From assembly GCF_003449015.1 (NCBI RefSeq), contig NZ_QRGD01000004.1:248001-312000 (forward strand): a stretch of 64,000 nt of DNA, given 5' to 3'. A program made the position numbers and the translations under genes. The first letter of the stretch is position 1. Each line of letters starts with the position of its first letter. This DNA is from Aureibaculum luteum (GTDB lineage Bacteria > Bacteroidota > Bacteroidia > Flavobacteriales > Flavobacteriaceae). Below the pieces are notes generated by a model. That model ran no database searches, was not told the DNA's origin, and saw nothing but the letters and a program-made list of their open reading frames with translations. Positions 1 through 64,000 of the stretch are shown piece by piece.

Positions 1-110
1 AAAAAGGAGCTATTGAATCAGCAAAAAAATCTTTAGAAGTAGCTGAAAAAGCAGGAAATGCTGATTATATAAAAATGAATAAAGCATCTATTGCAGAGTG
101 GTCTAAGTAA
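1..110 (+). CDS. C-terminal end of a DUF2911-like protein (partial)
   Basis: An open frame enters from the left edge (frame starting at base 3) and ends with TAA at 108-110, giving about 35 residues rich in Ala, Lys and Glu that end in EWSK. The Ala/Lys helical tail resembles the TPR-like C-terminus that follows the DUF2911 domain in longer flavobacterial members. The next gene, 31 bp downstream in the same direction, is a DUF2911 protein, so a tandem paralogue pair is likely. The N-terminal part is outside the window, so the family call is inference. Confidence 0.5.
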   Translation, partial: KGAIESAKKSLEVAEKAGNADYIKMNKASIAEWSK

Positions 111-141
111 AACATTTAATCCAATAAATTAATTTCAAAAA

Positions 142-639
142 ATGAAAAATTTAAAAATATTATTAGTCTTTACATTAATAACCACATTGAGTTGTGCTCA
201 AAAAAGTCCGAGACAACAAGCTGATGGTAAAATTGATGGTGTAAGTGTTGCTGTTGATTATGGTGCTCCAAGTGTAAAAGAAAGAACCGTTTGGGGTGGT
301 TTAGAAAAATATGGTAAAGTTTGGAGAGCTGGTGCTAATGAAAATACTACGGTTTCTTTTGATAAAGATGTAACCATTGGTGGTGAAGAATTAGCCGCCG
401 GTAAGTATGGTTTTTTTATTATTCCTAATAAAAGTGGAAATTGGACCGTAATTTTTAACACGGTAAATGATTCTTGGGGTTCAAGTAAATACGATGAAAG
501 TAAAGATGCTTTACGTATAGATATTACCCCTGAATTTGGTGACGAAAACCAAGAACAATTGTTTTTTGGTATAATGGATGATTCTATATTGTTTGCTTGG
601 GAAAAAGTAAAATTGACAATTCCAGTAACTATTCAATAA
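142..639 (+). CDS. DUF2911 domain lipoprotein
   Basis: 165 residues. The N-terminus is a lipoprotein signal (hydrophobic stretch followed by LSCAQ, Cys at residue 18), so the product should be exported and lipidated. The rest is a single DUF2911 domain: the conserved VDYGAPSVKER and GKVWRAGANENTT blocks, then LAAGKYGFFIIP and WTVIFN. DUF2911 has no established biochemical role. Members are common in Bacteroidota periplasm or outer membrane. It follows another probable DUF2911 gene after 31 bp and ends before a strong bidirectional terminator, so the two are probably cotranscribed. Confidence 0.85.
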   Translation: MKNLKILLVFTLITTLSCAQKSPRQQADGKIDGVSVAVDYGAPSVKERTVWGGLEKYGKVWRAGANENTTVSFDKDVTIGGEELAAGKYGFFIIPNKSGNWTVIFNTVNDSWGSSKYDESKDALRIDITPEFGDENQEQLFFGIMDDSILFAWEKVKLTIPVTIQ

Positions 640-660
640 TTTCAATTTTATATAATTTTA

Positions 661-697
661 AAAGCCCAAAACTTCATGAAGTTTTGGGCTTTTTTAT
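661..697. terminator. bidirectional intrinsic terminator
   Basis: Perfect inverted repeat at 661-692 (arms AAAGCCCAAAACTTCA and TGAAGTTTTGGGCTTT) followed by a T run on the + strand and preceded by an A-rich stretch. It lies between the rightward DUF2911 gene and the leftward esterase gene and can serve both. Confidence 0.85.
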
Positions 698-732
698 TTT
701 GTATTTATGACTATACTTCGCTTCTATTAAAT

Positions 733-1551
733 TTACTCGTTATTATAATTAAACGCCCACTTTATAAAATCGGGAAACAACTTACCCCATGTTGCTAAAT
801 TATGTTTTCCATTTTCAACTTCTACATAGCGAATAGCATGCGATTCAGAATACCCTCTTAAGGATAATTCTTTAATAACGTCTTTGGTATCATCTATAGC
901 ATCAATTATTCCATTGTTATTTCTATCTGCATTTTCATCCAAAGTTCCAACTTGCATCCAAAATTTTAGATGAGGATGATAAGATCCATTTTTAATAACA
1001 TCTAGAATAATTCGACTTCTATCTGCATAATCATGCTTTACATATGCCTTTTTACGCCACCAAAATGAACCACTAAAAACACCTACCTTACTAAAAGAAT
1101 GTGCATTATTATAAACAATATCAAAAGCGGTAAGACCACCTAAAGACATTCCTGCCAAAACCCAATCTTTAGGCTCATAAGAAACCTTAAACTCTCCCTT
1201 TAAAAAAGGTATAAACTCCTCAATAATAAATTTAGAATAATTTCCTGCCTTTTTTCCTCTTCCTTTAAAATCACCTGATGATGCAGTACCGTATTCATGA
1301 ATTCTATTTTCATTTGCCTCAACCCCAACATAAACAAATGGTTTATTATTTTTATTTAAATAAGATTCAGAAATTGTTTTCTCTAAGCCCATCGCTCTAA
1401 AGTCCTGGCCGTCATTCATTAATAATACAGAAAAACGTTCTTCAGAGCTCCTGTAATTACCTGGTGCCATCAAACGGAACTTAACCTTTCTATCAAGATT
1501 TTTTGAAAAAAAACTCCCATTCAAACTTATATAATCTATACTAAAACCCAT
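733..1551 (-). CDS. putative esterase, alpha/beta hydrolase (PF00756 type)
   Basis: 272 residues, no signal peptide. The nucleophile elbow GMSLGG places the catalytic Ser at residue 136. An acidic candidate lies in GTLDENAD and the catalytic His in ENGKHNLATW near the C-terminus, giving the usual Ser-Asp-His order. The early LLMNDGQD block is typical of the putative esterase/enterochelin esterase-like family. Substrate is unknown. It is transcribed divergently from a second, shorter esterase of the same fold at 1692, which begins the amidoligase-type gene run, so the pair may share a regulatory region (1552-1691). Confidence 0.8.
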   Translation of the reverse strand: MGFSIDYISLNGSFFSKNLDRKVKFRLMAPGNYRSSEERFSVLLMNDGQDFRAMGLEKTISESYLNKNNKPFVYVGVEANENRIHEYGTASSGDFKGRGKKAGNYSKFIIEEFIPFLKGEFKVSYEPKDWVLAGMSLGGLTAFDIVYNNAHSFSKVGVFSGSFWWRKKAYVKHDYADRSRIILDVIKNGSYHPHLKFWMQVGTLDENADRNNNGIIDAIDDTKDVIKELSLRGYSESHAIRYVEVENGKHNLATWGKLFPDFIKWAFNYNNE

Positions 1552-1691
1552 TATTCATTTTAAAGTGTGCAATATTAACGATTAATTAAAAATTAAATGA
1601 TATAGAATCATAAAATAAATTATTTCCATATCTATGATAACATTGTATAACATTTTTATTTATATTTAACAAACAAAGACTAAACCAAGCT

Positions 1692-2411
1692 ATGGCTCAA
1701 GTACAACATACTCAATATTATTCAAATACATTAAATAGAAATATTAACCTTGAAGTGACAGGACATTGGGGACATCCTATATTGATGTTTCCATCCTCTG
1801 GAGGTAAATATACACAAAACAATGATTTTGGCTTAAACGAATCCGTTATGCGATTTGTTGAAGAAGGTAGAATAAAGCTTTATAATATAGAAACACTAGA
1901 TATGTTAAGCTTTTATGCAGATGATTTACCAACCGATGTAATTATATATAATTATGAGTTATACATGCAGTTTCTTAAAAATGAAATGATTCCTTATATA
2001 CAAAATGAATGTAACACCCATAGAATAGCGGTTGCTGGTTGTAGTTTTGGAGGCTATCATGCGGCTAACACAGCATTTCGGTTTCCTGATTTAGTTTCAC
2101 ATTTATTTTCACTATCTGGTGTATTTAATATTAGAAATTTCACACCAAATTCAGACGATATGAGAATTTATTACAACTGCCCTAATGAGTTTATGGTAGA
2201 TGAAGAATCATGGAAATACAACCACATGGAAATTGTATTAAGTACATCTGATTGGGATAGCTGCAAGCCCAAAAACGAAAACATGGCAAGTGTTTTAGAG
2301 TCAAAAGGAATACCGTATTGGTATGATGAAAAAAAATGGATAGAACATGATTGGCCTTTGTGGAAAATGGTTTTTCCTGAATATGTAGAAAAATATTTTC
2401 CGCAATCTTAG
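1692..2411 (+). CDS. putative esterase-like alpha/beta hydrolase
   Basis: 239 residues, cytoplasmic by appearance. The elbow GCSFGG gives Ser118. STSDWDSC probably carries the Asp and IEHDWPLWK the His. The protein starts with a short strand region (LNRNINLEVTGHWG) and MFPSSGG, as in the small esterase-family proteins of Bacteroidota. It is the first gene of a rightward series continuing with ATP-grasp, GCS2, amidotransferase and a second ATP-grasp gene; the 121-bp gap to the next gene leaves open whether it is in the same transcript. In that context it may cleave an ester or amide in the product or precursor; this is inference. Confidence 0.75.
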   Translation: MAQVQHTQYYSNTLNRNINLEVTGHWGHPILMFPSSGGKYTQNNDFGLNESVMRFVEEGRIKLYNIETLDMLSFYADDLPTDVIIYNYELYMQFLKNEMIPYIQNECNTHRIAVAGCSFGGYHAANTAFRFPDLVSHLFSLSGVFNIRNFTPNSDDMRIYYNCPNEFMVDEESWKYNHMEIVLSTSDWDSCKPKNENMASVLESKGIPYWYDEKKWIEHDWPLWKMVFPEYVEKYFPQS

Positions 2412-2532
2412 ATAAATTTATAATAAATAAATTAGATTATAAACACTATTTATAATTAGAATTTGCATTTGAAATACAGGTAAATTATAGCTGAAAATTA
2501 ATTAAATTATAAAATCAAAAAAATAAAATATT

Positions 2533-3855
2533 ATGGCAAAAAAAGTTGGAATATTATTCGGAATGGAAGATACTTTTCCATGGGCATTCATAGATCGAGT
2601 TAATGAATTAGGAAAAGGTAAAGTAGTTGCTGAAGCAGTTAGTATCGATAAAGTTCAGCAAGGTATAGATTACGGATATGATGTCATTATTGATAGAATC
2701 TCGCAAGAAGTTCCTTTTTACCGTGCCTATTTAAAAAATGCATCATTAATGGGTACAGCAGTAATCAACAATCCTTTTTGGTGGAGTGCTGATGAAAAAT
2801 TCTTTAATAATTGTTTATCACTTCAAATTGGAGTACCAGTTCCAAAAACTATTTTATTACCCTCTAATGCTAGGCCAGATGATACTACTGACAAGTCTTT
2901 TAGAAATTTAAAAGCTCCTTTAGATTGGGATTATATTTTTAATTACATTGGTTTTCCTGCCTATATGAAACCTCATTCTGGCGGTGGATGGAAAAGTGTT
3001 TATCGTGTTGAAAATGCTGATGATTTATTCGAAAAACATGCTGAAACTGAACAATTGGTAATGATGCTTCAAGAAGAAATTGTATTTGAAGATTACTATC
3101 GCGTATATTGTTTAGGACAAAAGCATGTTCATATTATGCCATATGAACCTAGAAATGAACCTCATTTACGTTATGTAACTGAGCCTAAAACTAAAGGTGA
3201 AGAACACAAGAAGTTAATGAAAACAATTCATGATTATACGATTAAGTTGAATGAAGCTTTAGGTTACGACTTTAATACTGTTGAATTTGCCATTAGAAAT
3301 GGAGTTCCTTATGCTATAGATTTTTGCAATCCTGCACCAGATGCCGATATTAATTCTGTGGGACAAACTAATTTTGATTGGATTGTTGAACATTCTGCTC
3401 AATTAGCAGTTGAAAAAGCACTTGCACATAAGGGAAAACAAAATAATACTTCTTGGGGTACTTTTTTAACAAACGCCATTACACCCTTAAAATCAAAGAC
3501 AAAAAAATCTAAATTAAAATCGGCAAATCAGATTAAAAAATCTGTAATCAAAAAAGAAGTAAATGCCGCTGCCAAAAAAGTAAAAAAGGTTTCAGCAAAA
3601 AAAACAACACCTAAAAAAGTTGTGAAGCTTGCTCCCAAAGTTGATGCAAAACCCAAAGTTGTTGTGAAGCCAAAAGTAGTAGCTAAAAAAACAACTGTAG
3701 CCAAACCTAAAGCTGATGCCAAACCAAAGGTTGCTACAAAGCCAAAAGCAGCAGTTAAAAAAACAACTGTAACTAAACCTAAAGCAGTCACAAAACCAAA
3801 AGAAACGGTTAAAAAAACAGCGACAAAACCTAAAACTACGCCTAAGAAAAAATAG
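2533..3855 (+). CDS. ATP-grasp ligase with long lysine-rich C-terminal tail
   Basis: 440 residues. Residues 1-315 form a RimK/D-Ala-D-Ala-ligase-like ATP-grasp unit: N-terminal KKVGILFGMED, a lid/glycine loop in YMKPHSGGGWKSVYRV (Lys binding ATP), and the metal-binding end in NTVEFAIRNGVPYAIDFCNP (Glu, Asp, Asn). From about residue 318 to the end the protein becomes a low-complexity tail of Lys, Ala, Thr, Val and Pro with repeated KPK and AKKTT units, resembling histone H1-like tails. ATP-grasp enzymes join a carboxylate to an amine through an acyl phosphate. It is 33 bp upstream of the GCS2 gene and probably cotranscribed. Substrates are unknown. The tail could bind nucleic acid or supply lysines for modification; both are hypotheses. 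Confidence 0.8.
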   Translation: MAKKVGILFGMEDTFPWAFIDRVNELGKGKVVAEAVSIDKVQQGIDYGYDVIIDRISQEVPFYRAYLKNASLMGTAVINNPFWWSADEKFFNNCLSLQIGVPVPKTILLPSNARPDDTTDKSFRNLKAPLDWDYIFNYIGFPAYMKPHSGGGWKSVYRVENADDLFEKHAETEQLVMMLQEEIVFEDYYRVYCLGQKHVHIMPYEPRNEPHLRYVTEPKTKGEEHKKLMKTIHDYTIKLNEALGYDFNTVEFAIRNGVPYAIDFCNPAPDADINSVGQTNFDWIVEHSAQLAVEKALAHKGKQNNTSWGTFLTNAITPLKSKTKKSKLKSANQIKKSVIKKEVNAAAKKVKKVSAKKTTPKKVVKLAPKVDAKPKVVVKPKVVAKKTTVAKPKADAKPKVATKPKAAVKKTTVTKPKAVTKPKETVKKTATKPKTTPKKK

Positions 3856-3888
3856 AAATTAATTAATCATTAATCCACAACCACAGAT

Positions 3889-4986
3889 ATGCATAAATTC
3901 ACCCTTGGTATAGAAGAAGAATTTCAAATTCTAGATGGCGATACTTTAAAATTACGTTCCCATATGTCTAAAATTTTAGAAGGTGGAAAAGTTTTATTAA
4001 AAGAACGTATTAAAGAAGAAATGCATCAATCTGTGGTGGAAATGGGTACAAATGTTTGTGAGAATATTCAAGAAGCTAGAGACGAAGTTTCATATTTACG
4101 TCAGCAAGTAATTGATTTGGCTTCAAAAGAAGGATTGAAAGTAGCAGCGGCAGGTACGCATCCTATCTCAAATTGGAGTGAACAATTGATTACTAACAAT
4201 CCTCGTTACGATGAATTGATTGCTGAAATGAAAGATGTTGCTCGCTCCAATCTAATTTTTGGTATGCATGTTCATGTGGGTATTCCTAATCGTGAAGAAG
4301 GTTTGCATATTATGAATGTGGCTCGTTATTTTTTACCGCATTTATATGCATTATCTACCAACTCTCCATTTTGGGAAGCCAGAGAAACAGGTTTTAAGTC
4401 ATTTCGTTCTAAGATATTTGATAAATTTCCAAGAACAGGAATTCCTCCTTATTTTTCTAGTGTTGCTGAGTATGATAAATTTGTAGATATTTTAGTTAAA
4501 ACACATTGTATAGATAATGGCAAGAAAATTTGGTGGGATATTCGTTTACATCCTTTCTACCCTACAGTAGAATTTAGGGTTTGTGATATGATGATGACCG
4601 TTGATGAAGTAACATGTATTGCCGCAATTATGCAATGTATAATAGCAAAACTGAGTAAATTACATTCAAAAAATCAAAGTTTTAGATCATACAGACGTAT
4701 TTTAATTAATGAAAACAAATGGCGTGCAGCCCGTTGGGGTATAGAAGCAAAGCTTATAGATTTTGGTAAAGAAGAAGAAGTTCCATTTGCAATATTAATT
4801 CAAGAATTACTAGAATTTATTGATGATGTAGTTGATGATCTTGGATGCCGCACCGAAGTGAATTATGTATATCAAATGCTAGAACAAGGTTCGGGTGCTG
4901 ATAGACAATTAAAAGTCTTTGAAGAAACGGGCGATTTAAAAGAAGTTGTTAAATATATTGTAGAACAAACGGCAAAAGGTTTATAG
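3889..4986 (+). CDS. carboxylate-amine ligase, GCS2/YbdK family
   Basis: 365 residues, close to the length of E. coli YbdK. It shows the family marks in order: GIEEEFQ at residues 7-13, HVHVG in the middle, ALSTNSPFW, TVEFRVCD and NKWRAARWG. GCS2 proteins are glutamine-synthetase-fold enzymes; characterised relatives make gamma-glutamyl bonds (glutamate-cysteine ligase activity, usually weak in YbdK). In this gene order a role in joining Glu or another amino acid to an amine is plausible, but the acceptor cannot be read from the sequence. A 181-bp gap (4987-5167) with no evident gene or hairpin separates it from the amidotransferase gene. Confidence 0.88.
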   Translation: MHKFTLGIEEEFQILDGDTLKLRSHMSKILEGGKVLLKERIKEEMHQSVVEMGTNVCENIQEARDEVSYLRQQVIDLASKEGLKVAAAGTHPISNWSEQLITNNPRYDELIAEMKDVARSNLIFGMHVHVGIPNREEGLHIMNVARYFLPHLYALSTNSPFWEARETGFKSFRSKIFDKFPRTGIPPYFSSVAEYDKFVDILVKTHCIDNGKKIWWDIRLHPFYPTVEFRVCDMMMTVDEVTCIAAIMQCIIAKLSKLHSKNQSFRSYRRILINENKWRAARWGIEAKLIDFGKEEEVPFAILIQELLEFIDDVVDDLGCRTEVNYVYQMLEQGSGADRQLKVFEETGDLKEVVKYIVEQTAKGL

Positions 4987-5167
4987 AAGCGTAATTTTGC
5001 ATGCAACAAATAGTTCAACGTATTTTTAAGACTTATTTGCAAAGCTAAGTTTTTGGCAACTGCAATAAAGTTTGAATATAATGCGTCTTAGAACTTAGTT
5101 TTTAATCGAATCGAAAACAATCCAAAAATATACAGACTGTTTTTAAATTTAAAGATAAAGAAGAAGA

Positions 5168-6004
5168 ATGCAGAGTACTTATAAAATTGCAATTTTAGAT
5201 ATGAATGAAGGTGTACCAAATGAAGGTATGCGTTGTATAAAAATGTTGGTAGGTCAGTTTTTGGCTCAAGAAGGTATTAAAGGTAATTTTGATGTTTTTG
5301 AAGTAAGAGTTAAAGGAGAAATTCCGAAACTAGATAAATATAATATTTACATATCATCAGGTGGTCCTGGTTCTCCAAAATTAACGGGCTCACAATGGGA
5401 AAAAGACTATTTTAATTTAATTGATTCAATTTTAAGTCAAAACCTATTCAAGCATCAAAAGAAACATCTCTTTTTAATCTGTCACTCTTTTCAATTAGCG
5501 TGTTTACATTGGGATATTGCTAAAGTAACTAAACGAAGATCTACTTCTTTTGGAATACTGCCTATCCATAAAACAGAAAATGGATTTAATGAACCTCTTT
5601 TTGAAGGTTTAAAAGATCCCTTCTATGCGGTTGACTCAAGAGACTATCAAGTCGTTATGCCGAAAGAATGGAAACTTAATAGTTTAGAAGGTAATATTCT
5701 TTGTAGAGAAAAAATAAGACCAGATGTACCTTTAGAAAGAGCAGTAATGGCTATCCGATTTACCAAAGAAATTTTCGGAACACAGTTTCATCCAGAGGCT
5801 GATGCTGAAGGAATGACACGTTATTTTCAACAAGAAGAAAAACGGGCTTTAGTAATCAAAAAATATGGTAAAAAGAAATACCTAAGTATGATAAATCAAT
5901 TAAACGATGATGATAAGATTTTAAGAACGAATAGTATTATTATTCCTCGTTTTTTAGAAATGGCGGCAGAAAAAATTAAACAATCAAAATTAGCATCTGT
6001 ATGA
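5168..6004 (+). CDS. class I glutamine amidotransferase-like protein
   Basis: 278 residues. The GATase triad is present: nucleophile Cys105 in FLICHSFQLAC, His208 and Glu210 in FGTQFHPEAD. SSGGPGSP near residue 63 is the usual oxyanion-side loop. The C-terminal ~60 residues extend past the GATase fold. Such stand-alone domains either supply ammonia from glutamine to a partner synthetase or hydrolyse gamma-glutamyl bonds. Its stop overlaps the start of the next ATP-grasp-like gene by 4 bp, arguing for translational coupling and joint function. Confidence 0.85.
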   Translation: MQSTYKIAILDMNEGVPNEGMRCIKMLVGQFLAQEGIKGNFDVFEVRVKGEIPKLDKYNIYISSGGPGSPKLTGSQWEKDYFNLIDSILSQNLFKHQKKHLFLICHSFQLACLHWDIAKVTKRRSTSFGILPIHKTENGFNEPLFEGLKDPFYAVDSRDYQVVMPKEWKLNSLEGNILCREKIRPDVPLERAVMAIRFTKEIFGTQFHPEADAEGMTRYFQQEEKRALVIKKYGKKKYLSMINQLNDDDKILRTNSIIIPRFLEMAAEKIKQSKLASV

Positions 6005-7200
6005 TACCAAAAATTCGTAATGCTTTTAATGAAAATTTTAAAGATGAATACTATGATAACTTACAACAAGATGTAAAAGATACTTTTGGAGAAGAATGTG
6101 CTTTCCGTATTTCTGAAACTCCTGTTTTTATAGATGCATCCTTAGAAAATAAAATTTTTGATGCCTGTAATTCTATTATTGAACAGTTATGGAAAATTGA
6201 TTTTGATGAAATTCGACAAAAATTTATACCAAAGTCATTACAATCACCTAGTCCCATGGGCAAACCTCATTTTCTAGCTATAGATTTTGGACTTTGTGAT
6301 GATGGAAATGGCAATATTGTACCGCAATTAATAGAATTGCAGGCCTTCCCTACCCTATTTTTTTATCAACCCTTTTTAGGTAAAGCCGTTTTAAAACACT
6401 ACAAGAATTTTCCAAAAGGAGATTTTCATTATTTTTTCAGTAAGCTAAATGATAAAACATATATAGAGGAAGTTAGAAAAGTAATTTTAAGTGATGAGAA
6501 ACCTGAGAATGTAATTTTAATGGAACTTTATCCTGATAAACAAAAAACCAGAATAGATTTTTGGGCAACGAAACAAGCCTTGGGTATTGAAGTGGTGTGT
6601 ATGACCCAAATTATTAAAGAAGGTAAAAAGCTATTTTATATAAAAGACGGAGTAAAAACACCTATTCATCGTATATATAATCGTGTAATTTTAGATGAAT
6701 TATTGCAAATAAAAGACTTAAAAACCAACATAAATTTAAATGATAACCTTGACGTAGAATGGGTTACACATCCCGATTGGTTTTTTATGATTTCTAAATG
6801 TATTATGCCTTTATTAAAACATAAATACATACCAAAATCCTATTATTTAAATGATTACCCTACTGATTTAGATCTCAATAAATATGTACTTAAACCCCTC
6901 TTTTCTTTTGCAGGTAAAGGAATAAATCTCTACCCAACACAAGAAACTATTAATGATATAAAGGATAAAGAGAATTATATACTACAACAAAAAGTAAACT
7001 ACGCCTCTTTAGTGAAAACAAATACGGAAAAAAATTCTAAGGTAGAATTACGTATCCTTTATATTTGGGACGAAGCAGCCAACAAATTAAAACCCGTTAT
7101 CAACTTAACCAGAATGAGTAAAGGTGAACTAATTAATGTTTCTCATTTAACTGAAGATACATGGATTGGGTCTTCTATTAGTTTTTTCGAGAACGCATAA
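6001..7200 (+). CDS. divergent ATP-grasp-like ligase
   Basis: 399 residues, no signal peptide. The ATP-grasp assignment rests on a Lys/Gly block near residue 300 (YVLKPLFSFAGKGINL), like the nucleotide loop of glutathionylspermidine-synthase/circularly permuted ATP-grasp proteins, and a following acidic strand (KVELRILYIWDE). An earlier FLAIDFGLCDDG and QLIELQAFPTL block fits the same fold. The order of motifs differs from the first ATP-grasp protein at 2533, so the two are not recent duplicates. The ATG overlaps the amidotransferase stop codon (ATGA). The run ends 12 bp later at a strong terminator. Substrate is unknown. Confidence 0.65.
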   Translation: MIPKIRNAFNENFKDEYYDNLQQDVKDTFGEECAFRISETPVFIDASLENKIFDACNSIIEQLWKIDFDEIRQKFIPKSLQSPSPMGKPHFLAIDFGLCDDGNGNIVPQLIELQAFPTLFFYQPFLGKAVLKHYKNFPKGDFHYFFSKLNDKTYIEEVRKVILSDEKPENVILMELYPDKQKTRIDFWATKQALGIEVVCMTQIIKEGKKLFYIKDGVKTPIHRIYNRVILDELLQIKDLKTNINLNDNLDVEWVTHPDWFFMISKCIMPLLKHKYIPKSYYLNDYPTDLDLNKYVLKPLFSFAGKGINLYPTQETINDIKDKENYILQQKVNYASLVKTNTEKNSKVELRILYIWDEAANKLKPVINLTRMSKGELINVSHLTEDTWIGSSISFFENA

Positions 7201-7212
7201 TAGACCTATATA

Positions 7213-7251
7213 AAAAAGAGTCAAGACAACCTTTTTGTCTTGACTCTTTTT
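7213..7251. terminator. bidirectional intrinsic terminator
   Basis: 17-bp arms (7213-7229 and 7235-7251; core AGAGTCAAGACA / TGTCTTGACTCT) flanked by A and T runs. It lies between the rightward ligase genes and the leftward ssb. Confidence 0.85.
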
Positions 7252-7281
7252 AATGATTTTTTTAATTCTGAAACTTTTTAA

Positions 7282-7626
7282 TTAGGCACTTTTATTTTTA
7301 CCCAACATCAAAAGTTCATTAATTACAACCTCAGTGATGTATTTTTTATTTCCATCTTTATCATCATAACTTCTGGTTGTTAATTTACCTTCTACAGCAA
7401 CTTCATTACCTTTTGCTAAGTATTTTTCAATGATCTCTGCAGTTTTATTCCAGGCAATTACATTATGCCATTGGGTATCTGTTACTTTCTCTCCACTTGC
7501 ATTTTTATAGCTTTCATTTGTAGCTATTGAAAATTTCGCTAATTTCTTACCTGATTCTAAGGTAATGATTTCAGGATTGTCTCCTAAGTTTCCGATCAAC
7601 TGTACTTTGTTTCTAAGTGCGTTCAT
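7282..7626 (-). CDS. ssb: single-stranded DNA-binding protein, short form
   Basis: 114 residues. The OB-fold signature is clear: NKVQLIGNLGDNPEI, KLAKFSIATNESYKN, WHNVIAWNKTAEI and GNEVAVEGKLTTRSYDDKDG. The ATG at 7624-7626 is chosen because family members begin with M-N-x-L-(R/K)-N; an in-frame start further upstream would add 25 residues unlike the family. The protein stops soon after the OB fold at GKNKSA and lacks the acidic DDxxPF-type tip used by replication SSBs to recruit partners. It may therefore be an accessory SSB. A decayed copy of its 5' end and upstream DNA lies at 33318-33640. Confidence 0.88.
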   Translation of the reverse strand: MNALRNKVQLIGNLGDNPEIITLESGKKLAKFSIATNESYKNASGEKVTDTQWHNVIAWNKTAEIIEKYLAKGNEVAVEGKLTTRSYDDKDGNKKYITEVVINELLMLGKNKSA

Positions 7627-8005
7627 AATATTTAATTTAATGGTTAAACAGTTAAGATATATCCCCGGACTCGTTCTAGGGCTTTTTAAATAATTTGTCA
7701 AATACTATATTTTGATTTCGACACTGCAAACATATAACCAGTAACAAATTGTATTCGGTTGTTAAGTAATTACTTTCGTTTGTAGTCGAATGTAGTCGTT
7801 TGTAATTGTTTTAAAATACTCTTTCAGTGACTTTTAACTCAAATTATACATTGTTAAAAAAATTGCCTAATCCTTTTAATTATTAAACGTTTTTAATTTA
7901 AACCTTAGAAATGACCCCTTTATAAAGATTCTAAACTCGCTATAAAACACAATAACAACTACCCTAAACCGTTTTATTTTCACTAATCTATCAATTAGAG
8001 AATTA
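7627..8005. other. ssb/lipoprotein intergenic region with phased decamer repeats
   Basis: 379 bp with no gene. At 7781-7810 three decamers follow one another in exact 10-bp phase: TGTAGTCGAA, TGTAGTCGTT, TGTAATTGTT; a weaker related unit precedes at 7771. Repeats on one helical face suggest a protein-binding array controlling ssb, which reads leftward from 7626. The binding protein is unknown. No standard promoter match in this stretch was convincing. Confidence 0.4.
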
Positions 8006-8971
8006 ATGAAAAAAATAAATAAATTAATTATCGGTTTTGTTGTTTTAACTGTATTTTCCTGTGCTTCAGATGATATTAATCCTGAAATCACAGCCAGTGA
8101 TTTTTTTCAAACTATTGATGAAAATCAATTGATAAATACTGAAATTGGAAAAATTGAAGCCACTAGTAACGAAGGCAAATTATCTTTTACCATAAAAAGT
8201 CAATCTCCAAATGGTAGTTTAGCGATACATAATACTAATGGAATATTAAGTGTTGCTAATGCAACCACGTTTGATTATGAAACAAATCAAACGATTACCG
8301 CTTCTATAGAAATTAAGAGCAAAAGTTTAACGAAAACCATTAAGGCAACGATTACGCTTAACAATACTGATGACTTGGCGTTTTTTTTATCAGCTTCAAA
8401 AGCTGCCTATATAGCCGCGGCAGATAATGAATGGGTATTTGTAACAGAAAATGAATACAATACGTTATACAACAATTTAAATAGTGTTGCTGTACACGGT
8501 TCAACAGGTTCTGAATTTGATTATACTAGCGAGATTCAATTAGGCCCATTTAATGGATGGACAATGGCAAACATAAATCAAGAAACGGCTATGCCTGACC
8601 ATAGTTATATATTTGCTTTTAAGTATGAAGTAAAAGGCAATAATATTGCTAACACGCAAGTAAAGCAATCTAGTACCTCTAATTATTCTGGTTTTACAGA
8701 TGTTGGTAATGCTTTACCAATACATTCTTCTACCATTTCAAAAATATTCTGTTTTGTAATTAAAAACAATAATAATCCAACTACAAATAATGGGTATATG
8801 GGACTTTACAAGTCTGAAAACTCTTATCTAAGTTTTAAAAGACAACCGGGAAAATACTATTGGTCTAATTCAAATGTAAATGATCTTAACGATGACAATT
8901 ATGGAAGTGATGGAGCGTCAGGAGTTAGATGGCTACATCAAGGTTTAAGTACAACTCAAAAACAGTGGTAA
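8006..8971 (+). CDS. lipoprotein with cadherin-like domain, function unknown
   Basis: 321 residues. The signal peptide ends in the lipobox FSCAS (Cys near residue 19). Residues ~30-125 read like a cadherin-type Ig repeat: an IGKIEATSNEGKLSFTI segment, NGILSVANATTFDYE, then a beta-rich end TKTIKATITLNNTDD. The C-terminal ~190 residues are Asn/Ser-rich and not recognised; they include a WVFVTENEYNTLYNNL segment also seen in other Bacteroidota surface proteins. Probably surface-exposed. It stands alone between ssb and pta. Confidence 0.6.
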   Translation: MKKINKLIIGFVVLTVFSCASDDINPEITASDFFQTIDENQLINTEIGKIEATSNEGKLSFTIKSQSPNGSLAIHNTNGILSVANATTFDYETNQTITASIEIKSKSLTKTIKATITLNNTDDLAFFLSASKAAYIAAADNEWVFVTENEYNTLYNNLNSVAVHGSTGSEFDYTSEIQLGPFNGWTMANINQETAMPDHSYIFAFKYEVKGNNIANTQVKQSSTSNYSGFTDVGNALPIHSSTISKIFCFVIKNNNNPTTNNGYMGLYKSENSYLSFKRQPGKYYWSNSNVNDLNDDNYGSDGASGVRWLHQGLSTTQKQW

Positions 8972-9020
8972 AATATTAAGAAAACCTGACAAGTATCATA
9001 TCTTTAACTAGTTATTTTAG

Positions 9021-9028
9021 TAAATTTG
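9021..9028 (+). promoter_or_regulatory. candidate -7 element for pta-ackA
   Basis: TAAATTTG matches the Bacteroidota -7 consensus TAnnTTTG and lies 26 bp before the pta ATG. No TTG was found at the expected -33 distance, so support is partial. Confidence 0.35.
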
Positions 9029-9054
9029 CAGGTATAATTTTTCACGAGAATACA

Positions 9055-11148
9055 ATGAACAAAGCTGTATATATTGCCACTACTGAAGCCAAAAGTGGTA
9101 AGTCAATTATTTCTATTGGTTTAATGCAAATGCTATTAGGCAAAACTGCTAAGGTCGGCTATTTTAGGCCAATAATTGATGATTATAAAAGTGGGAAAAA
9201 GGATAATCACATCGATACCATTCTCAGTTATTTTGACATACAAATGAATTATGAAGAGGCCTTTGCATTTACTAGAAGTGAGATCATTCATAAAAATAAT
9301 CAAAATAAGGATGATGAAATCATTACCAAAATAATTGAGAAGTATAAAGCTATTGAAGATCGTTTTGACTTTATATTGGTAGAGGGTACAGATTTTTCTG
9401 GTGAGGGTGCTATAATAGAATGGGATATCAATGTTTTAGTTGCTAAAAATTTGGGAATTCCTACAATTTTAATTTCCACCGGTGTAGGAAAATCCTTAGA
9501 TGATTTAATAGGAAATCTTTATATGGCCTATGATTCCTTTAAAGATAAAGGAGTAGAAGTCTTAATGGTAATTGCTAATAAGGTACAACCAGAAAATGTT
9601 CAATTGATTAAAAATGAATTGCAAAAAAACTTACCTGAAAAAATACTTTCAGGTGTAATACCGTTAAACAAATCTTTGGCAAATCCCACTGTTAAAGAAA
9701 TTGTTGAAGAACTTAATGGTAAGGTCTTATTTGGCGAAGCTTATATTAATAATGAAGCAGGAGCCTTTAGCGTTGGTGCAATGCAATTGAGAAATTACCT
9801 CACTCATTTAAAAGAAAATAGCCTGGTGATAACACCTGGAGATAGAGCTGATATAATATTAGGAGCATTACAAGCGAACATATCGGCAAACTACCCTCCT
9901 ATTTCTGGCGTAATTTTAACAGGAGGATTATTACCTGAAGAACCTATAAATCAACTTATTGAGGGACTTTCTGAAGTAATTCCAGTAATTTCTGTTCAAG
10001 GTGGAACCTATTCAATTACCAATAGAATTGGAGCTATACAACCTAAAATTTATGCAGAAAACGTAAATAAAATAACTAATTCAATTCAAATATTTGAAAA
10101 ACATATACCTGTTGATGCATTGGCAGAAAGATTAATCACCTTTGAAGCCAATGGTATTACTCCTAGAATGTTTCAATACAACATGTTAAAAAGAGCTTTA
10201 TCTAATAAAAAACATATTGTATTACCTGAAGGTACAGATGACCGTGTACTTTTAGCGACTAAAAAATTAATGGATACAAATGCTGTAAACATAACATTAT
10301 TAGGAGATAAAGCAGAAATTGAAAATAAATTAATGCAATTAGATATCTCATTAGATTTAAATAAAATAAATATTATAAATCCAGAAGAATCTGAACACTT
10401 TGAAGATTATTCTCAAACTTTATACGAACTTCGAAAACATAAGAACGTTAATCTAGCCATGGCCAAAGATTTAATGGCTGATGTATCTTATTATGGCAGT
10501 ATGATGGTTTACAAAGGTGATGCAGACGGAATGGTTTCTGGTGCGGCACACACTACACAGCATACTATAAGACCGGCATTACAATTTATTAAAACAAAAC
10601 CAGGTGTTTCTGTGGTTTCATCTGTGTTTTTTATGTGTTTAGAAGACAGAGTTACCGTTTATGGCGATTGTGCAATTAACCCCAACCCTACTGCTGAGCA
10701 ATTAGCAGCAATTGCAATTTCTTCAGCAGAAACGAGTTTAGCTTTTGGTATTGAGCCGAAAATAGCAATGTTATCCTACTCTTCTGGTAGTTCGGGTGTT
10801 GGAGAAGATGTAGATCGTGTGCGAAAAGCAACAGAATTAGTAAAAGAAATGAGTCCTAATCTTAAAATTGAAGGACCAATTCAATATGATGCAGCCGTAG
10901 ACATGAATGTGGCAAAAAGTAAATTACCTAATTCTGAAGTGGCAGGACAAGCCACCGTATTTATTTTTCCTGACTTAAATACTGGAAATAACACTTATAA
11001 AGCAGTTCAAAGAGAAACCAAAGCCTTGGCTATTGGCCCTGTTTTGCAAGGTTTAAATAAGCCTGTAAATGATTTAAGTAGAGGATGTACAGTAGACGAT
11101 ATATACAATACTGTAATAATAACAGCAATTCAAGCACAGGGATTTTAA
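9055..11148 (+). CDS. pta: phosphate acetyltransferase
   Basis: 697 residues, the long three-domain form. Residues 1-210 are the P-loop/dethiobiotin-synthase-like domain (TTEAKSGKSIISIGL), ~215-325 the DRTGG domain (ITPGDRADIILGAL), and ~370-697 the catalytic PTA domain (PEGTDDRVL, GAAHTTQHTIRPALQ, SYSSGSSGVGEDVDRV, QATVFIFPDLNTGN). It interconverts acetyl-CoA and acetyl phosphate in the cytoplasm. ackA follows 52 bp downstream in the same direction, completing the acetate pathway: overflow acetate production and ATP formation, or acetate uptake. Confidence 0.97.
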   Translation: MNKAVYIATTEAKSGKSIISIGLMQMLLGKTAKVGYFRPIIDDYKSGKKDNHIDTILSYFDIQMNYEEAFAFTRSEIIHKNNQNKDDEIITKIIEKYKAIEDRFDFILVEGTDFSGEGAIIEWDINVLVAKNLGIPTILISTGVGKSLDDLIGNLYMAYDSFKDKGVEVLMVIANKVQPENVQLIKNELQKNLPEKILSGVIPLNKSLANPTVKEIVEELNGKVLFGEAYINNEAGAFSVGAMQLRNYLTHLKENSLVITPGDRADIILGALQANISANYPPISGVILTGGLLPEEPINQLIEGLSEVIPVISVQGGTYSITNRIGAIQPKIYAENVNKITNSIQIFEKHIPVDALAERLITFEANGITPRMFQYNMLKRALSNKKHIVLPEGTDDRVLLATKKLMDTNAVNITLLGDKAEIENKLMQLDISLDLNKINIINPEESEHFEDYSQTLYELRKHKNVNLAMAKDLMADVSYYGSMMVYKGDADGMVSGAAHTTQHTIRPALQFIKTKPGVSVVSSVFFMCLEDRVTVYGDCAINPNPTAEQLAAIAISSAETSLAFGIEPKIAMLSYSSGSSGVGEDVDRVRKATELVKEMSPNLKIEGPIQYDAAVDMNVAKSKLPNSEVAGQATVFIFPDLNTGNNTYKAVQRETKALAIGPVLQGLNKPVNDLSRGCTVDDIYNTVIITAIQAQGF

Positions 11149-11200
11149 AAATACCTGGTTGCTAATAATTGTTATTTGAATTAAATATAAAATAAGATAC

Positions 11201-12385
11201 ATGAAAATATTAATCATCAATGCGGGTAGCTCATCAATAAAATTTCAATTGATTGAAATGCCATCTGAAAAAGTACTTTGTCAAGGTATTGTAGAACGTG
11301 TTGGAGAAATTGATGCCATTTTTCAATATAAAACTGAAAATCATAATATAAATATTGTCGATAATATAGAAACACATAAAGTCGGTTTGCAAAAAATTGC
11401 AGATTATTTATTGGATGCCGAGAAAGGGGTTATAAATGATACAAATGAAATTGATGCTATTGGTCACAGAGTGGTACATGGTGGTAATGCATTTTCTGAT
11501 ATTACAATGATCACTCCCGAAGTAAAAAATATAATAAAAACTTTAATTCCATTAGCACCTTTACACAATCCTCATAACTTAGAGGGTATAATTCTTACCG
11601 AAGAAATTTTTCCAAATGCAAAGCAGATTGCTATTTTTGATACCGCCTTTCATCAAACAATACCGATGAAGGCTAAAAAGTATGCCATTCCAAATAAGTT
11701 TTACGATAATAACAACATTCAACTGTACGGTTTTCATGGGACTAGTCATAAATATGTAACAGAAAAAGCAATTGAGTATTTACCAAAATCAGCATCAAAA
11801 ATAATTACAATCCATTTAGGCAATGGATGCAGTATTACTGCTGTAAAAGATGGAAAAAGTATAGATCATAGTCTCGGATTTGCTCCATCAAATGGGTTAA
11901 TAATGGGCTCTAGATGTGGAGATATTGACCATTCTCTTATTTTTTATCTCGTAAATAATTTAGGCTATGACTTAGATAAAGTGAACACGATGCTTACAAA
12001 AGAAAGTGGTATGTTAGGGTTAACTGGTTACAGCGATTTAAGAGAAATTGAAGAACATGCAATTAATGGTAATCAAGAATGCATTTTAGCCTTAGAAATG
12101 AATGCCTATCGTATAAAAAAATATATTGGTGCCTATTCAGCCGTATTAAACGGGCTAGATGCTATTGTTTTTACTGCAGGAATTGGTGAAAATTCAAGTG
12201 CTTTAAGAGCGTTGACTTGTAGAGATATGAATTATTTAGGTATTAAATTAAACGAAACTAAAAATAATATTCGTTCTAAAGAGTTAAGAGAAATTAACAC
12301 AAAAGAATCAAAAACTAAGGTATTAGTAATTCCGACAAATGAAGAACTTGAAATAGCACAACAAACGTATCGTCTTTGTAACTAA
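11201..12385 (+). CDS. ackA: acetate kinase
   Basis: 394 residues, usual family length. Acetate kinase signatures are present: N-terminal INAGSSSIKFQLIE, HRVVHGG near residue 90, FHGTSHKYV (catalytic His region), HLGNGCSITAVKDGKS and TAGIGENSS near the C-terminus. It converts acetyl phosphate and ADP to acetate and ATP. It forms an operon with pta. Confidence 0.97.
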   Translation: MKILIINAGSSSIKFQLIEMPSEKVLCQGIVERVGEIDAIFQYKTENHNINIVDNIETHKVGLQKIADYLLDAEKGVINDTNEIDAIGHRVVHGGNAFSDITMITPEVKNIIKTLIPLAPLHNPHNLEGIILTEEIFPNAKQIAIFDTAFHQTIPMKAKKYAIPNKFYDNNNIQLYGFHGTSHKYVTEKAIEYLPKSASKIITIHLGNGCSITAVKDGKSIDHSLGFAPSNGLIMGSRCGDIDHSLIFYLVNNLGYDLDKVNTMLTKESGMLGLTGYSDLREIEEHAINGNQECILALEMNAYRIKKYIGAYSAVLNGLDAIVFTAGIGENSSALRALTCRDMNYLGIKLNETKNNIRSKELREINTKESKTKVLVIPTNEELEIAQQTYRLCN

Positions 12386-12428
12386 TCGGTTGACCTTAGT
12401 TATATTCGTTCCTGTTTTATTCTCTTTA

Positions 12429-12450
12429 TTACTTTCTATAATGAAAGTAA
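12429..12450. terminator. weak stem-loop between convergent genes
   Basis: 8-bp perfect stem TTACTTTC / GAAAGTAA with a 6-nt loop, between ackA and the convergent cardiolipin synthase gene. The stem is A+T-rich and no T run follows, so termination activity is uncertain. Confidence 0.3.
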
Positions 12451-12457
12451 ATATTAC

Positions 12458-13879
12458 CTATAACAATGGGCTAAACAGTCTAGCAAAACCTTCTATTACC
12501 TTACTGTAAAATGGTCGAGATTTATGTACTTCTAATGTTAAGCGATTACTTTTTTCACAATCTTTTAAAAAATTATCCGTAATTTCTTTCGCTACATTTT
12601 TATCATAAATTAGTGCATTGGCTTCAAAATTTTGTTCAAAGCTTCTATGATCAAAATTACCTGACCCTACAGATACTATTTCAATATCCGTGATAATAAT
12701 TTTACTATGTAAAAAATTACTACTTCTATAAATTTCAATTCCTACTTCCAACAATTCACGAAAATAAGATTTCATGCTGTAATGAGCCAATTTAGAGTCC
12801 GACTTTGCTGGTACTAATATTTTTACATTAATGCCTTCTAGGGCCGCCATTTTAAGTCCCTCTAATAACGGTCTACTTGGCATAAAATAAGGATTTGCAA
12901 TATAAATAGATTTTTCAGCCAAATTAATTAGACCTAAATATTGATACATTATAGTGGGATGTTTTGAATCTGGTCCACTCGAAACTATTTGCACTGTTGA
13001 GTCTCCTTTTTCACTTATTATATTATGAAATTTTTCATCCAAAATAGATTCTTCATTTGAAGCGAAATAAAAATCTTTAATAAAAATATTATGAAGACTT
13101 TCAACTGCCGGACCTTCAATACACAGATGTTCATCATCCCAGATTCCTAATTCTGATTGAGACCTAACATATTTATCACTAATGTTAACACCACCAGTAA
13201 AACCAACATCACCATCAATAACTATAATTTTTCGATGATTTCTAAAATTAATGGTAAATATGATTGTTCCAAATTTAATCGGTAAAACGGGATAAACAGC
13301 AACACCCAAATCCTTAAATCTTTTTATTGATTTTCTTTTTAAATCAAAACTTCCAATCGCATCATAAATCATTCTAATTTTTACGCCTTCTGCTATTTTA
13401 CTTTTAAATATTTGATATAACCTTTCAAGAATATCACCATCTTCAAAAATATAAAATTCAATATGAATAAAGTTTTCAGCTTTTTCTAATTTCTCAAAAA
13501 TAGATTTATAAGCAGTAGCACCGTTACTTAAAACAGTAACCTTATTTCCTGGAATTGCGGGATAATTAGAACTGTTTTTTAGTAAAGCTTCTAATTTCTT
13601 TTTTTTAGTAGATTTAAAAGAAGCTTTCTTACCTGAAGCACTATGTTTTAGATAATTTTGGTCGAATAACCTCCTTTTTACGGTATGCTTTAAGGTGTAA
13701 ATCTTAAATTCTCTTCGGTTAACGCCAAATAAAACGTAAAAAAGAACACCCGCATACGGAACAAAGATTATTACTAAAAGCCATCCCAATGACCTAGAAG
13801 GATTACAGCCATATAAAATTATGCTACCAGCCGCAACAAATGCAGAAATAATATAAATAATAAAAAAGATGGTAAGCAT
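12458..13879 (-). CDS. cls: cardiolipin synthase, phospholipase D family
   Basis: 473 residues. Two N-terminal membrane segments (residues ~3-25 and ~30-52), then two PLD domains with full HKD motifs: HRKIIVID at about 216-223 followed by GFTGGVNISD, and HSKIIITD at about 391-398 followed by GSGNFDHRS. This is the ClsA-type layout; it condenses two phosphatidylglycerols into cardiolipin at the inner membrane. It is the last gene of a leftward cluster of envelope and stress genes, 45 bp after the PRPP-synthetase-like small gene. Confidence 0.92.
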   Translation of the reverse strand: MLTIFFIIYIISAFVAAGSIILYGCNPSRSLGWLLVIIFVPYAGVLFYVLFGVNRREFKIYTLKHTVKRRLFDQNYLKHSASGKKASFKSTKKKKLEALLKNSSNYPAIPGNKVTVLSNGATAYKSIFEKLEKAENFIHIEFYIFEDGDILERLYQIFKSKIAEGVKIRMIYDAIGSFDLKRKSIKRFKDLGVAVYPVLPIKFGTIIFTINFRNHRKIIVIDGDVGFTGGVNISDKYVRSQSELGIWDDEHLCIEGPAVESLHNIFIKDFYFASNEESILDEKFHNIISEKGDSTVQIVSSGPDSKHPTIMYQYLGLINLAEKSIYIANPYFMPSRPLLEGLKMAALEGINVKILVPAKSDSKLAHYSMKSYFRELLEVGIEIYRSSNFLHSKIIITDIEIVSVGSGNFDHRSFEQNFEANALIYDKNVAKEITDNFLKDCEKSNRLTLEVHKSRPFYSKVIEGFARLFSPLL

Positions 13880-13924
13880 ATAAAATTAATTGTAATGTAA
13901 TTTAAAGGTACAATAAAATACGGA

Positions 13925-14263
13925 TTACCCTTCATTTTCGCAATAATCAACATTTTTCTCATTAGAAAACTGTTCTTTTGGTATATCCGAAAAAAACTGG
14001 GATAATGCACTTTCGTTTGAAGGTCCATAACCTGCTAACACATTTCCCTTAAAAAGGTCATTGGTTTCAAATATGTATAAAATTGATAAATCTGAAGGAT
14101 TACTCATACCTTCAAATCGATGTTCCGCAACGATATAAATATCCTTTGGACTATATTCTTTTTTTGTTTCTATATCAGTTAATTTTCCATCAATCATTCT
14201 ATATTCATTGATATAGCCTTTGTTTTGATATACTTTTATATAATCTCGTTCATTTTGCTCCAT
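13925..14263 (-). CDS. small protein of the Bacteroidota 'phosphoribosylpyrophosphate synthetase'-annotated family
   Basis: 112 residues, acidic, cytoplasmic. The central EHRFEGMSNPSD followed by a strand and VLAGYGP is the signature of a small Bacteroidota family often labelled PRPP synthetase. The protein is far too short and has no PRPP-synthetase motif, so the enzyme name should not be trusted. Neighbours are stress proteins and cls. Function unknown. Confidence 0.6.
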   Translation of the reverse strand: MEQNERDYIKVYQNKGYINEYRMIDGKLTDIETKKEYSPKDIYIVAEHRFEGMSNPSDLSILYIFETNDLFKGNVLAGYGPSNESALSQFFSDIPKEQFSNEKNVDYCENEG

Positions 14264-14285
14264 GAGTCTTTGATTTTAAATTAAA

Positions 14286-14317
14286 TGAGAATCCTCAATT
14301 ATAATTGAAGATTCTCA
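14286..14317 (-). terminator. long A+T-rich stem-loop downstream of the DUF2383 gene
   Basis: Near-perfect 16-bp inverted repeat (TGAGAATC...GATTCTCA). The only mismatch becomes G-U in the leftward transcript. It follows the PA2169-type gene and precedes the next leftward gene. The T run after it is weak, so it may attenuate or protect mRNA ends rather than terminate fully. Confidence 0.45.
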
Positions 14318-14410
14318 GGGAATCACATTTTTTTATTATCACGTTAATAATATCTGTGAGGAAAAAAAACTATTTAAATTCTAACTTAGAATTATTTTAC
14401 ATAAACTGAC

Positions 14411-14860
14411 TTATTTTAAATCTTCTAATGTTTTAATAGTCGATAATGTTTTTTCAATTTGTGATTTTTGTTTTAATAGAACATTCTGCGTTCTTACTGG
14501 TAAACTTGTTTCTTTTAATACATCATCATATTCTTGAACAGATGCTTTTTCACCTCTCATAGCTTCCTCGAGCATAGACTCATCATTTTCTGATGAGAAT
14601 AATGCTTTTACATCCATCCACGTTCTATGAGCTGCTCCAGTTATTGAGCCACTCGTTTCGAATTGTTGTCCAAACGAAGCAACTTCAGATTTCAATTCAC
14701 TTTTAAAGTATTTCCGTTCTTGAGCTTTATTTTTAAAAAAGTTCTTTAACGCTTCATTTTTTGCATTAATTGCTGCTTTCGTATATCCTTTTTCTGCATC
14801 AAAATTTTTTTCAAGAATAGCATTTAATTTATCTCCTACAATTTCACTATATTTTGTCAT
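14411..14860 (-). CDS. PA2169-family four-helix-bundle protein (DUF2383)
   Basis: 149 residues, helical and charged throughout. It matches DUF2383/PA2169 proteins: NAILEKNFDAEKGYTKAA near the N-terminus, KAQERKYFKSELKSEV, GSITGAAHRTWMDVKALF in the middle, and EAMRGEKASVQEYDDVL. These are ferritin-like helical bundles of unsettled function, often induced under stress. It sits among envelope stress genes with DUF1328 upstream. Confidence 0.85.
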   Translation of the reverse strand: MTKYSEIVGDKLNAILEKNFDAEKGYTKAAINAKNEALKNFFKNKAQERKYFKSELKSEVASFGQQFETSGSITGAAHRTWMDVKALFSSENDESMLEEAMRGEKASVQEYDDVLKETSLPVRTQNVLLKQKSQIEKTLSTIKTLEDLK

Positions 14861-14984
14861 AATTTATATTTTTATGTGAGTTGTAAATTATTTTATGATG
14901 TTCTACAACATACCATCTACATTACTTTTTCATGCTTTAAGTACTAATTCCGTTTGCTGAAATTCATTTAATCATTTACTATTA

Positions 14985-15146
14985 TTATATCTTTTTTCTT
15001 CCTGTAAACAAGGAAATAATAAAAAGTACAATGAAAATAAAAAATAAAATTTTTGCAATACTTGCAGCTCCTTCTGCAATACCGCCAAACCCGAAGATTC
15101 CGGCAACTATTGCAAGAATTATAAAAGTGACTGTCCAGCGTAACAT
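14985..15146 (-). CDS. DUF1328 (YtjA-like) small membrane protein
   Basis: 53 residues: start MLRWTVTFIILAIVAGIFGF, then GGIAEGAASIAKILF and a second hydrophobic helix ending in TGRKKI. Two transmembrane helices, the GFGGIA motif and the LRW start identify the DUF1328 family. Function unknown; such genes usually travel with CsbD-, YtxH- or MscS-type stress genes, as here. The gene is easy to miss because of its length. Confidence 0.9.
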   Translation of the reverse strand: MLRWTVTFIILAIVAGIFGFGGIAEGAASIAKILFFIFIVLFIISLFTGRKKI

Positions 15147-15192
15147 AGTTTTGAGTTTTAAAGATTAATAAATAATTGGTTTTGAGTTTATT

Positions 15193-15651
15193 TTATTTAA
15201 GGGTTGTTCTAGTTATTTCAATTCCGGATGGATAAGTAATATTACCCTCGTCTTCTGCTGTGATAAATATTTCTTTAACATTAAATGGCGTCGTCGTTTC
15301 TAGCTCAACTTTTTTAGCATTTTTATTAGCTAATTGACCTATATTTTTTATCCCGTTATCCTCTGTAACAATCCACACTACATAATTGTTTTTTGGAGGG
15401 TCAAGTCTATTTGCACTTGCTAGGTTTTTAGCAATAACTTCAATTACATAATTGTTATTACTGTCTTGTTTCTTACTCGCTGTAATTTCCGCAGCTGGAA
15501 CTAAATCTGATAACGGAAATTTCTTTGCCGTTCCACAAGAAATAAATATTAAGAAAACCATCGTCATTGTTATTATTTTGATACTCTTACTTAGTAAGTT
15601 GTCATTTTCTTTGTTCTTCTGTTTTAAGTTTTTAGATTCCTTTTTTTTCAT
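15193..15651 (-). CDS. hypothetical lipoprotein
   Basis: 152 residues from the first ATG. A Lys/Asn-rich leader precedes a hydrophobic segment and lipobox FISCGTA. An internal Met just before the hydrophobic stretch (MTMVFLIFISC) may be the true start, since lipoprotein signals are normally short; both share the stop. The mature part is ~110 residues, beta-rich, with NNYVVWIVTEDNGIKNIGQL. It resembles small anti-sigma-factor-like or immunoglobulin-type lipoproteins of Flavobacteriia but I do not recognise a named family. It lies between the MscS channel and DUF1328 genes. Confidence 0.6.
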   Translation of the reverse strand: MKKKESKNLKQKNKENDNLLSKSIKIITMTMVFLIFISCGTAKKFPLSDLVPAAEITASKKQDSNNNYVIEVIAKNLASANRLDPPKNNYVVWIVTEDNGIKNIGQLANKNAKKVELETTTPFNVKEIFITAEDEGNITYPSGIEITRTTLK

Positions 15652-15782
15652 CTTATAGTGATTTATATATAGTTTAAAAGTTGATTTAATTTCCGATTTA
15701 ATTATAATTAAATATAAGTTACATTATTAGCATTATTTTGCTCATAAACTAAAAATTGTAACGCTATCGCTAAAAAATATAT

Positions 15783-16673
15783 TTATTTAGCTATGGTTAA
15801 AATTCTATCCCCTAGTTTCATATCAGGAATATTTAAAGTTCTAATTGGGAAAGGAATATTAATATTATTTTTATCAAACGCATTTTTCAATTGTATAATA
15901 GCTTCTGTTTTTGATTTGGCAACTTCCAAACCTGATGTGGAATTAATCCAATATCTTAATTCAAAATTTATGGAGCTATCCCCAAATTCTTTATATAAAA
16001 AAAGGACTTCACTTTCGCTTTCCACAGAATCAAAATGATTTGTTATAGTTTTTACAGCAAGTTTTTTTACAAAATCTAAATCGGATTCATACCCTACGCC
16101 ACAATCAAGTATCACTCTAGATGTATTTGTTCTTGAATAGTTTTTAATCGCATTTTCTACGACTTGCTTATTGGGGATGTAAACCAGATTGTTATCAATT
16201 TGCTTTAGTGTGACAGCTCTTAAGTCTATATTTACAATTTCACCTTCATAATCATTACTCTTTATCCAATCTCCAAGTTTTACAAATTTAATGTAAGAAA
16301 GTATGATACCTGAATATGTATTTGCCAAAGCCCCTTGTAAAGCCAAGCCAACTGCCAGACCAGCAACTCCTGCACCAGCCAATATTGTATTTAATGTTTT
16401 ACTAAGGTCTAAAATTCCTAATATCAACAAGAATCCAATTAGAACTGTAATCATTGCCATTAATTTGGAAATAACGTTTTTCATACTCTTTTGCAACTTC
16501 CCTTTATCAAGAATTCTGAGGGTTATTTTATTTACATACTTAGATATAAATATGACACTTATAAATACAATAATCGCAATAATAATATTTGGTAAATTAA
16601 CGATTATGGCGTCTAACCAAGACACTAACTTATTTATCATTTTGGACCATGCTTCTATAAATTGTTTTCTCAT
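15783..16673 (-). CDS. mechanosensitive ion channel, MscS family
   Basis: 296 residues, the short MscS form. Three transmembrane helices lie in residues ~20-130. The pore helix region has the Gly/Ala-rich GAGVAGLAVGLALQGALANTY block typical of MscS TM3. The beta domain follows (DYEGEIVNIDLRAVTLKQIDNNLVYIPNK) and the C-terminal alpha/beta domain. It opens under membrane tension to release solutes during osmotic downshock. It sits in the leftward stress cluster. Confidence 0.93.
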   Translation of the reverse strand: MRKQFIEAWSKMINKLVSWLDAIIVNLPNIIIAIIVFISVIFISKYVNKITLRILDKGKLQKSMKNVISKLMAMITVLIGFLLILGILDLSKTLNTILAGAGVAGLAVGLALQGALANTYSGIILSYIKFVKLGDWIKSNDYEGEIVNIDLRAVTLKQIDNNLVYIPNKQVVENAIKNYSRTNTSRVILDCGVGYESDLDFVKKLAVKTITNHFDSVESESEVLFLYKEFGDSSINFELRYWINSTSGLEVAKSKTEAIIQLKNAFDKNNINIPFPIRTLNIPDMKLGDRILTIAK

Positions 16674-16878
16674 TATTTTTATATTTTTGTTTACAGGTGT
16701 AGGATACTACCTTAAGAGATAAAAGAGGTGCTGTTATACAAAAAATATTAACTGAAATGACACATAATACTTTAAATAAAATCTCTTCGAAAAGCAATAC
16801 AAATTCTGCCTTTAACTATAGAAATTTCAAAAAAAAAAAAAACGAGTATTCCGATTGAATAAATTAGGAGAAAAAAAA

Positions 16879-16905
16879 GCTGTTTAGATATAAAATCTAA
16901 ACAGC
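16879..16905 (-). terminator. intrinsic terminator of the YtxH operon
   Basis: 11-bp perfect stem (GCTGTTTAGAT / ATCTAAACAGC) with a 5-nt loop. On the minus strand it is followed by an eight-base T run (16871-16878), just after the last gene of the three-gene YtxH operon. Confidence 0.8.
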
Positions 16906-16937
16906 CTAAATTAACCAACCAAACTTATTTGTTTAAT

Positions 16938-17141
16938 TTATTTTTTAAATAACTTTTTCAGTAAAAAGTAAATTCCAAATTTCTTAAACCCACTATAAAT
17001 TGGCATAATCCAATTATTTGGAGTGAGATTATCTTGAACTTTATTACCGGATTGTTTTATCTCTTCCCAAGCAATTTTACGTTCAAGATTTAGTCGCTTA
17101 AGCTCAAAGTCTATTTCGTCAAAGGAATTATATGTTCTCAT
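16938..17141 (-). CDS. small conserved protein, probably DUF6327
   Basis: 67 residues. N-terminal half is a charged helix (SFDEIDFELKRLNLERKIAW), the second half NNWIMPIYSGF followed by a basic hydrophobic end (FLLKKLFKK). This layout matches a small Bacteroidota family that I recall as DUF6327, always encoded behind YtxH and holin-like genes. Here it lies 9 bp downstream of the holin-like gene. The family name is from memory. Confidence 0.55.
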   Translation of the reverse strand: MRTYNSFDEIDFELKRLNLERKIAWEEIKQSGNKVQDNLTPNNWIMPIYSGFKKFGIYFLLKKLFKK

Positions 17142-17150
17142 AGTTGAATT

Positions 17151-17498
17151 TTAATCAAAAAACGATTTTGAATATTTACTGATAATGGTTTTATCTATTT
17201 TTTTTCTTAGTAAAAAAGCTATAACTGCAAATAGTAAAAGCACTAGACCTACTATTAATATTCCTAAAGAAACGCTATCTAAAACTTTTCCTAGGGCTAA
17301 AGCACCTGCAATGGACAAAAAAATTAGTCCTAAAAAAATGAATCCTCCAACTAAAACTATTTTGACCAACATACTTAAGGAAAACGACAACTGTTGAAAT
17401 ATTTTTAGTTTTAAATATTCCTCTGTCTTTTTTACATAATTCTCCCCTGACTTTACAGCATTGGTAGTTGATTCATTTATAGATTCAAAAATATTCAT
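17151..17498 (-). CDS. holin-superfamily-III-like membrane protein
   Basis: 115 residues. Amphipathic N-terminus, then two adjacent transmembrane helices (about residues 40-65 and 73-98), and a short basic tail. This matches the Actinobacterial Holin-X/phage_holin_3_6 type family, a chromosomal stress-linked family in Bacteroidota despite the name; no phage genes are nearby. Its start codon overlaps the stop of the YtxH gene by 1 bp, so the two are translationally linked. Confidence 0.75.
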   Translation of the reverse strand: MNIFESINESTTNAVKSGENYVKKTEEYLKLKIFQQLSFSLSMLVKIVLVGGFIFLGLIFLSIAGALALGKVLDSVSLGILIVGLVLLLFAVIAFLLRKKIDKTIISKYSKSFFD

Positions 17499-17827
17499 TA
17501 TGCTTTTTGATATTTTTTATTTTGTTTTTTTAGCTCTGCTAATTTCTTTTCTAATGTACTTATTACGTCATCGGTTTTATAACTAACATCAGAAACGATA
17601 GATTCCATTTGATCCTCTAATGTTACCTTTCTATCCTTAGCAGCATGAACTACTGTATCTTTAATTTCCGTTGCTTTTTCAACAAACGTGTCTTTAGCAT
17701 CTACAGCTCCATCAGCAATCTTTTTTCTAGTGTTCACTCCCTTATCTGGAGCATAAAGTATACCTATAGCGGCCCCTGCAATTGCTCCTGTTAATAATCC
17801 TAATAATGTATTTGATGTGTTACTCAT
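17498..17827 (-). CDS. YtxH domain protein
   Basis: 109 residues. A Gly/Ala-rich transmembrane helix at the N-terminus ([23 protein letters not shown]) followed by TRKKIADGA and a long charged coiled coil is the YtxH signature. Members are general-stress membrane proteins of unknown mechanism. It is the first gene of a three-gene leftward operon (YtxH, holin-like, DUF6327-like). Confidence 0.85.
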
Positions 17828-17864
17828 TGTTTGTGTTTTTAAGGTTAATAATTTTAAGTTGTAT

Positions 17865-17894
17865 TAAATATACTCTGATTTAATAACAAAGCAA
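17865..17894 (-). promoter_or_regulatory. candidate promoter for the YtxH operon
   Basis: On the minus strand TTG (17892-17894) is followed after 19 bp by TATATTTA (17865-17872), one base off the Bacteroidota -7 consensus TAnnTTTG, 37 bp before the YtxH ATG. Confidence 0.4.
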
Positions 17895-18035
17895 AATTGC
17901 AAATTAATAAAATAAGAGCTTGACTCAAATAAAAAAAAGATTAACGGATTTGCTAATTTGATCGATTTTAATTGTCACACCATAGCGGCATAATTAGCCT
18001 TTAAAAGGTAGATGAAAAGATGTTTTACTTTTCCT

Positions 18036-20108
18036 TTATTCTGGATATTCGATCCTTAAATGATAAATATTATTTAATTTCTTTTTGATTACCTTTTTTA
18101 TAATTTGTATTTCTTTAAAGGTAATATCAGCATTCATAAATTGTCCGTTTGCCATTTGACTAGCAACGATTTTCTCAATTAAATCATCAATTAATTGAGC
18201 AGTTGGCTCTTTTAAACTTTTAGAAGCAGCTTCAGCTGCATCACACATCATTAAAATTGCAGTTTCTTTTGAAAAAGGAATTGGTCCACCATAGGAGAAA
18301 TCTTCTACATTTAAATCCTGTGGATTTTCATTTTCTTGTTGCTTATAAAAATAATACACCAATGAAGTACCATGATGCGTTCTAATAAAATCTATAATCC
18401 GATCAGGTAACCTGTGTTTTTTAGCTAGTTCTATTCCATCAATAACATGATTAATAATTATTTCAGCACTATCTTTTGGACTTAGTTCATTGTGAGGGTT
18501 AACCGTTGTGGTCTGATTCTCTGTAAAATATTTAGGATTCAACATCTTACCAATATCATGATACAGAGCTCCAGTTCGCACCAACATCGCATTGGCACCA
18601 ATTTCATTTGCAGATGCTTCGGCTAAATTTGCAACTTGCATAGAGTGTTGAAAAGTACCAGGTGCTTTCTCTGCCAATTCTCTTAATAATTTAGAATTAG
18701 TATTAGACATTTCTAATAAAGAAACATCAGAAACCAACCCAAATGTTTTCTCATAAATTAAAATAAGAAATAAAGATAAAAAGGACAACACACCATTCAA
18801 GGCAAACATAATAAAATACTGCCAATTTATTTTCTCCATATTCCCTTCCTGGATTATTGAGAAGGCGAAATAAGCAATCATATACACTAAAGTAATTTGA
18901 CTTATTGAAATAAATAAATTTGCTCTTCTGTGTAGTTCAGAAACGGTTAATATGGTAATAATACCAGCAATAATCTGTAAAAAGATAAATTCGAAGCTGT
19001 TGGGTACAATAAAACCAAGTAACAAAACAGTTAAAACATGTGTGAATAAGCCCAAACGAGCATCAAAAAATGCCTTAATTATTATTGGTAAAATCGGTAA
19101 GGGTATCACATACAAATAATCTACTTTATACTTAACTACTAATGTGACCAACAATACTATTAGAAAAATATTGAAAAATATAAACGTGACTTTTGTATTA
19201 TTTTCATAGATAACAGATCTATACTTTTGTAAAAACAAGAATAGCATTAATAAGTTCAAGGCTACTAACAAAACATAACCAAAAACAATCCAATTGTAAT
19301 TTGATTGATTCCAAACTTGAGATAAGTATTCTTTTTGTAATGAATTTAAAATTCGCAATTTTTCACCTTCAACTACGTCACCCTTAGAAATAATTCTTTC
19401 ATTTTCTGTAACTAACCCTTCGGTATAGGAGATTTTATTCAATTCATCTTCTAATATCTTATCAGTCAATTCTTCATCAAAGAAAATATTAGGTTGTAAA
19501 GCTTGCTTTAAAAGAGGTATTAAAAAATTTGATAATGATTTATATCTAGAATCATTTATATTATTTACTAAATATTTATTTACTTCACTAGAAGTTAAAA
19601 AACGGTCAAATACTAAATCAGTAATTGTATTCCCTTTCCTTAAAGCGATAAGCTGCTTATCCTCTACTCTATTCACATCGCTTTCATTAATAAAACCGTA
19701 TTTATAAATTGCAGAAATTAAGTTATTTGAATACTTAACAATTCTAGGAATATTATAATCATTCAGGATAGAGTCTTGCGATTTATCAGTAAGATCATTT
19801 TCTACTTCTGATTTTACTTTTTCTATAACACCCTCTTTTGAAGTGAAATACTGCTTTTTATTTAAAGTAATATTTTTCTTTTCTTCATCAATTTTTTGTT
19901 CTGATTTCTGAATGGCAAAATCAAACGGAGCATATAAATTTTCGTACTGCCAAGGTTTACCATTATGGAATTCATATTTAAAATGTCCACCCTTTGGAAA
20001 CATGTAAACTATGGCAAAAGCGGTAACAATAAATAGAACTATTTTATATGCTAATGCGTGATTTTGATATAGGGTATTTAAAAAATTTTTGAAGTTGAAT
20101 TTTTTCAT
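18036..20108 (-). CDS. 7TM-HD family phosphohydrolase, PgpH-like c-di-AMP phosphodiesterase
   Basis: 690 residues. One N-terminal transmembrane helix (~20-40), a large extracytoplasmic 7TMR-HDED domain (~45-270), seven transmembrane helices (~270-460), then a cytoplasmic HD domain. The HD motifs are visible: FQHSMQVANLA, GALYHDIGKM (His-Asp pair), INHVIDGIELAKKHRLP and RTHHGTS. PgpH proteins hydrolyse c-di-AMP, which controls potassium and osmotic balance. The gene stands alone and faces left, with 194 bp of non-coding DNA to the divergent thiolase gene. Confidence 0.9.
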   Translation of the reverse strand: MKKFNFKNFLNTLYQNHALAYKIVLFIVTAFAIVYMFPKGGHFKYEFHNGKPWQYENLYAPFDFAIQKSEQKIDEEKKNITLNKKQYFTSKEGVIEKVKSEVENDLTDKSQDSILNDYNIPRIVKYSNNLISAIYKYGFINESDVNRVEDKQLIALRKGNTITDLVFDRFLTSSEVNKYLVNNINDSRYKSLSNFLIPLLKQALQPNIFFDEELTDKILEDELNKISYTEGLVTENERIISKGDVVEGEKLRILNSLQKEYLSQVWNQSNYNWIVFGYVLLVALNLLMLFLFLQKYRSVIYENNTKVTFIFFNIFLIVLLVTLVVKYKVDYLYVIPLPILPIIIKAFFDARLGLFTHVLTVLLLGFIVPNSFEFIFLQIIAGIITILTVSELHRRANLFISISQITLVYMIAYFAFSIIQEGNMEKINWQYFIMFALNGVLSFLSLFLILIYEKTFGLVSDVSLLEMSNTNSKLLRELAEKAPGTFQHSMQVANLAEASANEIGANAMLVRTGALYHDIGKMLNPKYFTENQTTTVNPHNELSPKDSAEIIINHVIDGIELAKKHRLPDRIIDFIRTHHGTSLVYYFYKQQENENPQDLNVEDFSYGGPIPFSKETAILMMCDAAEAASKSLKEPTAQLIDDLIEKIVASQMANGQFMNADITFKEIQIIKKVIKKKLNNIYHLRIEYPE

Positions 20109-20302
20109 TAGTCTTTCTTATACTAACATATAGCTTAGTGCGTACTGTTAACAATTGTACAAAGTACCGCAATTATTTAATAATAACTGTAAAAATAACT
20201 AAATTCGCAGAATCAAACCATTATTGATGAATTTAGTATAAAATATTTTATACTTTTTATAGATGAAGTGGTTCAATTGAAAACTTAAACCCATTTAAAA
20301 AT

Positions 20303-21478
20303 ATGCAAGAAGTTGTAATCGTTTCCGCTGTTAGAACTCCAATTGGGAGTTTTTTAGGTAGCCTATCAAGCATACCAGCCACAAAATTAGGTGCCACTGC
20401 TATAAAAGGAGCTCTTGAAAAAATAAATTTGGCCCCCACATTGGTTGATGAAGTACTTATGGGCTCTGTTTTACAGGCTAGCCTAGGACAAGCACCAGCA
20501 AAACAAGCCGCTTTATTTGCTGGAATACCAGATACAGTGCCTTGTACAACTGTAAATAAGGTTTGTGCATCAGGTATGAAAGCCATTATGCAGGCAGCTC
20601 AAGCTATTCAATTAGGTGATGCAGAAATAGTAGTTGCAGGTGGTATGGAAAACATGTCAATGGTACCTCACTATCTTAATGGACGAGTTGGAAAAAAAAT
20701 GGGACCTATAAGCATGGAGGATGGATTATTAAAGGATGGGCTCACTAATGTATATGATGGCAAACATATGGGAACCTGTGGTGATTTATGTGCTATCGAA
20801 TACAAATTCTCTAGAGAAGATCAAGATAACTTTGCAATAACTTCTTACAAGAGATCAGCAAAAGCATGGCAAGAAGGTAAGTTTAATAATGAGGTGATTC
20901 CTGTTGAAGTACCTCAGCGTAAAGGCGACCCAATTATCATTACAGAAGATGAAGAGTATAAGAATGTTATGATGGATAAAATTCCTAATCTAAGACCTGT
21001 TTTTAATAAAGAGGGTACCGTTACAGCAGCAAATGCTTCTACATTAAATGATGGTGCAGCTGCTCTTGTATTAATGAGTAAGAAAAAAGCAGCTGAGTTA
21101 AATTTAACCCCACTAGCAACCATAAAAGGATATGCAGATGCTTCTGTAGAACCTGAATGGTTTACAATTGCTCCAGCTAAAGCCTTACCTAAAGCAATTT
21201 CAAAAGCAAATGTAACTTTAGATGAAATTGATTATTTTGAATTTAATGAAGCATTTTCTGTAGTAGGTTTAGCCAATACAAAAATTCTAAGTTTAGATCC
21301 TGAAAAGGTTAATGTAAATGGCGGTGCTGTATCCTTAGGGCATCCCCTAGGCTGTTCTGGTGCTAGAATTATAGTTACACTAATAAATGTACTAAAACAA
21401 AATAACGGTAAGTTAGGAGCAGCGGCTATCTGTAATGGTGGCGGTGGTGCTAGTGCTATCGTAATTGAAAACAACTAA
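20303..21478 (+). CDS. acetyl-CoA C-acetyltransferase (thiolase)
   Basis: 391 residues, standard thiolase length. Active-site residues: Cys88 in [10 protein letters not shown], the His in [16 protein letters not shown] (~348) and the second Cys in [10 protein letters not shown] (~378). The absence of trifunctional partners nearby and the similarity of blocks to biosynthetic thiolases suggest acetoacetyl-CoA formation or breakdown, but degradative use is possible. The NlpC/P60-like gene begins 10 bp after its stop. Confidence 0.95.
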
Positions 21479-21488
21479 GCATTTCTTA

Positions 21489-22259
21489 ATGAAGTACGGT
21501 ATTTGTAACTTAAGTACTATTCCCTTACGTATGATTGCTGATCATACCAGTGAAATGATTTCTCAAATCCTTTTTGGAGATCATTATAAAGTCTTACAAG
21601 AAAATAAGGAATGGGTTAAAATTCGCTTAGAATTTGATCACTGTGAAGGTTGGATTGAAAGCATTCAACACACTGAAATTTCTGAAGACTACTATGATGA
21701 TTTAAACAATTCGGAGACTATAGTTACAAATGAATTAGTTGATTTTATTGAAGATGAAAAGCATAGGTTGTCATCGGTTCTATTAGGCTCCAGATTACCA
21801 TTTTATGCAGAAAAATCTTTTAACTTATTGGATGAAGCATTTATTTTTGAAGGTAATGTTACATATCAGAAACGATCTAAAGCATCCATTATAAATTCCG
21901 CATTCTTATACATAAATACACCTTTTTTGTGGGGTGGAAGAACATCATTCGGTATTGACAGCTCAGGTTTTACCCAAATGGTTTATAGATTAAATGGATA
22001 TTCACTATTAAGAAAAGCATCTGAACAAGCAACACAAGGTGAAGTTTTAAGTTTTATCGAAGAGTCAGAACCGGGAGACTTAGCTTTTTTTGATGATAGT
22101 GAAGGTGAAATAATTCATGTTGGTATTATCTTAGCCAACCATCATATTATCCATTGCAGTGGGAAAGTTAGAATTGACCAACTTGATCATAGTGGTATTT
22201 ACAATAGCGACCTTAAAAAACATACTCACAAGCTAAGAGTTATTAAGAAGATATTTTAA
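21489..22259 (+). CDS. NlpC/P60-like (C40) protein with Ser in place of the catalytic Cys
   Basis: 256 residues from the ATG at 21489, which fits family starts; an upstream in-frame start would overlap the thiolase gene. Layout: SH3-like region (~1-60), linker, then an NlpC/P60 domain from ~130. The domain has FLWGGRTSFGIDSSGFTQMV, where the usual DCSG motif reads D-S-S-G: Ser158 (codon AGC at 21960-21962) replaces the nucleophile Cys. The rest of the domain looks intact (PGDLAFF, EIIHVGIIL with the His, HHIIHCSG). It may be an inactive peptidoglycan-binding version or a serine variant; it has no visible signal peptide. Confidence 0.8.
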   Translation: MKYGICNLSTIPLRMIADHTSEMISQILFGDHYKVLQENKEWVKIRLEFDHCEGWIESIQHTEISEDYYDDLNNSETIVTNELVDFIEDEKHRLSSVLLGSRLPFYAEKSFNLLDEAFIFEGNVTYQKRSKASIINSAFLYINTPFLWGGRTSFGIDSSGFTQMVYRLNGYSLLRKASEQATQGEVLSFIEESEPGDLAFFDDSEGEIIHVGIILANHHIIHCSGKVRIDQLDHSGIYNSDLKKHTHKLRVIKKIF

Positions 22260-22325
22260 AAGAATCCCAACCTAATATATACAAAGGAAAGATAAGATCA
22301 AATGACTTTCTCGTATATCACAAAC

Positions 22326-22362
22326 AAAAAAAATGCCCTCTGTATCCAGAAGGCATTTTTTT
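22326..22362. terminator. bidirectional intrinsic terminator
   Basis: Stem AAATGCCCTCTG / CAGAAGGCATTT with one wobble pair, flanked by A and T runs, between the C40-like gene and the leftward TPR gene. Confidence 0.8.
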
Positions 22363-22375
22363 ATTTTAAGACTAA

Positions 22376-23647
22376 TTATTTAGAAGCATCCCATAGGGCT
22401 TTCATCTCTTTGTATTTGTCATCCATTTCAAGATTCTCATACATACTCATCAATGTTCTAACAACATCCATGTTGTCTTTTTTAACTTCACGAGCCTTTT
22501 CAAAATATGGTAAAGCTACTTTATACAAATCTAATTGCTTAGCTTTAATCTCATCATATTTTTTAAAGTTGCTTAAGTTTTTATTCATTTCTTCAACCAA
22601 CTCTTTATCTTTTTCCAAAACTAATGCACCCATATTTAAATAAGCATCACCATAATTAGGATCTAACTCAATAGCTTTTTCATAATTAGCTTTAGCCTCT
22701 TCTAAACGACCTTGTTCTTGATTAATAACACCTACATTAAAATGCAAGCTAGGGTTTGTTGGATCTTTCTTGATAGCTTCTTTCATTAAAGAGGCAAATT
22801 CATCTTTATTACCTAATTTTAATTGAATGTTAGCTTCTGTAAAAATTAAATCAGAATCATCTGGGTTTGCTTTCCTTGCTTCTTTTACTGCTGCAATAGC
22901 ATTTTCAGTTTCTCCTTTTTCAACCAAAATCAATGCTATATTTTTGATTATGTCTGCTCTTTTTGATTCTGAAGTCTCTGATTTGGGATCTTTATATTCT
23001 CCCGTTTTAACTCTTAGATCCATTTCCGTTTTAGAACCAAAATTTTCAGATTCATTAGTCTTAACATTAATCGCAGAAAACGTTGTTGCGATACCTGTAT
23101 AACCCAACTCTTTTAACATATTAAAATGTGTAAGTGAAGTGTCAAAATCTTTATCTAAATAGGCTGCAGTTGCTGCATACTCTAAAAAGACAGTATCTTT
23201 TTTACTTAAATTATAAGTTTGCAAAAGTGTTTTCTTAGCTGTAGCATAATCTTTTTCTTGATATTCTTTAATACCTTTATTAGATACATCTGCAACTAAA
23301 CTATTTAATAACGGTTGAGCTTCTTCCGTATATTTTGCTTTCCCAGACTTTTTTTCAAAATCAATTAATTCTGTAAAACTCTGAGCTGCTACATCATAAG
23401 CATCCGCGGCCAAAGCAGGCTGCTTCTTACCTATTTCATAATAAGCTTTCGCTTTTAAGAAATAAAACTTCGCTTTTAATTTAGCATCTGCATTAGCTAT
23501 TAATCCTTCTGCCTGATCTATTGAAGCTTTAGCCTTAGCTAAATCTTCACCTTTAAGGGCTTTATCAGCAGCCTTTAATTCGTCTTTCTGTGCGAAAATT
23601 GACAAACTCATAGATAATGCCAACATCGATAATACTACTTTTTTCAT
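22376..23647 (-). CDS. exported TPR repeat protein
   Basis: 423 residues. Signal peptide at residues 1-19 (LSMSLSIFAQ), so periplasmic. TPR units run through most of the length; the clearest are near residues 280-330 (HFNVGVINQEQGRLEEAKANYEKAIELDPNYGDAYLNMG, quoted in part: GVINQEQGRLEEAKANYEKA). It probably scaffolds protein interactions at the cell envelope. It starts 33 bp downstream of gyrA in the same direction and is likely cotranscribed with it, an arrangement I recall from other Flavobacteriia. Confidence 0.85.
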   Translation of the reverse strand: MKKVVLSMLALSMSLSIFAQKDELKAADKALKGEDLAKAKASIDQAEGLIANADAKLKAKFYFLKAKAYYEIGKKQPALAADAYDVAAQSFTELIDFEKKSGKAKYTEEAQPLLNSLVADVSNKGIKEYQEKDYATAKKTLLQTYNLSKKDTVFLEYAATAAYLDKDFDTSLTHFNMLKELGYTGIATTFSAINVKTNESENFGSKTEMDLRVKTGEYKDPKSETSESKRADIIKNIALILVEKGETENAIAAVKEARKANPDDSDLIFTEANIQLKLGNKDEFASLMKEAIKKDPTNPSLHFNVGVINQEQGRLEEAKANYEKAIELDPNYGDAYLNMGALVLEKDKELVEEMNKNLSNFKKYDEIKAKQLDLYKVALPYFEKAREVKKDNMDVVRTLMSMYENLEMDDKYKEMKALWDASK

Positions 23648-23680
23648 TTTTGTTTAAAATTTAGTGTTCATTTTTGTTTG

Positions 23681-26200
23681 TTATTCTTCCTGATCACTTA
23701 CTTGATCGGTTTGGTTATTTTCAATATCCGTGCCAAGTTCTTCAACATCATCCTCATCCACTTCTTCATGAACTACTTTAGCTACAGCTGCAATAGAATC
23801 ATCACCTTTGATATTAATCAACTTAACTCCTTGTGTTGCTCTACCCATTACACGTAAATCAGCTACCGCCATCCTAATCGTAATTCCCGATTTATTGATA
23901 ATCATAAGATCATCCTCATCAGTTACGTTTTTAATAGCTACTAATTTACCTGTTTTTTCAGTAACGTTTATAGTTTTTACACCTTTACCACCTCTATTAG
24001 TGATTCTATAATCATCTAAACTAGAACGCTTACCATATCCTTTTTCAGATACTACAAGTACATCGCTTTCCATGTCATTCAATGAAATCATTCCAATTAC
24101 TTCATCTTTATCATCTTTTAAACGAATACCTCTAACACCAGAAGCATTTCTACCCATTGGTCTAGACTTACTTTCTTCAAAACGAATAGCTTTACCAGAT
24201 TTGATTGCAATCATTATCTGACTTTTACCATCAGTTAATTTAGCTTCTAACAATTCATCACCTTCTTTTATTGTAATAGCATTAATACCATTTGATCTAG
24301 GTCTTGAATATTGCTCTAAAGAAGTTTTCTTAGTTTGTCCATTTTTAGTAACCATTATAATATAGTTGCTATTTACGTACGCTTCATCTTTAAGATCTTG
24401 TGTACAAATAAATGCACTTACATTATCATCAGGATCAATATTAACTAAGTTTTGAATCGCCCTACCTTTAGAGGTTTTACTACCTTCAGGTATTTCATAG
24501 ACTCGCATCCAGAATACTTTCCCTTTTTGTGTAAAGAACATCATATATTGATGATTTGTAGCAACAAATAAATGCTCTAAGAAATCTTCATTTCTAGTAG
24601 CAACTCCTTTTTGTCCACGTCCACCTCTATTTTGAACTTTATACTCTTCTAAATTCGTACGCTTTACATAACCAGCATTAGAAATAGTTACAACAACCTG
24701 AGAATCAGGAATCATATCTTCAATACTTACATCACCACCAGCATATTCAATTACTGAACGACGCTCATCACCATATTTATCTCTAATTTCGATTAATTCA
24801 TCTTTAATAATGGTCATTCTTCTAGACTCACTGGCTAAAATATCTTTTAAGTCTATAATTAATTTCATAATATCTTCATACTCACCCCTTAACTTATCTT
24901 GCTCTAAACCAGTAAGCTGACGCAATCTCATCTCAACAATTGCTTTAGCCTGAATTTCAGAGAGTTCGAAACGTTCAATTAAGTTATTTCTTGCCTCATC
25001 TGCATTATTAGAAGCTCTAATAATTTTAATAACTTCATCAATATTATCAGAAGCAATTATTAATCCTTCTAAAATATGAGCACGAGCTTCAGCCTTATTT
25101 AATTCATACTTAGTTCTACGTGTTACAACATCATGTCTATGGTTTACAAAATGTCTAATCAAATCTTTAAGATTCAACATTTCTGGTCGCCCATTAACCA
25201 ATGCTATATTATTTACACTAAACGAAGTTTGTAAAGCTGTATATTTATATAATTTGTTTAAAACAATATTTGGTATTGCATCTCTTTTTAATACATATAC
25301 TAAACGTCGCCCTTTTCTACTTGTTTCATCACGAACCGAAGCGATACCTTCAATTTTCTTATCATTAACCAAGTCAGCCGTTTTCTTCATTAAATCGGCT
25401 CCATTTACTTGATATGGCAATTCAGTAACGATAATACACTCTCTACCGTTAACTTCTTCAAAAACTGTTTTTGCACGCATTACAATACGCCCTCTACCCG
25501 TATGAAAGGCATCTTTAACACCGTCGTAACCATAAATTGTTCCTCCTGTAGGAAAATCAGGTGCTTTAATGTGTTGCATTAATCCATCAATATCAATATC
25601 ATTATCATCTACATACGCAATGGTACCATTAATCACTTCAGTTAAGTTATGTGGTGCCATGTTTGTGGCCATACCTACAGCAATACCTGACGCACCATTT
25701 ACCAATAAACTTGGTATACGCGTAGGTAATACCGTTGGTTCCTGTAACGTATCATCAAAATTTAAACGATGATCTACGGTATCTTTTTCAATATCAGCGA
25801 GCATATCTTCTGATATTTTTTGCATTCTAACCTCTGTATAACGCATGGCAGCCGGACTATCACCATCGGCAGAACCGAAGTTACCTTGACCATCAACCAT
25901 TTGATAACGCATGCTCCAATCTTGAGCCATACGTACCATTGCATCATAAACGGAAGTATCACCATGTGGATGGTACTTACCTAATACTTCACCCACTACT
26001 CTGGCAGATTTTTTATGAGCTCCTGTTGCTTTAATCCCTAATTCGTGCATCCCAAACAATACCCTTCTGTGTACTGGCTTTAAACCATCACGAACATCTG
26101 GTAACGCCCTAGATACAATCACTGACATTGAATAATCAATGTAAGATGACTTCATTTCATCCTCAATGTTAATAGGAATTAATTTTTCACCTTCTTCCAT
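23681..26200 (-). CDS. gyrA: DNA gyrase subunit A
   Basis: 839 residues. N-terminal breakage-reunion domain with catalytic Tyr121 in [10 protein letters not shown] and the quinolone region [17 protein letters not shown]; Thr82 there is the wild-type residue reported for some flavobacteria, so it is not by itself a resistance mutation. The C-terminal beta-pinwheel contains the GyrA box NRGGRGQKG, supporting gyrase rather than ParC. The tail is acidic. With GyrB (not in the window) it introduces negative supercoils. The TPR gene follows. Confidence 0.97.
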
Positions 26201-26421
26201 AAAACTTATCTATTTTTTGTATTAAATTTAAGAGAGCAATATACAACAAATCTGCTTTTTTCAAGTTATATAAAAATGTATTTATTATCATTATTTATTA
26301 ACAATTAGCACCAGTAAACATACTGTTTTTCATAAATTTACTGACAACCCAAAAGTTCGGTACAACTTTTGCAATTATTATTAAAAAAAATCTAGTAATT
26401 TTACCCTATAAATTTTATAAA

Positions 26422-28980
26422 ATGGACGATAATTTTTCACCTAAAGTAAAAGATGTAATAGCGTATAGCAAAGAAGAGGCATTACGACTAGGGCATGATT
26501 TTATTGGTACAGAACATTTAATGCTGGGCTTATTACGTAAAGCTAATGGTGATGCAATTGATATCTTAAATGCATTGGATGTTGACTTAGCGATGCTACG
26601 TAAGAAAATTGAGAGTTTGAGTCCTGCCAATACTGACAATGCGGCAGGCAATGATAAAAAAAGTTTACACCTCACAAAACAAGCGGAAAAAGCATTAAAA
26701 ACAACTTTTTTAGAAGCTAAATTATTTAAGAGTAATGCGGTAAGTACAGCCCATTTATTGTTATGCGTTTTACGTAACGAGAATGACCCTACCACAAAAT
26801 TGTTAAATAAGTTTGATATTGACTACAACGAAGTAAAAGTATTGTTTTCACAATTATTTACTGACGAAGTAGACATTACAGAAACCCCAACCGCGGAAAG
26901 TGATAAGGGTGACGAATTTGACGAACCTAAACAAAATCCTTTTGGCAGTTCTGGTGCTAAACCAGCAAAAGCAAATACAAAGTCAAAAACTCCTGTATTA
27001 GACAACTTTGGTCGTGACCTTACTGCAATGGCAGAAGAAGGTAAATTAGACCCTGTTGTAGGTCGTAAGAAGGAAATTGAACGTATTTCGCAGATACTTA
27101 GTCGTAGAAAAAAGAACAATCCAATACTTATTGGTGAACCTGGTGTTGGTAAATCTGCCATAGCTGAAGGTTTGGCATTACGTATAATTCAACGTAAAGT
27201 ATCGCGTATTCTGTTTAACAAACGTATTGTTTCATTAGATTTAGCGAGCTTGGTTGCCGGTACAAAATACCGTGGTCAATTTGAAGAACGTATGAAAGCT
27301 CTAATGAATGAATTAGAGAAAAACGATGATATCATTTTGTTTATTGACGAAATACATACCATTGTTGGTGCAGGTGGAGCTACAGGCTCTTTAGATGCAT
27401 CTAACATGTTTAAACCCGCATTAGCGAGAGGCGAAATCCAATGTATTGGAGCCACTACCTTAGATGAGTTTAGACAAAATATTGAGAAAGATGGGGCCTT
27501 AGAGCGTCGTTTTCAAAAAGTAATGGTTGAACCAACTTCTGTTGAAGAAACCATTCAAATTTTGAATAACATTAAGGATAAATACGAAAATCACCATAAT
27601 GTAGTCTATACCGATGAAGCTATTGAGGCTTGTGTAAAATTGACCAATAGATATATGACCGATAGATTTTTGCCAGATAAAGCTATTGATGCATTGGATG
27701 AAGCAGGATCTAGAATTCATATTACCAATATTGTTGTACCTAAACAAGTACTTGAACTTGAAACACAACTAGAAGAGGTTAGAGAATTGAAGAACAATGT
27801 GGTGAAAAGTCAAAAATACGAAGAAGCTGCACGTCTGCGTGATGATGAAAAACGTATAGAAAAAGAATTAGAAATAGCTCAAAAAGAATGGGAAGAACAA
27901 TCGAAGTTAAATAAAGAAACTGTAACTGAAGATAATGTTGCTGAAGTAGTTTCAATGATGACTGGTATTCCTGTAAATAGAATAGCTGAAGCTGAGAGCT
28001 CTAGACTTGCAGACTTACCTAATATGATAAAAGGTAAAGTTATCGGGCAAGATGAGGCTGTAGGAAAAGTTGTAAAGGCCATTCAAAGAAACAGGGTTGG
28101 ACTAAAAGACCCAAACAAACCGATTGGTTCATTTATATTCTTAGGACAAACTGGTGTTGGTAAAACACAATTAGCAAAAGTATTGGCAAGAGAGTTATTT
28201 GACTCTCCAGATGCTTTAGTTCGCATAGATATGAGTGAATACATGGAGAAATTTGCAATCTCTAGATTAATTGGAGCACCTCCAGGATACGTAGGTTACG
28301 AAGAAGGTGGACAATTGACTGAAAAAATAAGACGCAAGCCTTATGCTGTGGTTCTGTTGGATGAGATTGAAAAAGCCCATCCAGATGTGTTTAACATGCT
28401 TTTGCAGATTTTAGATGATGGTTATATTACCGATAGTTTAGGTAGAAAAATTGATTTTAGACATACTATTATCATTATGACTTCTAATATTGGATCCAGA
28501 CAATTAAAAGACTTTGGTGCTGGTGTTGGTTTTGGTACCGCTTCTAAAAATTCACAGGCGGATGCGAACGCTAAAGGTGTTATAGAAAACGCCTTAAAGA
28601 AAAGCTTTGCTCCTGAGTTTTTAAATAGAATAGATGATGTAATCGTATTTAACGCCTTAGAAAAAGAAGATATTCACGCTATTATCGATATTGAATTGGC
28701 AAAATTGTTGGATCGTATTGATGGATTAGGCTATAAACTTATATTGAGCGAAAAAGCCAAAGACTATATTGCTGACAAAGGTTTTGATCGCCAATATGGT
28801 GCGAGACCTTTAAAACGAGCCATACAGAAGTATATTGAAGATGCTCTAGCCGAAGAAATTGTCAACGCTAAACTGAAAGAAAATGATACCATTTTCATGG
28901 ATTTAGATGAAGACAAACAAGAACTGACTATTAAAATTAAAAAAGCAAAAAAGTCAGTTGAAGAAAATAAAGAAGAGTAA
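26422..28980 (+). CDS. clpC: ATP-dependent Clp protease ATP-binding subunit ClpC
   Basis: 852 residues. Two N-terminal Clp_N repeats (FSPKVKDVIAYSKEEALRLG at the start), first AAA+ with GEPGVGKS near residue 240, a UVR-containing middle region (KSQKYEEAARLRDDEKRIE), second AAA+ with GQTGVGKT near 578, and C-terminal D2-small domain. The short middle domain marks ClpC rather than ClpB. It unfolds substrates for ClpP. It is divergent from gyrA across 221 bp and followed by a strong terminator. Confidence 0.95.
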   Translation: MDDNFSPKVKDVIAYSKEEALRLGHDFIGTEHLMLGLLRKANGDAIDILNALDVDLAMLRKKIESLSPANTDNAAGNDKKSLHLTKQAEKALKTTFLEAKLFKSNAVSTAHLLLCVLRNENDPTTKLLNKFDIDYNEVKVLFSQLFTDEVDITETPTAESDKGDEFDEPKQNPFGSSGAKPAKANTKSKTPVLDNFGRDLTAMAEEGKLDPVVGRKKEIERISQILSRRKKNNPILIGEPGVGKSAIAEGLALRIIQRKVSRILFNKRIVSLDLASLVAGTKYRGQFEERMKALMNELEKNDDIILFIDEIHTIVGAGGATGSLDASNMFKPALARGEIQCIGATTLDEFRQNIEKDGALERRFQKVMVEPTSVEETIQILNNIKDKYENHHNVVYTDEAIEACVKLTNRYMTDRFLPDKAIDALDEAGSRIHITNIVVPKQVLELETQLEEVRELKNNVVKSQKYEEAARLRDDEKRIEKELEIAQKEWEEQSKLNKETVTEDNVAEVVSMMTGIPVNRIAEAESSRLADLPNMIKGKVIGQDEAVGKVVKAIQRNRVGLKDPNKPIGSFIFLGQTGVGKTQLAKVLARELFDSPDALVRIDMSEYMEKFAISRLIGAPPGYVGYEEGGQLTEKIRRKPYAVVLLDEIEKAHPDVFNMLLQILDDGYITDSLGRKIDFRHTIIIMTSNIGSRQLKDFGAGVGFGTASKNSQADANAKGVIENALKKSFAPEFLNRIDDVIVFNALEKEDIHAIIDIELAKLLDRIDGLGYKLILSEKAKDYIADKGFDRQYGARPLKRAIQKYIEDALAEEIVNAKLKENDTIFMDLDEDKQELTIKIKKAKKSVEENKEE

Positions 28981-29001
28981 ATATCAATAACATATTTTTT
29001 T

Positions 29002-29030
29002 AAAAAGTTGCCGATTGGCAACTTTTTTTT
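29002..29030 (+). terminator. intrinsic terminator after clpC
   Basis: Perfect stem AAAAAGTTGCC / GGCAACTTTTT with a 4-nt loop, followed by a T run. Confidence 0.85.
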
Positions 29031-29135
29031 TGTTATACTCCACACTAATAACATTATTTTTTATCAAAATAATTAACTTTAAAACAAAATATAAACATAA
29101 ACGTAATTAGTACTAATTACCCTAATAAAACAGAT

Positions 29136-29864
29136 ATGAAATTATTTCCAACCATAGAAGAGGTATTTAAATTCCCAAAAGAGCATTACAAATACATATT
29201 TTTCCCATTATTAACTATTGATTTAGCTGAACACAACCTTGGTGAAGGATTAGTGCACTTTGTTTCTGTCTGGGGAAATGGCGACCCTGATGATGATTTA
29301 GACCCAGGTGTTTTCGATTATAATTATATTAAATTTATCCGTGACGGTAATAAATACCTTTTTGATGGTAAACTTGATGGAGTTAAGGCTTTTAAAAAAG
29401 TTGAAAAATGGTATAACGAAGCCGATAAAGAATATCGCAAAAATAAAACAAGCTTTTTAAAACAACAGCAACGAAACGAAGTCAATGAAAGTAATTTAAA
29501 CAAAAGTCTTGAAAAAAGAAACACTAATGATTTTGATTATTATCATTATGCAAAAGGACTTTTTAATTATTGGATAACACGGGACAAATACTTAGAAACA
29601 GGAAAATTTATTCAAGGTGGATTCTATTCTGATGCAAATAGCGGCCATGAAAGAGAAATCTTTGAAAATATTGGCGGTGAAATTGATTATAATGACTTTG
29701 AATCTTTTATAGAACTCTTAGAAAACAACAACGAAAGCAAAGAAACCAAACAATTTATTGGGTCTGTAACTGGTTACAACTATATCAATTTTGGAGAAGA
29801 CCGTATTCATCTTTTCTTAGATAACAAGAAGAATGAAGTGCTTTTGTATGCAGATTGGGGTTAA
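29136..29864 (+). CDS. hypothetical protein
   Basis: 242 residues, acidic, cytoplasmic, rich in Asp, Asn and aromatic residues. No signal peptide or known domain recognised. A central charged helix (~85-130: NEADKEYRKNKTSFLKQQQ) separates two mixed regions; the C-terminus ends in IHLFLDNKKNEVLLYADWG. The style (Asp-rich, small, single gene with long flanking spacers) is compatible with immunity-type or SMI1-like proteins, but nothing specific supports that. Start chosen as the first ATG, with an A+T-rich leader. Confidence 0.55.
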   Translation: MKLFPTIEEVFKFPKEHYKYIFFPLLTIDLAEHNLGEGLVHFVSVWGNGDPDDDLDPGVFDYNYIKFIRDGNKYLFDGKLDGVKAFKKVEKWYNEADKEYRKNKTSFLKQQQRNEVNESNLNKSLEKRNTNDFDYYHYAKGLFNYWITRDKYLETGKFIQGGFYSDANSGHEREIFENIGGEIDYNDFESFIELLENNNESKETKQFIGSVTGYNYINFGEDRIHLFLDNKKNEVLLYADWG

Positions 29865-29982
29865 ATAGCTGATCAATACATAGTGTTACTATTATTTATG
29901 TTTTCTATATATTTATGAAAAATAAAAATAACTTAACTGAGTATAAACTTCACTTTATAAAAACCATTCAAATTTCAAGTAT

Positions 29983-30348
29983 ATGAAATACACAAGTCAT
30001 CATGATGAGCGTATTGCCAAAATGACATTTGCATCTGTATACCCTCATTATCTTTCAAAAGTTGAGAAAAAAGGCAGAACAAAAGAAGAATTACATTACG
30101 TAATTGAATGGTTAACTGGCTTTAATACTATAAAGATAGAAGAACTCATTGAAAATAAAATGACTTTTGAATTATTTTTCCAAAAAGCAACTTTAAACCC
30201 TAATGCTCAGTTAATCACTGGTGTTATCTGTGGCTATCGTGTAGAAGAAATAAAAAATCCATTGACCCAACAAGTCCGGTATTTAGACAAGTTAGTAGAC
30301 GAGTTGGCTAAGGGTCGTAAACTAGAGAAAATAATAAGAAACACATAA
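29983..30348 (+). CDS. DUF2200 family protein
   Basis: 121 residues. Matches DUF2200 through its whole length: RIAKMTFASVYPHYLSKVE, GRTKEELHYVIEWLTGF, and ITGVICGYRVEEIKNPLTQQ followed by RYLDKLVDELAKGR. These small cytoplasmic proteins have no known activity. It is separated by 118 bp from the upstream hypothetical gene and 86 bp from the downstream lipoprotein gene. Confidence 0.85.
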   Translation: MKYTSHHDERIAKMTFASVYPHYLSKVEKKGRTKEELHYVIEWLTGFNTIKIEELIENKMTFELFFQKATLNPNAQLITGVICGYRVEEIKNPLTQQVRYLDKLVDELAKGRKLEKIIRNT

Positions 30349-30434
30349 GTCAGTACCCCACCACGACATTTAATTTTAAAAGAGTCAACGAAACATAAAC
30401 CTTAAAATTGAGAATAAACTAGAACCTATTAAAC

Positions 30435-31343
30435 ATGAGAATCAAAACAATATCAATAGTACTTTTAAGCTCTATTTTTCTTTTTAATTGCAATACGAAA
30501 ACTACGGACAAAGAAGATAATTCAGAAACAAATATTGTTGTTACAAATTTAAATTCTACCCATAGTGAGCCAAGTATTACATCTGTAAATCACAAAGTTA
30601 CTGACACCACTAATTATCTATCCGATTGTCTTTATGAAACTTTAATTAATGGAGAAAGTTCGTTTAAGGATATTGAAAAATCACTTATAGATCAGAAAAT
30701 TCTTAAAAATGCAACCCCAAAAGGATATAAAGATTTTTTTATAACCTATGTGATACCAGAACAATTTGGTCGTTTTAACAATATGAATACGTATAGGGTT
30801 GACAAACAATTCTTTCAAAACAAATTAAAAATAGCCACTATTTTAAGAGCTCATTTTAAAAACGTTGAAGAAAATACCGAAGACATGAATACATGTCCAA
30901 ATACCCAGTTTAAAAAGAAAGGGTTTGAAGATAGCTCTGTTAAGGCTTTACTTGACGAAATTAATGTAATTACGAATCAGTTAGTAGCTGGTACATTAGA
31001 TTTAAAATACAAAACAGAAACGTACACCATGTTAAACAAACATTTTTCAGTAGAATTATTCAAGAATATTGATAGCAGAGTGATTAGTTACGTCCAATTA
31101 CATAATTTACTAAAGGAGTATGGTGAGGATCAAATGGATTATGATTATACGCAAACTTTAGAGATGCTAGACAATTATAAAAAAAATGGAGATAATGAAA
31201 TTGTATCTGATATAGCTACAAAACAAAAAGCTACAAAAGGAAGTGAAAATCAACCAGAAATAATTTTAATGACTACTGAAGAAACTGAAAATTCAATTAA
31301 AAACGGAACTGTAATAAAAAGTACTGACCCCAACAATAATTAA
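30435..31343 (+). CDS. hypothetical lipoprotein
   Basis: 302 residues. Signal peptide with lipobox FLFNCNTK (Cys near residue 19), followed by a Thr/Ser/Asn linker to about residue 55. The mature domain is helical with Cys residues in LSDCLYETL and MNTCPNTQF that could pair. The C-terminal 60 residues are charged and low in complexity. No family recognised. Confidence 0.6.
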   Translation: MRIKTISIVLLSSIFLFNCNTKTTDKEDNSETNIVVTNLNSTHSEPSITSVNHKVTDTTNYLSDCLYETLINGESSFKDIEKSLIDQKILKNATPKGYKDFFITYVIPEQFGRFNNMNTYRVDKQFFQNKLKIATILRAHFKNVEENTEDMNTCPNTQFKKKGFEDSSVKALLDEINVITNQLVAGTLDLKYKTETYTMLNKHFSVELFKNIDSRVISYVQLHNLLKEYGEDQMDYDYTQTLEMLDNYKKNGDNEIVSDIATKQKATKGSENQPEIILMTTEETENSIKNGTVIKSTDPNNN

Positions 31344-31387
31344 TAAAAAAAATGATTATTAAAACTAATAGATAAAAAAAAACTAAC

Positions 31388-31410
31388 ACTTAACATTAAG
31401 CTTGTTAAGT
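31388..31410. terminator. stem-loop between convergent genes
   Basis: 8-bp perfect stem ACTTAACA / TGTTAAGT with a 7-nt loop between the lipoprotein gene and the convergent recQ. No T run follows directly, so a weak terminator at best. Confidence 0.35.
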
Positions 31411-31495
31411 ATTTAAATCTAAATAAGATGATTAACTTAATATTATCATTTTAATAGCTCAAAAATTTTATAATTTTCCGTTATAAAAGCTTTTA

Positions 31496-33274
31496 TTATT
31501 CTGCCTGATGTCTTGAAATTACACCCATAAACCGACTGCCGTATTTATCTATTTTCACTTTTCCTGCCCCTTGAATTTGTTTAAAATCTGCATTAGATTT
31601 AGGAAGCTTTTTTTCCATATCTTTTAAACTTGCATCACTAAAAATGATATATGCAGGAACCTTTTCTTCCTTTGCAATAACCAATCGTAGTTCTCGTAGT
31701 TTCTGAAATAAATTAGATGGGGCCTTTGATGTAACCACCTTGTCCTCTATTTTATCCTCTAGCTTGGGTAAAATAGCTAATTGCACTTTTTTATCTTTAA
31801 ATAAAACTTTCTTTGCTAAAGGTGTCAAAACCAAACGTCCATTTTCGTGAAAACGGATTTCTAAAATACCTTGATTAATCATCTGTATTACATATTGCTG
31901 CAGGTCAACCCACGAAGTATCCTTGATTGTTCCGTAGGTTTTAATATTCTGATACCCTTTTTCTAATACTTGTGCATTTTGAGCACCACGTAATACATCA
32001 ATTACCATTCCCGTTGCTTCTTGTTCATTTAATCGGGATACTGCAGAGCATACTTTTTTAGTTAAAACAGTACCATCAAAATAATTAGGTGGTGATGTAC
32101 AAATATCACAATTTCCACAATTTTCGGTAAAGTGTTCACCAAAATAATTGAGAAGAGCAATTCTTCTACAACTTAGAGCCTCTGCAAACTGTTGCATTCT
32201 TTCGAGTTTGGCAATTTGATATTCTTCATTAGAACTGCCTTTAGCAAATTTCCTAAGCATTACCACATCAGCATAACTATAGAACAACAAATTATCTGCT
32301 GGAAGTCCATCTCTACCACCACGACCTATTTCTTGATAATAGCCTTCAATATTTTTTGGCATATTATAATGGATAACCCAACGCACATTACTTTTGTCGA
32401 TGCCCATACCAAATGCAATAGTTGCTGCAATTATTGGCGTTCTGTCATTGATAAAATCCTCTTGAATACTACTACGTTCGTCAGCTGATAAACCAGCGTG
32501 ATAGGCTTTCGCCTTAAATCCGTTACTATTTAACTTAGATGCTAATTTTTCTGTGCTTTTTCTACTTAAACAATAAATAATACCACTTTCATCAGGACGA
32601 GAATCTAAATATTTTAAAATTTGATCTATTCTATTATTACCTGGCCGCACTTCTAAATACAGATTTTTTCTATCGAAAGAAGACAAATGTACTTCAGCTT
32701 CTGGTATATTTAATTGTGTAACAATATCTTGTTGCGTTGCACTATCTGCCGTAGCCGTAAATGCGGCAATTGATGTATTGGGAAACTGTTTTTTTAAATG
32801 TCCTAATTTAGTATAGGCAGGTCTAAAATCGTGCCCCCAAGAAGAGATACAATGAGCTTCATCTACTGCAATTAGGCTAATTTTTATTGACGCAAAATGG
32901 GGTATTAAGTTTTGTAAACTTTCAGGAGCCACATATAATAATTTTAACTCTCCAACCTGCAGCTTTTTAAGTGTCTCATTTTGTATGTAACTTTCTTGAC
33001 TACTATTATAATACGAAGCTGATATTCCGTTTGCCAATAAGGAATCTACTTGATCTTTCATCAAAGCAATTAAGGGCGAAATTACAATAGTTGTGCCAGA
33101 AAGTGCTAAGGCAGGTAACTGAAAGCAAATCGATTTTCCACCACCAGTGGGCATAATGGTCATTACATCTTTTCCAGATAAAATATCATTGATAATACTT
33201 TCTTGTTGAGGTCTGAAACTGCTATACCCAAAATGAGTTTTTAAAAGGTTTAAAGTCGTTTTTGCGGTTATCAT
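31496..33274 (-). CDS. recQ: ATP-dependent DNA helicase RecQ
   Basis: 592 residues. Helicase motifs: Walker A PTGGGKS (Lys47), DEAH box VDEAHCISSWGHDFR, and ATIAFGMGIDKSNVRWVIHYNMPKN (quoted in part: GMGIDKSNVRWVIHYN) of the second RecA domain. A zinc cluster follows (CRRIALLNYFGE... CGNCDIC), a winged-helix region, and a C-terminal HRDC-like end. It is a 3'-5' helicase for recombination and fork repair. It is shorter than the ~730-residue RecQ also common in Bacteroidota, so a second recQ may exist elsewhere. Directly upstream lies a decayed copy of the ssb 5' region. Confidence 0.93.
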   Translation of the reverse strand: MITAKTTLNLLKTHFGYSSFRPQQESIINDILSGKDVMTIMPTGGGKSICFQLPALALSGTTIVISPLIALMKDQVDSLLANGISASYYNSSQESYIQNETLKKLQVGELKLLYVAPESLQNLIPHFASIKISLIAVDEAHCISSWGHDFRPAYTKLGHLKKQFPNTSIAAFTATADSATQQDIVTQLNIPEAEVHLSSFDRKNLYLEVRPGNNRIDQILKYLDSRPDESGIIYCLSRKSTEKLASKLNSNGFKAKAYHAGLSADERSSIQEDFINDRTPIIAATIAFGMGIDKSNVRWVIHYNMPKNIEGYYQEIGRGGRDGLPADNLLFYSYADVVMLRKFAKGSSNEEYQIAKLERMQQFAEALSCRRIALLNYFGEHFTENCGNCDICTSPPNYFDGTVLTKKVCSAVSRLNEQEATGMVIDVLRGAQNAQVLEKGYQNIKTYGTIKDTSWVDLQQYVIQMINQGILEIRFHENGRLVLTPLAKKVLFKDKKVQLAILPKLEDKIEDKVVTSKAPSNLFQKLRELRLVIAKEEKVPAYIIFSDASLKDMEKKLPKSNADFKQIQGAGKVKIDKYGSRFMGVISRHQAE

Positions 33275-33317
33275 TATTGTTTTATGCTATTTTGTGTTTA
33301 ATGGGTTTATATATCCT

Positions 33318-33640
33318 ATTTCCGTTACCTTTTCACCATAAACACTTTTATAATGCTTATTTGTGATAATAATAAAATTTTGGGATTTTTTTCTGGATTC
33401 AAAGGTACTAATTTCAGAGTTGTTTCCTAAGTTTCATGTCAATTGTACTTTGTTTTAATGCGTTTAAAATATTTGTTTTATAAAAATAACAGTTAAGATG
33501 CACCTCTACAGGCCTTAATGCTCTTTTTTAATTTTTTGAAATACTTTTTTTCGATTTTTTCTCTGCAGACATAGAACTTCTTAAAAATAGTATTCGGCTG
33601 ATAACTAATTACATTCGTTTTTAGCAGAATGTACTCAATT
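33318..33640 (-). pseudogene. decayed copy of the ssb 5' end and upstream region
   Basis: This stretch aligns with 7486-7797 (start of ssb and its upstream DNA) over about 315 bp with matched spacing. Anchors include AACAGTTAAGAT (identical), GTACTTTGTTT followed by TGCGTT and ATATTT, CCTAAGTTT, and GTATTCGG with the following TAATTAC.TTCGTTT. In the copy the ATG has become TTA, a base is lost within the first codons and a TGA appears soon after, so it cannot encode SSB. Only about the first 45-50 codons remain. It lies just upstream of recQ in the same direction. Between 33275 and 33751 I see no other gene. Confidence 0.75.
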
Positions 33641-33751
33641 ATTCATAGCCGGAAATACATGTATTAATTTATGGACTGAAACCGTACTGAGACATTTTAA
33701 AACGATCTTCGGTTCACCTGATTGAAACGCTAATGTGATTTTACATTTGAA

Positions 33752-35476
33752 TTGAAATTCCAAAACAATATATTTGCTCAGAATTTTACTCAAACAATTG
33801 TGCAAAAATATTTTCAACACTTTTCTACTTCTATAAACGAAATTGAACTTCCTAGTAAGTTTACCTTTCCATTTTATTATGAACCTCACCCTTTGTGCAA
33901 ATTAGCCGCAAACGAAGTGCAAAATTATTTAAAAACACAAACCGATTTTCAACATAATTTCGGGTTAGACACTTCTAAAAAAGGATTGGTTATAGGAAAA
34001 ATGTTTGGAGTGTTGGTGGTAGAAAATCATCAAAACGAAATAGGATATATCACAGCAGTTTCAGGGACGTTGGCAGAAAAAAATAGCCATAAGAAATTTG
34101 TTCCACCTGTTTATGATATGCTCACTAAAGATTCCTATTTTCTGCAAGAAAAAAAGGCTTTAAACACCATCAATATAGCTTTAGAAAATTCATTAAACAA
34201 TACTGAGTATTTAGATTTATTAGTTCAATATAAATCTGAAAATAAAAAAGCAGCTATTGATATTAGAGAAAAAAAGGAGGCGTTAAAGGCGGCTAAAATA
34301 AATAGAGACTTACAAAGAAGAAAAGCAAAATCCGAATTATCATCAGAGGCTTATGCTAATTTTGAAGAAACATTAAGTAAAGAAAGTTTAGAATCAAAAT
34401 ATTTTTTCAATAATGTAAATCGCTATTGGGCATATACCTTAAGACCTATCAAAGATAAACTTTCGGTTTTTACCACAAAAATATCACAATTAAAAGAGCA
34501 ACGTAAAGCCAAATCAATAGTATTGCAACAGTATTTATCTGAACAGTATCACTTTTTAAATTCAAAAAAGGAAGTCAAAAATTTAACCGATTTATTTGCC
34601 GAAACTTCTGTGGAAAATTTACCAGCTGGCTCTGGAGAATGTGCCGCACCTAAATTATTACAATTTGCTTTTTTAAACAATTTTAAACCTATTGCAATGG
34701 CTGAATTTTGGTGGGGACAATCACCAAATAAAGAAATAAGAAAACACCAACAATTTTATCCAGCTTGTCAAGGAAAGTGCAAACCTATTTTAACACATAT
34801 GTTATCGGGTATTGATATGGATACAAATCCATTATTAAAAAACCCTGCTATTGGTAAAGAACTTGAAACTATATTTGAAGATGAAGAGTTAATTGTTGTT
34901 TACAAGCCTGCTGAGTTTTTATCGGTACCTGGCATCCACATTAAAGATTCGGTATATAGCCGAGTTAAGCAACAAGTAAAAAATATTTCCGGACCAATTA
35001 TAGTACATCGATTAGACATGTCTACTTCTGGTATATTAGTACTCGCAAAGAACAAAAAAGCTCACAAAAATCTACAAAGTCAGTTTATAAACAAAACGGT
35101 ACACAAACGTTATACAGCATTGTTGGACGGAATTGTAAATGGAAATAACGGAACAATAAAATTACCTCTTCGAGTTGATTTAGATGACAGACCAAGACAG
35201 TTGGTCTGTTTTGAACACGGGAAACCTGCAGAAACAAATTGGGAAGTTATTGAACGAAAAAATGGAAAAACGAAAATACACTTCTACCCTATTTCTGGAC
35301 GTACACATCAATTACGGGTACATGCTTCTCATTCATTAGGCCTAAATACTACTATTGTTGGTGATGATTTATATGGAAAAAAATCTAATCGATTGTATTT
35401 ACATGCAGATACATTAGAGTTTTCACATCCTACAAATAAGCAAAAAATGATATTTCATAAAAAAGCCGAATTTTAA
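33752..35476 (+). CDS. RluA-family RNA pseudouridine synthase, long form
   Basis: 574 residues from a TTG at 33752. There is no ATG in the first ~90 codons; a GTG at 33800 is the main alternative and would leave a start nearer FPFYYEPHPLC, where family proteins begin, so the start is uncertain. Residues ~1-340 form a Bacteroidota-specific N-terminal region with a coiled coil (~150-215) and a CxxxC-type patch (YPACQGKCKPI). The C-terminal RluA catalytic domain has IVHRLDMSTSGILVLAKN with the catalytic Asp, and GRTHQLRVHASHSLG. It isomerises uridines in rRNA or tRNA; target unknown. Confidence 0.88.
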   Translation: MKFQNNIFAQNFTQTIVQKYFQHFSTSINEIELPSKFTFPFYYEPHPLCKLAANEVQNYLKTQTDFQHNFGLDTSKKGLVIGKMFGVLVVENHQNEIGYITAVSGTLAEKNSHKKFVPPVYDMLTKDSYFLQEKKALNTINIALENSLNNTEYLDLLVQYKSENKKAAIDIREKKEALKAAKINRDLQRRKAKSELSSEAYANFEETLSKESLESKYFFNNVNRYWAYTLRPIKDKLSVFTTKISQLKEQRKAKSIVLQQYLSEQYHFLNSKKEVKNLTDLFAETSVENLPAGSGECAAPKLLQFAFLNNFKPIAMAEFWWGQSPNKEIRKHQQFYPACQGKCKPILTHMLSGIDMDTNPLLKNPAIGKELETIFEDEELIVVYKPAEFLSVPGIHIKDSVYSRVKQQVKNISGPIIVHRLDMSTSGILVLAKNKKAHKNLQSQFINKTVHKRYTALLDGIVNGNNGTIKLPLRVDLDDRPRQLVCFEHGKPAETNWEVIERKNGKTKIHFYPISGRTHQLRVHASHSLGLNTTIVGDDLYGKKSNRLYLHADTLEFSHPTNKQKMIFHKKAEF

Positions 35477-35651
35477 TAATCGCTCCTTTTTCATTTTAAT
35501 TAAAAGATCATGTTATAAAGAGCAAAACGCATAATGTAGCTACTATTCATTCTCAAACCTCTAGCCGTAATTAACTTTTATAAGAGCAATTAATTCAGCT
35601 TATTTATTAACTTTGAAATATTAACAAAGTTAGACATCAAATCTATTATAA

Positions 35652-35899
35652 TTAAAAGAACTAATTGAGTGTAGCACTCTAAAACAAAAACTTACCGAAA
35701 AATTCGCTAATGATATAGATTTGTTTAAAAATGAAAATAACATAACTGAGAACACATTAACACATGACATTTCAAAAGGAAAATATAGTCTAATTAAATT
35801 TGATATTTCGGACTATAAAGCGGGTTTAGTTTTCATACAAAAGCAAAAATTAAAAAAGATTCAGATATGAAAACTTATGGTGCCGTTTTTATCAAATAA
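35652..35899 (+). pseudogene. frameshifted gene fragment of unknown family
   Basis: An open frame without a start runs from 35652 to a TGA at 35868-35870 and reads like real protein (KQKLTEKFANDIDLF, GKYSLIKFDISDYKAGLVF). A one-base shift in the A run around 35850 would continue it as DSDMKTYGAVFIK to a TAA at 35897-35899. It looks like the C-terminal remnant of a disrupted gene. The rest of 35477-35916 holds nothing I recognise. Confidence 0.35.
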
Positions 35900-35916
35900 A
35901 AAAATATTAGTTAATT

Positions 35917-37449
35917 ATGAATAAAAAAATATTATTACCAATTATTATTTTTCTTCTCTGTGCCTCTTGTTACAAGTCAATAGCACAATCAAAAAAACCA
36001 AATATTATCCTAATTTATGCAGATGACTTAGGCATTGGGTTGCTTAGCCATGAAGGACAAAGAATTATTAAAACACCCAACATAGACAAATTGGCCCAAG
36101 AAGGAATTCGTTTCGAGCGGGCATATTCGAATATGCTATGTGCACCAGCAAGAGCTTCACTTATCACAGGTTTTCACGATTCCCATCAAAAAAGATTCCA
36201 GATAACAAATGGAGGTGCCTATATTAATGCGGAACCATCTTCTTTAAATGAAATTGAAGAAACCATAAATAAAAAGTTATCTCCAATACCTAACAGACAA
36301 GTTTTTCTAGGAGAAGTGGCACAAAATAGGGGGTATAAAACAGCTCAATTTGGTAAATTGGAATGGGGTTTTTCTGCTACAGACAAACAAATGAAACGAC
36401 ATGGTTGGGATTATTATCTTGGTTACCTAGATCATTTAAGGGCACATGGATTTTATCCTCCATTTCTATTTGAAAATGGTAAAATGATAAATATAAAAGG
36501 GAATACTCTCAATAATTCCGGAAAATCTGGAGAGCCTGAAACTCCAAAAACTTTTAAAGAACGGTGGAACATGAAGGGTAAAGAAATGTATTCTCAGAAC
36601 ATCTTTATGGATAGCATTATAAAGTTTATTGATACTAATAAAGATAATCCATTTTTTCTATATTTTCCAACTCAACTACCACATGGTCCCGTTTCTATAC
36701 CCAAAGTACACCCCGATTTCATTAATAATAATCGATTAACTCAAATTGAAAAAGAATACGCGTCTATGGTTAAACTTTTGGATGATAATGTAGGCCAAAT
36801 TCTATCAAAACTTAAAGAGCACAATCTTAATGAGAACACTATTGTAATTTTTACTGCGGATAACGGGCATGAAATATATTATAGTAAATCAGGGAGAACT
36901 CTTAAGCCTTATACAAATATGCAAACTGGAGAACGTTTTGATGATTATGAACGAAAATACTACAGCAATTTAGCAGGTGATGTTTTTAATGGTAATGGAG
37001 GTCGAGCTGGATTAAAAAGAAGTAATCTTGAAGGAGGAATCAATGTACCCTTAATTGTTAGATGGCCAAAAGCGATCCAAAAAGGAAGAGTTAGCAAGAG
37101 ACTTATAGCTAATTATGATATTTTAGCTACCATTGCAGAAATAACAGGATATTCTAAGAAGTATAAAACTGATGGTCTTTCATTCTATGATGAATTGATT
37201 CAAAAAAGTAATAAACATGAACACGACTTTGTAGTATACTCTTCTTATTTAGGCCCTACACTTATTACTAAGAACGGATGGAAAATAAGGACCTATTTAA
37301 AAAATAATGCATTTGAATTATATTTCTTACCTGATGATTTTAGAGAAGAAAAAAATTTATCAAAAGATTTTCCTGAGAAATTAGACGAACTTAAAAGTAA
37401 ACTTTTAATTGCCTGTGACGGAGATTTTTATAATGGTCTATACAAGTAA
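35917..37449 (+). CDS. exported sulfatase (arylsulfatase family, S1)
   Basis: 510 residues. Signal peptide with a possible lipobox LCASC (Cys at residue 18) and a SIAQ end, so periplasmic or outer-membrane lipoprotein. Metal ligands Asp36-Asp37 in YADDLG. The C-x-P-x-R sulfatase motif CAPARASLITG places Cys75, to be converted to formylglycine by an anaerobic-type or FGE maturase elsewhere. ITADNGH-type block FTADNGHE supplies later ligands. Such enzymes remove sulfate esters from algal or host polysaccharides. No other polysaccharide-utilisation gene (SusCD, glycoside hydrolase) is adjacent, so its substrate is open. Confidence 0.92.
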   Translation: MNKKILLPIIIFLLCASCYKSIAQSKKPNIILIYADDLGIGLLSHEGQRIIKTPNIDKLAQEGIRFERAYSNMLCAPARASLITGFHDSHQKRFQITNGGAYINAEPSSLNEIEETINKKLSPIPNRQVFLGEVAQNRGYKTAQFGKLEWGFSATDKQMKRHGWDYYLGYLDHLRAHGFYPPFLFENGKMINIKGNTLNNSGKSGEPETPKTFKERWNMKGKEMYSQNIFMDSIIKFIDTNKDNPFFLYFPTQLPHGPVSIPKVHPDFINNNRLTQIEKEYASMVKLLDDNVGQILSKLKEHNLNENTIVIFTADNGHEIYYSKSGRTLKPYTNMQTGERFDDYERKYYSNLAGDVFNGNGGRAGLKRSNLEGGINVPLIVRWPKAIQKGRVSKRLIANYDILATIAEITGYSKKYKTDGLSFYDELIQKSNKHEHDFVVYSSYLGPTLITKNGWKIRTYLKNNAFELYFLPDDFREEKNLSKDFPEKLDELKSKLLIACDGDFYNGLYK

Positions 37450-37767
37450 AAAAAGGGTTGAAATAGCTCTAATAACATATTGAATTAGAAATATTCATTT
37501 CTTTATCAATAGATTACTTCTTTAATTTTGATCAAGATACTCTCTTTCTTTAGCTTTAGTTAAAGCCTGTATTAAAAGTATTTTGCCAACATTCTCAATC
37601 TCTAAGAGCCGAAAAAAATGTAATTTAATTATTAATCGAAATAAGATTGCAGATATATTTAGACTTGCAAACACCAAATATTGTACATAAATTATCATCC
37701 CAATCTGACTTTCAAGGAATTTTAACCTGTTGTCATAATTTAAGGGTGGAAATATTAAAATAACACA
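37450..37767. other. non-coding gap, possible decayed leftward frame
   Basis: 318 bp between the sulfatase and methyltransferase genes. A leftward open frame (ending near 37522) carries a protein-like end, LTKAKEREYLDQN, but overlaps the methyltransferase start and has an otherwise hydrophobic, compositionally poor sequence. I see no supported gene. Confidence 0.3.
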
Positions 37768-38391
37768 ATGAGTATAGAAAAAGCATATAATATTTGGGCT
37801 AACCAATATGATACAAATAAAAATCGAACAAGGGATTTAGATCAAATAGCTACCATTGAAACATTAAGCAACTATGAATTTGAAAATGTATTAGAGCTAG
37901 GTTGCGGAACAGGAAAAAATACAAATTGGTTATTAAAAAAAGCCAACCGAATAATTGGGCTTGATTTTTCACAAGAAATGTTGACTAAAGCAAAAGAAAA
38001 AATTATTAGTGAAAAAGTGATTTTCAAAAAAGCTGATTTAACTGAAAATTGGGATATTGACAATAACTTTGCAGACCTTATAACCAGTAGCTTAACACTT
38101 GAACATATCATAGACTTAGACCATATTTTTAATGAGGCAAATAAGAAATTAAAGAAAAATGGATTATTTTTTATAAGTGAATTACATCCTTTTAAACAGT
38201 ACTCTGGAAGTAAAGCACGATATGAAACTGAAAGTGAGACTCAGGAACTAGAAGTATATATTCATCATATATCAGAATATATTGAAAATGCTAAAAATAA
38301 TGGATTAAAATTAGTGGAAATAAAAGAATGGTTTGATAAAAAAAATGAAAACGAACTTCCTAGATTAATTTCCTTTGTCTTTGAGAAATAA
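37768..38391 (+). CDS. class I SAM-dependent methyltransferase
   Basis: 207 residues. The Rossmann methyltransferase motifs are in order: motif I VLELGCGTGKNT (~39-50), IIGLDFSQEMLTKAKEK as motif post-I/II, ADLITSSLTLEHI as motif IV. It is a small-molecule-type Methyltransf_11/25 protein, cytoplasmic. Substrate unknown. The gene is isolated, with long spacers on both sides, and its A+T content looks higher than that of the flanking core genes, which together suggest an accessory gene. Confidence 0.85.
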   Translation: MSIEKAYNIWANQYDTNKNRTRDLDQIATIETLSNYEFENVLELGCGTGKNTNWLLKKANRIIGLDFSQEMLTKAKEKIISEKVIFKKADLTENWDIDNNFADLITSSLTLEHIIDLDHIFNEANKKLKKNGLFFISELHPFKQYSGSKARYETESETQELEVYIHHISEYIENAKNNGLKLVEIKEWFDKKNENELPRLISFVFEK

Positions 38392-38420
38392 ACTCTAATA
38401 CAAACCTAAAACTGAAGTGA

Positions 38421-38534
38421 ATTATCAGCTTGACTTTAACCTATGGTTCATATAAAGCAATTAGAAAAAGACACTCTACACTTGTAAATGAGGAAAAAAA
38501 CATATTAAATACTTTAGATCGTAATTATAAATAA
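38421..38534 (+). pseudogene. possible C-terminal remnant of an outer-membrane beta-barrel protein
   Basis: A 37-codon frame opens right after a stop at 38418-38420 and ends at TAA 38532-38534: SLTLTYGSYKAIRKRHST, then NEEKN. The final strand followed by a basic patch and an N-E-E-K tail resembles the C-terminus of TonB-receptor-like barrel proteins of Bacteroidota. The remainder of the 604-bp gap 38392-38995 carries no gene that I can support, apart from the katG promoter. Confidence 0.3.
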
Positions 38535-38923
38535 GTGTTTTCAAATACAAAAAAAGCAACCACAACAATGCTTTTAAAATTTGTTAAATTCAATAAAATA
38601 GCGTAAATTAAGACACTAAAATCTTAAATTTAAACAACTTATAAATTAAGTTTTAAAATCAGCAATTATTTATATAATAAGTAATTAACTATTATTTACA
38701 GGAGTTATAACTCATTTCATTGCATCTTTTTTTTCAGTAATTGATTTTATTGTATCTCCTTTTTAAACTGTTAAAGCATCTGCTGTTTTGTAAAATGAGA
38801 ATAATCAATTAAACTGGTTACGCTCACATAAGTTGCTTTACAAGTTGTGTATATACGTAATTTATACAATTACAATTTTCTATAAATTATACTTATAGTT
38901 AAATAAGATATGAACATTATCGA

Positions 38924-38957
38924 TTGATAATTACAACTAAGAATTAGGCTAGTTTTG
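38924..38957 (+). promoter_or_regulatory. candidate katG promoter
   Basis: TTG (38924-38926), 23-bp spacer, TAGTTTTG (38950-38957), an exact -7 match, 38 bp before the katG ATG. The spacer is at the long limit for the Bacteroidota consensus. No OxyR-type palindrome was recognised. Confidence 0.45.
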
Positions 38958-38977
38958 GTACACAAAAAAAAAATTAA

Positions 38978-41242
<2,265 letters not shown>

Positions 41243-41298
41243 TATAAAGCAACAGCTTTTTATTAATAAGAGCTGAGATTATATTCAATAACAATAAT

Positions 41299-41354
41299 AG
41301 CCCACATAACATTTGTAGAAAACTACTATTTTCTACTTATTTGTGGGCTTCTTT
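41299..41354 (+). terminator. terminator after katG
   Basis: Outer stem AGCCCACA (41299-41306) / TGTGGGCT (41342-41349) and an inner stem GTAGAAAA / TTTTCTAC, followed by CTTTTATTTT. A two-part hairpin 57 bp after the katG stop. Confidence 0.65.
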
Positions 41355-41474
41355 TATTTTAAAAACGATAACCACAAGTTATGTAATGTTTAATATCTTA
41401 ACTTTAAGATAATTGCAATTAGTCAGAATAATTATACCTGATTGAACCAGGTTAATTTATATTATATTGGTCCT

Positions 41475-41937
41475 CTAACCAAATAATTCTTTATTATCCA
41501 CATTTAAATTCTCCATAAAAGCAATACTTTTTGATATAAAGTTGTGTAACACACAATCTTCTTTTATAAAATGCACATCCATTCTATACATACTTAAAAA
41601 AGATTCTAAAAATTCAGAAGTTTTTAAGGGCCTTCGAAATTCCATAGCTTGCGATGCATTTAATAATTCAATTGCTAATATTGTTTCTAAATTATCTACT
41701 ATTCTTTTGGTTTTGTAGCAGCATTAGCTCCCATACTCACTCGGTCTTCTTGCCCGTTACTAGAAACTATTGAATCTACAGAAGCTGGTGTTGCCAATTG
41801 TTTATTCTGACTTACTATACTTGCTGCAGTATATTGCGGAATCATAAGTCCTGAATTTAATCCGGGATTAGACACTAAAAATGCAGGCAAACCACGTAAA
41901 CCAGATACTAGTTGAAAAGTTCTACGTTCTGAAATAT
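41475..41937 (-). pseudogene. hutH: 3' fragment of histidine ammonia-lyase gene
   Basis: About 458 bp that copy the 3' third of the intact hutH at 49696-50154, with roughly seven differences by eye. One is a missing T near 41705, which shifts the frame. The fragment ends in ELFG-stop instead of ELFDA-stop. It lacks the MIO active site and any start, so it is non-functional. Its 5' break is sharp at 41937, where the similarity to hutH stops inside the gene. It is in the same orientation as the intact gene. Confidence 0.92.
41480..41937 (-). repeat. direct repeat copy 1 (hutH 3' region)
   Basis: Left copy of a ~458-bp direct repeat; its partner is 49696-50154. Start-to-start distance is 8216 bp. 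The copies bracket the protease/cyclase operon. Confidence 0.92.
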
Positions 41938-42345
41938 ACATTTAATAATGCCTTTGCACATTCTCCTATACTGCTATAGGCTCTAGAAGCATCTCGAAAA
42001 AAACCACATTTTTGTTATATTTAAACTTTAACCTTAGTCTAAAAAAATTAATGGAAAAATAGATTGAAATCACAGTACTCATTAACCAAAGACTCATTAA
42101 AATTATGAATACAACATTTTTTTCAAAGGTAACTTGTAGTGTATCTTATCTGTCAAAAAATAAGCCTAGAATTTAATTTTGGAAAAACAATATCAGACCT
42201 GATTTTAGTTCGGAGCCACGAATTAATTTTTAAAGCCGCTCTAATAATTCCAAAAATTATTTGGATAATGTTTCATAAAAAATGTTTTAATTATAATTTT
42301 CTCATAGGATAAACCATTTAAAAATTATTCTTTAGTTAAATAATT
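41938..42345. other. non-coding region beside the hutH fragment
   Basis: About 400 bp without a supported gene. On the minus strand, 41938-42001 can be read as a short protein-like stretch (CGFFRDASRAYSSIGECAKA) that runs into the hutH fragment; no start or family is recognisable. The rest is A+T-rich DNA downstream of the cyclase gene. Confidence 0.35.
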
Positions 42346-44337
42346 TTAAACATCAATTACACTTTCGGTAGTAACTTCTGAAATCACCTTTTCTTTTATC
42401 CCATTAACAAAATACATTTTTAATTTCCCTCTATTTTTAGCTTCAATTTCGCCTCGGTATTTACAGACAAAATCATCTTTTATCAAGTTATATGTATTCT
42501 CAGAAATGTTAATTCTTCCTGGCTCGCCCATTGACTCCATTCGTGAGGCTACATTTACGGTATCACCCCAAATATCGTAAGCAAATTTTGTACTACCTAC
42601 TACTCCCGCCACTACTGGACCTGTATTGATTCCAATCCTGATATCAAAAATTTTTTCAGCGGCCTCTTCATTTTTTTTAGTCTGTGCTACAAATTCAGCA
42701 ATATCAAAAGCAGCCCTTATCATCTTTTGTGCATGATCTACTGTTGGAAATGGTAAACCACCAGCACACATATAGGCATCTCCAATGGTCTTGATTTTTT
42801 CTAAACCATAACTTTTAACAATCTCATCAAATTTTGAAAAGTAAAATCCAATCGTTTCAACCAATGCCTCAGGAGATAAATGTTCTGAATATTGAGTAAA
42901 ACCCTTAAAATCTGTAAACAGTACAGTTACTGAATTAAATTGTTTGGCTTGAACTTTTCCTTTCTCTTTTAATTCTATGGCCGTTTCCTCAGGCAAAATA
43001 TTCAATAATAGCTTATCTGATCTATTTTTTTCTTCTTCAATAATCTTCTTCGTCTTTTGTATAAATTTATTTCGTCGGTATAGCCCCAATGCAAGGAGAA
43101 ATATCAGTCCAGCAATAATAAATGAGATATACTTCACAATTTTTTGTCTTTTCTCATTTAATGATGAAATCTCTGCCTCTTTTTCCAATAGTCCAATCTG
43201 ATCCTCTTTCTTTTCCATATCAAAATCAAACTGTAAACCCCTAATTTTATCATCTGTTTCTAAGTTAAATACAGAATCTTTAAGCACAAGAAATTGAGAT
43301 TGATATAGATAAGCATTTTTAAAATCATTGTTAGCTATATATGACTTTGACATACCTTTATAAATATCTCTTAATAAATCGGGTGCTTCTATTTGTTTAG
43401 CTAAAAATTCAGCGTCTTTATAATAAGTTATTGCTTTTGAAAAATCAATTTGTTGATAAACATCACCAAAAGCGATTAAAGATAGTAAAACTTGAAGTTG
43501 CTGATTATCACCTAAAGAAGATTCATAGGCTTCATTTAAATAGGCTATTGCCAATTCATTATTTCCTCTTTTAAACTGAACTTGTCCTAACAATAGATTT
43601 AATTGGTTTTTCTGATAAGATGTATTATTTAAAGTGAGGGCTTCTAAATAAAAATTAAGAGATTTTTCATAATCTCCTTGTTTAAAATAAATCTCACCAA
43701 CTCCCATGAGGTAGGTGGTTGTTACTTCATCGTTATTTAATGGTGTTAAATAAGGTTTTAATTGATTATAATAATTTAAGGCTTTATCATAATTTTTTAC
43801 ACCGTCACTGTAAGCTCCTCCAATATTAACAAGGGCAGTGGTTATCCTTAGTGTATCTTTTAAGTCTTCAGAAATATTCAAGGATCTTAAATAATAATCT
43901 AATGCTTTATCATAAACCCCTTGACTATAAAAAACGGCTCCCAGATTATTTACCATATTGGCGATTCCCAGTGTATCTTTAATATTTTCAAAAATTTTTA
44001 AAGATTCTGTCCAATTATCTAAAACCTGTAAATAATTTCCCTGGTAATATTCAGCCAAACCTATACTTTTTTGTGCATAGGCCTTACCTTTCAAAAAACC
44101 CAATTGATCTGCTAATTCATTGGCCTGTTTTGAAAAGACCAAAGAACCTGCAATATCTTCATTGTTCAAAACCTCAATACTCAGGGCATTGAGGTTTTTG
44201 ACAAGACTAGTATCCTTTTTTGAAGAGTCGACAATTTGTTTTAAGCTGTCAATTATACTTGTTTGACCTAAGGCATGCATTGAGATGAAGCAAACCAGTC
44301 CTATTACAACACTTCTATTTAACATCTTCCTAATCAT
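42346..44337 (-). CDS. TPR-containing membrane adenylate cyclase (class III)
   Basis: 663 residues. Signal peptide (to ALGQ, residue ~25), periplasmic TPR repeats (~70-380, e.g. LGAVFYSQGVYDKALDYYLR), a single transmembrane helix near 400-420, a short coiled linker (KIIEEEKNRSDKLLLNILPEE), then a class III cyclase domain (~465-650). Metal-binding Asp residues lie in VLFTDFKGFT and KTIGDAY; the Lys there and Asp in YDIWGDTVNVASRME are the adenine-selecting pattern, so cAMP is the likely product. It starts 11 bp after the protease gene stop and is probably cotranscribed with it. Confidence 0.88.
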   Translation of the reverse strand: MIRKMLNRSVVIGLVCFISMHALGQTSIIDSLKQIVDSSKKDTSLVKNLNALSIEVLNNEDIAGSLVFSKQANELADQLGFLKGKAYAQKSIGLAEYYQGNYLQVLDNWTESLKIFENIKDTLGIANMVNNLGAVFYSQGVYDKALDYYLRSLNISEDLKDTLRITTALVNIGGAYSDGVKNYDKALNYYNQLKPYLTPLNNDEVTTTYLMGVGEIYFKQGDYEKSLNFYLEALTLNNTSYQKNQLNLLLGQVQFKRGNNELAIAYLNEAYESSLGDNQQLQVLLSLIAFGDVYQQIDFSKAITYYKDAEFLAKQIEAPDLLRDIYKGMSKSYIANNDFKNAYLYQSQFLVLKDSVFNLETDDKIRGLQFDFDMEKKEDQIGLLEKEAEISSLNEKRQKIVKYISFIIAGLIFLLALGLYRRNKFIQKTKKIIEEEKNRSDKLLLNILPEETAIELKEKGKVQAKQFNSVTVLFTDFKGFTQYSEHLSPEALVETIGFYFSKFDEIVKSYGLEKIKTIGDAYMCAGGLPFPTVDHAQKMIRAAFDIAEFVAQTKKNEEAAEKIFDIRIGINTGPVVAGVVGSTKFAYDIWGDTVNVASRMESMGEPGRINISENTYNLIKDDFVCKYRGEIEAKNRGKLKMYFVNGIKEKVISEVTTESVIDV

Positions 44338-44348
44338 ATTTTAAAAAT

Positions 44349-47300
44349 CTAGTTTTTAATTATATTATAGGTACTTACACCATTTTTGAGGATAATTCTC
44401 ACTATATAAATTCCGTCGGGGTAAGACCTCATGTCAACTTTTATTTCATTTTTATTCTGTTTTAGTTTCTTATACTTGTACAAATTACCATAAACATCAT
44501 AAATAAATATTTCGCATTTTTTAGATTTCTTATTCTCTATGGTTAAGGTAGTTTGCACTGGATTAGGGAACAGTTTAAACTTACCATCTTCTTCATAGTT
44601 TGTTGCATCATCGTGGTCATCATAATCATTCTCACTATCACAGTGGCCTAAACTATCCCCATGATTTAAGTGAGCCTGTACTGCACTTATTGGTATACAT
44701 TTTGTTTTACCTTTATGACAAATCACTACCCTCTGATGTTCATCATCATTATATTCATTACAATGACTTCCATGATGACTGTGACTGTGATGGCCTTGAT
44801 TATTGTGAGCATGGTTATGATGGTGATCATTACAATATTCATATACGACCGGCTCATTAATTGTTAATTTCGCTTCAACACCGTATTCAATAGTATAATT
44901 TTGAGGGTTGGCAATCTTAATACTGAACTCTCCAACATCACCAATTTCATACTCCTTGCCACTGGCGTTAATTAAGACATAAGGAATTCCGTCAGGGAAA
45001 ACCGTTTCTATTGTCTCGTCAAATACAAAACCGCTTAATTCGGTCTGAATAACAGAAAAATCAACAGGCTTGTCTTTATCAATGCTGATATCACTTATGC
45101 TTGCGTTCAGAGTTGCTGGGTTAATGGTAATTCTTCCAGCGTCATAGAAATTGTTAAAATTAGCAGCTATAGGAGCTAGAAAAGCACCTGGAAAAATATA
45201 GTGGCTCTCATCTGTTGTTACCCCTAACCCAGTAATTAAATTCATAGAATAAAATTTAGAAATTGTACGGTCTTCAATACCTGTCGGGGCATCTTCTGCA
45301 TCAACAATAACAAAAGTTGAAGTGTAATCATTGAGATTATCTTCTCCTCCTAAATTGCTAGAATTGACTAATGCTTGAAACTTGTTTGGTATCCCTAAAT
45401 CAACTAAACCAGCAAACAAATCTTCTGCATTTACTAGTGCCTGGAATTTATTTAATAATGCCTGAAAATGATTGGTTGTTCCGTCATTACTAGCATCTAT
45501 ATAATCTGTAAAGTGCTCAATATCTAAATTTATAACATTCATATCATTTACCAGAGCTTGGAAACGATTTTGAATGGTCCGTTCAGAAGACATCCAACTA
45601 CCTCCATTTAATAAATTTAAAATATCATAATCATTGACCAAGGCTTGAAATTTATTAATCAATGCCAGTGTATTGTCTGGATAGAAGTCAGTTTGATGTG
45701 CATTTTCAATGGCTGCTAAAAATAGAGTACTATCTGAAATACCATTAGGATTATATTCATATTTTAAACTGACGGTAATGGGCTCACCATATGTGTAAGT
45801 ACCATCTTCAGGTGTAATAAGGAGGTCTCGTTTTGAAACAGCCAAAATGCCGTCAATAAAATTTATCTGAAATAATTCAAGCTGATCGTCGGTCAAAGGG
45901 GTTTCAAAATCAGGTGTAATAATATAATTATTTACATCCGGAAAAGGAAAAACAGCTGGACTTGTAAATACAATTGGTGGTAGACCAAGCGATTCAAAGG
46001 TTACTCCATCTTCAAGGCCTTCTACTGAAAAGCTCATTTCTATGTCATCGCCAAAAAGCACATCAACATCGTCTGCTATTACATTAAGGGCAATTTTACC
46101 ATCAAAAAAGAAGATTGGGTCAGAATCGCCTCCATCGCTACCTCCAGGGCTAATACCAGTTGTCGTTACGATTAATGGAGGGTTGCCAACAAAGGGCTCT
46201 AAATTTGCAGTAATTTCAGACTCGCTAACAAGTACAGCTTCAATCTCAACCCCATTAAATAAAACCTTGAAGGAAGGTACATCTTCGCCTTCGACACTTA
46301 TGGTTTGAGATTTCGGAAAGAACTTCCCAACAATAGTAACTTCTAAGGAATCTGCACTTGGTACTTTCCCTTCTTCAGGTACTAGCTCTATTAGTTTGGC
46401 AGTTTGTGTTGCTATTTGCTTGAATGCATTATTGGCATCAATTAAACCTGCACCAGCCTGTTCAACCTGCCCGAATATTACTGCTGATTGCTTAAATAAA
46501 TCTAAATCAGAAATAGGAAGGCCATCTGGATACCAAGAAGCTTTCGCTGATTGCAGTAAGGCCATAGCTCCTGCTACATGTGGAGCAGCCGCTGAAGTCC
46601 CGAAAAAATTAGTAAATCCGTCATCATCAATATCTTGTCCAATTGAACTAACATTGGTATTTACTCCGTCTGGTGCTGAAAGATCAACCTCAGTGGAACT
46701 TTGGTTAGATAAATTACCTGCCTTTGAAGAAAAAAACTGGGATTCGGGATTTTGAGTCTCTCGGTAATCAACCGCTCCTACCGTAATAGCATCAGGAGTC
46801 ATTGCATGGCCACTTACTGTAGGTGCACCGGCATATTCTAAAAATTCTAATCCGGTAGATCTGAATGCTATGATTCTAAAGGGTAAGTTCGGACTTGGAT
46901 TGGTACTTGCGTTGGTGATCATAATATTGGCCTCGCCAGTTCCGGTAGCCTGAAAAAACATTATTTCAGTTGGGTCTCCCAGATCATTAACTCTGTTATT
47001 CCCTACAATCAGACGCCCCTCTTCATCGACCAAATAAAAATCGAGGTCATCAGTAGCCCCTGAACTATTTTCTTGTGAAGCAAGGTCTTCATCCCATTGC
47101 AGTACAAGCATATAAACGCCTGTAACTACAGAGATTTTTTGAATTATATCTTGAGACCCATCAGGGTTAGAACCAAATACATGTACTTTTTGAAAACTGT
47201 CTTCAGGAAGAAAATTCGTTTGAGGAACATTTGTTGAAGCATTGAACGTACTTTGATATCCTTTATCTGAAAAATTACCCGCAGAAGTAATATAAGAATT

Positions 47301-49355
47301 CCCGGGTATACTCGTAAAACCCTGTATTGCCTGTGCAATTTTTCCTTGGTCAAAAAAGGGTTCAGCTGGAAAGGTAATATCATCAACAATCACAGTACAA
47401 CCCACATCTTGTAAAGCTTTTATACCGAGTTCAAAATCCCTTGGCGATACCACTCCTGTATGAAAGGCAAGTTCGGCCCCTGGTGCAACATCATGTATAA
47501 TCTGCAACATAGCCCTTCCTTCATCAAACCCATCACCAAAAGGGAATTCTTTTAAAACTTCAACCTCACTCAAATATCCGTTCGGGTTCAAAAGCCCCGG
47601 TAAGTCACCATTTTCAACATCTACCTCAGCCTTTGACTTTCCAATAAAAGGTTGGGTGTTATAACTGTCAGATAACACTCCAATTTTTATACCCGTTCCA
47701 TCAACAGCGGCAACCTTACCATTTCTGATAACTCTATACGAATCGCGAACTAGATTAGTTTTTTGAGCCTCATCACCTTGTGAAGTTACAATTCCTGTAT
47801 TATTAACATTTGGGCTCAATACCCTAACAAAGTTTATGATTTGTGAAGCGGGAGGTAAATTAAGTTCAAGTAACCTGTTTATAGGGAAATATACATCAAT
47901 AGTTGAAATACCTTCATTAACAATTTGAGCAGGAGAAATGATAAAGTCAGTTAAATTAGGATTTGTATTATATGTTAGAGCGTAATCGGATTGAAGCAGG
48001 TTTAAAACTGCTTGTAATTGCCCAACTTTTGGAATCACTTCTACCAATACTTTGTTGGCCTTGATTTGATATATCAATGGTGACGGTATAGTACCAGCAT
48101 TTCCTGCAGCCAAAGCATTAAGATCCAGGCCTAGAACAACCTCTGTTTTTCCATCGCCTTGATCATATAAAGGGAAGATTACACCCGCCTTTTCAACCGA
48201 ACATAGATTACTGCTTTGTGAAGCTTGTGCAGTCCTACTTTGTCCACCTGAGCTTTGCACTGTCCATTCAACATCTTCACCCCTCATGAATTGCCTACTA
48301 AAAACATTTTCTACAGTGCCAGGTTCAAAGCTTAGAATGCCATTTTGCTCATAAGAAGTACTACTACCTGTATTGTGGTTTATTAAACTACTACCCTCGT
48401 CAAGAGTAATTGCAACTTCATTGGGATTATAGTAGCCAAAAGTGGCACTAAAAAGGTCATTTCCAAGATCTTTAACACACACCTCGAGTTCAATCGGTTC
48501 ATCAACAATATCAACATCGGCAACTATACAACTTACTAAAAACGAATCTCCATTTTCTTCGCCAGCATTAGGGTCTGGAGAATATATACTAATTGATATA
48601 TTATCAATATTTCCAGGAACATCCTCTAAAACGTACTCACCCAAAAAGAATGAATTTCCTAAATTATAGGTTGTTTCTTCAATATGTTTAACGATTGATC
48701 CCGCGGTAATATCTATAATTGCATTTCGATTTCCTGCATCCAATTCCGTTATCGGAATCTTTATGGTTACATTACGGGTTGCAACAGCCGTTTCAATTGG
48801 AATATTAAAAACATAAGGGTCATCAGCACCATTGTGATAAAAGAATACAACTTCTGGACTGATAAAACTCTTATAGGTAGCATTGGGAATGTTTCTAAAA
48901 ATATGGGCATAAAAAGAATGAACTCTTTCAGTATCTGTACTAATCATGTCTATACCACCAACATCAGCAGAATTAAAAATTGATGAAAAATAACCAATAC
49001 TTTGTGATGGATAGCCCTTTTGAACGATTGATGAAGCTCCATTCCAAGTTGAAGAAGGTCCTTCGTTAGAATCATTAAATAATACTGTTGAAGCTGCGGG
49101 AATTCCACCTGCCCCCTTATAAATGGAGGCAACATTAACATGATCAATATTATCAATAGCTGTTAAATTTAGATTAGAATTAGGATTACCATAAGTACCC
49201 ATACCTATTATATCGATGACTTGAGCGTTAGTAACACTTACTAAAGATATTGCAATAACCAATAATAGAATTTTCTTTTTTATATTGGTGACTTTAAGGT
49301 TGACTAATCCGAAAAAAGAAACTTTTGATGGACGCATAGCGTAGTAATTTTTCAT
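44349..49355 (-). CDS. giant T9SS-secreted subtilisin-like serine protease
   Basis: 1668 residues. Signal peptide ends near SVTNAQ (~45); an internal Met may be the true start. The S8 domain has Asp in GTGIKIGVLSDSYNT (~560), His in MLQIIHDVAPGAE (~618) and Ser in FFGTSAAAPHVAGAMALL (~921), a layout known for large Bacteroidota S8 proteins. Later come IPT/MBG-like domains (~1000-1200, ~1400-1500), five FQALVN/FQALLN units (~1230-1328), a His-rich segment (~1505-1535), a VVICHKGKTKC...NHGDSLGHC element (~1540-1570) and a C-terminal T9SS sorting domain (LFPNPVQTTLTIEN, then YPDGIYIVRI). It should be secreted and surface-anchored or released. It leads a two-gene operon with the adenylate cyclase. 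Confidence 0.9.
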   Translation of the reverse strand: MKNYYAMRPSKVSFFGLVNLKVTNIKKKILLLVIAISLVSVTNAQVIDIIGMGTYGNPNSNLNLTAIDNIDHVNVASIYKGAGGIPAASTVLFNDSNEGPSSTWNGASSIVQKGYPSQSIGYFSSIFNSADVGGIDMISTDTERVHSFYAHIFRNIPNATYKSFISPEVVFFYHNGADDPYVFNIPIETAVATRNVTIKIPITELDAGNRNAIIDITAGSIVKHIEETTYNLGNSFFLGEYVLEDVPGNIDNISISIYSPDPNAGEENGDSFLVSCIVADVDIVDEPIELEVCVKDLGNDLFSATFGYYNPNEVAITLDEGSSLINHNTGSSTSYEQNGILSFEPGTVENVFSRQFMRGEDVEWTVQSSGGQSRTAQASQSSNLCSVEKAGVIFPLYDQGDGKTEVVLGLDLNALAAGNAGTIPSPLIYQIKANKVLVEVIPKVGQLQAVLNLLQSDYALTYNTNPNLTDFIISPAQIVNEGISTIDVYFPINRLLELNLPPASQIINFVRVLSPNVNNTGIVTSQGDEAQKTNLVRDSYRVIRNGKVAAVDGTGIKIGVLSDSYNTQPFIGKSKAEVDVENGDLPGLLNPNGYLSEVEVLKEFPFGDGFDEGRAMLQIIHDVAPGAELAFHTGVVSPRDFELGIKALQDVGCTVIVDDITFPAEPFFDQGKIAQAIQGFTSIPGNSYITSAGNFSDKGYQSTFNASTNVPQTNFLPEDSFQKVHVFGSNPDGSQDIIQKISVVTGVYMLVLQWDEDLASQENSSGATDDLDFYLVDEEGRLIVGNNRVNDLGDPTEIMFFQATGTGEANIMITNASTNPSPNLPFRIIAFRSTGLEFLEYAGAPTVSGHAMTPDAITVGAVDYRETQNPESQFFSSKAGNLSNQSSTEVDLSAPDGVNTNVSSIGQDIDDDGFTNFFGTSAAAPHVAGAMALLQSAKASWYPDGLPISDLDLFKQSAVIFGQVEQAGAGLIDANNAFKQIATQTAKLIELVPEEGKVPSADSLEVTIVGKFFPKSQTISVEGEDVPSFKVLFNGVEIEAVLVSESEITANLEPFVGNPPLIVTTTGISPGGSDGGDSDPIFFFDGKIALNVIADDVDVLFGDDIEMSFSVEGLEDGVTFESLGLPPIVFTSPAVFPFPDVNNYIITPDFETPLTDDQLELFQINFIDGILAVSKRDLLITPEDGTYTYGEPITVSLKYEYNPNGISDSTLFLAAIENAHQTDFYPDNTLALINKFQALVNDYDILNLLNGGSWMSSERTIQNRFQALVNDMNVINLDIEHFTDYIDASNDGTTNHFQALLNKFQALVNAEDLFAGLVDLGIPNKFQALVNSSNLGGEDNLNDYTSTFVIVDAEDAPTGIEDRTISKFYSMNLITGLGVTTDESHYIFPGAFLAPIAANFNNFYDAGRITINPATLNASISDISIDKDKPVDFSVIQTELSGFVFDETIETVFPDGIPYVLINASGKEYEIGDVGEFSIKIANPQNYTIEYGVEAKLTINEPVVYEYCNDHHHNHAHNNQGHHSHSHHGSHCNEYNDDEHQRVVICHKGKTKCIPISAVQAHLNHGDSLGHCDSENDYDDHDDATNYEEDGKFKLFPNPVQTTLTIENKKSKKCEIFIYDVYGNLYKYKKLKQNKNEIKVDMRSYPDGIYIVRIILKNGVSTYNIIKN

Positions 49356-49687
49356 AGCAGGTGAGGCTTGTCTAATTGCATTTTGCTTATCATTCTAGAA
49401 ATAAACTACTGCAAGAGGGGTTATAGAATATCAAATTACGCACTTTTATTAAACCATCATAATAACCAAGGACGAGTGCCCCTTTTCCATTACCAAAGGA
49501 TGGATTTTATTTATCGAGGTATTATTTTGTAAGTAATAATACTCTTTATGATATCTCAATTCATTTGAAAATAGTGGAAATTTGCAGTCTAAAAAGTTAT
49601 GAAAATGATTGATAAAACTTGATTAACACCAATTTGTATAATACACTATCTAATTAATGCAAAGTGAGTCTGTAAGTAATGATATAA
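49356..49687. other. non-coding region between hutH and the protease gene
   Basis: 332 bp with no gene on either strand. It should hold the promoter of the leftward protease-cyclase operon and the end of the hutH transcript. I found no clear terminator after hutH and no convincing promoter match, so read-through from hutH is possible. Confidence 0.5.
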
Positions 49688-51202
49688 TTAGGCATCAAAT
49701 AATTCTTTATTATCCACATTTAAATTCTCAATAAAAGCAATACTTTTTGATATAAAGTCGTGTAACACACAATCTTCTTTTATAAAATGCACATCCATTC
49801 GATACATACTTAAAAAAGATTCTAAAAATTCAGAAGTTTTTAAGGGCCTTCGAAATTCCATAGCTTGCGATGCATTTAATAATTCAATTGCTAATATTGT
49901 TTCTAAATTATCTACTATTCTTTTGGTTTTTGTAGCAGCATTAGCTCCCATACTCACATGGTCTTCTTGCCCGTTACTAGAAACTATTGAATCTACCGAA
50001 GCTGGTGTTGCCAATTGTTTATTCTGACTTACTATACTTGCTGCAGTATATTGCGGAATCATAAGTCCTGAATTTAATCCGGGATTAGACACTAAAAATG
50101 CAGGCAAACCACGTAAACCAGATACTAGTTGAAAAGTTCTACGTTCTGAAATATTCCCTAATTCTGAAAGAGCAATACCGAGAAAATCTAAACCCAGTGC
50201 CAAAGGTTGACCATGAAAATTACCTCCAGATATTATAGCATCTGATGCTACAAAAATATTAGGATTGTCAGTAACCGAATTAATCTCTGTTTCTATTGTC
50301 TTTTTCACAAAATTTAAAGTGTCTTTACTGGCTCCATGAACCTGCGGCATACACCTAAATGAATAGGGATCTTGAACATGCTTTTTCTTTTGATTTATAA
50401 TTTCACTATCTTCTAAAAATTCCTTAATTTTTTCTGCCGTTTTTAATTGACCATTATGTGGTCTTATGATGTGAATTAAAGTATTGAAAGGTTCTATTCT
50501 GCCATCAAAAGCATCTAAGGAAAGGGCTCCAATAACGTCTGCCAAATAAGACAGTTTATAACTTTTTAACAAGATGGAGACTCCATAAGCACTCATAAAC
50601 TGGGTACCATTAAGTAATGCCAATCCCTCTTTTGCTTGTAACTCTATATTATCCCATCCAAATTTAGATAAGATTTCTTCCCCGGTAAATAATTTACCTT
50701 TATAAGTTACTTCCCCCTTACCTATTAAAGGCAAAGCCATGTGAGCCAATGGAGCCAAATCGCCCGAAGCACCTAAAGAACCCTGAGTGTAAATTACTGG
50801 AAGTATGTCATTATTATAAAAATCAAGCAACCTATTTACCGTTACCAACTGGACACCTGAATAGCCATAGCTTAACGATTGAATTTTTAAAAACAACATT
50901 AATTTAACAATAGGTTTAGGTACCTTTTCACCCGTTCCACAGGCATGTGACATTACTAAATTCTCTTGAAGAATTGTTAAATTCTTTTTAGAAATCTTAA
51001 CATTATACAAGGCTCCAAAACCAGTATTAATACCATAGATAGGGTTTTTATTTTTGGCTAACTTTTCATCTAAATACAATCTACATTTGTTAATTTTTTC
51101 TACAGACTCATCTGATAAAACTAACATCATATTTGTATTTATAATCGTATCGATTATTGATAAACTTAAGTACTTACTGCTTATGCTGTGGGTTTCTGTC
51201 AT
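49688..51202 (-). CDS. hutH: histidine ammonia-lyase
   Basis: 504 residues, usual HAL length. The MIO cofactor triad Ala145-Ser146-Gly147 lies in GSLGASGDLAPLAHM. Other conserved blocks: YGINTGFGAL (~56-65), ALLNGTQFMSAYG, QDPYSFRCMPQVHGA, GGNFHGQPLAL and [16 protein letters not shown]. It deaminates histidine to urocanate. No hutU, hutI or hutG is adjacent, so the rest of the pathway must be elsewhere. A frameshifted copy of its last third lies 8.2 kb away at 41475. Confidence 0.95.
   Translation of the reverse strand: MTETHSISSKYLSLSIIDTIINTNMMLVLSDESVEKINKCRLYLDEKLAKNKNPIYGINTGFGALYNVKISKKNLTILQENLVMSHACGTGEKVPKPIVKLMLFLKIQSLSYGYSGVQLVTVNRLLDFYNNDILPVIYTQGSLGASGDLAPLAHMALPLIGKGEVTYKGKLFTGEEILSKFGWDNIELQAKEGLALLNGTQFMSAYGVSILLKSYKLSYLADVIGALSLDAFDGRIEPFNTLIHIIRPHNGQLKTAEKIKEFLEDSEIINQKKKHVQDPYSFRCMPQVHGASKDTLNFVKKTIETEINSVTDNPNIFVASDAIISGGNFHGQPLALGLDFLGIALSELGNISERRTFQLVSGLRGLPAFLVSNPGLNSGLMIPQYTAASIVSQNKQLATPASVDSIVSSNGQEDHVSMGANAATKTKRIVDNLETILAIELLNASQAMEFRRPLKTSEFLESFLSMYRMDVHFIKEDCVLHDFISKSIAFIENLNVDNKELFDA
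49696..50154 (-). repeat. direct repeat copy 2 (inside intact hutH)
   Basis: Right copy of the ~458-bp direct repeat shared with 41480-41937. Here the reading frame is intact and continues into the 5' part of hutH. Confidence 0.92.
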
Positions 51203-51352
51203 TTTATTAATTGATTACTCAAAAGTAAAGAAATAAACGACACTAAATTAGATTATTCTAATTACTAAAAATTGATTGTCTTAACTAAATTTTAAGGTTT
51301 AATTGTATGGAAAATAGTATTTTCGCGACTTAAATGCAAAAAAACAGATAAA

Positions 51353-52375
51353 ATGAATAAAATAGCAACGGTATTGGTATTATTAATCGTTATGATTTCT
51401 TGTAAAAAAGAAGAAATGGTATCTAAAGATTATGCCAAATTATCAGGAAAAGTTACAAATGTACAAGACTCTTTAATCACTATTAGCAGCAGAAATTTCA
51501 ATAAAAGTATTAAAGTGAGTGATGATGGTACTTTTTCTGACACATTAAAAGTAAGCGAAGATTTTTTCATGTTAGTTCACGGTAATGCCCGAACGATTAT
51601 TAGCATAAAAAATGGCGATAATTTAAATTTAAACTTTGATTCTGAAGATCTTCTAAATACAGCTGAATTTTCAGGACTGGGTGCCGGAACTAATAAATAT
51701 ATGGCTTCTAAAATGAAGTTGGAAGATGAATACAGTTTAAGTAACCCTTCAAGCTTTTTTGAATTAGATAAATCTCAATTCGACAAAAAAGTAAGTGCTT
51801 TATCTTCGAAGATGGAAACCCTTTTAAATAATGCTTCAGATTTAGACTCTACTTTTACTGCTCAAGAAACAGAAGGTAATAAGCGTTTTATGGAATACTT
51901 AAGTTCAAACTATGACGCTCAACATGTTATTTTTGCACCAATTGCAAAAGGCAAACCTTCACCAACTTTTAGTTACCCTAACACAAAAGGTAAATTAGTA
52001 GCTCTAGAAGATTTTAAAGGTAAATATGTATATGTTGATGTATGGGCAACTTGGTGTGGACCTTGTATTCAAGAAATACCTTCTTTAAAAACACTACATG
52101 GCGATTTTGAAAATAAAAATTTGGCCATTATTAGTTTGTCTATTGATAAAATGGCAGATCAAGAGAAGTGGAAAAAAATGGTAGCTGATAAAAACCTTAC
52201 TGGAACACAAATTATGGCTGATAAAGAGTGGGAATCAGAATTTGTTAAAGGTTATGGTATTACAGGTATTCCAAGATTTATTCTTATAGGACCTGATGGC
52301 AACATTGTAGATAACAATGCTCCAAGACCATCTGACCCAGCGTTAAGAACATTATTTGCTGAATTAGAAATATAA
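51353..52375 (+). CDS. TlpA-like thiol-disulfide lipoprotein
   Basis: 340 residues. Lipoprotein signal with lipobox MISCKK (Cys17). The N-terminal half is a beta-rich DUF4369-type region (SGKVTNVQDSLITISSRNF), the C-terminal half a thioredoxin fold with DVWATWCGPCIQEIPSL (CGPC at about 234-237), GIPRFILIGPDG with the cis-Pro. It likely works in the periplasm in disulfide exchange or cytochrome maturation. It has its own terminator and is divergent from hutH across 150 bp. Confidence 0.9.
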   Translation: MNKIATVLVLLIVMISCKKEEMVSKDYAKLSGKVTNVQDSLITISSRNFNKSIKVSDDGTFSDTLKVSEDFFMLVHGNARTIISIKNGDNLNLNFDSEDLLNTAEFSGLGAGTNKYMASKMKLEDEYSLSNPSSFFELDKSQFDKKVSALSSKMETLLNNASDLDSTFTAQETEGNKRFMEYLSSNYDAQHVIFAPIAKGKPSPTFSYPNTKGKLVALEDFKGKYVYVDVWATWCGPCIQEIPSLKTLHGDFENKNLAIISLSIDKMADQEKWKKMVADKNLTGTQIMADKEWESEFVKGYGITGIPRFILIGPDGNIVDNNAPRPSDPALRTLFAELEI

Positions 52376-52395
52376 GCACTTAAAAATACAGAATT

Positions 52396-52430
52396 AAAAA
52401 ACCTCAAAGTAAACTACTTTGAGGTTTTTT
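52396..52430 (+). terminator. intrinsic terminator after the TlpA-like gene
   Basis: 16-bp perfect stem (AAAAAACCTCAAAGTA / TACTTTGAGGTTTTTT) with a 3-nt loop, followed by more Ts. Confidence 0.9.
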
Positions 52431-52468
52431 TTTGATTTCCAATATCATTATTTAACTATCTTTACCCT

Positions 52469-53551
52469 ATGAATTCAAAAATTATAGCTAACGGTATTTT
52501 AAGAGCCATCGCAGTAGTATTAGGTGTTGCTCTCCTACTCTATTTTTTATATATGATACAATCTGTTATCGTATACATTATTATAGCTGCTGTTTTATCG
52601 TTAATCGCTAGACCTGTTATATTTTTTTTAAGAAAAAGGTTAAAATTCCCCAATACGCTGGCGGTCATTGTAACGATGATTTTATTTATGGGATTAATTT
52701 TCGGATTAATTTCTATGTTTATTCCACTAATTAATCAACAAGGTGAAAACCTCTCCTTATTAAAATTAGACAATTTAGAATCCACTATTGAACAGCTTTT
52801 AGTTCAAGTAAATACTTATTTTTCAGAAATAGGTATCAATATTTTTGAACAACTAGAAAGTGCTGATATTTTTAAAAACTTTAAAGCTGTTCCTTATTTA
52901 CTAAATACTGTAGTAAGTACAGTTGGCAGTATCAGCGTCGGTTTATTTTCCGTATTGTTTATTACCTTTTTTTTAATGAAAGACAGTCGTATTCTAAATA
53001 AAGGACTATTAACTTTAGTGCCTAAAGGCAAAGAAAGTCGTTTCCAAAAATCAATTGAAAAGATAAAAGACTTACTATCTCGTTATTTTTTAGGTTTATT
53101 ATTACAAATACTTATTCTTTTTATTTTATACACGATCATATTAGTGATCTTTGGTATTGAAAACGCAATTGTAATTGCATTTCTATGTGCACTTTTAAAC
53201 CTGATACCTTACATTGGACCTTTAATTGCAGGTGTTTTAATGGCCATTTTAACCATGAATAGTGATGTTACCTTAGATTTTAGAACTGAAATTCTACCTA
53301 CTACTATTTATGTAATGATTGGATATTTTATTGCTCAAATGGTAGATAACTTTTTTAGCCAACCTAAGATCTTTTCAGAAGCCACAAAGGCTCATCCTTT
53401 AGAAATATTTTTAGTGATTATTATTGGTGGATTGTTGTTTGGTGTAATGGGCATGATTGTTGCCGTACCGGGTTACACAGCTATTAAGGTAATTCTTAAA
53501 GAATTCTTATCTGATAATAAAATTGTAAAATCGTTAACTAAGGATATATAG
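52469..53551 (+). CDS. AI-2E family transporter
   Basis: 360 residues with about eight transmembrane helices. The family features are present: two N-terminal helices then RPVIFFLRKRLKFPNTLAVI, a soluble middle segment (~90-150), FLMKDSR, and the conserved ALLNLIPYIGPLIAGVL block around residue 245-265, ending VMGMIVAVPGYTAIKVI. Members export varied small molecules or sodium; the AI-2 link applies only to one member. The methyltransferase-like gene follows 43 bp later. Confidence 0.9.
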   Translation: MNSKIIANGILRAIAVVLGVALLLYFLYMIQSVIVYIIIAAVLSLIARPVIFFLRKRLKFPNTLAVIVTMILFMGLIFGLISMFIPLINQQGENLSLLKLDNLESTIEQLLVQVNTYFSEIGINIFEQLESADIFKNFKAVPYLLNTVVSTVGSISVGLFSVLFITFFLMKDSRILNKGLLTLVPKGKESRFQKSIEKIKDLLSRYFLGLLLQILILFILYTIILVIFGIENAIVIAFLCALLNLIPYIGPLIAGVLMAILTMNSDVTLDFRTEILPTTIYVMIGYFIAQMVDNFFSQPKIFSEATKAHPLEIFLVIIIGGLLFGVMGMIVAVPGYTAIKVILKEFLSDNKIVKSLTKDI

Positions 53552-53594
53552 CTCCTTGCCCAAGTATAACCAAAGAAAAAAATAACCGTTATTT

Positions 53595-54773
53595 TTGAAT
53601 TCTGCTATTTTAAATACCAAATCACAGACATTTATTAATCAAAATTTAAATGCTGATATCACCAAACTTATCTTCAAAGGAAGTCCGTTTGAAACTATTT
53701 CTATTCAAGAATTGGCAACCCAAATTGAAGCAAAAAAGAAAGCTCAACATAAATTACCTACTTGGTTCAATACAGAGAACATTTATTACCCTAATAAATT
53801 AAATATTGAACAAACCTCATCTGAAATTACGGCAAATTATAAATCGAGTCTTTTAAAAGGGGAGTCAATAATTGACCTAACAGGTGGTTTTGGTGTTGAT
53901 GTATTTGCTTTTTCATATCGATTCAAAAAAGTAGTTCATTGTGAAATAAATCAAGAACTTTCTGCCATAGCAACCCATAATTACAAAGCACTTGATACGA
54001 ATAACATCCAGTTAATTAATAAAGATGGAATCTCTTATTTAAAGGAAAACAAACAACAATTTGATTGGATTTATATTGACCCTTCTCGCAGGCATAATGT
54101 AAAAGGCAAAGTATTTTTATTGGAAGACTGTGAACCAAATGTTCCGGAACATCTAAACAACCTCTTTGAGTATAGTGCCAATATAATGATCAAAGTATCG
54201 CCTATGTTAGATATAACATCGGCCTTATCAGAATTAGATTTTGTAAAGGAAATCCATGTCATTGCTATTCAAAATGAGGTAAAAGAAGTATTGTTTATAC
54301 TGGAGAAAGGATTCAAAAATGAGATTAAAATAAAGACTATAAATAGTAAAAAAGACACTATTGAATACTTTGACGCTAGTTGGGTAAAAAACACTCCTCC
54401 TGCTGAACTTTCTGAACCGCTCACTTACCTTTACGAACCTAACTCCCCAATTTTAAAGGCTGGCCTATTTAATGAAGTTTCACATCAATTAACTGTATTT
54501 AAATTAAATATTAACAGCCACTTATACACTTCAGAAGATTTAATTAAATTTCCTGGACGCCGCTTTAAAATCATCAATAAGATTCCCTACAACCTTAAAG
54601 AATTAAAAAACGTTTTTAAGGAAACAAATGCAAATATTACCACAAGAAATTTCCCAGAAACAGTGGTGAAAATTCGAAATAAAACAAAATTAAAAGATGG
54701 CGGAAATCACTATTTATTTTTCACAACAGATAATAAAGAGAATCTCATTGTGTTAATAACTCATAAAGTTTAA
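53595..54773 (+). CDS. class I SAM methyltransferase with THUMP-like domain (PG_1098 type)
   Basis: 392 residues from a TTG start, chosen because the following NSAILNTKSQTFINQNLN matches the N-terminus of the Bacteroidota family and no ATG occurs before the conserved LPTWF. Residues ~70-230 hold the Rossmann methyltransferase: DLTGGFGVDVFAFSYRF, HCEINQELSAIA, FDWIYIDPSRR. The C-terminal part is the ferredoxin-like/THUMP-like region (~280-390). Probably an RNA methyltransferase; the target is unknown. Confidence 0.85.
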   Translation: MNSAILNTKSQTFINQNLNADITKLIFKGSPFETISIQELATQIEAKKKAQHKLPTWFNTENIYYPNKLNIEQTSSEITANYKSSLLKGESIIDLTGGFGVDVFAFSYRFKKVVHCEINQELSAIATHNYKALDTNNIQLINKDGISYLKENKQQFDWIYIDPSRRHNVKGKVFLLEDCEPNVPEHLNNLFEYSANIMIKVSPMLDITSALSELDFVKEIHVIAIQNEVKEVLFILEKGFKNEIKIKTINSKKDTIEYFDASWVKNTPPAELSEPLTYLYEPNSPILKAGLFNEVSHQLTVFKLNINSHLYTSEDLIKFPGRRFKIINKIPYNLKELKNVFKETNANITTRNFPETVVKIRNKTKLKDGGNHYLFFTTDNKENLIVLITHKV

Positions 54774-54834
54774 AGTTCGTACTTTTTTAATGAACCAATA
54801 TTTTGTATTTTAGTGCTGTTAACCTCAAACGAAA

Positions 54835-56454
54835 ATGGCAAATAAAAATATAAGATCACTATCTTATCGAAAAGAATTAGACGATAATCTTTTTGAAAAT
54901 ATATCGACATTAGCTAAAAAACCAGCTAACCAAGAAGAATTTCATCAATTAGCGGAACGTTTTATGGTTGATGACTCTGTCGTTTTAGGTACTGCTTCCT
55001 TTTATGATTTTTTAAAACCTGAAAACCAGAATAAAACCATTCACGTCTGTAACGGAACTGCATGTATGGTTGCTGGCACACAAGACAGCTTAACAAAAAA
55101 ATTGAAGACTATTGTAAGTGAAGAAAAAATAGGGCATGTACCATGTCTTGGCCATTGTCATAAGAATAATGCATTTTTATATGATGATAAAACGTATTCT
55201 GAAAATTCCATTGAAGCATTACAAGATATAATTACAAATAAACAATCATTAGAAAACCAATACCATATAGATCATAATTCCACACCTATTTTAACGTCAA
55301 AAGTTAAAAATATCACTGAGTTCTATAGTTTAATAGAAGATTTTAAAAACGATTCTGATAAAGTAATTAATGAGCTAAAAACTTCCCATTTACGTGGGCG
55401 TGGTGGGGCTGGTTTTCCATTTTTTTTCAAATTAGATACCGTTTCCATGGAGGAATCGGAACAAAAGTACATTGTATGCAATGCTGACGAAGGAGACCCT
55501 GGAGCTTATTCTGATATGTATCTAATGGAACATCAGCCACATAAAGTTTTATTTGGTATGATGATGGCGGGCATAACCGTTGGTGCTGATACCGGGGTAC
55601 TTTATATCCGTGGTGAGTATCCTAATTCTATAAGAAAGGTAAAAAAAGCGATTAAAGAATTAGAAAAATTAAACTTACTTCATAACTTTAGATTTAAGAT
55701 CATAAGAGGTCAAGGTGCTTATGTATGTGGTGAAGAAACTGCATTATTAAGTTCAATCGAAGGCTTACGCCCTGAAGTAAGGGTGCGTCCACCTTATCCC
55801 GCTCAATACGGACTTTATGGCAAACCAACTGTATTAAGTAATGTAGAAACTTTTGCAAATATTCATTGGATATTACAAAATGGTGGTACCGCCTATTCAC
55901 AATTGGGTATTGAAAAATCAACAGGTACAAAATTAGTTTCTTTAGATGGTTTTTTTAATCGTCCTGGTATGTATGAAATTGAGATGGGAACTTCTTTAAA
56001 AACAGTATTTGAGGAATACGGACACGGTTTTAAATCTGATATAAAAGCCGTTCAAATTGGTGGGCCTTTAGGAGGAATTATCCCAATTCATAAAATAGCG
56101 GACTTATCCTTAGATTTTGAGTCATTTACCTCACAGGGCTTTTTACTTGGTCATGCAAGTGTAGTTTCCATTCCTGAACAATTTCCAATGATAAAATTTA
56201 TAGAACATTTACTGGAATTTACCGCTGATGAATCTTGTGGTAAGTGTTATCCATGCAGAATTGGTTCTCATCGTGGTTACGAAATGCTTAAAAAAGCTCA
56301 AAACGAAAATTACAAAATAGACAGGCAATTATTTGATGACCTGATTGAAACTTTAGAAATAGGTTCTTTATGTGCCTTAGGTGGCGGCGTTCCATTACCT
56401 ATTAAAAATGCCTTACAATATTTTGAGGAAGAGTTAAAGGAGTATTTTGCATAA
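54835..56454 (+). CDS. NAD-dependent formate dehydrogenase beta subunit (NuoE-NuoF fusion)
   Basis: 539 residues. The N-terminal NuoE-like thioredoxin fold binds a 2Fe-2S cluster with Cys72, Cys77, Cys104 and Cys108 (CNGTAC, CLGHC). The NuoF-like part has the NADH/FMN sites in SHLRGRGGAGFPFFFK and CNADEGDPGAYSD, then a SLBB region and a 4Fe-4S site in ESCGKCYPCRIGSHRG with the distant Cys in GSLCALGGG. It passes electrons from the alpha subunit to NAD+. It begins the fdh operon; the alpha subunit follows 65 bp downstream. Confidence 0.92.
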   Translation: MANKNIRSLSYRKELDDNLFENISTLAKKPANQEEFHQLAERFMVDDSVVLGTASFYDFLKPENQNKTIHVCNGTACMVAGTQDSLTKKLKTIVSEEKIGHVPCLGHCHKNNAFLYDDKTYSENSIEALQDIITNKQSLENQYHIDHNSTPILTSKVKNITEFYSLIEDFKNDSDKVINELKTSHLRGRGGAGFPFFFKLDTVSMEESEQKYIVCNADEGDPGAYSDMYLMEHQPHKVLFGMMMAGITVGADTGVLYIRGEYPNSIRKVKKAIKELEKLNLLHNFRFKIIRGQGAYVCGEETALLSSIEGLRPEVRVRPPYPAQYGLYGKPTVLSNVETFANIHWILQNGGTAYSQLGIEKSTGTKLVSLDGFFNRPGMYEIEMGTSLKTVFEEYGHGFKSDIKAVQIGGPLGGIIPIHKIADLSLDFESFTSQGFLLGHASVVSIPEQFPMIKFIEHLLEFTADESCGKCYPCRIGSHRGYEMLKKAQNENYKIDRQLFDDLIETLEIGSLCALGGGVPLPIKNALQYFEEELKEYFA

Positions 56455-56519
56455 ATTGTAATACCGACATTCTATTAGCCTTTTCAGGCCTCGCGGTTAA
56501 AACTCATGAACAACAAATT

Positions 56520-59231
56520 ATGAAAGCATATATAAACAACATAGCACACCCCATAACTCACGGAGAAACCATACTTGACTTTGTAAGAAGGATTGAAGAT
56601 AGAAATGCTATTCCTACCATGTGTCAAGACGATAGGCTTGAAAACTTTGGCTCGTGCCGGGTTTGCTCTGTCGAAGTTGCAAGGCAAAAAGATGGTATTA
56701 CCAAAACGATGGCCTCTTGTCACACGCCAGTTGCTAACGGTCAATATATTTATCACAATACTGATAAAATGAAACGCCTGCGTAAAAACATTGTTGAATT
56801 AGTCTTGACAGATTACCCTTCTGATAAAATTTTTGCTCCAGATGACAAAATTCCAACTGAATTCCAAAAAACCATTGCTCAAATAGGAATTCCAACTATC
56901 CGATACCCAAAGGGTGATAATCATCTAGATATTGAATCAGACCGGGCACATCCTTATATAAAATCAGATTTATCACAGTGTATAAATTGTTATCGTTGTG
57001 TACGTGCATGCGAGGAAATACAGGGCGAAATGATTTTAAATATGTCAGGACGTGGTTTCGCAACCAATATAATTAAAGGTTTTGACACCACTTTTGATGA
57101 ATCTGCCTGTGTCTCATGCGGTGCTTGTGTACAAACTTGCCCTACAGAAGCCTTAACAGATACATATGAAACCAAAACACTTATTGCTGATAAAACCGTA
57201 CGTACTACCTGCACCTATTGCGGTGTTGGATGTCAGTTGGATGTTTCTGTGATTAACGGAAAAATTAGAGGTATACAAGCTCCTGAAACAGCAGAAGTCA
57301 ATGAAGGACACACGTGTTTAAAAGGTCGATTTGCTTTTCAATTTTACGATCATCCTGATCGTTTACGCGAGCCCATGATTAAGAAAAATGGCAAGTTTGA
57401 AATTGTTACATGGAATGAAGCTTATGATTTTATTGCTACCAAACTTATCCAAATAAAAAATAAATATAGTGTAGATGCTATTGGTGGAATATCATCGTCC
57501 AGAGCAACTAACGAAGAGAATTACCTGATGCAAAAAATGATAAGAGTAGCATTGGGTACTAATAATATTGATGGTTGTGCAAGGGTTTGCCACGCACCTA
57601 CCGCTTTCGGTATGCAACAGGCATTTGGTACTGGTGCCGCCACCAATTCTGTTGAAGACTTAAAAGATACAGATGCTATCTTTTTATTTGGTGCCAATCC
57701 TGTCAAAGGACATCCTGTTACGGGAGCTAAGATAAAACAAGCATTTATGAAAGGGGTTACCTCGATTGTGGTCGACCCTGTAAAAACAAAATTAGCAGAT
57801 TTAGCAACGCATTTCCTTCAAGTTAGACCAGGTACCAACGTTGCTATTTTAAATATGATTGCTCATTATATTGTTACAGAAAATTTAGTAAATCAAGATT
57901 TTATAGATACATACACTGATAAGTATAATGATTTTAAAGATCATGTTATTGATTTAGATATGGATGAGTTATCTGAGCTTACAGGCGTTAAAAAGGATGT
58001 GGTTAAGGCTGCAGCTATTGCTTATGCTAAGGCAGATAGAGCCATGGAATTTCACGGTTTAGGAGTTACAGAACATTTTCAAGGTAGTAAAACCGTCATG
58101 CTACTTTCCAATTTAGCTATGATGACAGGAAATGTTGGTAGAAAAGGTGTTGGTTTAAATCCTTTACGTGGACAAAACAACGTACAAGGTGCAGCGGATA
58201 TGGGTGTACAACCACATCAAGGTGCTGGGTATCTAGATGTCAATGATCCTAAAATTCAACAATACTATGCAGAAAAATATGGTATTGCTAAAATGCCTGA
58301 AAAAGAGGGTTTAAAAATTCCTGACATGCTAGATGCAGCTATTGAAGGAAAGATAAAAGCTTTATATATTATGGGTGAGGATACAATTATGACAGACCCC
58401 AATTCTTATCATAGTATTAAAGCATTTGAAAATTTAGAGTTAATTGTGGTTCAAGAATTATTTATGACCGCCACTTCAGAAATGGCAGATGTAGTTTTAC
58501 CCGCTTCATCTTATTTTGAGAAAAATGGGACATTTACCAATGGAGAAAGACGTGTACAACGTGTTAATAAGGTTATTGAACCTATAGGCAATACAAAACC
58601 AGATGGCCAAATTATAATTGACATGATGCATAAATTAGGTTATGACCAACCCACAGGCTTAACTTATAATGCTGCCAAAATAATTGAAGAAATTGCTGAT
58701 GTTATTCCTTTTATGAAAGGATTGACGTGGGAAGGTTTGGGTACAAACGGATTACAATGGCCCATTAAAGAAGATGGTACTGATACGAAAATGTTGCACA
58801 TTGATGGAGCGTTTAAAAAAGGAAAAGGAACATTTCACCATTTCGATTTTGAAGAATCACCAGAAATTGTTGAACATGGTGCAAATTATCCTTTTATTTT
58901 AACCACTGGTAGAGAATTAGAACATTACAATTCAGGTACTATGACTCGAAGAACCGATAATCAGAGTATTTTATCTAAAGATTATTTAGAAGTTAATCCT
59001 AAAGATGCAAAAATAAAAGGCATTACAGATGAAGATATTGTACGGATATTTTCTGACAGAGGCAGTGTAAATATTCCGGTTAAAATATCGAAAAATGTAA
59101 AAAAAGGGATCTTAAGAACTACTTTTCATCAACCAGAAGTGTTTATCAATATAATAACAGGAAGTGTTGGTGATAAAGAAACGATGACACCTGAATACAA
59201 AGTGGTTGCGGTAGATTTTGAAAAAGTTTAA
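56520..59231 (+). CDS. formate dehydrogenase alpha subunit (molybdopterin)
   Basis: 903 residues. In order: 2Fe-2S ferredoxin domain (Cys35, 46, 49, 67), His-ligand region, two 4Fe-4S sites (Cys154/157/160/164 and Cys197/200/203/207), the Mo-domain 4Fe-4S cluster (CTYCGVGC at 231-238), and the catalytic Cys357 in GCARVCHAPTAFG, a cysteine rather than selenocysteine enzyme. C-terminal molydopterin-dinucleotide domain (TTGRELEHYNSGTMTRR). No Tat signal, so cytoplasmic. It oxidises formate to CO2. FdhD follows after 10 bp. Confidence 0.95.
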   Translation: MKAYINNIAHPITHGETILDFVRRIEDRNAIPTMCQDDRLENFGSCRVCSVEVARQKDGITKTMASCHTPVANGQYIYHNTDKMKRLRKNIVELVLTDYPSDKIFAPDDKIPTEFQKTIAQIGIPTIRYPKGDNHLDIESDRAHPYIKSDLSQCINCYRCVRACEEIQGEMILNMSGRGFATNIIKGFDTTFDESACVSCGACVQTCPTEALTDTYETKTLIADKTVRTTCTYCGVGCQLDVSVINGKIRGIQAPETAEVNEGHTCLKGRFAFQFYDHPDRLREPMIKKNGKFEIVTWNEAYDFIATKLIQIKNKYSVDAIGGISSSRATNEENYLMQKMIRVALGTNNIDGCARVCHAPTAFGMQQAFGTGAATNSVEDLKDTDAIFLFGANPVKGHPVTGAKIKQAFMKGVTSIVVDPVKTKLADLATHFLQVRPGTNVAILNMIAHYIVTENLVNQDFIDTYTDKYNDFKDHVIDLDMDELSELTGVKKDVVKAAAIAYAKADRAMEFHGLGVTEHFQGSKTVMLLSNLAMMTGNVGRKGVGLNPLRGQNNVQGAADMGVQPHQGAGYLDVNDPKIQQYYAEKYGIAKMPEKEGLKIPDMLDAAIEGKIKALYIMGEDTIMTDPNSYHSIKAFENLELIVVQELFMTATSEMADVVLPASSYFEKNGTFTNGERRVQRVNKVIEPIGNTKPDGQIIIDMMHKLGYDQPTGLTYNAAKIIEEIADVIPFMKGLTWEGLGTNGLQWPIKEDGTDTKMLHIDGAFKKGKGTFHHFDFEESPEIVEHGANYPFILTTGRELEHYNSGTMTRRTDNQSILSKDYLEVNPKDAKIKGITDEDIVRIFSDRGSVNIPVKISKNVKKGILRTTFHQPEVFINIITGSVGDKETMTPEYKVVAVDFEKV

Positions 59232-59241
59232 AGGATCAATT

Positions 59242-60015
59242 ATGCCAACATTTAACTACGAAACTTTTAAATTCAAAGGTACTACTGTGAAAAAAGTATT
59301 AGATACCCTAGTGGTTGAAGCTGCTTTACAAATAAATATAAATAACGAAGCATATACGGTGGTAATGAGAACACCTGGTGATGACAATGCACTTATCAGG
59401 GGTTTATTATATGCAGAAGATATCTATAAAAGACCTGAGAATATTGATTTAAAGGTTATTGACATACAAGAAAATGGATTTAGCATTATTAATGCAACCA
59501 TCTCAAAAGAAAAATTAGGAAAAGGTTATTTAAACAAACGCACCTTACTTTCAGTATCATCATGTGGTATCTGTGGCAAGCAAAAAATTGACGATATAAA
59601 AGTTGCTGGTGATAAACTTACAAATGAAGTAACTGTAACCCCGCATCAGTTGGAAAAATTACTCCTCCAAATGCAAAAACATCAAGATATATTCGACAAA
59701 ACAGGTGGTTCACATGCCGCTGCCATTTTCGATAAAAAACATGAAATGATCGCTGTTCGTGAGGATATTGGTAGACACAATGCTGTTGACAAAGCAATTG
59801 GCAGTTTGTTAGATCAAAATAAATTAAAAGAAGCTTCACTGTTAATGGTGAGTGGAAGGGTCTCCTACGAAATCATATCAAAGGCATTTATAGCACATAT
59901 ACCTACTGTAGTGTCAGTATCCGCTAGCTCTTCATTAGCTGTTGATTTTGCTAAAGAATTTGGAATGAAACTTATTGGATTTTGCAGAGATGATAATGCC
60001 ACCTATTACACTTAA
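59242..60015 (+). CDS. fdhD: formate dehydrogenase sulfurtransferase FdhD
   Basis: 257 residues from the ATG at 59242, 10 bp after the alpha-subunit stop; an earlier TTG in frame would overlap that gene. The key CxxC sits in SVSSCGICGKQ (Cys108, Cys111), with MRTPGDD near residue 42 and the later REDIGRHNAVDKAIG and VSGRVSYEI blocks. FdhD passes sulfur from IscS to the Mo cofactor and is required for FDH activity. Its place in the operon supports the alpha-subunit identity. Confidence 0.95.
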   Translation: MPTFNYETFKFKGTTVKKVLDTLVVEAALQININNEAYTVVMRTPGDDNALIRGLLYAEDIYKRPENIDLKVIDIQENGFSIINATISKEKLGKGYLNKRTLLSVSSCGICGKQKIDDIKVAGDKLTNEVTVTPHQLEKLLLQMQKHQDIFDKTGGSHAAAIFDKKHEMIAVREDIGRHNAVDKAIGSLLDQNKLKEASLLMVSGRVSYEIISKAFIAHIPTVVSVSASSSLAVDFAKEFGMKLIGFCRDDNATYYT

Positions 60016-60059
60016 AATAATAGAAATCAACCTTTTAATTAAATTTAAAACATTAGAGA

Positions 60060-61013
60060 TTACGCATTAAAAACCCCCATGGCATCGTATTTATCCATGC
60101 GTTCTTTAATTAATTTTTTAATGGTGAGCTTGCTTAATTCAGCGTAGGTTTTAACAATTTGCTTCTCTACAATTGCAAAAGCTTCGGCTCTATTACTATG
60201 TGCACCTCCAAAAGGTTCTTTAATAATACCATCAATCAGACCTTGCTTTTTCATATCCTTAGCTGTTAACTTTAAAGATTCCGCAGCTTCTTCTTTATGA
60301 TCCCAACTACGCCATAAAATTGACGAACAAGATTCAGGTGAAATTACAGTATACCAAGTGTTTTCCATCATATATACTCTATCTCCTACTCCAATTCCAA
60401 CAGCTCCACCAGATGCACCTTCACCTATAACAATAGCAATAATAGGTGTTTTTAAAATGGTCATCTCAAAAATATTTCTAGCAATAGCTTCACCTTGCCC
60501 ACGTTCTTCAGCTTCTAAACCAGGATAAGCACCAGGAGTATCAATTAACGTAACTACAGGAATACCAAACTTTTCAGCCATTTTCATCAATCGTAATGCT
60601 TTACGATACCCTTCAGGGTTTGCCATTCCGAAATTTCTAAACTGTCGTGTTTTGGTATTAAATCCCTTTTGTTGACCAATAAACATATACGATTGATCAC
60701 CAATCTTTCCTAAACCACCAATCATGGCTTTATCATCTTTTACATTTCTATCGCCGTGCAACTCCATAAAAGTCCCTTTTGTCAATGCTTTTATAAAGTC
60801 TAATGTATAAGGTCTAGAAGGGTGTCTTGATAATTGAACACGTTGCCAAGCAGTCAGATTTTTATAAATATCTGTACGTGTTTTCACTAATTTTTTTTCT
60901 ATTTGCTCACAAGTTTCTGTAACATCTACATCACTTTCCTTACCTATAATCAAGCATTTAGATAGCTGTTCTTCTAATTCTTGTATAGGTTGTTCAAAAT
61001 CTAAGTATTCCAT
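60060..61013 (-). CDS. accA: acetyl-CoA carboxylase carboxyltransferase subunit alpha
   Basis: 317 residues from the ATG at 61013, since flavobacterial AccA begin MEYLDFE; another ATG three codons upstream is possible. Conserved blocks: ARHP-like [68 protein letters not shown] and [15 protein letters not shown]. With AccD it transfers CO2 from carboxybiotin to acetyl-CoA, the first step of fatty-acid synthesis. It stands alone, convergent with fdhD. Confidence 0.96.
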
Positions 61014-61165
61014 AAAACTCATTTAGTTGATAATACAAATATATAGAAACTATTTTACCATATAATAAAACAGTGAAAAAATACTTTAAATGATTTATTA
61101 TCAAGTAATACTTTATGAACTATTGTTACATTTGCAAAAGCAATGTCTAGAAAAATACAAATCAT

Positions 61166-61173
61166 TATCTTTG
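61166..61173 (+). promoter_or_regulatory. candidate -7 element of the phosphoribosyltransferase gene
   Basis: TATCTTTG, an exact TAnnTTTG match, 22 bp before the ATG at 61196. A second match, TACATTTG, lies at 61127-61134. Neither has a TTG at the expected distance. Confidence 0.35.
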
Positions 61174-61195
61174 ATTATCATAAAACCTTTTATTA

Positions 61196-61693
61196 ATGGA
61201 GCGTTCAATTATACTTACCAATACAGAAATACAGCATAAAATTAGAAGAATGGCTTTTCAGATTTACGAATCGAATGCGAATCAAAAAGACGTTGTTATC
61301 GCTGGAATTGCAAATAATGGATTTGTTTTAGCAAAACAATTAAAAACAATTTTAGAAGAAATTTCACCAATCAAAGCTACTGTTTGCGAAGTTATTATAA
61401 ACAAAAGAAAGCCGTTAAGTCGTGTTGAAACTTCACTTCCTGAAAGTGATTATAAAAATAAATCATTAATCTTGGTAGATGATGTTTTAAACTCAGGAAC
61501 TACGTTAATGTACGCCGTTAAACATTTTCTAGATGTACCGTTAAAGCAATTTAAAACTGCGGTATTGGTAAATAGAAACCATAAAAAGTATCCTATAAAA
61601 GCAGATTTCAAAGGGCTATCACTTTCAACATCTATACAAGAGCATATTGCTGTAGAAATTGAAGACGGTAAAATGATTGCTTATTTAGATTAA
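61196..61693 (+). CDS. PyrR-like phosphoribosyltransferase
   Basis: 165 residues. Type I PRTase fold with the PRPP-binding loop SLILVDDVLNSGTTLMYAV (~95-113) and an N-terminal IAGIANNGFVLAKQL hood segment. The KRKPLSRVETSLPESDYK flexible loop is as in the pyrR-type family of Bacteroidota. It could act on uracil/hypoxanthine or as a regulator; PyrR's RNA-binding role is not proven here because no pyr gene is adjacent. Confidence 0.85.
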   Translation: MERSIILTNTEIQHKIRRMAFQIYESNANQKDVVIAGIANNGFVLAKQLKTILEEISPIKATVCEVIINKRKPLSRVETSLPESDYKNKSLILVDDVLNSGTTLMYAVKHFLDVPLKQFKTAVLVNRNHKKYPIKADFKGLSLSTSIQEHIAVEIEDGKMIAYLD

Positions 61694-61777
61694 GTTAGTG
61701 ACACTGTTTACAATTTAAACTTACGGGACATATTAATACTTCTTGAAATGTACTCTATTAATAAAAGGGCAAATCTA

Positions 61778-62317
61778 TTAGTGCTTTTTTAAAGCAGTAT
61801 CCTCTAAACGAATCAATATCTCTTCAGCAATTTCTTCCATACCTTTATTATCAATTAAAACAGAATGCTGTGCTTGTTGGTAATACTGAGTACGTTCAAA
61901 TAAATGTTTGGCAATAAATTCTTTTAGTTTATCATTGGGTATTGACGCTATTAAGGGTCTACTTTCTTTATTCTCAGATTTTGATAATGTAGTATAGGTG
62001 TTTTGCAATGAAGATTTTAAATAAACAGAAGTTGAAAATTCATTAACTAAATCTATATTTTTTCCATAACAAGGTGTTCCACCTCCTAAAGCGAGCACAA
62101 AAGATTCTTCATTTTTCAATAATTCTTCCAAAAATTGCGTCTCTTTTTTACGAAAATAGATCTCTCCTTTCGTTTTAAAAAGCTCAACAATACTTAAATT
62201 TTCCTTTTTTTCGATGAAATCATCCAAATCTATAAAGGGAATTTGCACTTTTTTGGCAATAATTCTTCCAATTGAGGACTTTCCACTTGCCATATATCCT
62301 ATAAAAACTAACTTCAT
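61778..62317 (-). CDS. aroK: shikimate kinase
   Basis: 179 residues. Walker A GYMASGKSS (residues 7-15), shikimate-binding Asp in FIDLDDFIE and the Arg in EIYFRKKE, GGGTPCYG, and the adenine-side Arg in SRPLIAS. It phosphorylates shikimate in aromatic amino acid synthesis. It is convergent with the phosphoribosyltransferase gene and faces away from the tRNA pair. Confidence 0.93.
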   Translation of the reverse strand: MKLVFIGYMASGKSSIGRIIAKKVQIPFIDLDDFIEKKENLSIVELFKTKGEIYFRKKETQFLEELLKNEESFVLALGGGTPCYGKNIDLVNEFSTSVYLKSSLQNTYTTLSKSENKESRPLIASIPNDKLKEFIAKHLFERTQYYQQAQHSVLIDNKGMEEIAEEILIRLEDTALKKH

Positions 62318-62381
62318 AAAAACTTATTTGTCTTATAATATGTAGGTTACAAATATCGTGTAAATTTTTTTTAAAAATAGC

Positions 62382-62411
62382 TTGCAGAATAAATATTAGA
62401 TATTATATTTG
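62382..62411 (+). promoter_or_regulatory. promoter of the tRNA-Lys/tRNA-Leu pair
   Basis: TTG (62382-62384), 19-bp spacer, TATATTTG (62404-62411): an exact match to the Bacteroidota consensus, 32 bp before the tRNA-Lys 5' end. Confidence 0.65.
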
Positions 62412-62443
62412 CAACCGCAATCACAAAGATATGCAATTACAAT

Positions 62444-62519
62444 GACCTGGTAGCTCAGTTGGTAGAGCATCTCCCTTTTAAGGAGAGGGTCCTGGGTTCG
62501 AGCCCCAGCCCGGTCACCA
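62444..62519 (+). tRNA. tRNA-Lys (anticodon TTT)
   Basis: 76 nt with encoded CCA. D arm GCTC...GAGC, anticodon stem TCTCC/GGAGA with loop CTTTTAA (anticodon at 62477-62479), T arm CTGGG-TTCGAGC-CCCAG. The acceptor stem GACCTGG/CCCGGTC has one U5-C68 mismatch; otherwise it is canonical. Confidence 0.97.
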
Positions 62520-62528
62520 TTTATTATC

Positions 62529-62564
62529 AAAAAAAGTTAAGCTATTTTAGCTTAACTTTTTTTT
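62529..62564 (+). terminator. intrinsic terminator between the two tRNA genes
   Basis: 16-bp perfect stem with core GTTAAGCTA / TAGCTTAAC and flanking A and T runs, 9 bp after tRNA-Lys and 6 bp before tRNA-Leu. It implies that the second tRNA is transcribed partly by read-through or from its own promoter, or that the hairpin acts in processing. Confidence 0.8.
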
Positions 62565-62570
62565 GTTTAG

Positions 62571-62654
62571 GCACATGTGGCGGAATTGGTAGACGCGTTA
62601 GCTTGAGGGGTTAATGTCCATTAGGACGTGCAGGTTCAACTCCTGTCATGTGCA
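62571..62654 (+). tRNA. tRNA-Leu (anticodon GAG)
   Basis: Class II tRNA with a long variable arm (TGTCC-ATTA-GGACG). Acceptor GCACATG/CATGTGC pairs perfectly, anticodon stem TTAGC/GTTAA with loop TTGAGGG (GAG). T arm GCAGG-TTCAACT-CCTGT. The discriminator A is followed by CAA, so CCA is not encoded, unlike tRNA-Lys just upstream. Confidence 0.95.
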
Positions 62655-62830
62655 CAATGTATTTTTTTGTATCTTATAGAAGTAAATTACCTTTATTTTA
62701 CTGCTTATTTTAATCGAACTTTAGCAAGATCTAGTAAACAATTAAAATAAAATGTTAATTTATTACAAATGGAACCTTTTTTGTAATCCATTTACAAAAT
62801 AATTTATTTAATTATTAGTATTATTGCCTT

Positions 62831-63667
62831 ATGCAAAAACTATTACCCACTTTACTTACTCTTTTTTTGTTTGTTAGCTTTTTAAATGCTCAAGATAAAG
62901 ACGTTTCAGACACACAGAGCCCTGTTAAAATATTAAAAGGTAGAATTATTGATGTAAATGACAAAACGGCCTTACAAAGTGCCAATATCGTTAATTTAAA
63001 TACAGCAGTAGGTACAATTACAAATTCAAGCGGTAATTTTGAAATTCCTGCTCATGCAAATGACACTTTACACATTTCTTATCTGGGTTACCAATCCATA
63101 AAATTGAAAATTACCAATGATTTACTTAGAGGAAATGAGTTAGAAATTGCCATTCATGAAAAAACAATAGATATAGACGAAGTAACTGTTAAGGCTCATA
63201 ACTTAATAGGCGTATTAGAAATAGATGCGAAAAATGTGCCTATGGATAAATTTTCTAGAATCCATATTGAAGGTTTACCACAAACCTATGAAATAGGAAA
63301 ACCTCAAGGCAAAGAATATACTGGCGTTGGAGGAGCTTTGTTTAACCCTGTTGATTTTTGGTATACTAAGTTCGGTAAAAAGCCAAAAGAACTTAAAAAA
63401 CTAAGAAAACTAAAAGAGCAAGACAACTCTCGTGACATGATGGAAGGAAACTTCAGTAGAGAAATTCTTATGGACTATATGGATATGAGCAGGAAAGAGC
63501 TTGACGACTTATTAAAAGAATGTAATTACTCTTCTAGTTTCACTAAAAAAGCTAGCGATTTACAGATAATTGAAGCGGTGTTAGAATGCTACGAGAACTA
63601 TCGAGCTATTAAAGAAGGGACAGTATCTAAAGAAAAAGTAAGGGTTAATAATCAAGAGAAGAATTAA
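62831..63667 (+). CDS. CarboxypepD_reg-like exported protein
   Basis: 278 residues. Signal peptide ends near SFLNAQ (residue 20). Residues ~33-120 form a carboxypeptidase-regulatory-like beta domain (LKGRIIDVNDKTALQSANI, NSSGNFEIPAHANDTLHISYLGYQ), as in the plug-preceding domain of TonB receptors. The C-terminal half is charged and helical (KKLRKLKEQDNSRDMMEGNF). The protein has no barrel, so it is a free-standing envelope protein of unknown role. Confidence 0.8.
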   Translation: MQKLLPTLLTLFLFVSFLNAQDKDVSDTQSPVKILKGRIIDVNDKTALQSANIVNLNTAVGTITNSSGNFEIPAHANDTLHISYLGYQSIKLKITNDLLRGNELEIAIHEKTIDIDEVTVKAHNLIGVLEIDAKNVPMDKFSRIHIEGLPQTYEIGKPQGKEYTGVGGALFNPVDFWYTKFGKKPKELKKLRKLKEQDNSRDMMEGNFSREILMDYMDMSRKELDDLLKECNYSSSFTKKASDLQIIEAVLECYENYRAIKEGTVSKEKVRVNNQEKN

Positions 63668-63684
63668 TAACCGATGTTCCGTTA

Positions 63685-63740
63685 ATATATAAACAAAAAA
63701 AAAGGAGGTCAATTGACCTCCTTTTTTTTTGTTTATATAT
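63685..63740. terminator. 56-bp perfect palindrome, bidirectional terminator
   Basis: Centre at 63712/63713; core AAAGGAGGTCAATTGACCTCC, with A9 and T9 runs and outer ATATATAAAC / GTTTATATAT arms all perfectly paired. It sits between two convergent genes. Confidence 0.92.
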
Positions 63741-63746
63741 GTTTGT

Positions 63747-64000
63747 TTAATTATCTCCTAAAATTAGAGGCAACCCATCTTTGCTACTTCCTAAAATAAC
63801 AACCTTAGAATTTGGCGATTTAGCAAGATCCAGAGTGGCGTCGATACCCTTATCCTGTAGAATTTTATCAGTTAAAGAGGCACTTAAGATCTTATTTGCA
63901 TCTGCTTTACCTTGAGCTTCAATAATTTGACGTTGAGCTTCTTTATCAGCCGTAACTAATCTAAATTCATATTCTAAAGATTCTTGTTCCTGTTTTAATT
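63747..64000 (-). CDS. prohibitin-family (SPFH) protein, C-terminal part
   Basis: A leftward frame enters from the right edge and ends at 63747-63749, giving about 84 residues. The end of the coiled region (ADKEAQRQIIEAQGKADAN), then ILSASLTDKILQDKGIDATL and SKVVILGSSKDGLPLILGDN, matches the C-terminus of Bacteroidota prohibitins. These form membrane-bound rings that influence protease access. The N-terminal membrane anchor and SPFH domain are beyond the window. Confidence 0.75.
   Translation of the reverse strand, partial: LKQEQESLEYEFRLVTADKEAQRQIIEAQGKADANKILSASLTDKILQDKGIDATLDLAKSPNSKVVILGSSKDGLPLILGDN

Follow-up and report, generated by a model that had tools for sequence, protein, structure and literature searches.

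A five-gene run with a three-ligase core in Bacteroidota: a candidate biosynthetic unit for a gamma-glutamyl or glutathione-like peptide

Five consecutive genes of Aureibaculum luteum, at positions 1692-7200 of the window (the whole 64,000-nucleotide stretch of DNA analysed here), encode an esterase, three putative ligases and a class I GATase domain protein. The run could be a chromosomal biosynthetic unit in which a three-ligase core makes a small gamma-glutamyl/glutathione-like peptide or peptide-amide, a reading we favour tentatively, at a little below an even chance. What was observed is the gene set, its order and co-occurrence, the predicted folds and the conserved putative catalytic residues.

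Organisation and conservation of the run

All five ORFs are on the forward strand and form one rightward run, as described in the initial annotation of this DNA. The gene for a small alpha/beta-hydrolase esterase, est (1692-2411, PF00756), is followed by ATP-grasp 1 (2533-3855), a Ddl/LysX-like ligase by predicted fold with no Pfam family; GCS2 (3889-4986), a YbdK-type carboxylate-amine ligase by PF04107, PRK13515 and TIGR02050; a free-standing class I GATase domain protein (5168-6004, PF00117); and ATP-grasp 2 (6001-7200), a glutathione synthetase/YgiC-like ligase by predicted fold. The 33 bp gap between ATP-grasp 1 and GCS2 (3856-3888) and the ATGA at 6001-6004 common to the GATase and ATP-grasp 2 ORFs, reported earlier for the first and last pairs, are both present in the sequence. 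Gaps of 121 bp between est and ATP-grasp 1 and of 181 bp between GCS2 and the GATase gene were not recorded there, nor was est0 (733-1551, reverse strand), a divergent second esterase gene matching PF00756 at 88.6 bits (Pfam). A terminator-like hairpin at 7213-7251 (forward strand; 17-pair stem, then a T-rich tail) closes the run. It is read as a terminator because of its position and stem length, the number of such sites being at shuffling level (2 found, this one included, against 2.7 expected). The Bacteroidota-type promoter pattern gave 8 matches in the window against 9.4 expected.

Conserved order and co-occurrence across Bacteroidota had been set as the test of a system, and both were found. 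The named loci (n=80) were the best 80 matches listed to ATP-grasp 1 in a scan of genome contigs, all of them Bacteroidota by name. The four-gene string was in order at 68 of these 80 and the esterase was also present at 67; GATase and/or ATP-grasp 2 were placed by tblastn in L122, L138, L166, L167 and L174, and two loci included in the order count (L101 and L149) show split ORFs. Among 395 Bacteroidota genomes, ATP-grasp 2 was present in 114, ATP-grasp 1 in 134 and GCS2 in 129 (29-34%), weak matches being excluded (7/141 for ATP-grasp 1, 15/101 for GATase, 1/130 for GCS2 and 0/114 for ATP-grasp 2). The two ATP-grasp genes occurred together in 110 genomes against 38.7 expected, and GCS2 with ATP-grasp 2 in 109 against 37.2, shared ancestry being ignored in both expectations. 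Sixty loci were chosen non-randomly, with family spread sought, from the 114 ATP-grasp 2 genomes and three same-genus genomes. ATP-grasp 2 stood alone in 20 of them, and those 20 genomes carried ATP-grasp 1 elsewhere in every case, GCS2 in 19 and GATase in only 3. Thus, since the order is kept at 68/80 loci and the genes co-occur at genome level, the run is not a chance neighbourhood, an explanation also ruled out by co-retention of the genes when unlinked. Pairwise distances of the five proteins correlated with r 0.88-0.93 over 50 loci, a comparison made without an outside control gene and so given no weight here.

An est0-like ORF was seen on the opposite strand, at most four ORFs upstream, in 29 of the 66 named loci (among the best 80 listed) whose sequence extends 3.5 kb or more beyond ATP-grasp 1 on its 5' side; est0 is a frequent but optional neighbour of the run. 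Within the genus of the window, ATP-grasp 2 was found in 5 of 17 genomes, counting the window's own and with some of the others incomplete. Presence is therefore patchy within the genus, and close strains with and without ATP-grasp 2 can be compared directly by metabolomics. Searches for spread or defence gave no candidates: ATP-grasp 1 had no match in a plasmid collection of 72,556 records, none of 8 pattern matches in viral contigs encoded a relative, and six proteins gave 0 PADLOC model matches at E 0.01.

The three ligases

The GCS2 product is by score a member of the YbdK-type carboxylate-amine ligase family. It matches PF04107 at 211.6 bits (Pfam cut-off 21) and the NCBIfam models PRK13515 (545 against a cut-off of 371) and TIGR02050 (298.6 against 176.4), and matches YbdK in the PDB at E=4.7e-65. 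ATP-grasp status of the other two ligases is assigned from their predicted folds, which differ (Ddl/LysX-like in one, glutathione synthetase/YgiC-like in the other), in agreement with the earlier description of two unlike ATP-grasp proteins.

ATP-grasp 1 had no Pfam match at E 0.1. Its predicted fold (mean pLDDT 91.7) matches Ddl, LysX/ArgX, a RimK-type protein and PsnB, and K146, E251, D263 and N266 are invariant in two sets (26/26 and 40/40); the protein is modelled as a Ddl/LysX-like ATP-grasp. From about residue 320 it carries a lysine-rich C-terminal tail, which the initial annotation did not mention; the tail varies in length and is carried by part of the family. The fold matches to LysX/ArgX, the RimK-type protein and PsnB, together with this tail, would suit modification of a protein or polymer, as in a peptide tag, a RimK/TTL-like or a carrier-protein system. 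We consider such a role quite unlikely, as the tail was absent from 16/32 and 43/67 judgeable proteins in two sets and no conserved small ORF (20-100 aa, ATG start) was found among 680 small ORFs at the named and fetched loci, a search confined to the surroundings of the run. The largest small-ORF group comprised 6 loci and lay inside a longer ORF (about 170 aa) located 5' of the run; the remaining groups appear to be spurious, antisense or gene fragments. With no conserved precursor among the small ORFs near the run, a graspetide (ATP-grasp RiPP) or peptide-tag precursor was rejected, and the protein tag suggested earlier as a product is unsupported.

ATP-grasp 2 has only a sub-threshold Pfam match, to GSP_synth PF03738 (25.5 against the gathering cut-off of 29.3). 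Its predicted fold (mean pLDDT 88.1) matched glutathione synthetase at E 1.2e-13, YgiC and YjfC at about 1e-12, and also glutathionylspermidine synthetase, with query TM values of 0.47-0.62 across the 25 chains whose E did not exceed 0.001; it is thus modelled as an ATP-grasp protein of glutathione synthetase/YgiC-type fold. D95, E112, Q114, K298, E349 and R351 are invariant in two sets (26/26 and 42/42). D95...E112-x-Q114 resembles D318...E330-x-N332 of E. coli Gss when compared by motif rather than alignment, but the R-x-D...E-x-N motif is incomplete in ATP-grasp 2, with Q114 in place of N and without the R two positions ahead of D95. These two departures count against the main reading. YgiC and YjfC, among the best folds, are reported as peptide-spermidine ligases in a title cited in PMC12568646 and in annotation. 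Along with the sub-threshold PF03738 match, this would fit a polyamine-conjugate pathway, in which ATP-grasp 2, like YgiC/YjfC, attaches polyamines to a (gamma-glutamyl) peptide, from which the hydrolases free them again, so that the unit acts as a polyamine buffer. An amine-oxidase-type flavoprotein (PF01593) encoded two genes upstream in one locus, L082, is an unspecific hint in the same direction. Such a pathway is unlikely, with a real if small chance: glutathione synthetases score equally in fold, profile comparison with Gss yielded no usable match, and L082 aside, none of the neighbours checked with Pfam, a subset of all, points to polyamines.

Hydrolases, variable neighbours and the proposed pathway

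The esterase matches PF00756 at 39.1 bits (Pfam cut-off 22), and its profile matches in PDB are CE1/ferulic acid esterases. Putative catalytic columns hold a nucleophile S in 15/17 sequences, D189 in 17/17 and H219 in 16/17; the 2/17 esterases lacking the nucleophile serine count against the main reading. The GATase matches PF00117 at 30.9 bits (Pfam cut-off 22.8). C105, Q109, H208 and E210 are invariant in 24/24 sequences, and C105, H208 and E210 presumably are the Cys-His-Glu catalytic residues of the class I GATase fold. The protein is a predicted gamma-glutamyl hydrolase or glutaminase. Among the 86 genomes with GATase, ATP-grasp 1 was present in 84 and GCS2 in 73, so that a model of GATase undoing the GCS2 step is weakened. 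Intact C-H-E residues and Q109, and this company of ATP-grasp 1, would be expected of a true glutaminase supplying ammonia to an ATP-grasp for a primary amide; the idea is nevertheless very unlikely, for no strong GATase match was found in 42 of the 110 genomes that carry the two ATP-grasps together, and four loci have at the GATase position an M29-type peptidase, which is not expected as an ammonia source. ATP-grasp 1 occurred without GATase in 50 of the 395 genomes, and GATase lay apart from the rest of the set in 12 fetched loci, picked for having it unlinked. Because of the 42 genomes, the M29-type peptidase at its position and the 12 unlinked loci, GATase is not the obligatory partner assumed earlier: the core is the three ligases and GATase is optional.

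Other neighbours vary. An M17 peptidase and a third ATP-grasp were found upstream in 22-23 of the 80 named loci (best 80 listed; Pfam on examples), and an S10 peptidase was also identified by Pfam. Of the 69 named loci (among the best 80 listed) that have an ORF for ATP-grasp 2, 13 carry a class III aminotransferase directly 3' of it, and an SSF symporter was fused to or adjoined ATP-grasp 2 in L080, L081 and L094. In the Puu (PuuA/PuuD) pathway an amine is gamma-glutamylated and modified, and the glutamate is then removed. A similar route for catabolism or salvage, with GCS2 adding the gamma-glutamyl group, further enzymes acting on the conjugated amine and GATase taking the glutamate off, fits the aminotransferase too, as well as the symporter, the M29, M17 and S10 peptidases and the pairing of ligase and hydrolase within one run. 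We regard it as improbable without being negligible; the constant part is the three ligases, the aminotransferase, peptidases and symporter each occur in some loci only, and GATase itself is optional. Under the biosynthetic reading, the recurrent M29 and M17 peptidases count for stepwise synthesis with hydrolytic trimming.

We infer the substrates, order of steps, product and hydrolytic role of this biosynthetic unit as follows. GCS2 would couple glutamate (or a similar acid) through its gamma-carboxylate to an amine, giving an amide; ATP-grasp 2 would add a second amine, an amino acid or polyamine, to the C-terminal carboxylate of the GCS2 intermediate, extending or capping it; and ATP-grasp 1, of Ddl/LysX type, may form a third amide bond. 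The esterase and GATase (or the peptidase in its position) would have a hydrolytic role, GATase most likely taking off or recycling the gamma-glutamyl group. Together these steps would yield a small glutathione-like peptide or peptide-amide. Since the predicted fold of ATP-grasp 2 is that of glutathione synthetase/YgiC and the run also encodes a GCS2-family ligase, the short gamma-glutamyl or peptide-like product of the initial annotation fits, while an obligatory GATase is corrected and its protein tag finds no support. Genomes lacking ATP-grasp 2 yet retaining GCS2 (20 of 395) or ATP-grasp 1 (24) count against the main reading. From those 24 genomes 11 loci were chosen, all with GATase, and in 8 a circularly permuted ATP-grasp-type protein follows ATP-grasp 1, which counts in favour of that reading.

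The same genome carries bshC, and Bacteroidetes are predicted to make bacillithiol-type thiols, shown in one Polaribacter (PMC6282198). A glutathione-like thiol is therefore not obviously needed, and bshC makes it less likely that the product is the main cellular thiol. A wider proposal is somewhat less likely than not: that the run makes a widespread, undescribed gamma-glutamyl peptide or peptide-amide of Bacteroidota, in a bshC genome, by three ligases that include an ATP-grasp 1 family with no Pfam match, ATP-grasp 2 being interchangeable with the circularly permuted ATP-grasp and GATase with the M29-type peptidase. If three ligases do make one compound, much of the phylum would have an unrecognised small peptide, and a pathway would be found for orphan genes of Chryseobacterium, Dyadobacter, Hymenobacter and Algoriphagus.

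Comparison with known systems

The exact five-gene set was not recognised in the literature searched, which covered titles and abstract openings among the matches listed, Iyer et al. 2009 being outside that scope. Eukaryotic-type glutathione synthesis resembles the run, in fold only, by combining a GCS-family ligase (here GCS2) with a glutathione-synthetase-fold ATP-grasp in one unit. The run differs in its YbdK-type ligase, in an ATP-grasp 2 that scores under the Pfam threshold and carries Q within its E-x-N-like motif, and in the addition of a third ligase, GATase and esterase in a genome that also has bshC. E. coli YgiC/YjfC and Gss share with ATP-grasp 2 the fold and the D...E-x-N-like motif, whereas ATP-grasp 2 has no amidase fusion, has Q for N and lacks the R of R-x-D, and its profile match to YgiC is limited to a C-terminal part of YgiC.

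Comparable in arrangement are proteobacterial carboxylate-amine ligases of GCS2 size that are encoded next to a thiol peptidase of GATase-like type; glutathione-related peptides are their predicted products (Iyer et al. 2008, PMC2588565). They share with the run a GCS-fold ligase adjoining a GATase-like hydrolase and provide a published precedent for a glutathione-like product; they differ in being proteobacterial, and the passages cited here mention neither an ATP-grasp pair nor an esterase. The amidoligase clusters that Iyer et al. 2009 predicted (Mol Biosyst, PMC3268129), as summarised in PMC4431377, link ATP-grasp and COOH-NH2 ligases, as does the run. The kind of system to which the run belongs is already known from published amidoligase surveys.

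Organization and conservation of the gene run

The initial annotation placed five genes between 1692 and 7200, and all were located there, running rightward: an esterase (1692-2411), ATP-grasp 1 (2533-3855), a GCS2 ligase (3889-4986), a GATase (5168-6004) and ATP-grasp 2 (6001-7200). The annotation is exact in two details: 33 bp separate ATP-grasp 1 from GCS2, and GATase and ATP-grasp 2 share an ATGA. Downstream of ATP-grasp 2 lies a hairpin of 17 pairs with a T-rich tail (7213-7251), and the gene after it, encoding SSB, is on the opposite strand. ATP-grasp 2 is thus the last gene of the run. Another esterase gene (733-1551) diverges from the first. Within the 181 bp that separate GCS2 from GATase, a sigma-70-like site (5053-5082, 11 of 12 matches) is a possible internal promoter; the scan gave 44 sites against 32 expected.

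By tblastn, ATP-grasp 1, GCS2, GATase and ATP-grasp 2 are found in this order on one strand (the four-gene string) at 68 of the 80 named loci, which are the best matches to ATP-grasp 1 and hence biased toward close relatives. The esterase precedes the string in 67 of these 68, and in seven of the other 12 loci the sequence continues for less than 4.5 kb downstream. Locus titles cover Flavobacteriaceae, Chryseobacterium and kin, Cytophagales, Saprospiraceae, Hymenobacter and Mucilaginibacter. Plasmid, viral and defence associations were looked for and none was found.

Co-occurrence and co-retention without linkage

Among 395 sampled Bacteroidota genomes, ATP-grasp 2 is carried by 114, ATP-grasp 1 by 134, GCS2 by 129 and GATase by 86, the last three being counts of strong scores with weak rows left out. 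The two ATP-grasp proteins occur together in 110 genomes (38.7 expected); four have only ATP-grasp 2 of this pair and 24 only ATP-grasp 1. GCS2 accompanies ATP-grasp 2 in 109 (37.2 expected), with five genomes having ATP-grasp 2 without GCS2 and 20 the reverse, and it accompanies ATP-grasp 1 in 114 (43.8 expected). ATP-grasp 1 is present in 84 of the 86 GATase genomes, and all four proteins in 64 of the 395. Hypergeometric p values are all <1e-29; they ignore shared ancestry and are not to be taken at face value. A sign less bound to ancestry is the pattern within the family of the window's genome. There, ATP-grasp 2 is found in eight sampled genomes, the same eight have GCS2 and GATase, and seven have ATP-grasp 1; in the 20 listed family members that lack ATP-grasp 2, none of the other three gave a match. 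Within the genus, 5 of 17 genomes carry ATP-grasp 2, and the whole run is present in all four carriers besides the window's genome. GCS2 relatives of 40-43% identity occur without either ATP-grasp in eight genomes of family f52 (G204, G243, G251, G282, G294, G306, G314, G428), so a GCS2 of this kind has other settings too.

A non-random selection of 60 loci around ATP-grasp 2 comprised 20 with the string and esterase, three with the string alone, 17 with partial strings and 20 with no same-strand upstream partner. The 20 genomes with such an unpartnered ATP-grasp 2 have ATP-grasp 1 in 20 cases and GCS2 in 19, against base rates of about one third, and the GATase in three. Twelve loci fetched around an unlinked GATase showed none of the other set members. 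This co-retention of unlinked ATP-grasp 1 and GCS2, with the GATase mostly absent, is the best evidence for a joint function of the three ligases and an accessory role of the GATase.

Families, folds and conserved residues

The esterase and GATase were assigned to PF00756 and PF00117 respectively, and GCS2 exceeds the cut-offs of PF04107, TIGR02050 and PRK13515 'carboxylate-amine ligase' (Pfam, NCBIfam). No Pfam family matched ATP-grasp 1, and the sole Pfam match of ATP-grasp 2, the glutathionylspermidine synthase family, is sub-threshold. In profile searches against solved structures, GCS2 matched YbdK (E 4.7e-65), the esterase CE1-like esterases, the GATase a single uncharacterised protein (3l7n, E 4.9e-5) and ATP-grasp 2 YgiC (E 0.0049); ATP-grasp 1 gave weak matches to Ddl (E 0.0017) and biotin carboxylase (E 0.0024).

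AlphaFold2 models had mean pLDDT values of 91.7 for ATP-grasp 2 and 88.1 for ATP-grasp 1 without its tail. In Foldseek, the ATP-grasp 2 model groups with glutathione synthetases, YgiC/YjfC and glutathionylspermidine synthetases (Gss); all 25 chains at E <=0.001 belong to these groups or are glutathione synthetase-like (query TM 0.47-0.62). Ddl, LysX/ArgX, a RimK-type protein and the graspetide ligase PsnB are among the 50 matches listed for ATP-grasp 1. E. coli Gss has an R-x-D...E-x-N arrangement (R316, D318, E330, N332), also seen in YgiC and the circularly permuted ATP-grasp described below; the ATP-grasp 2 counterpart is D95...E112-x-Q114, invariant in 26/26 and 42/42 sequences of sets A3 and A6. 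The Gss arginine position is A/V/Q/I in A3 and A/G/T/C/Q in A6. From motif comparison and the known metal ligands of Gss rather than an alignment, we take D95, E112 and Q114 to be putative metal ligands; hhalign aligned only a C-terminal part of YgiC and gave no usable match to Gss or the permuted protein. Also invariant are K146, E251, D263 and N266 of ATP-grasp 1 (26/26 and 40/40) and C105, Q109, H208 and E210 of the GATase (24/24), the latter presumably those used by family members on glutamine or gamma-glutamyl groups. The esterase serine is kept in 15 of 17.

The C-terminal tails of ATP-grasp 1 are lysine-rich, partly histone-H1-like and highly variable in length (3490-3855 in the window; also loci L036-L039, L045, L061 and L139). 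Defined by a length >=25 and K+R >=20%, and judged where the preceding motif was found (32 of 35 proteins in the first set, 67 of 78 in the named set), the tail is optional, occurring in 16/32 and 24/67.

Interchangeable parts, proposed chemistry and known systems

Ten fetched loci have ATP-grasp 1, GCS2 and ATP-grasp 2 with no GATase between. A peptidase M29 match takes its place in four (L078, L083, L089, L090), whose genomes lack a strong GATase match altogether, and the place is empty in six. A peptidase in this position argues for a hydrolytic rather than ammonia-supplying GATase. Among 11 loci fetched from genomes that carry ATP-grasp 1 and GATase and lack ATP-grasp 2, eight have a circularly permuted-type ATP-grasp of ~452 aa after ATP-grasp 1 (PF14403 above threshold in one of three tested); the other three were poorly resolved in ORF calling. 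The GATase was called directly next in six of the eight, followed by a further esterase in four.

At 22-23 of the 80 best named loci, the run is preceded on the same strand by genes for an M17 aminopeptidase and for a third ATP-grasp (Pfam on examples); the titles of these loci all indicate Chryseobacterium-type genera. That third ATP-grasp is only weakly matched in the window's genome (25% identity). An SSF sodium:solute symporter is fused to ATP-grasp 2 at one locus (L080:9570-12173) and adjoins it at two (L081:6189-7574, L094:9538-10602). An Amidohydro_3 protein adjoins ATP-grasp 2 in L069, L070, L071 and L076 and the GATase in L052 (by Pfam in L069 and L052, by similarity in the others). 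At L192, L193 and L195, ATP-grasp 1 has a metallophosphoesterase on one side and an aromatic amino acid lyase on the other (Pfam on L192); GCS2 adjoins a serine carboxypeptidase S10-matching protein (Pfam on L193).

The initial annotation proposed a gamma-glutamyl or peptide-like metabolite or a protein tag. No conserved small ORF was found near the run that would support a RiPP precursor, carrier or tag. For the metabolite, GCS2 would first form a gamma-glutamyl amide, ATP-grasp 2 would then extend it at the other carboxylate, and ATP-grasp 1 would contribute one more amide bond. Hydrolases also recur (GATase or M29, M17, esterase), suggesting trimming or turnover. Two rivals come nearest to such a synthesis: conjugation of polyamines, and catabolism by a gamma-glutamyl route. 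The latter would fit the class III aminotransferase that immediately follows ATP-grasp 2 at 13 of the 69 named loci that have an ORF for ATP-grasp 2 (for example L140:12446-13657; Pfam on three). The product is not necessarily a redox thiol, since the window's genome carries bshC and, in the part of PMC6282198 used here, Bacteroidetes are predicted to make bacillithiol-type thiols, with one Polaribacter demonstrated. The genome also has two proteins above the PF02955 cut-off.

The run is solid as a genomic unit; its chemistry is speculative. The exact set, the Pfam-less ATP-grasp family and the part swaps were absent from the literature found, the 2009 amidoligase survey lying outside this comparison. 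The pairing of GCS2 with a glutathione-synthetase-fold ATP-grasp follows the logic of glutathione synthesis. Sections of PMC4431377 describe multiple instances of linked ATP-grasp and COOH-NH2 ligases making peptide-derived metabolites, and sections of PMC2588565 describe GCS2-sized ligases adjoining GATase-like thiol peptidases. Thus, the general kind of system is already known.
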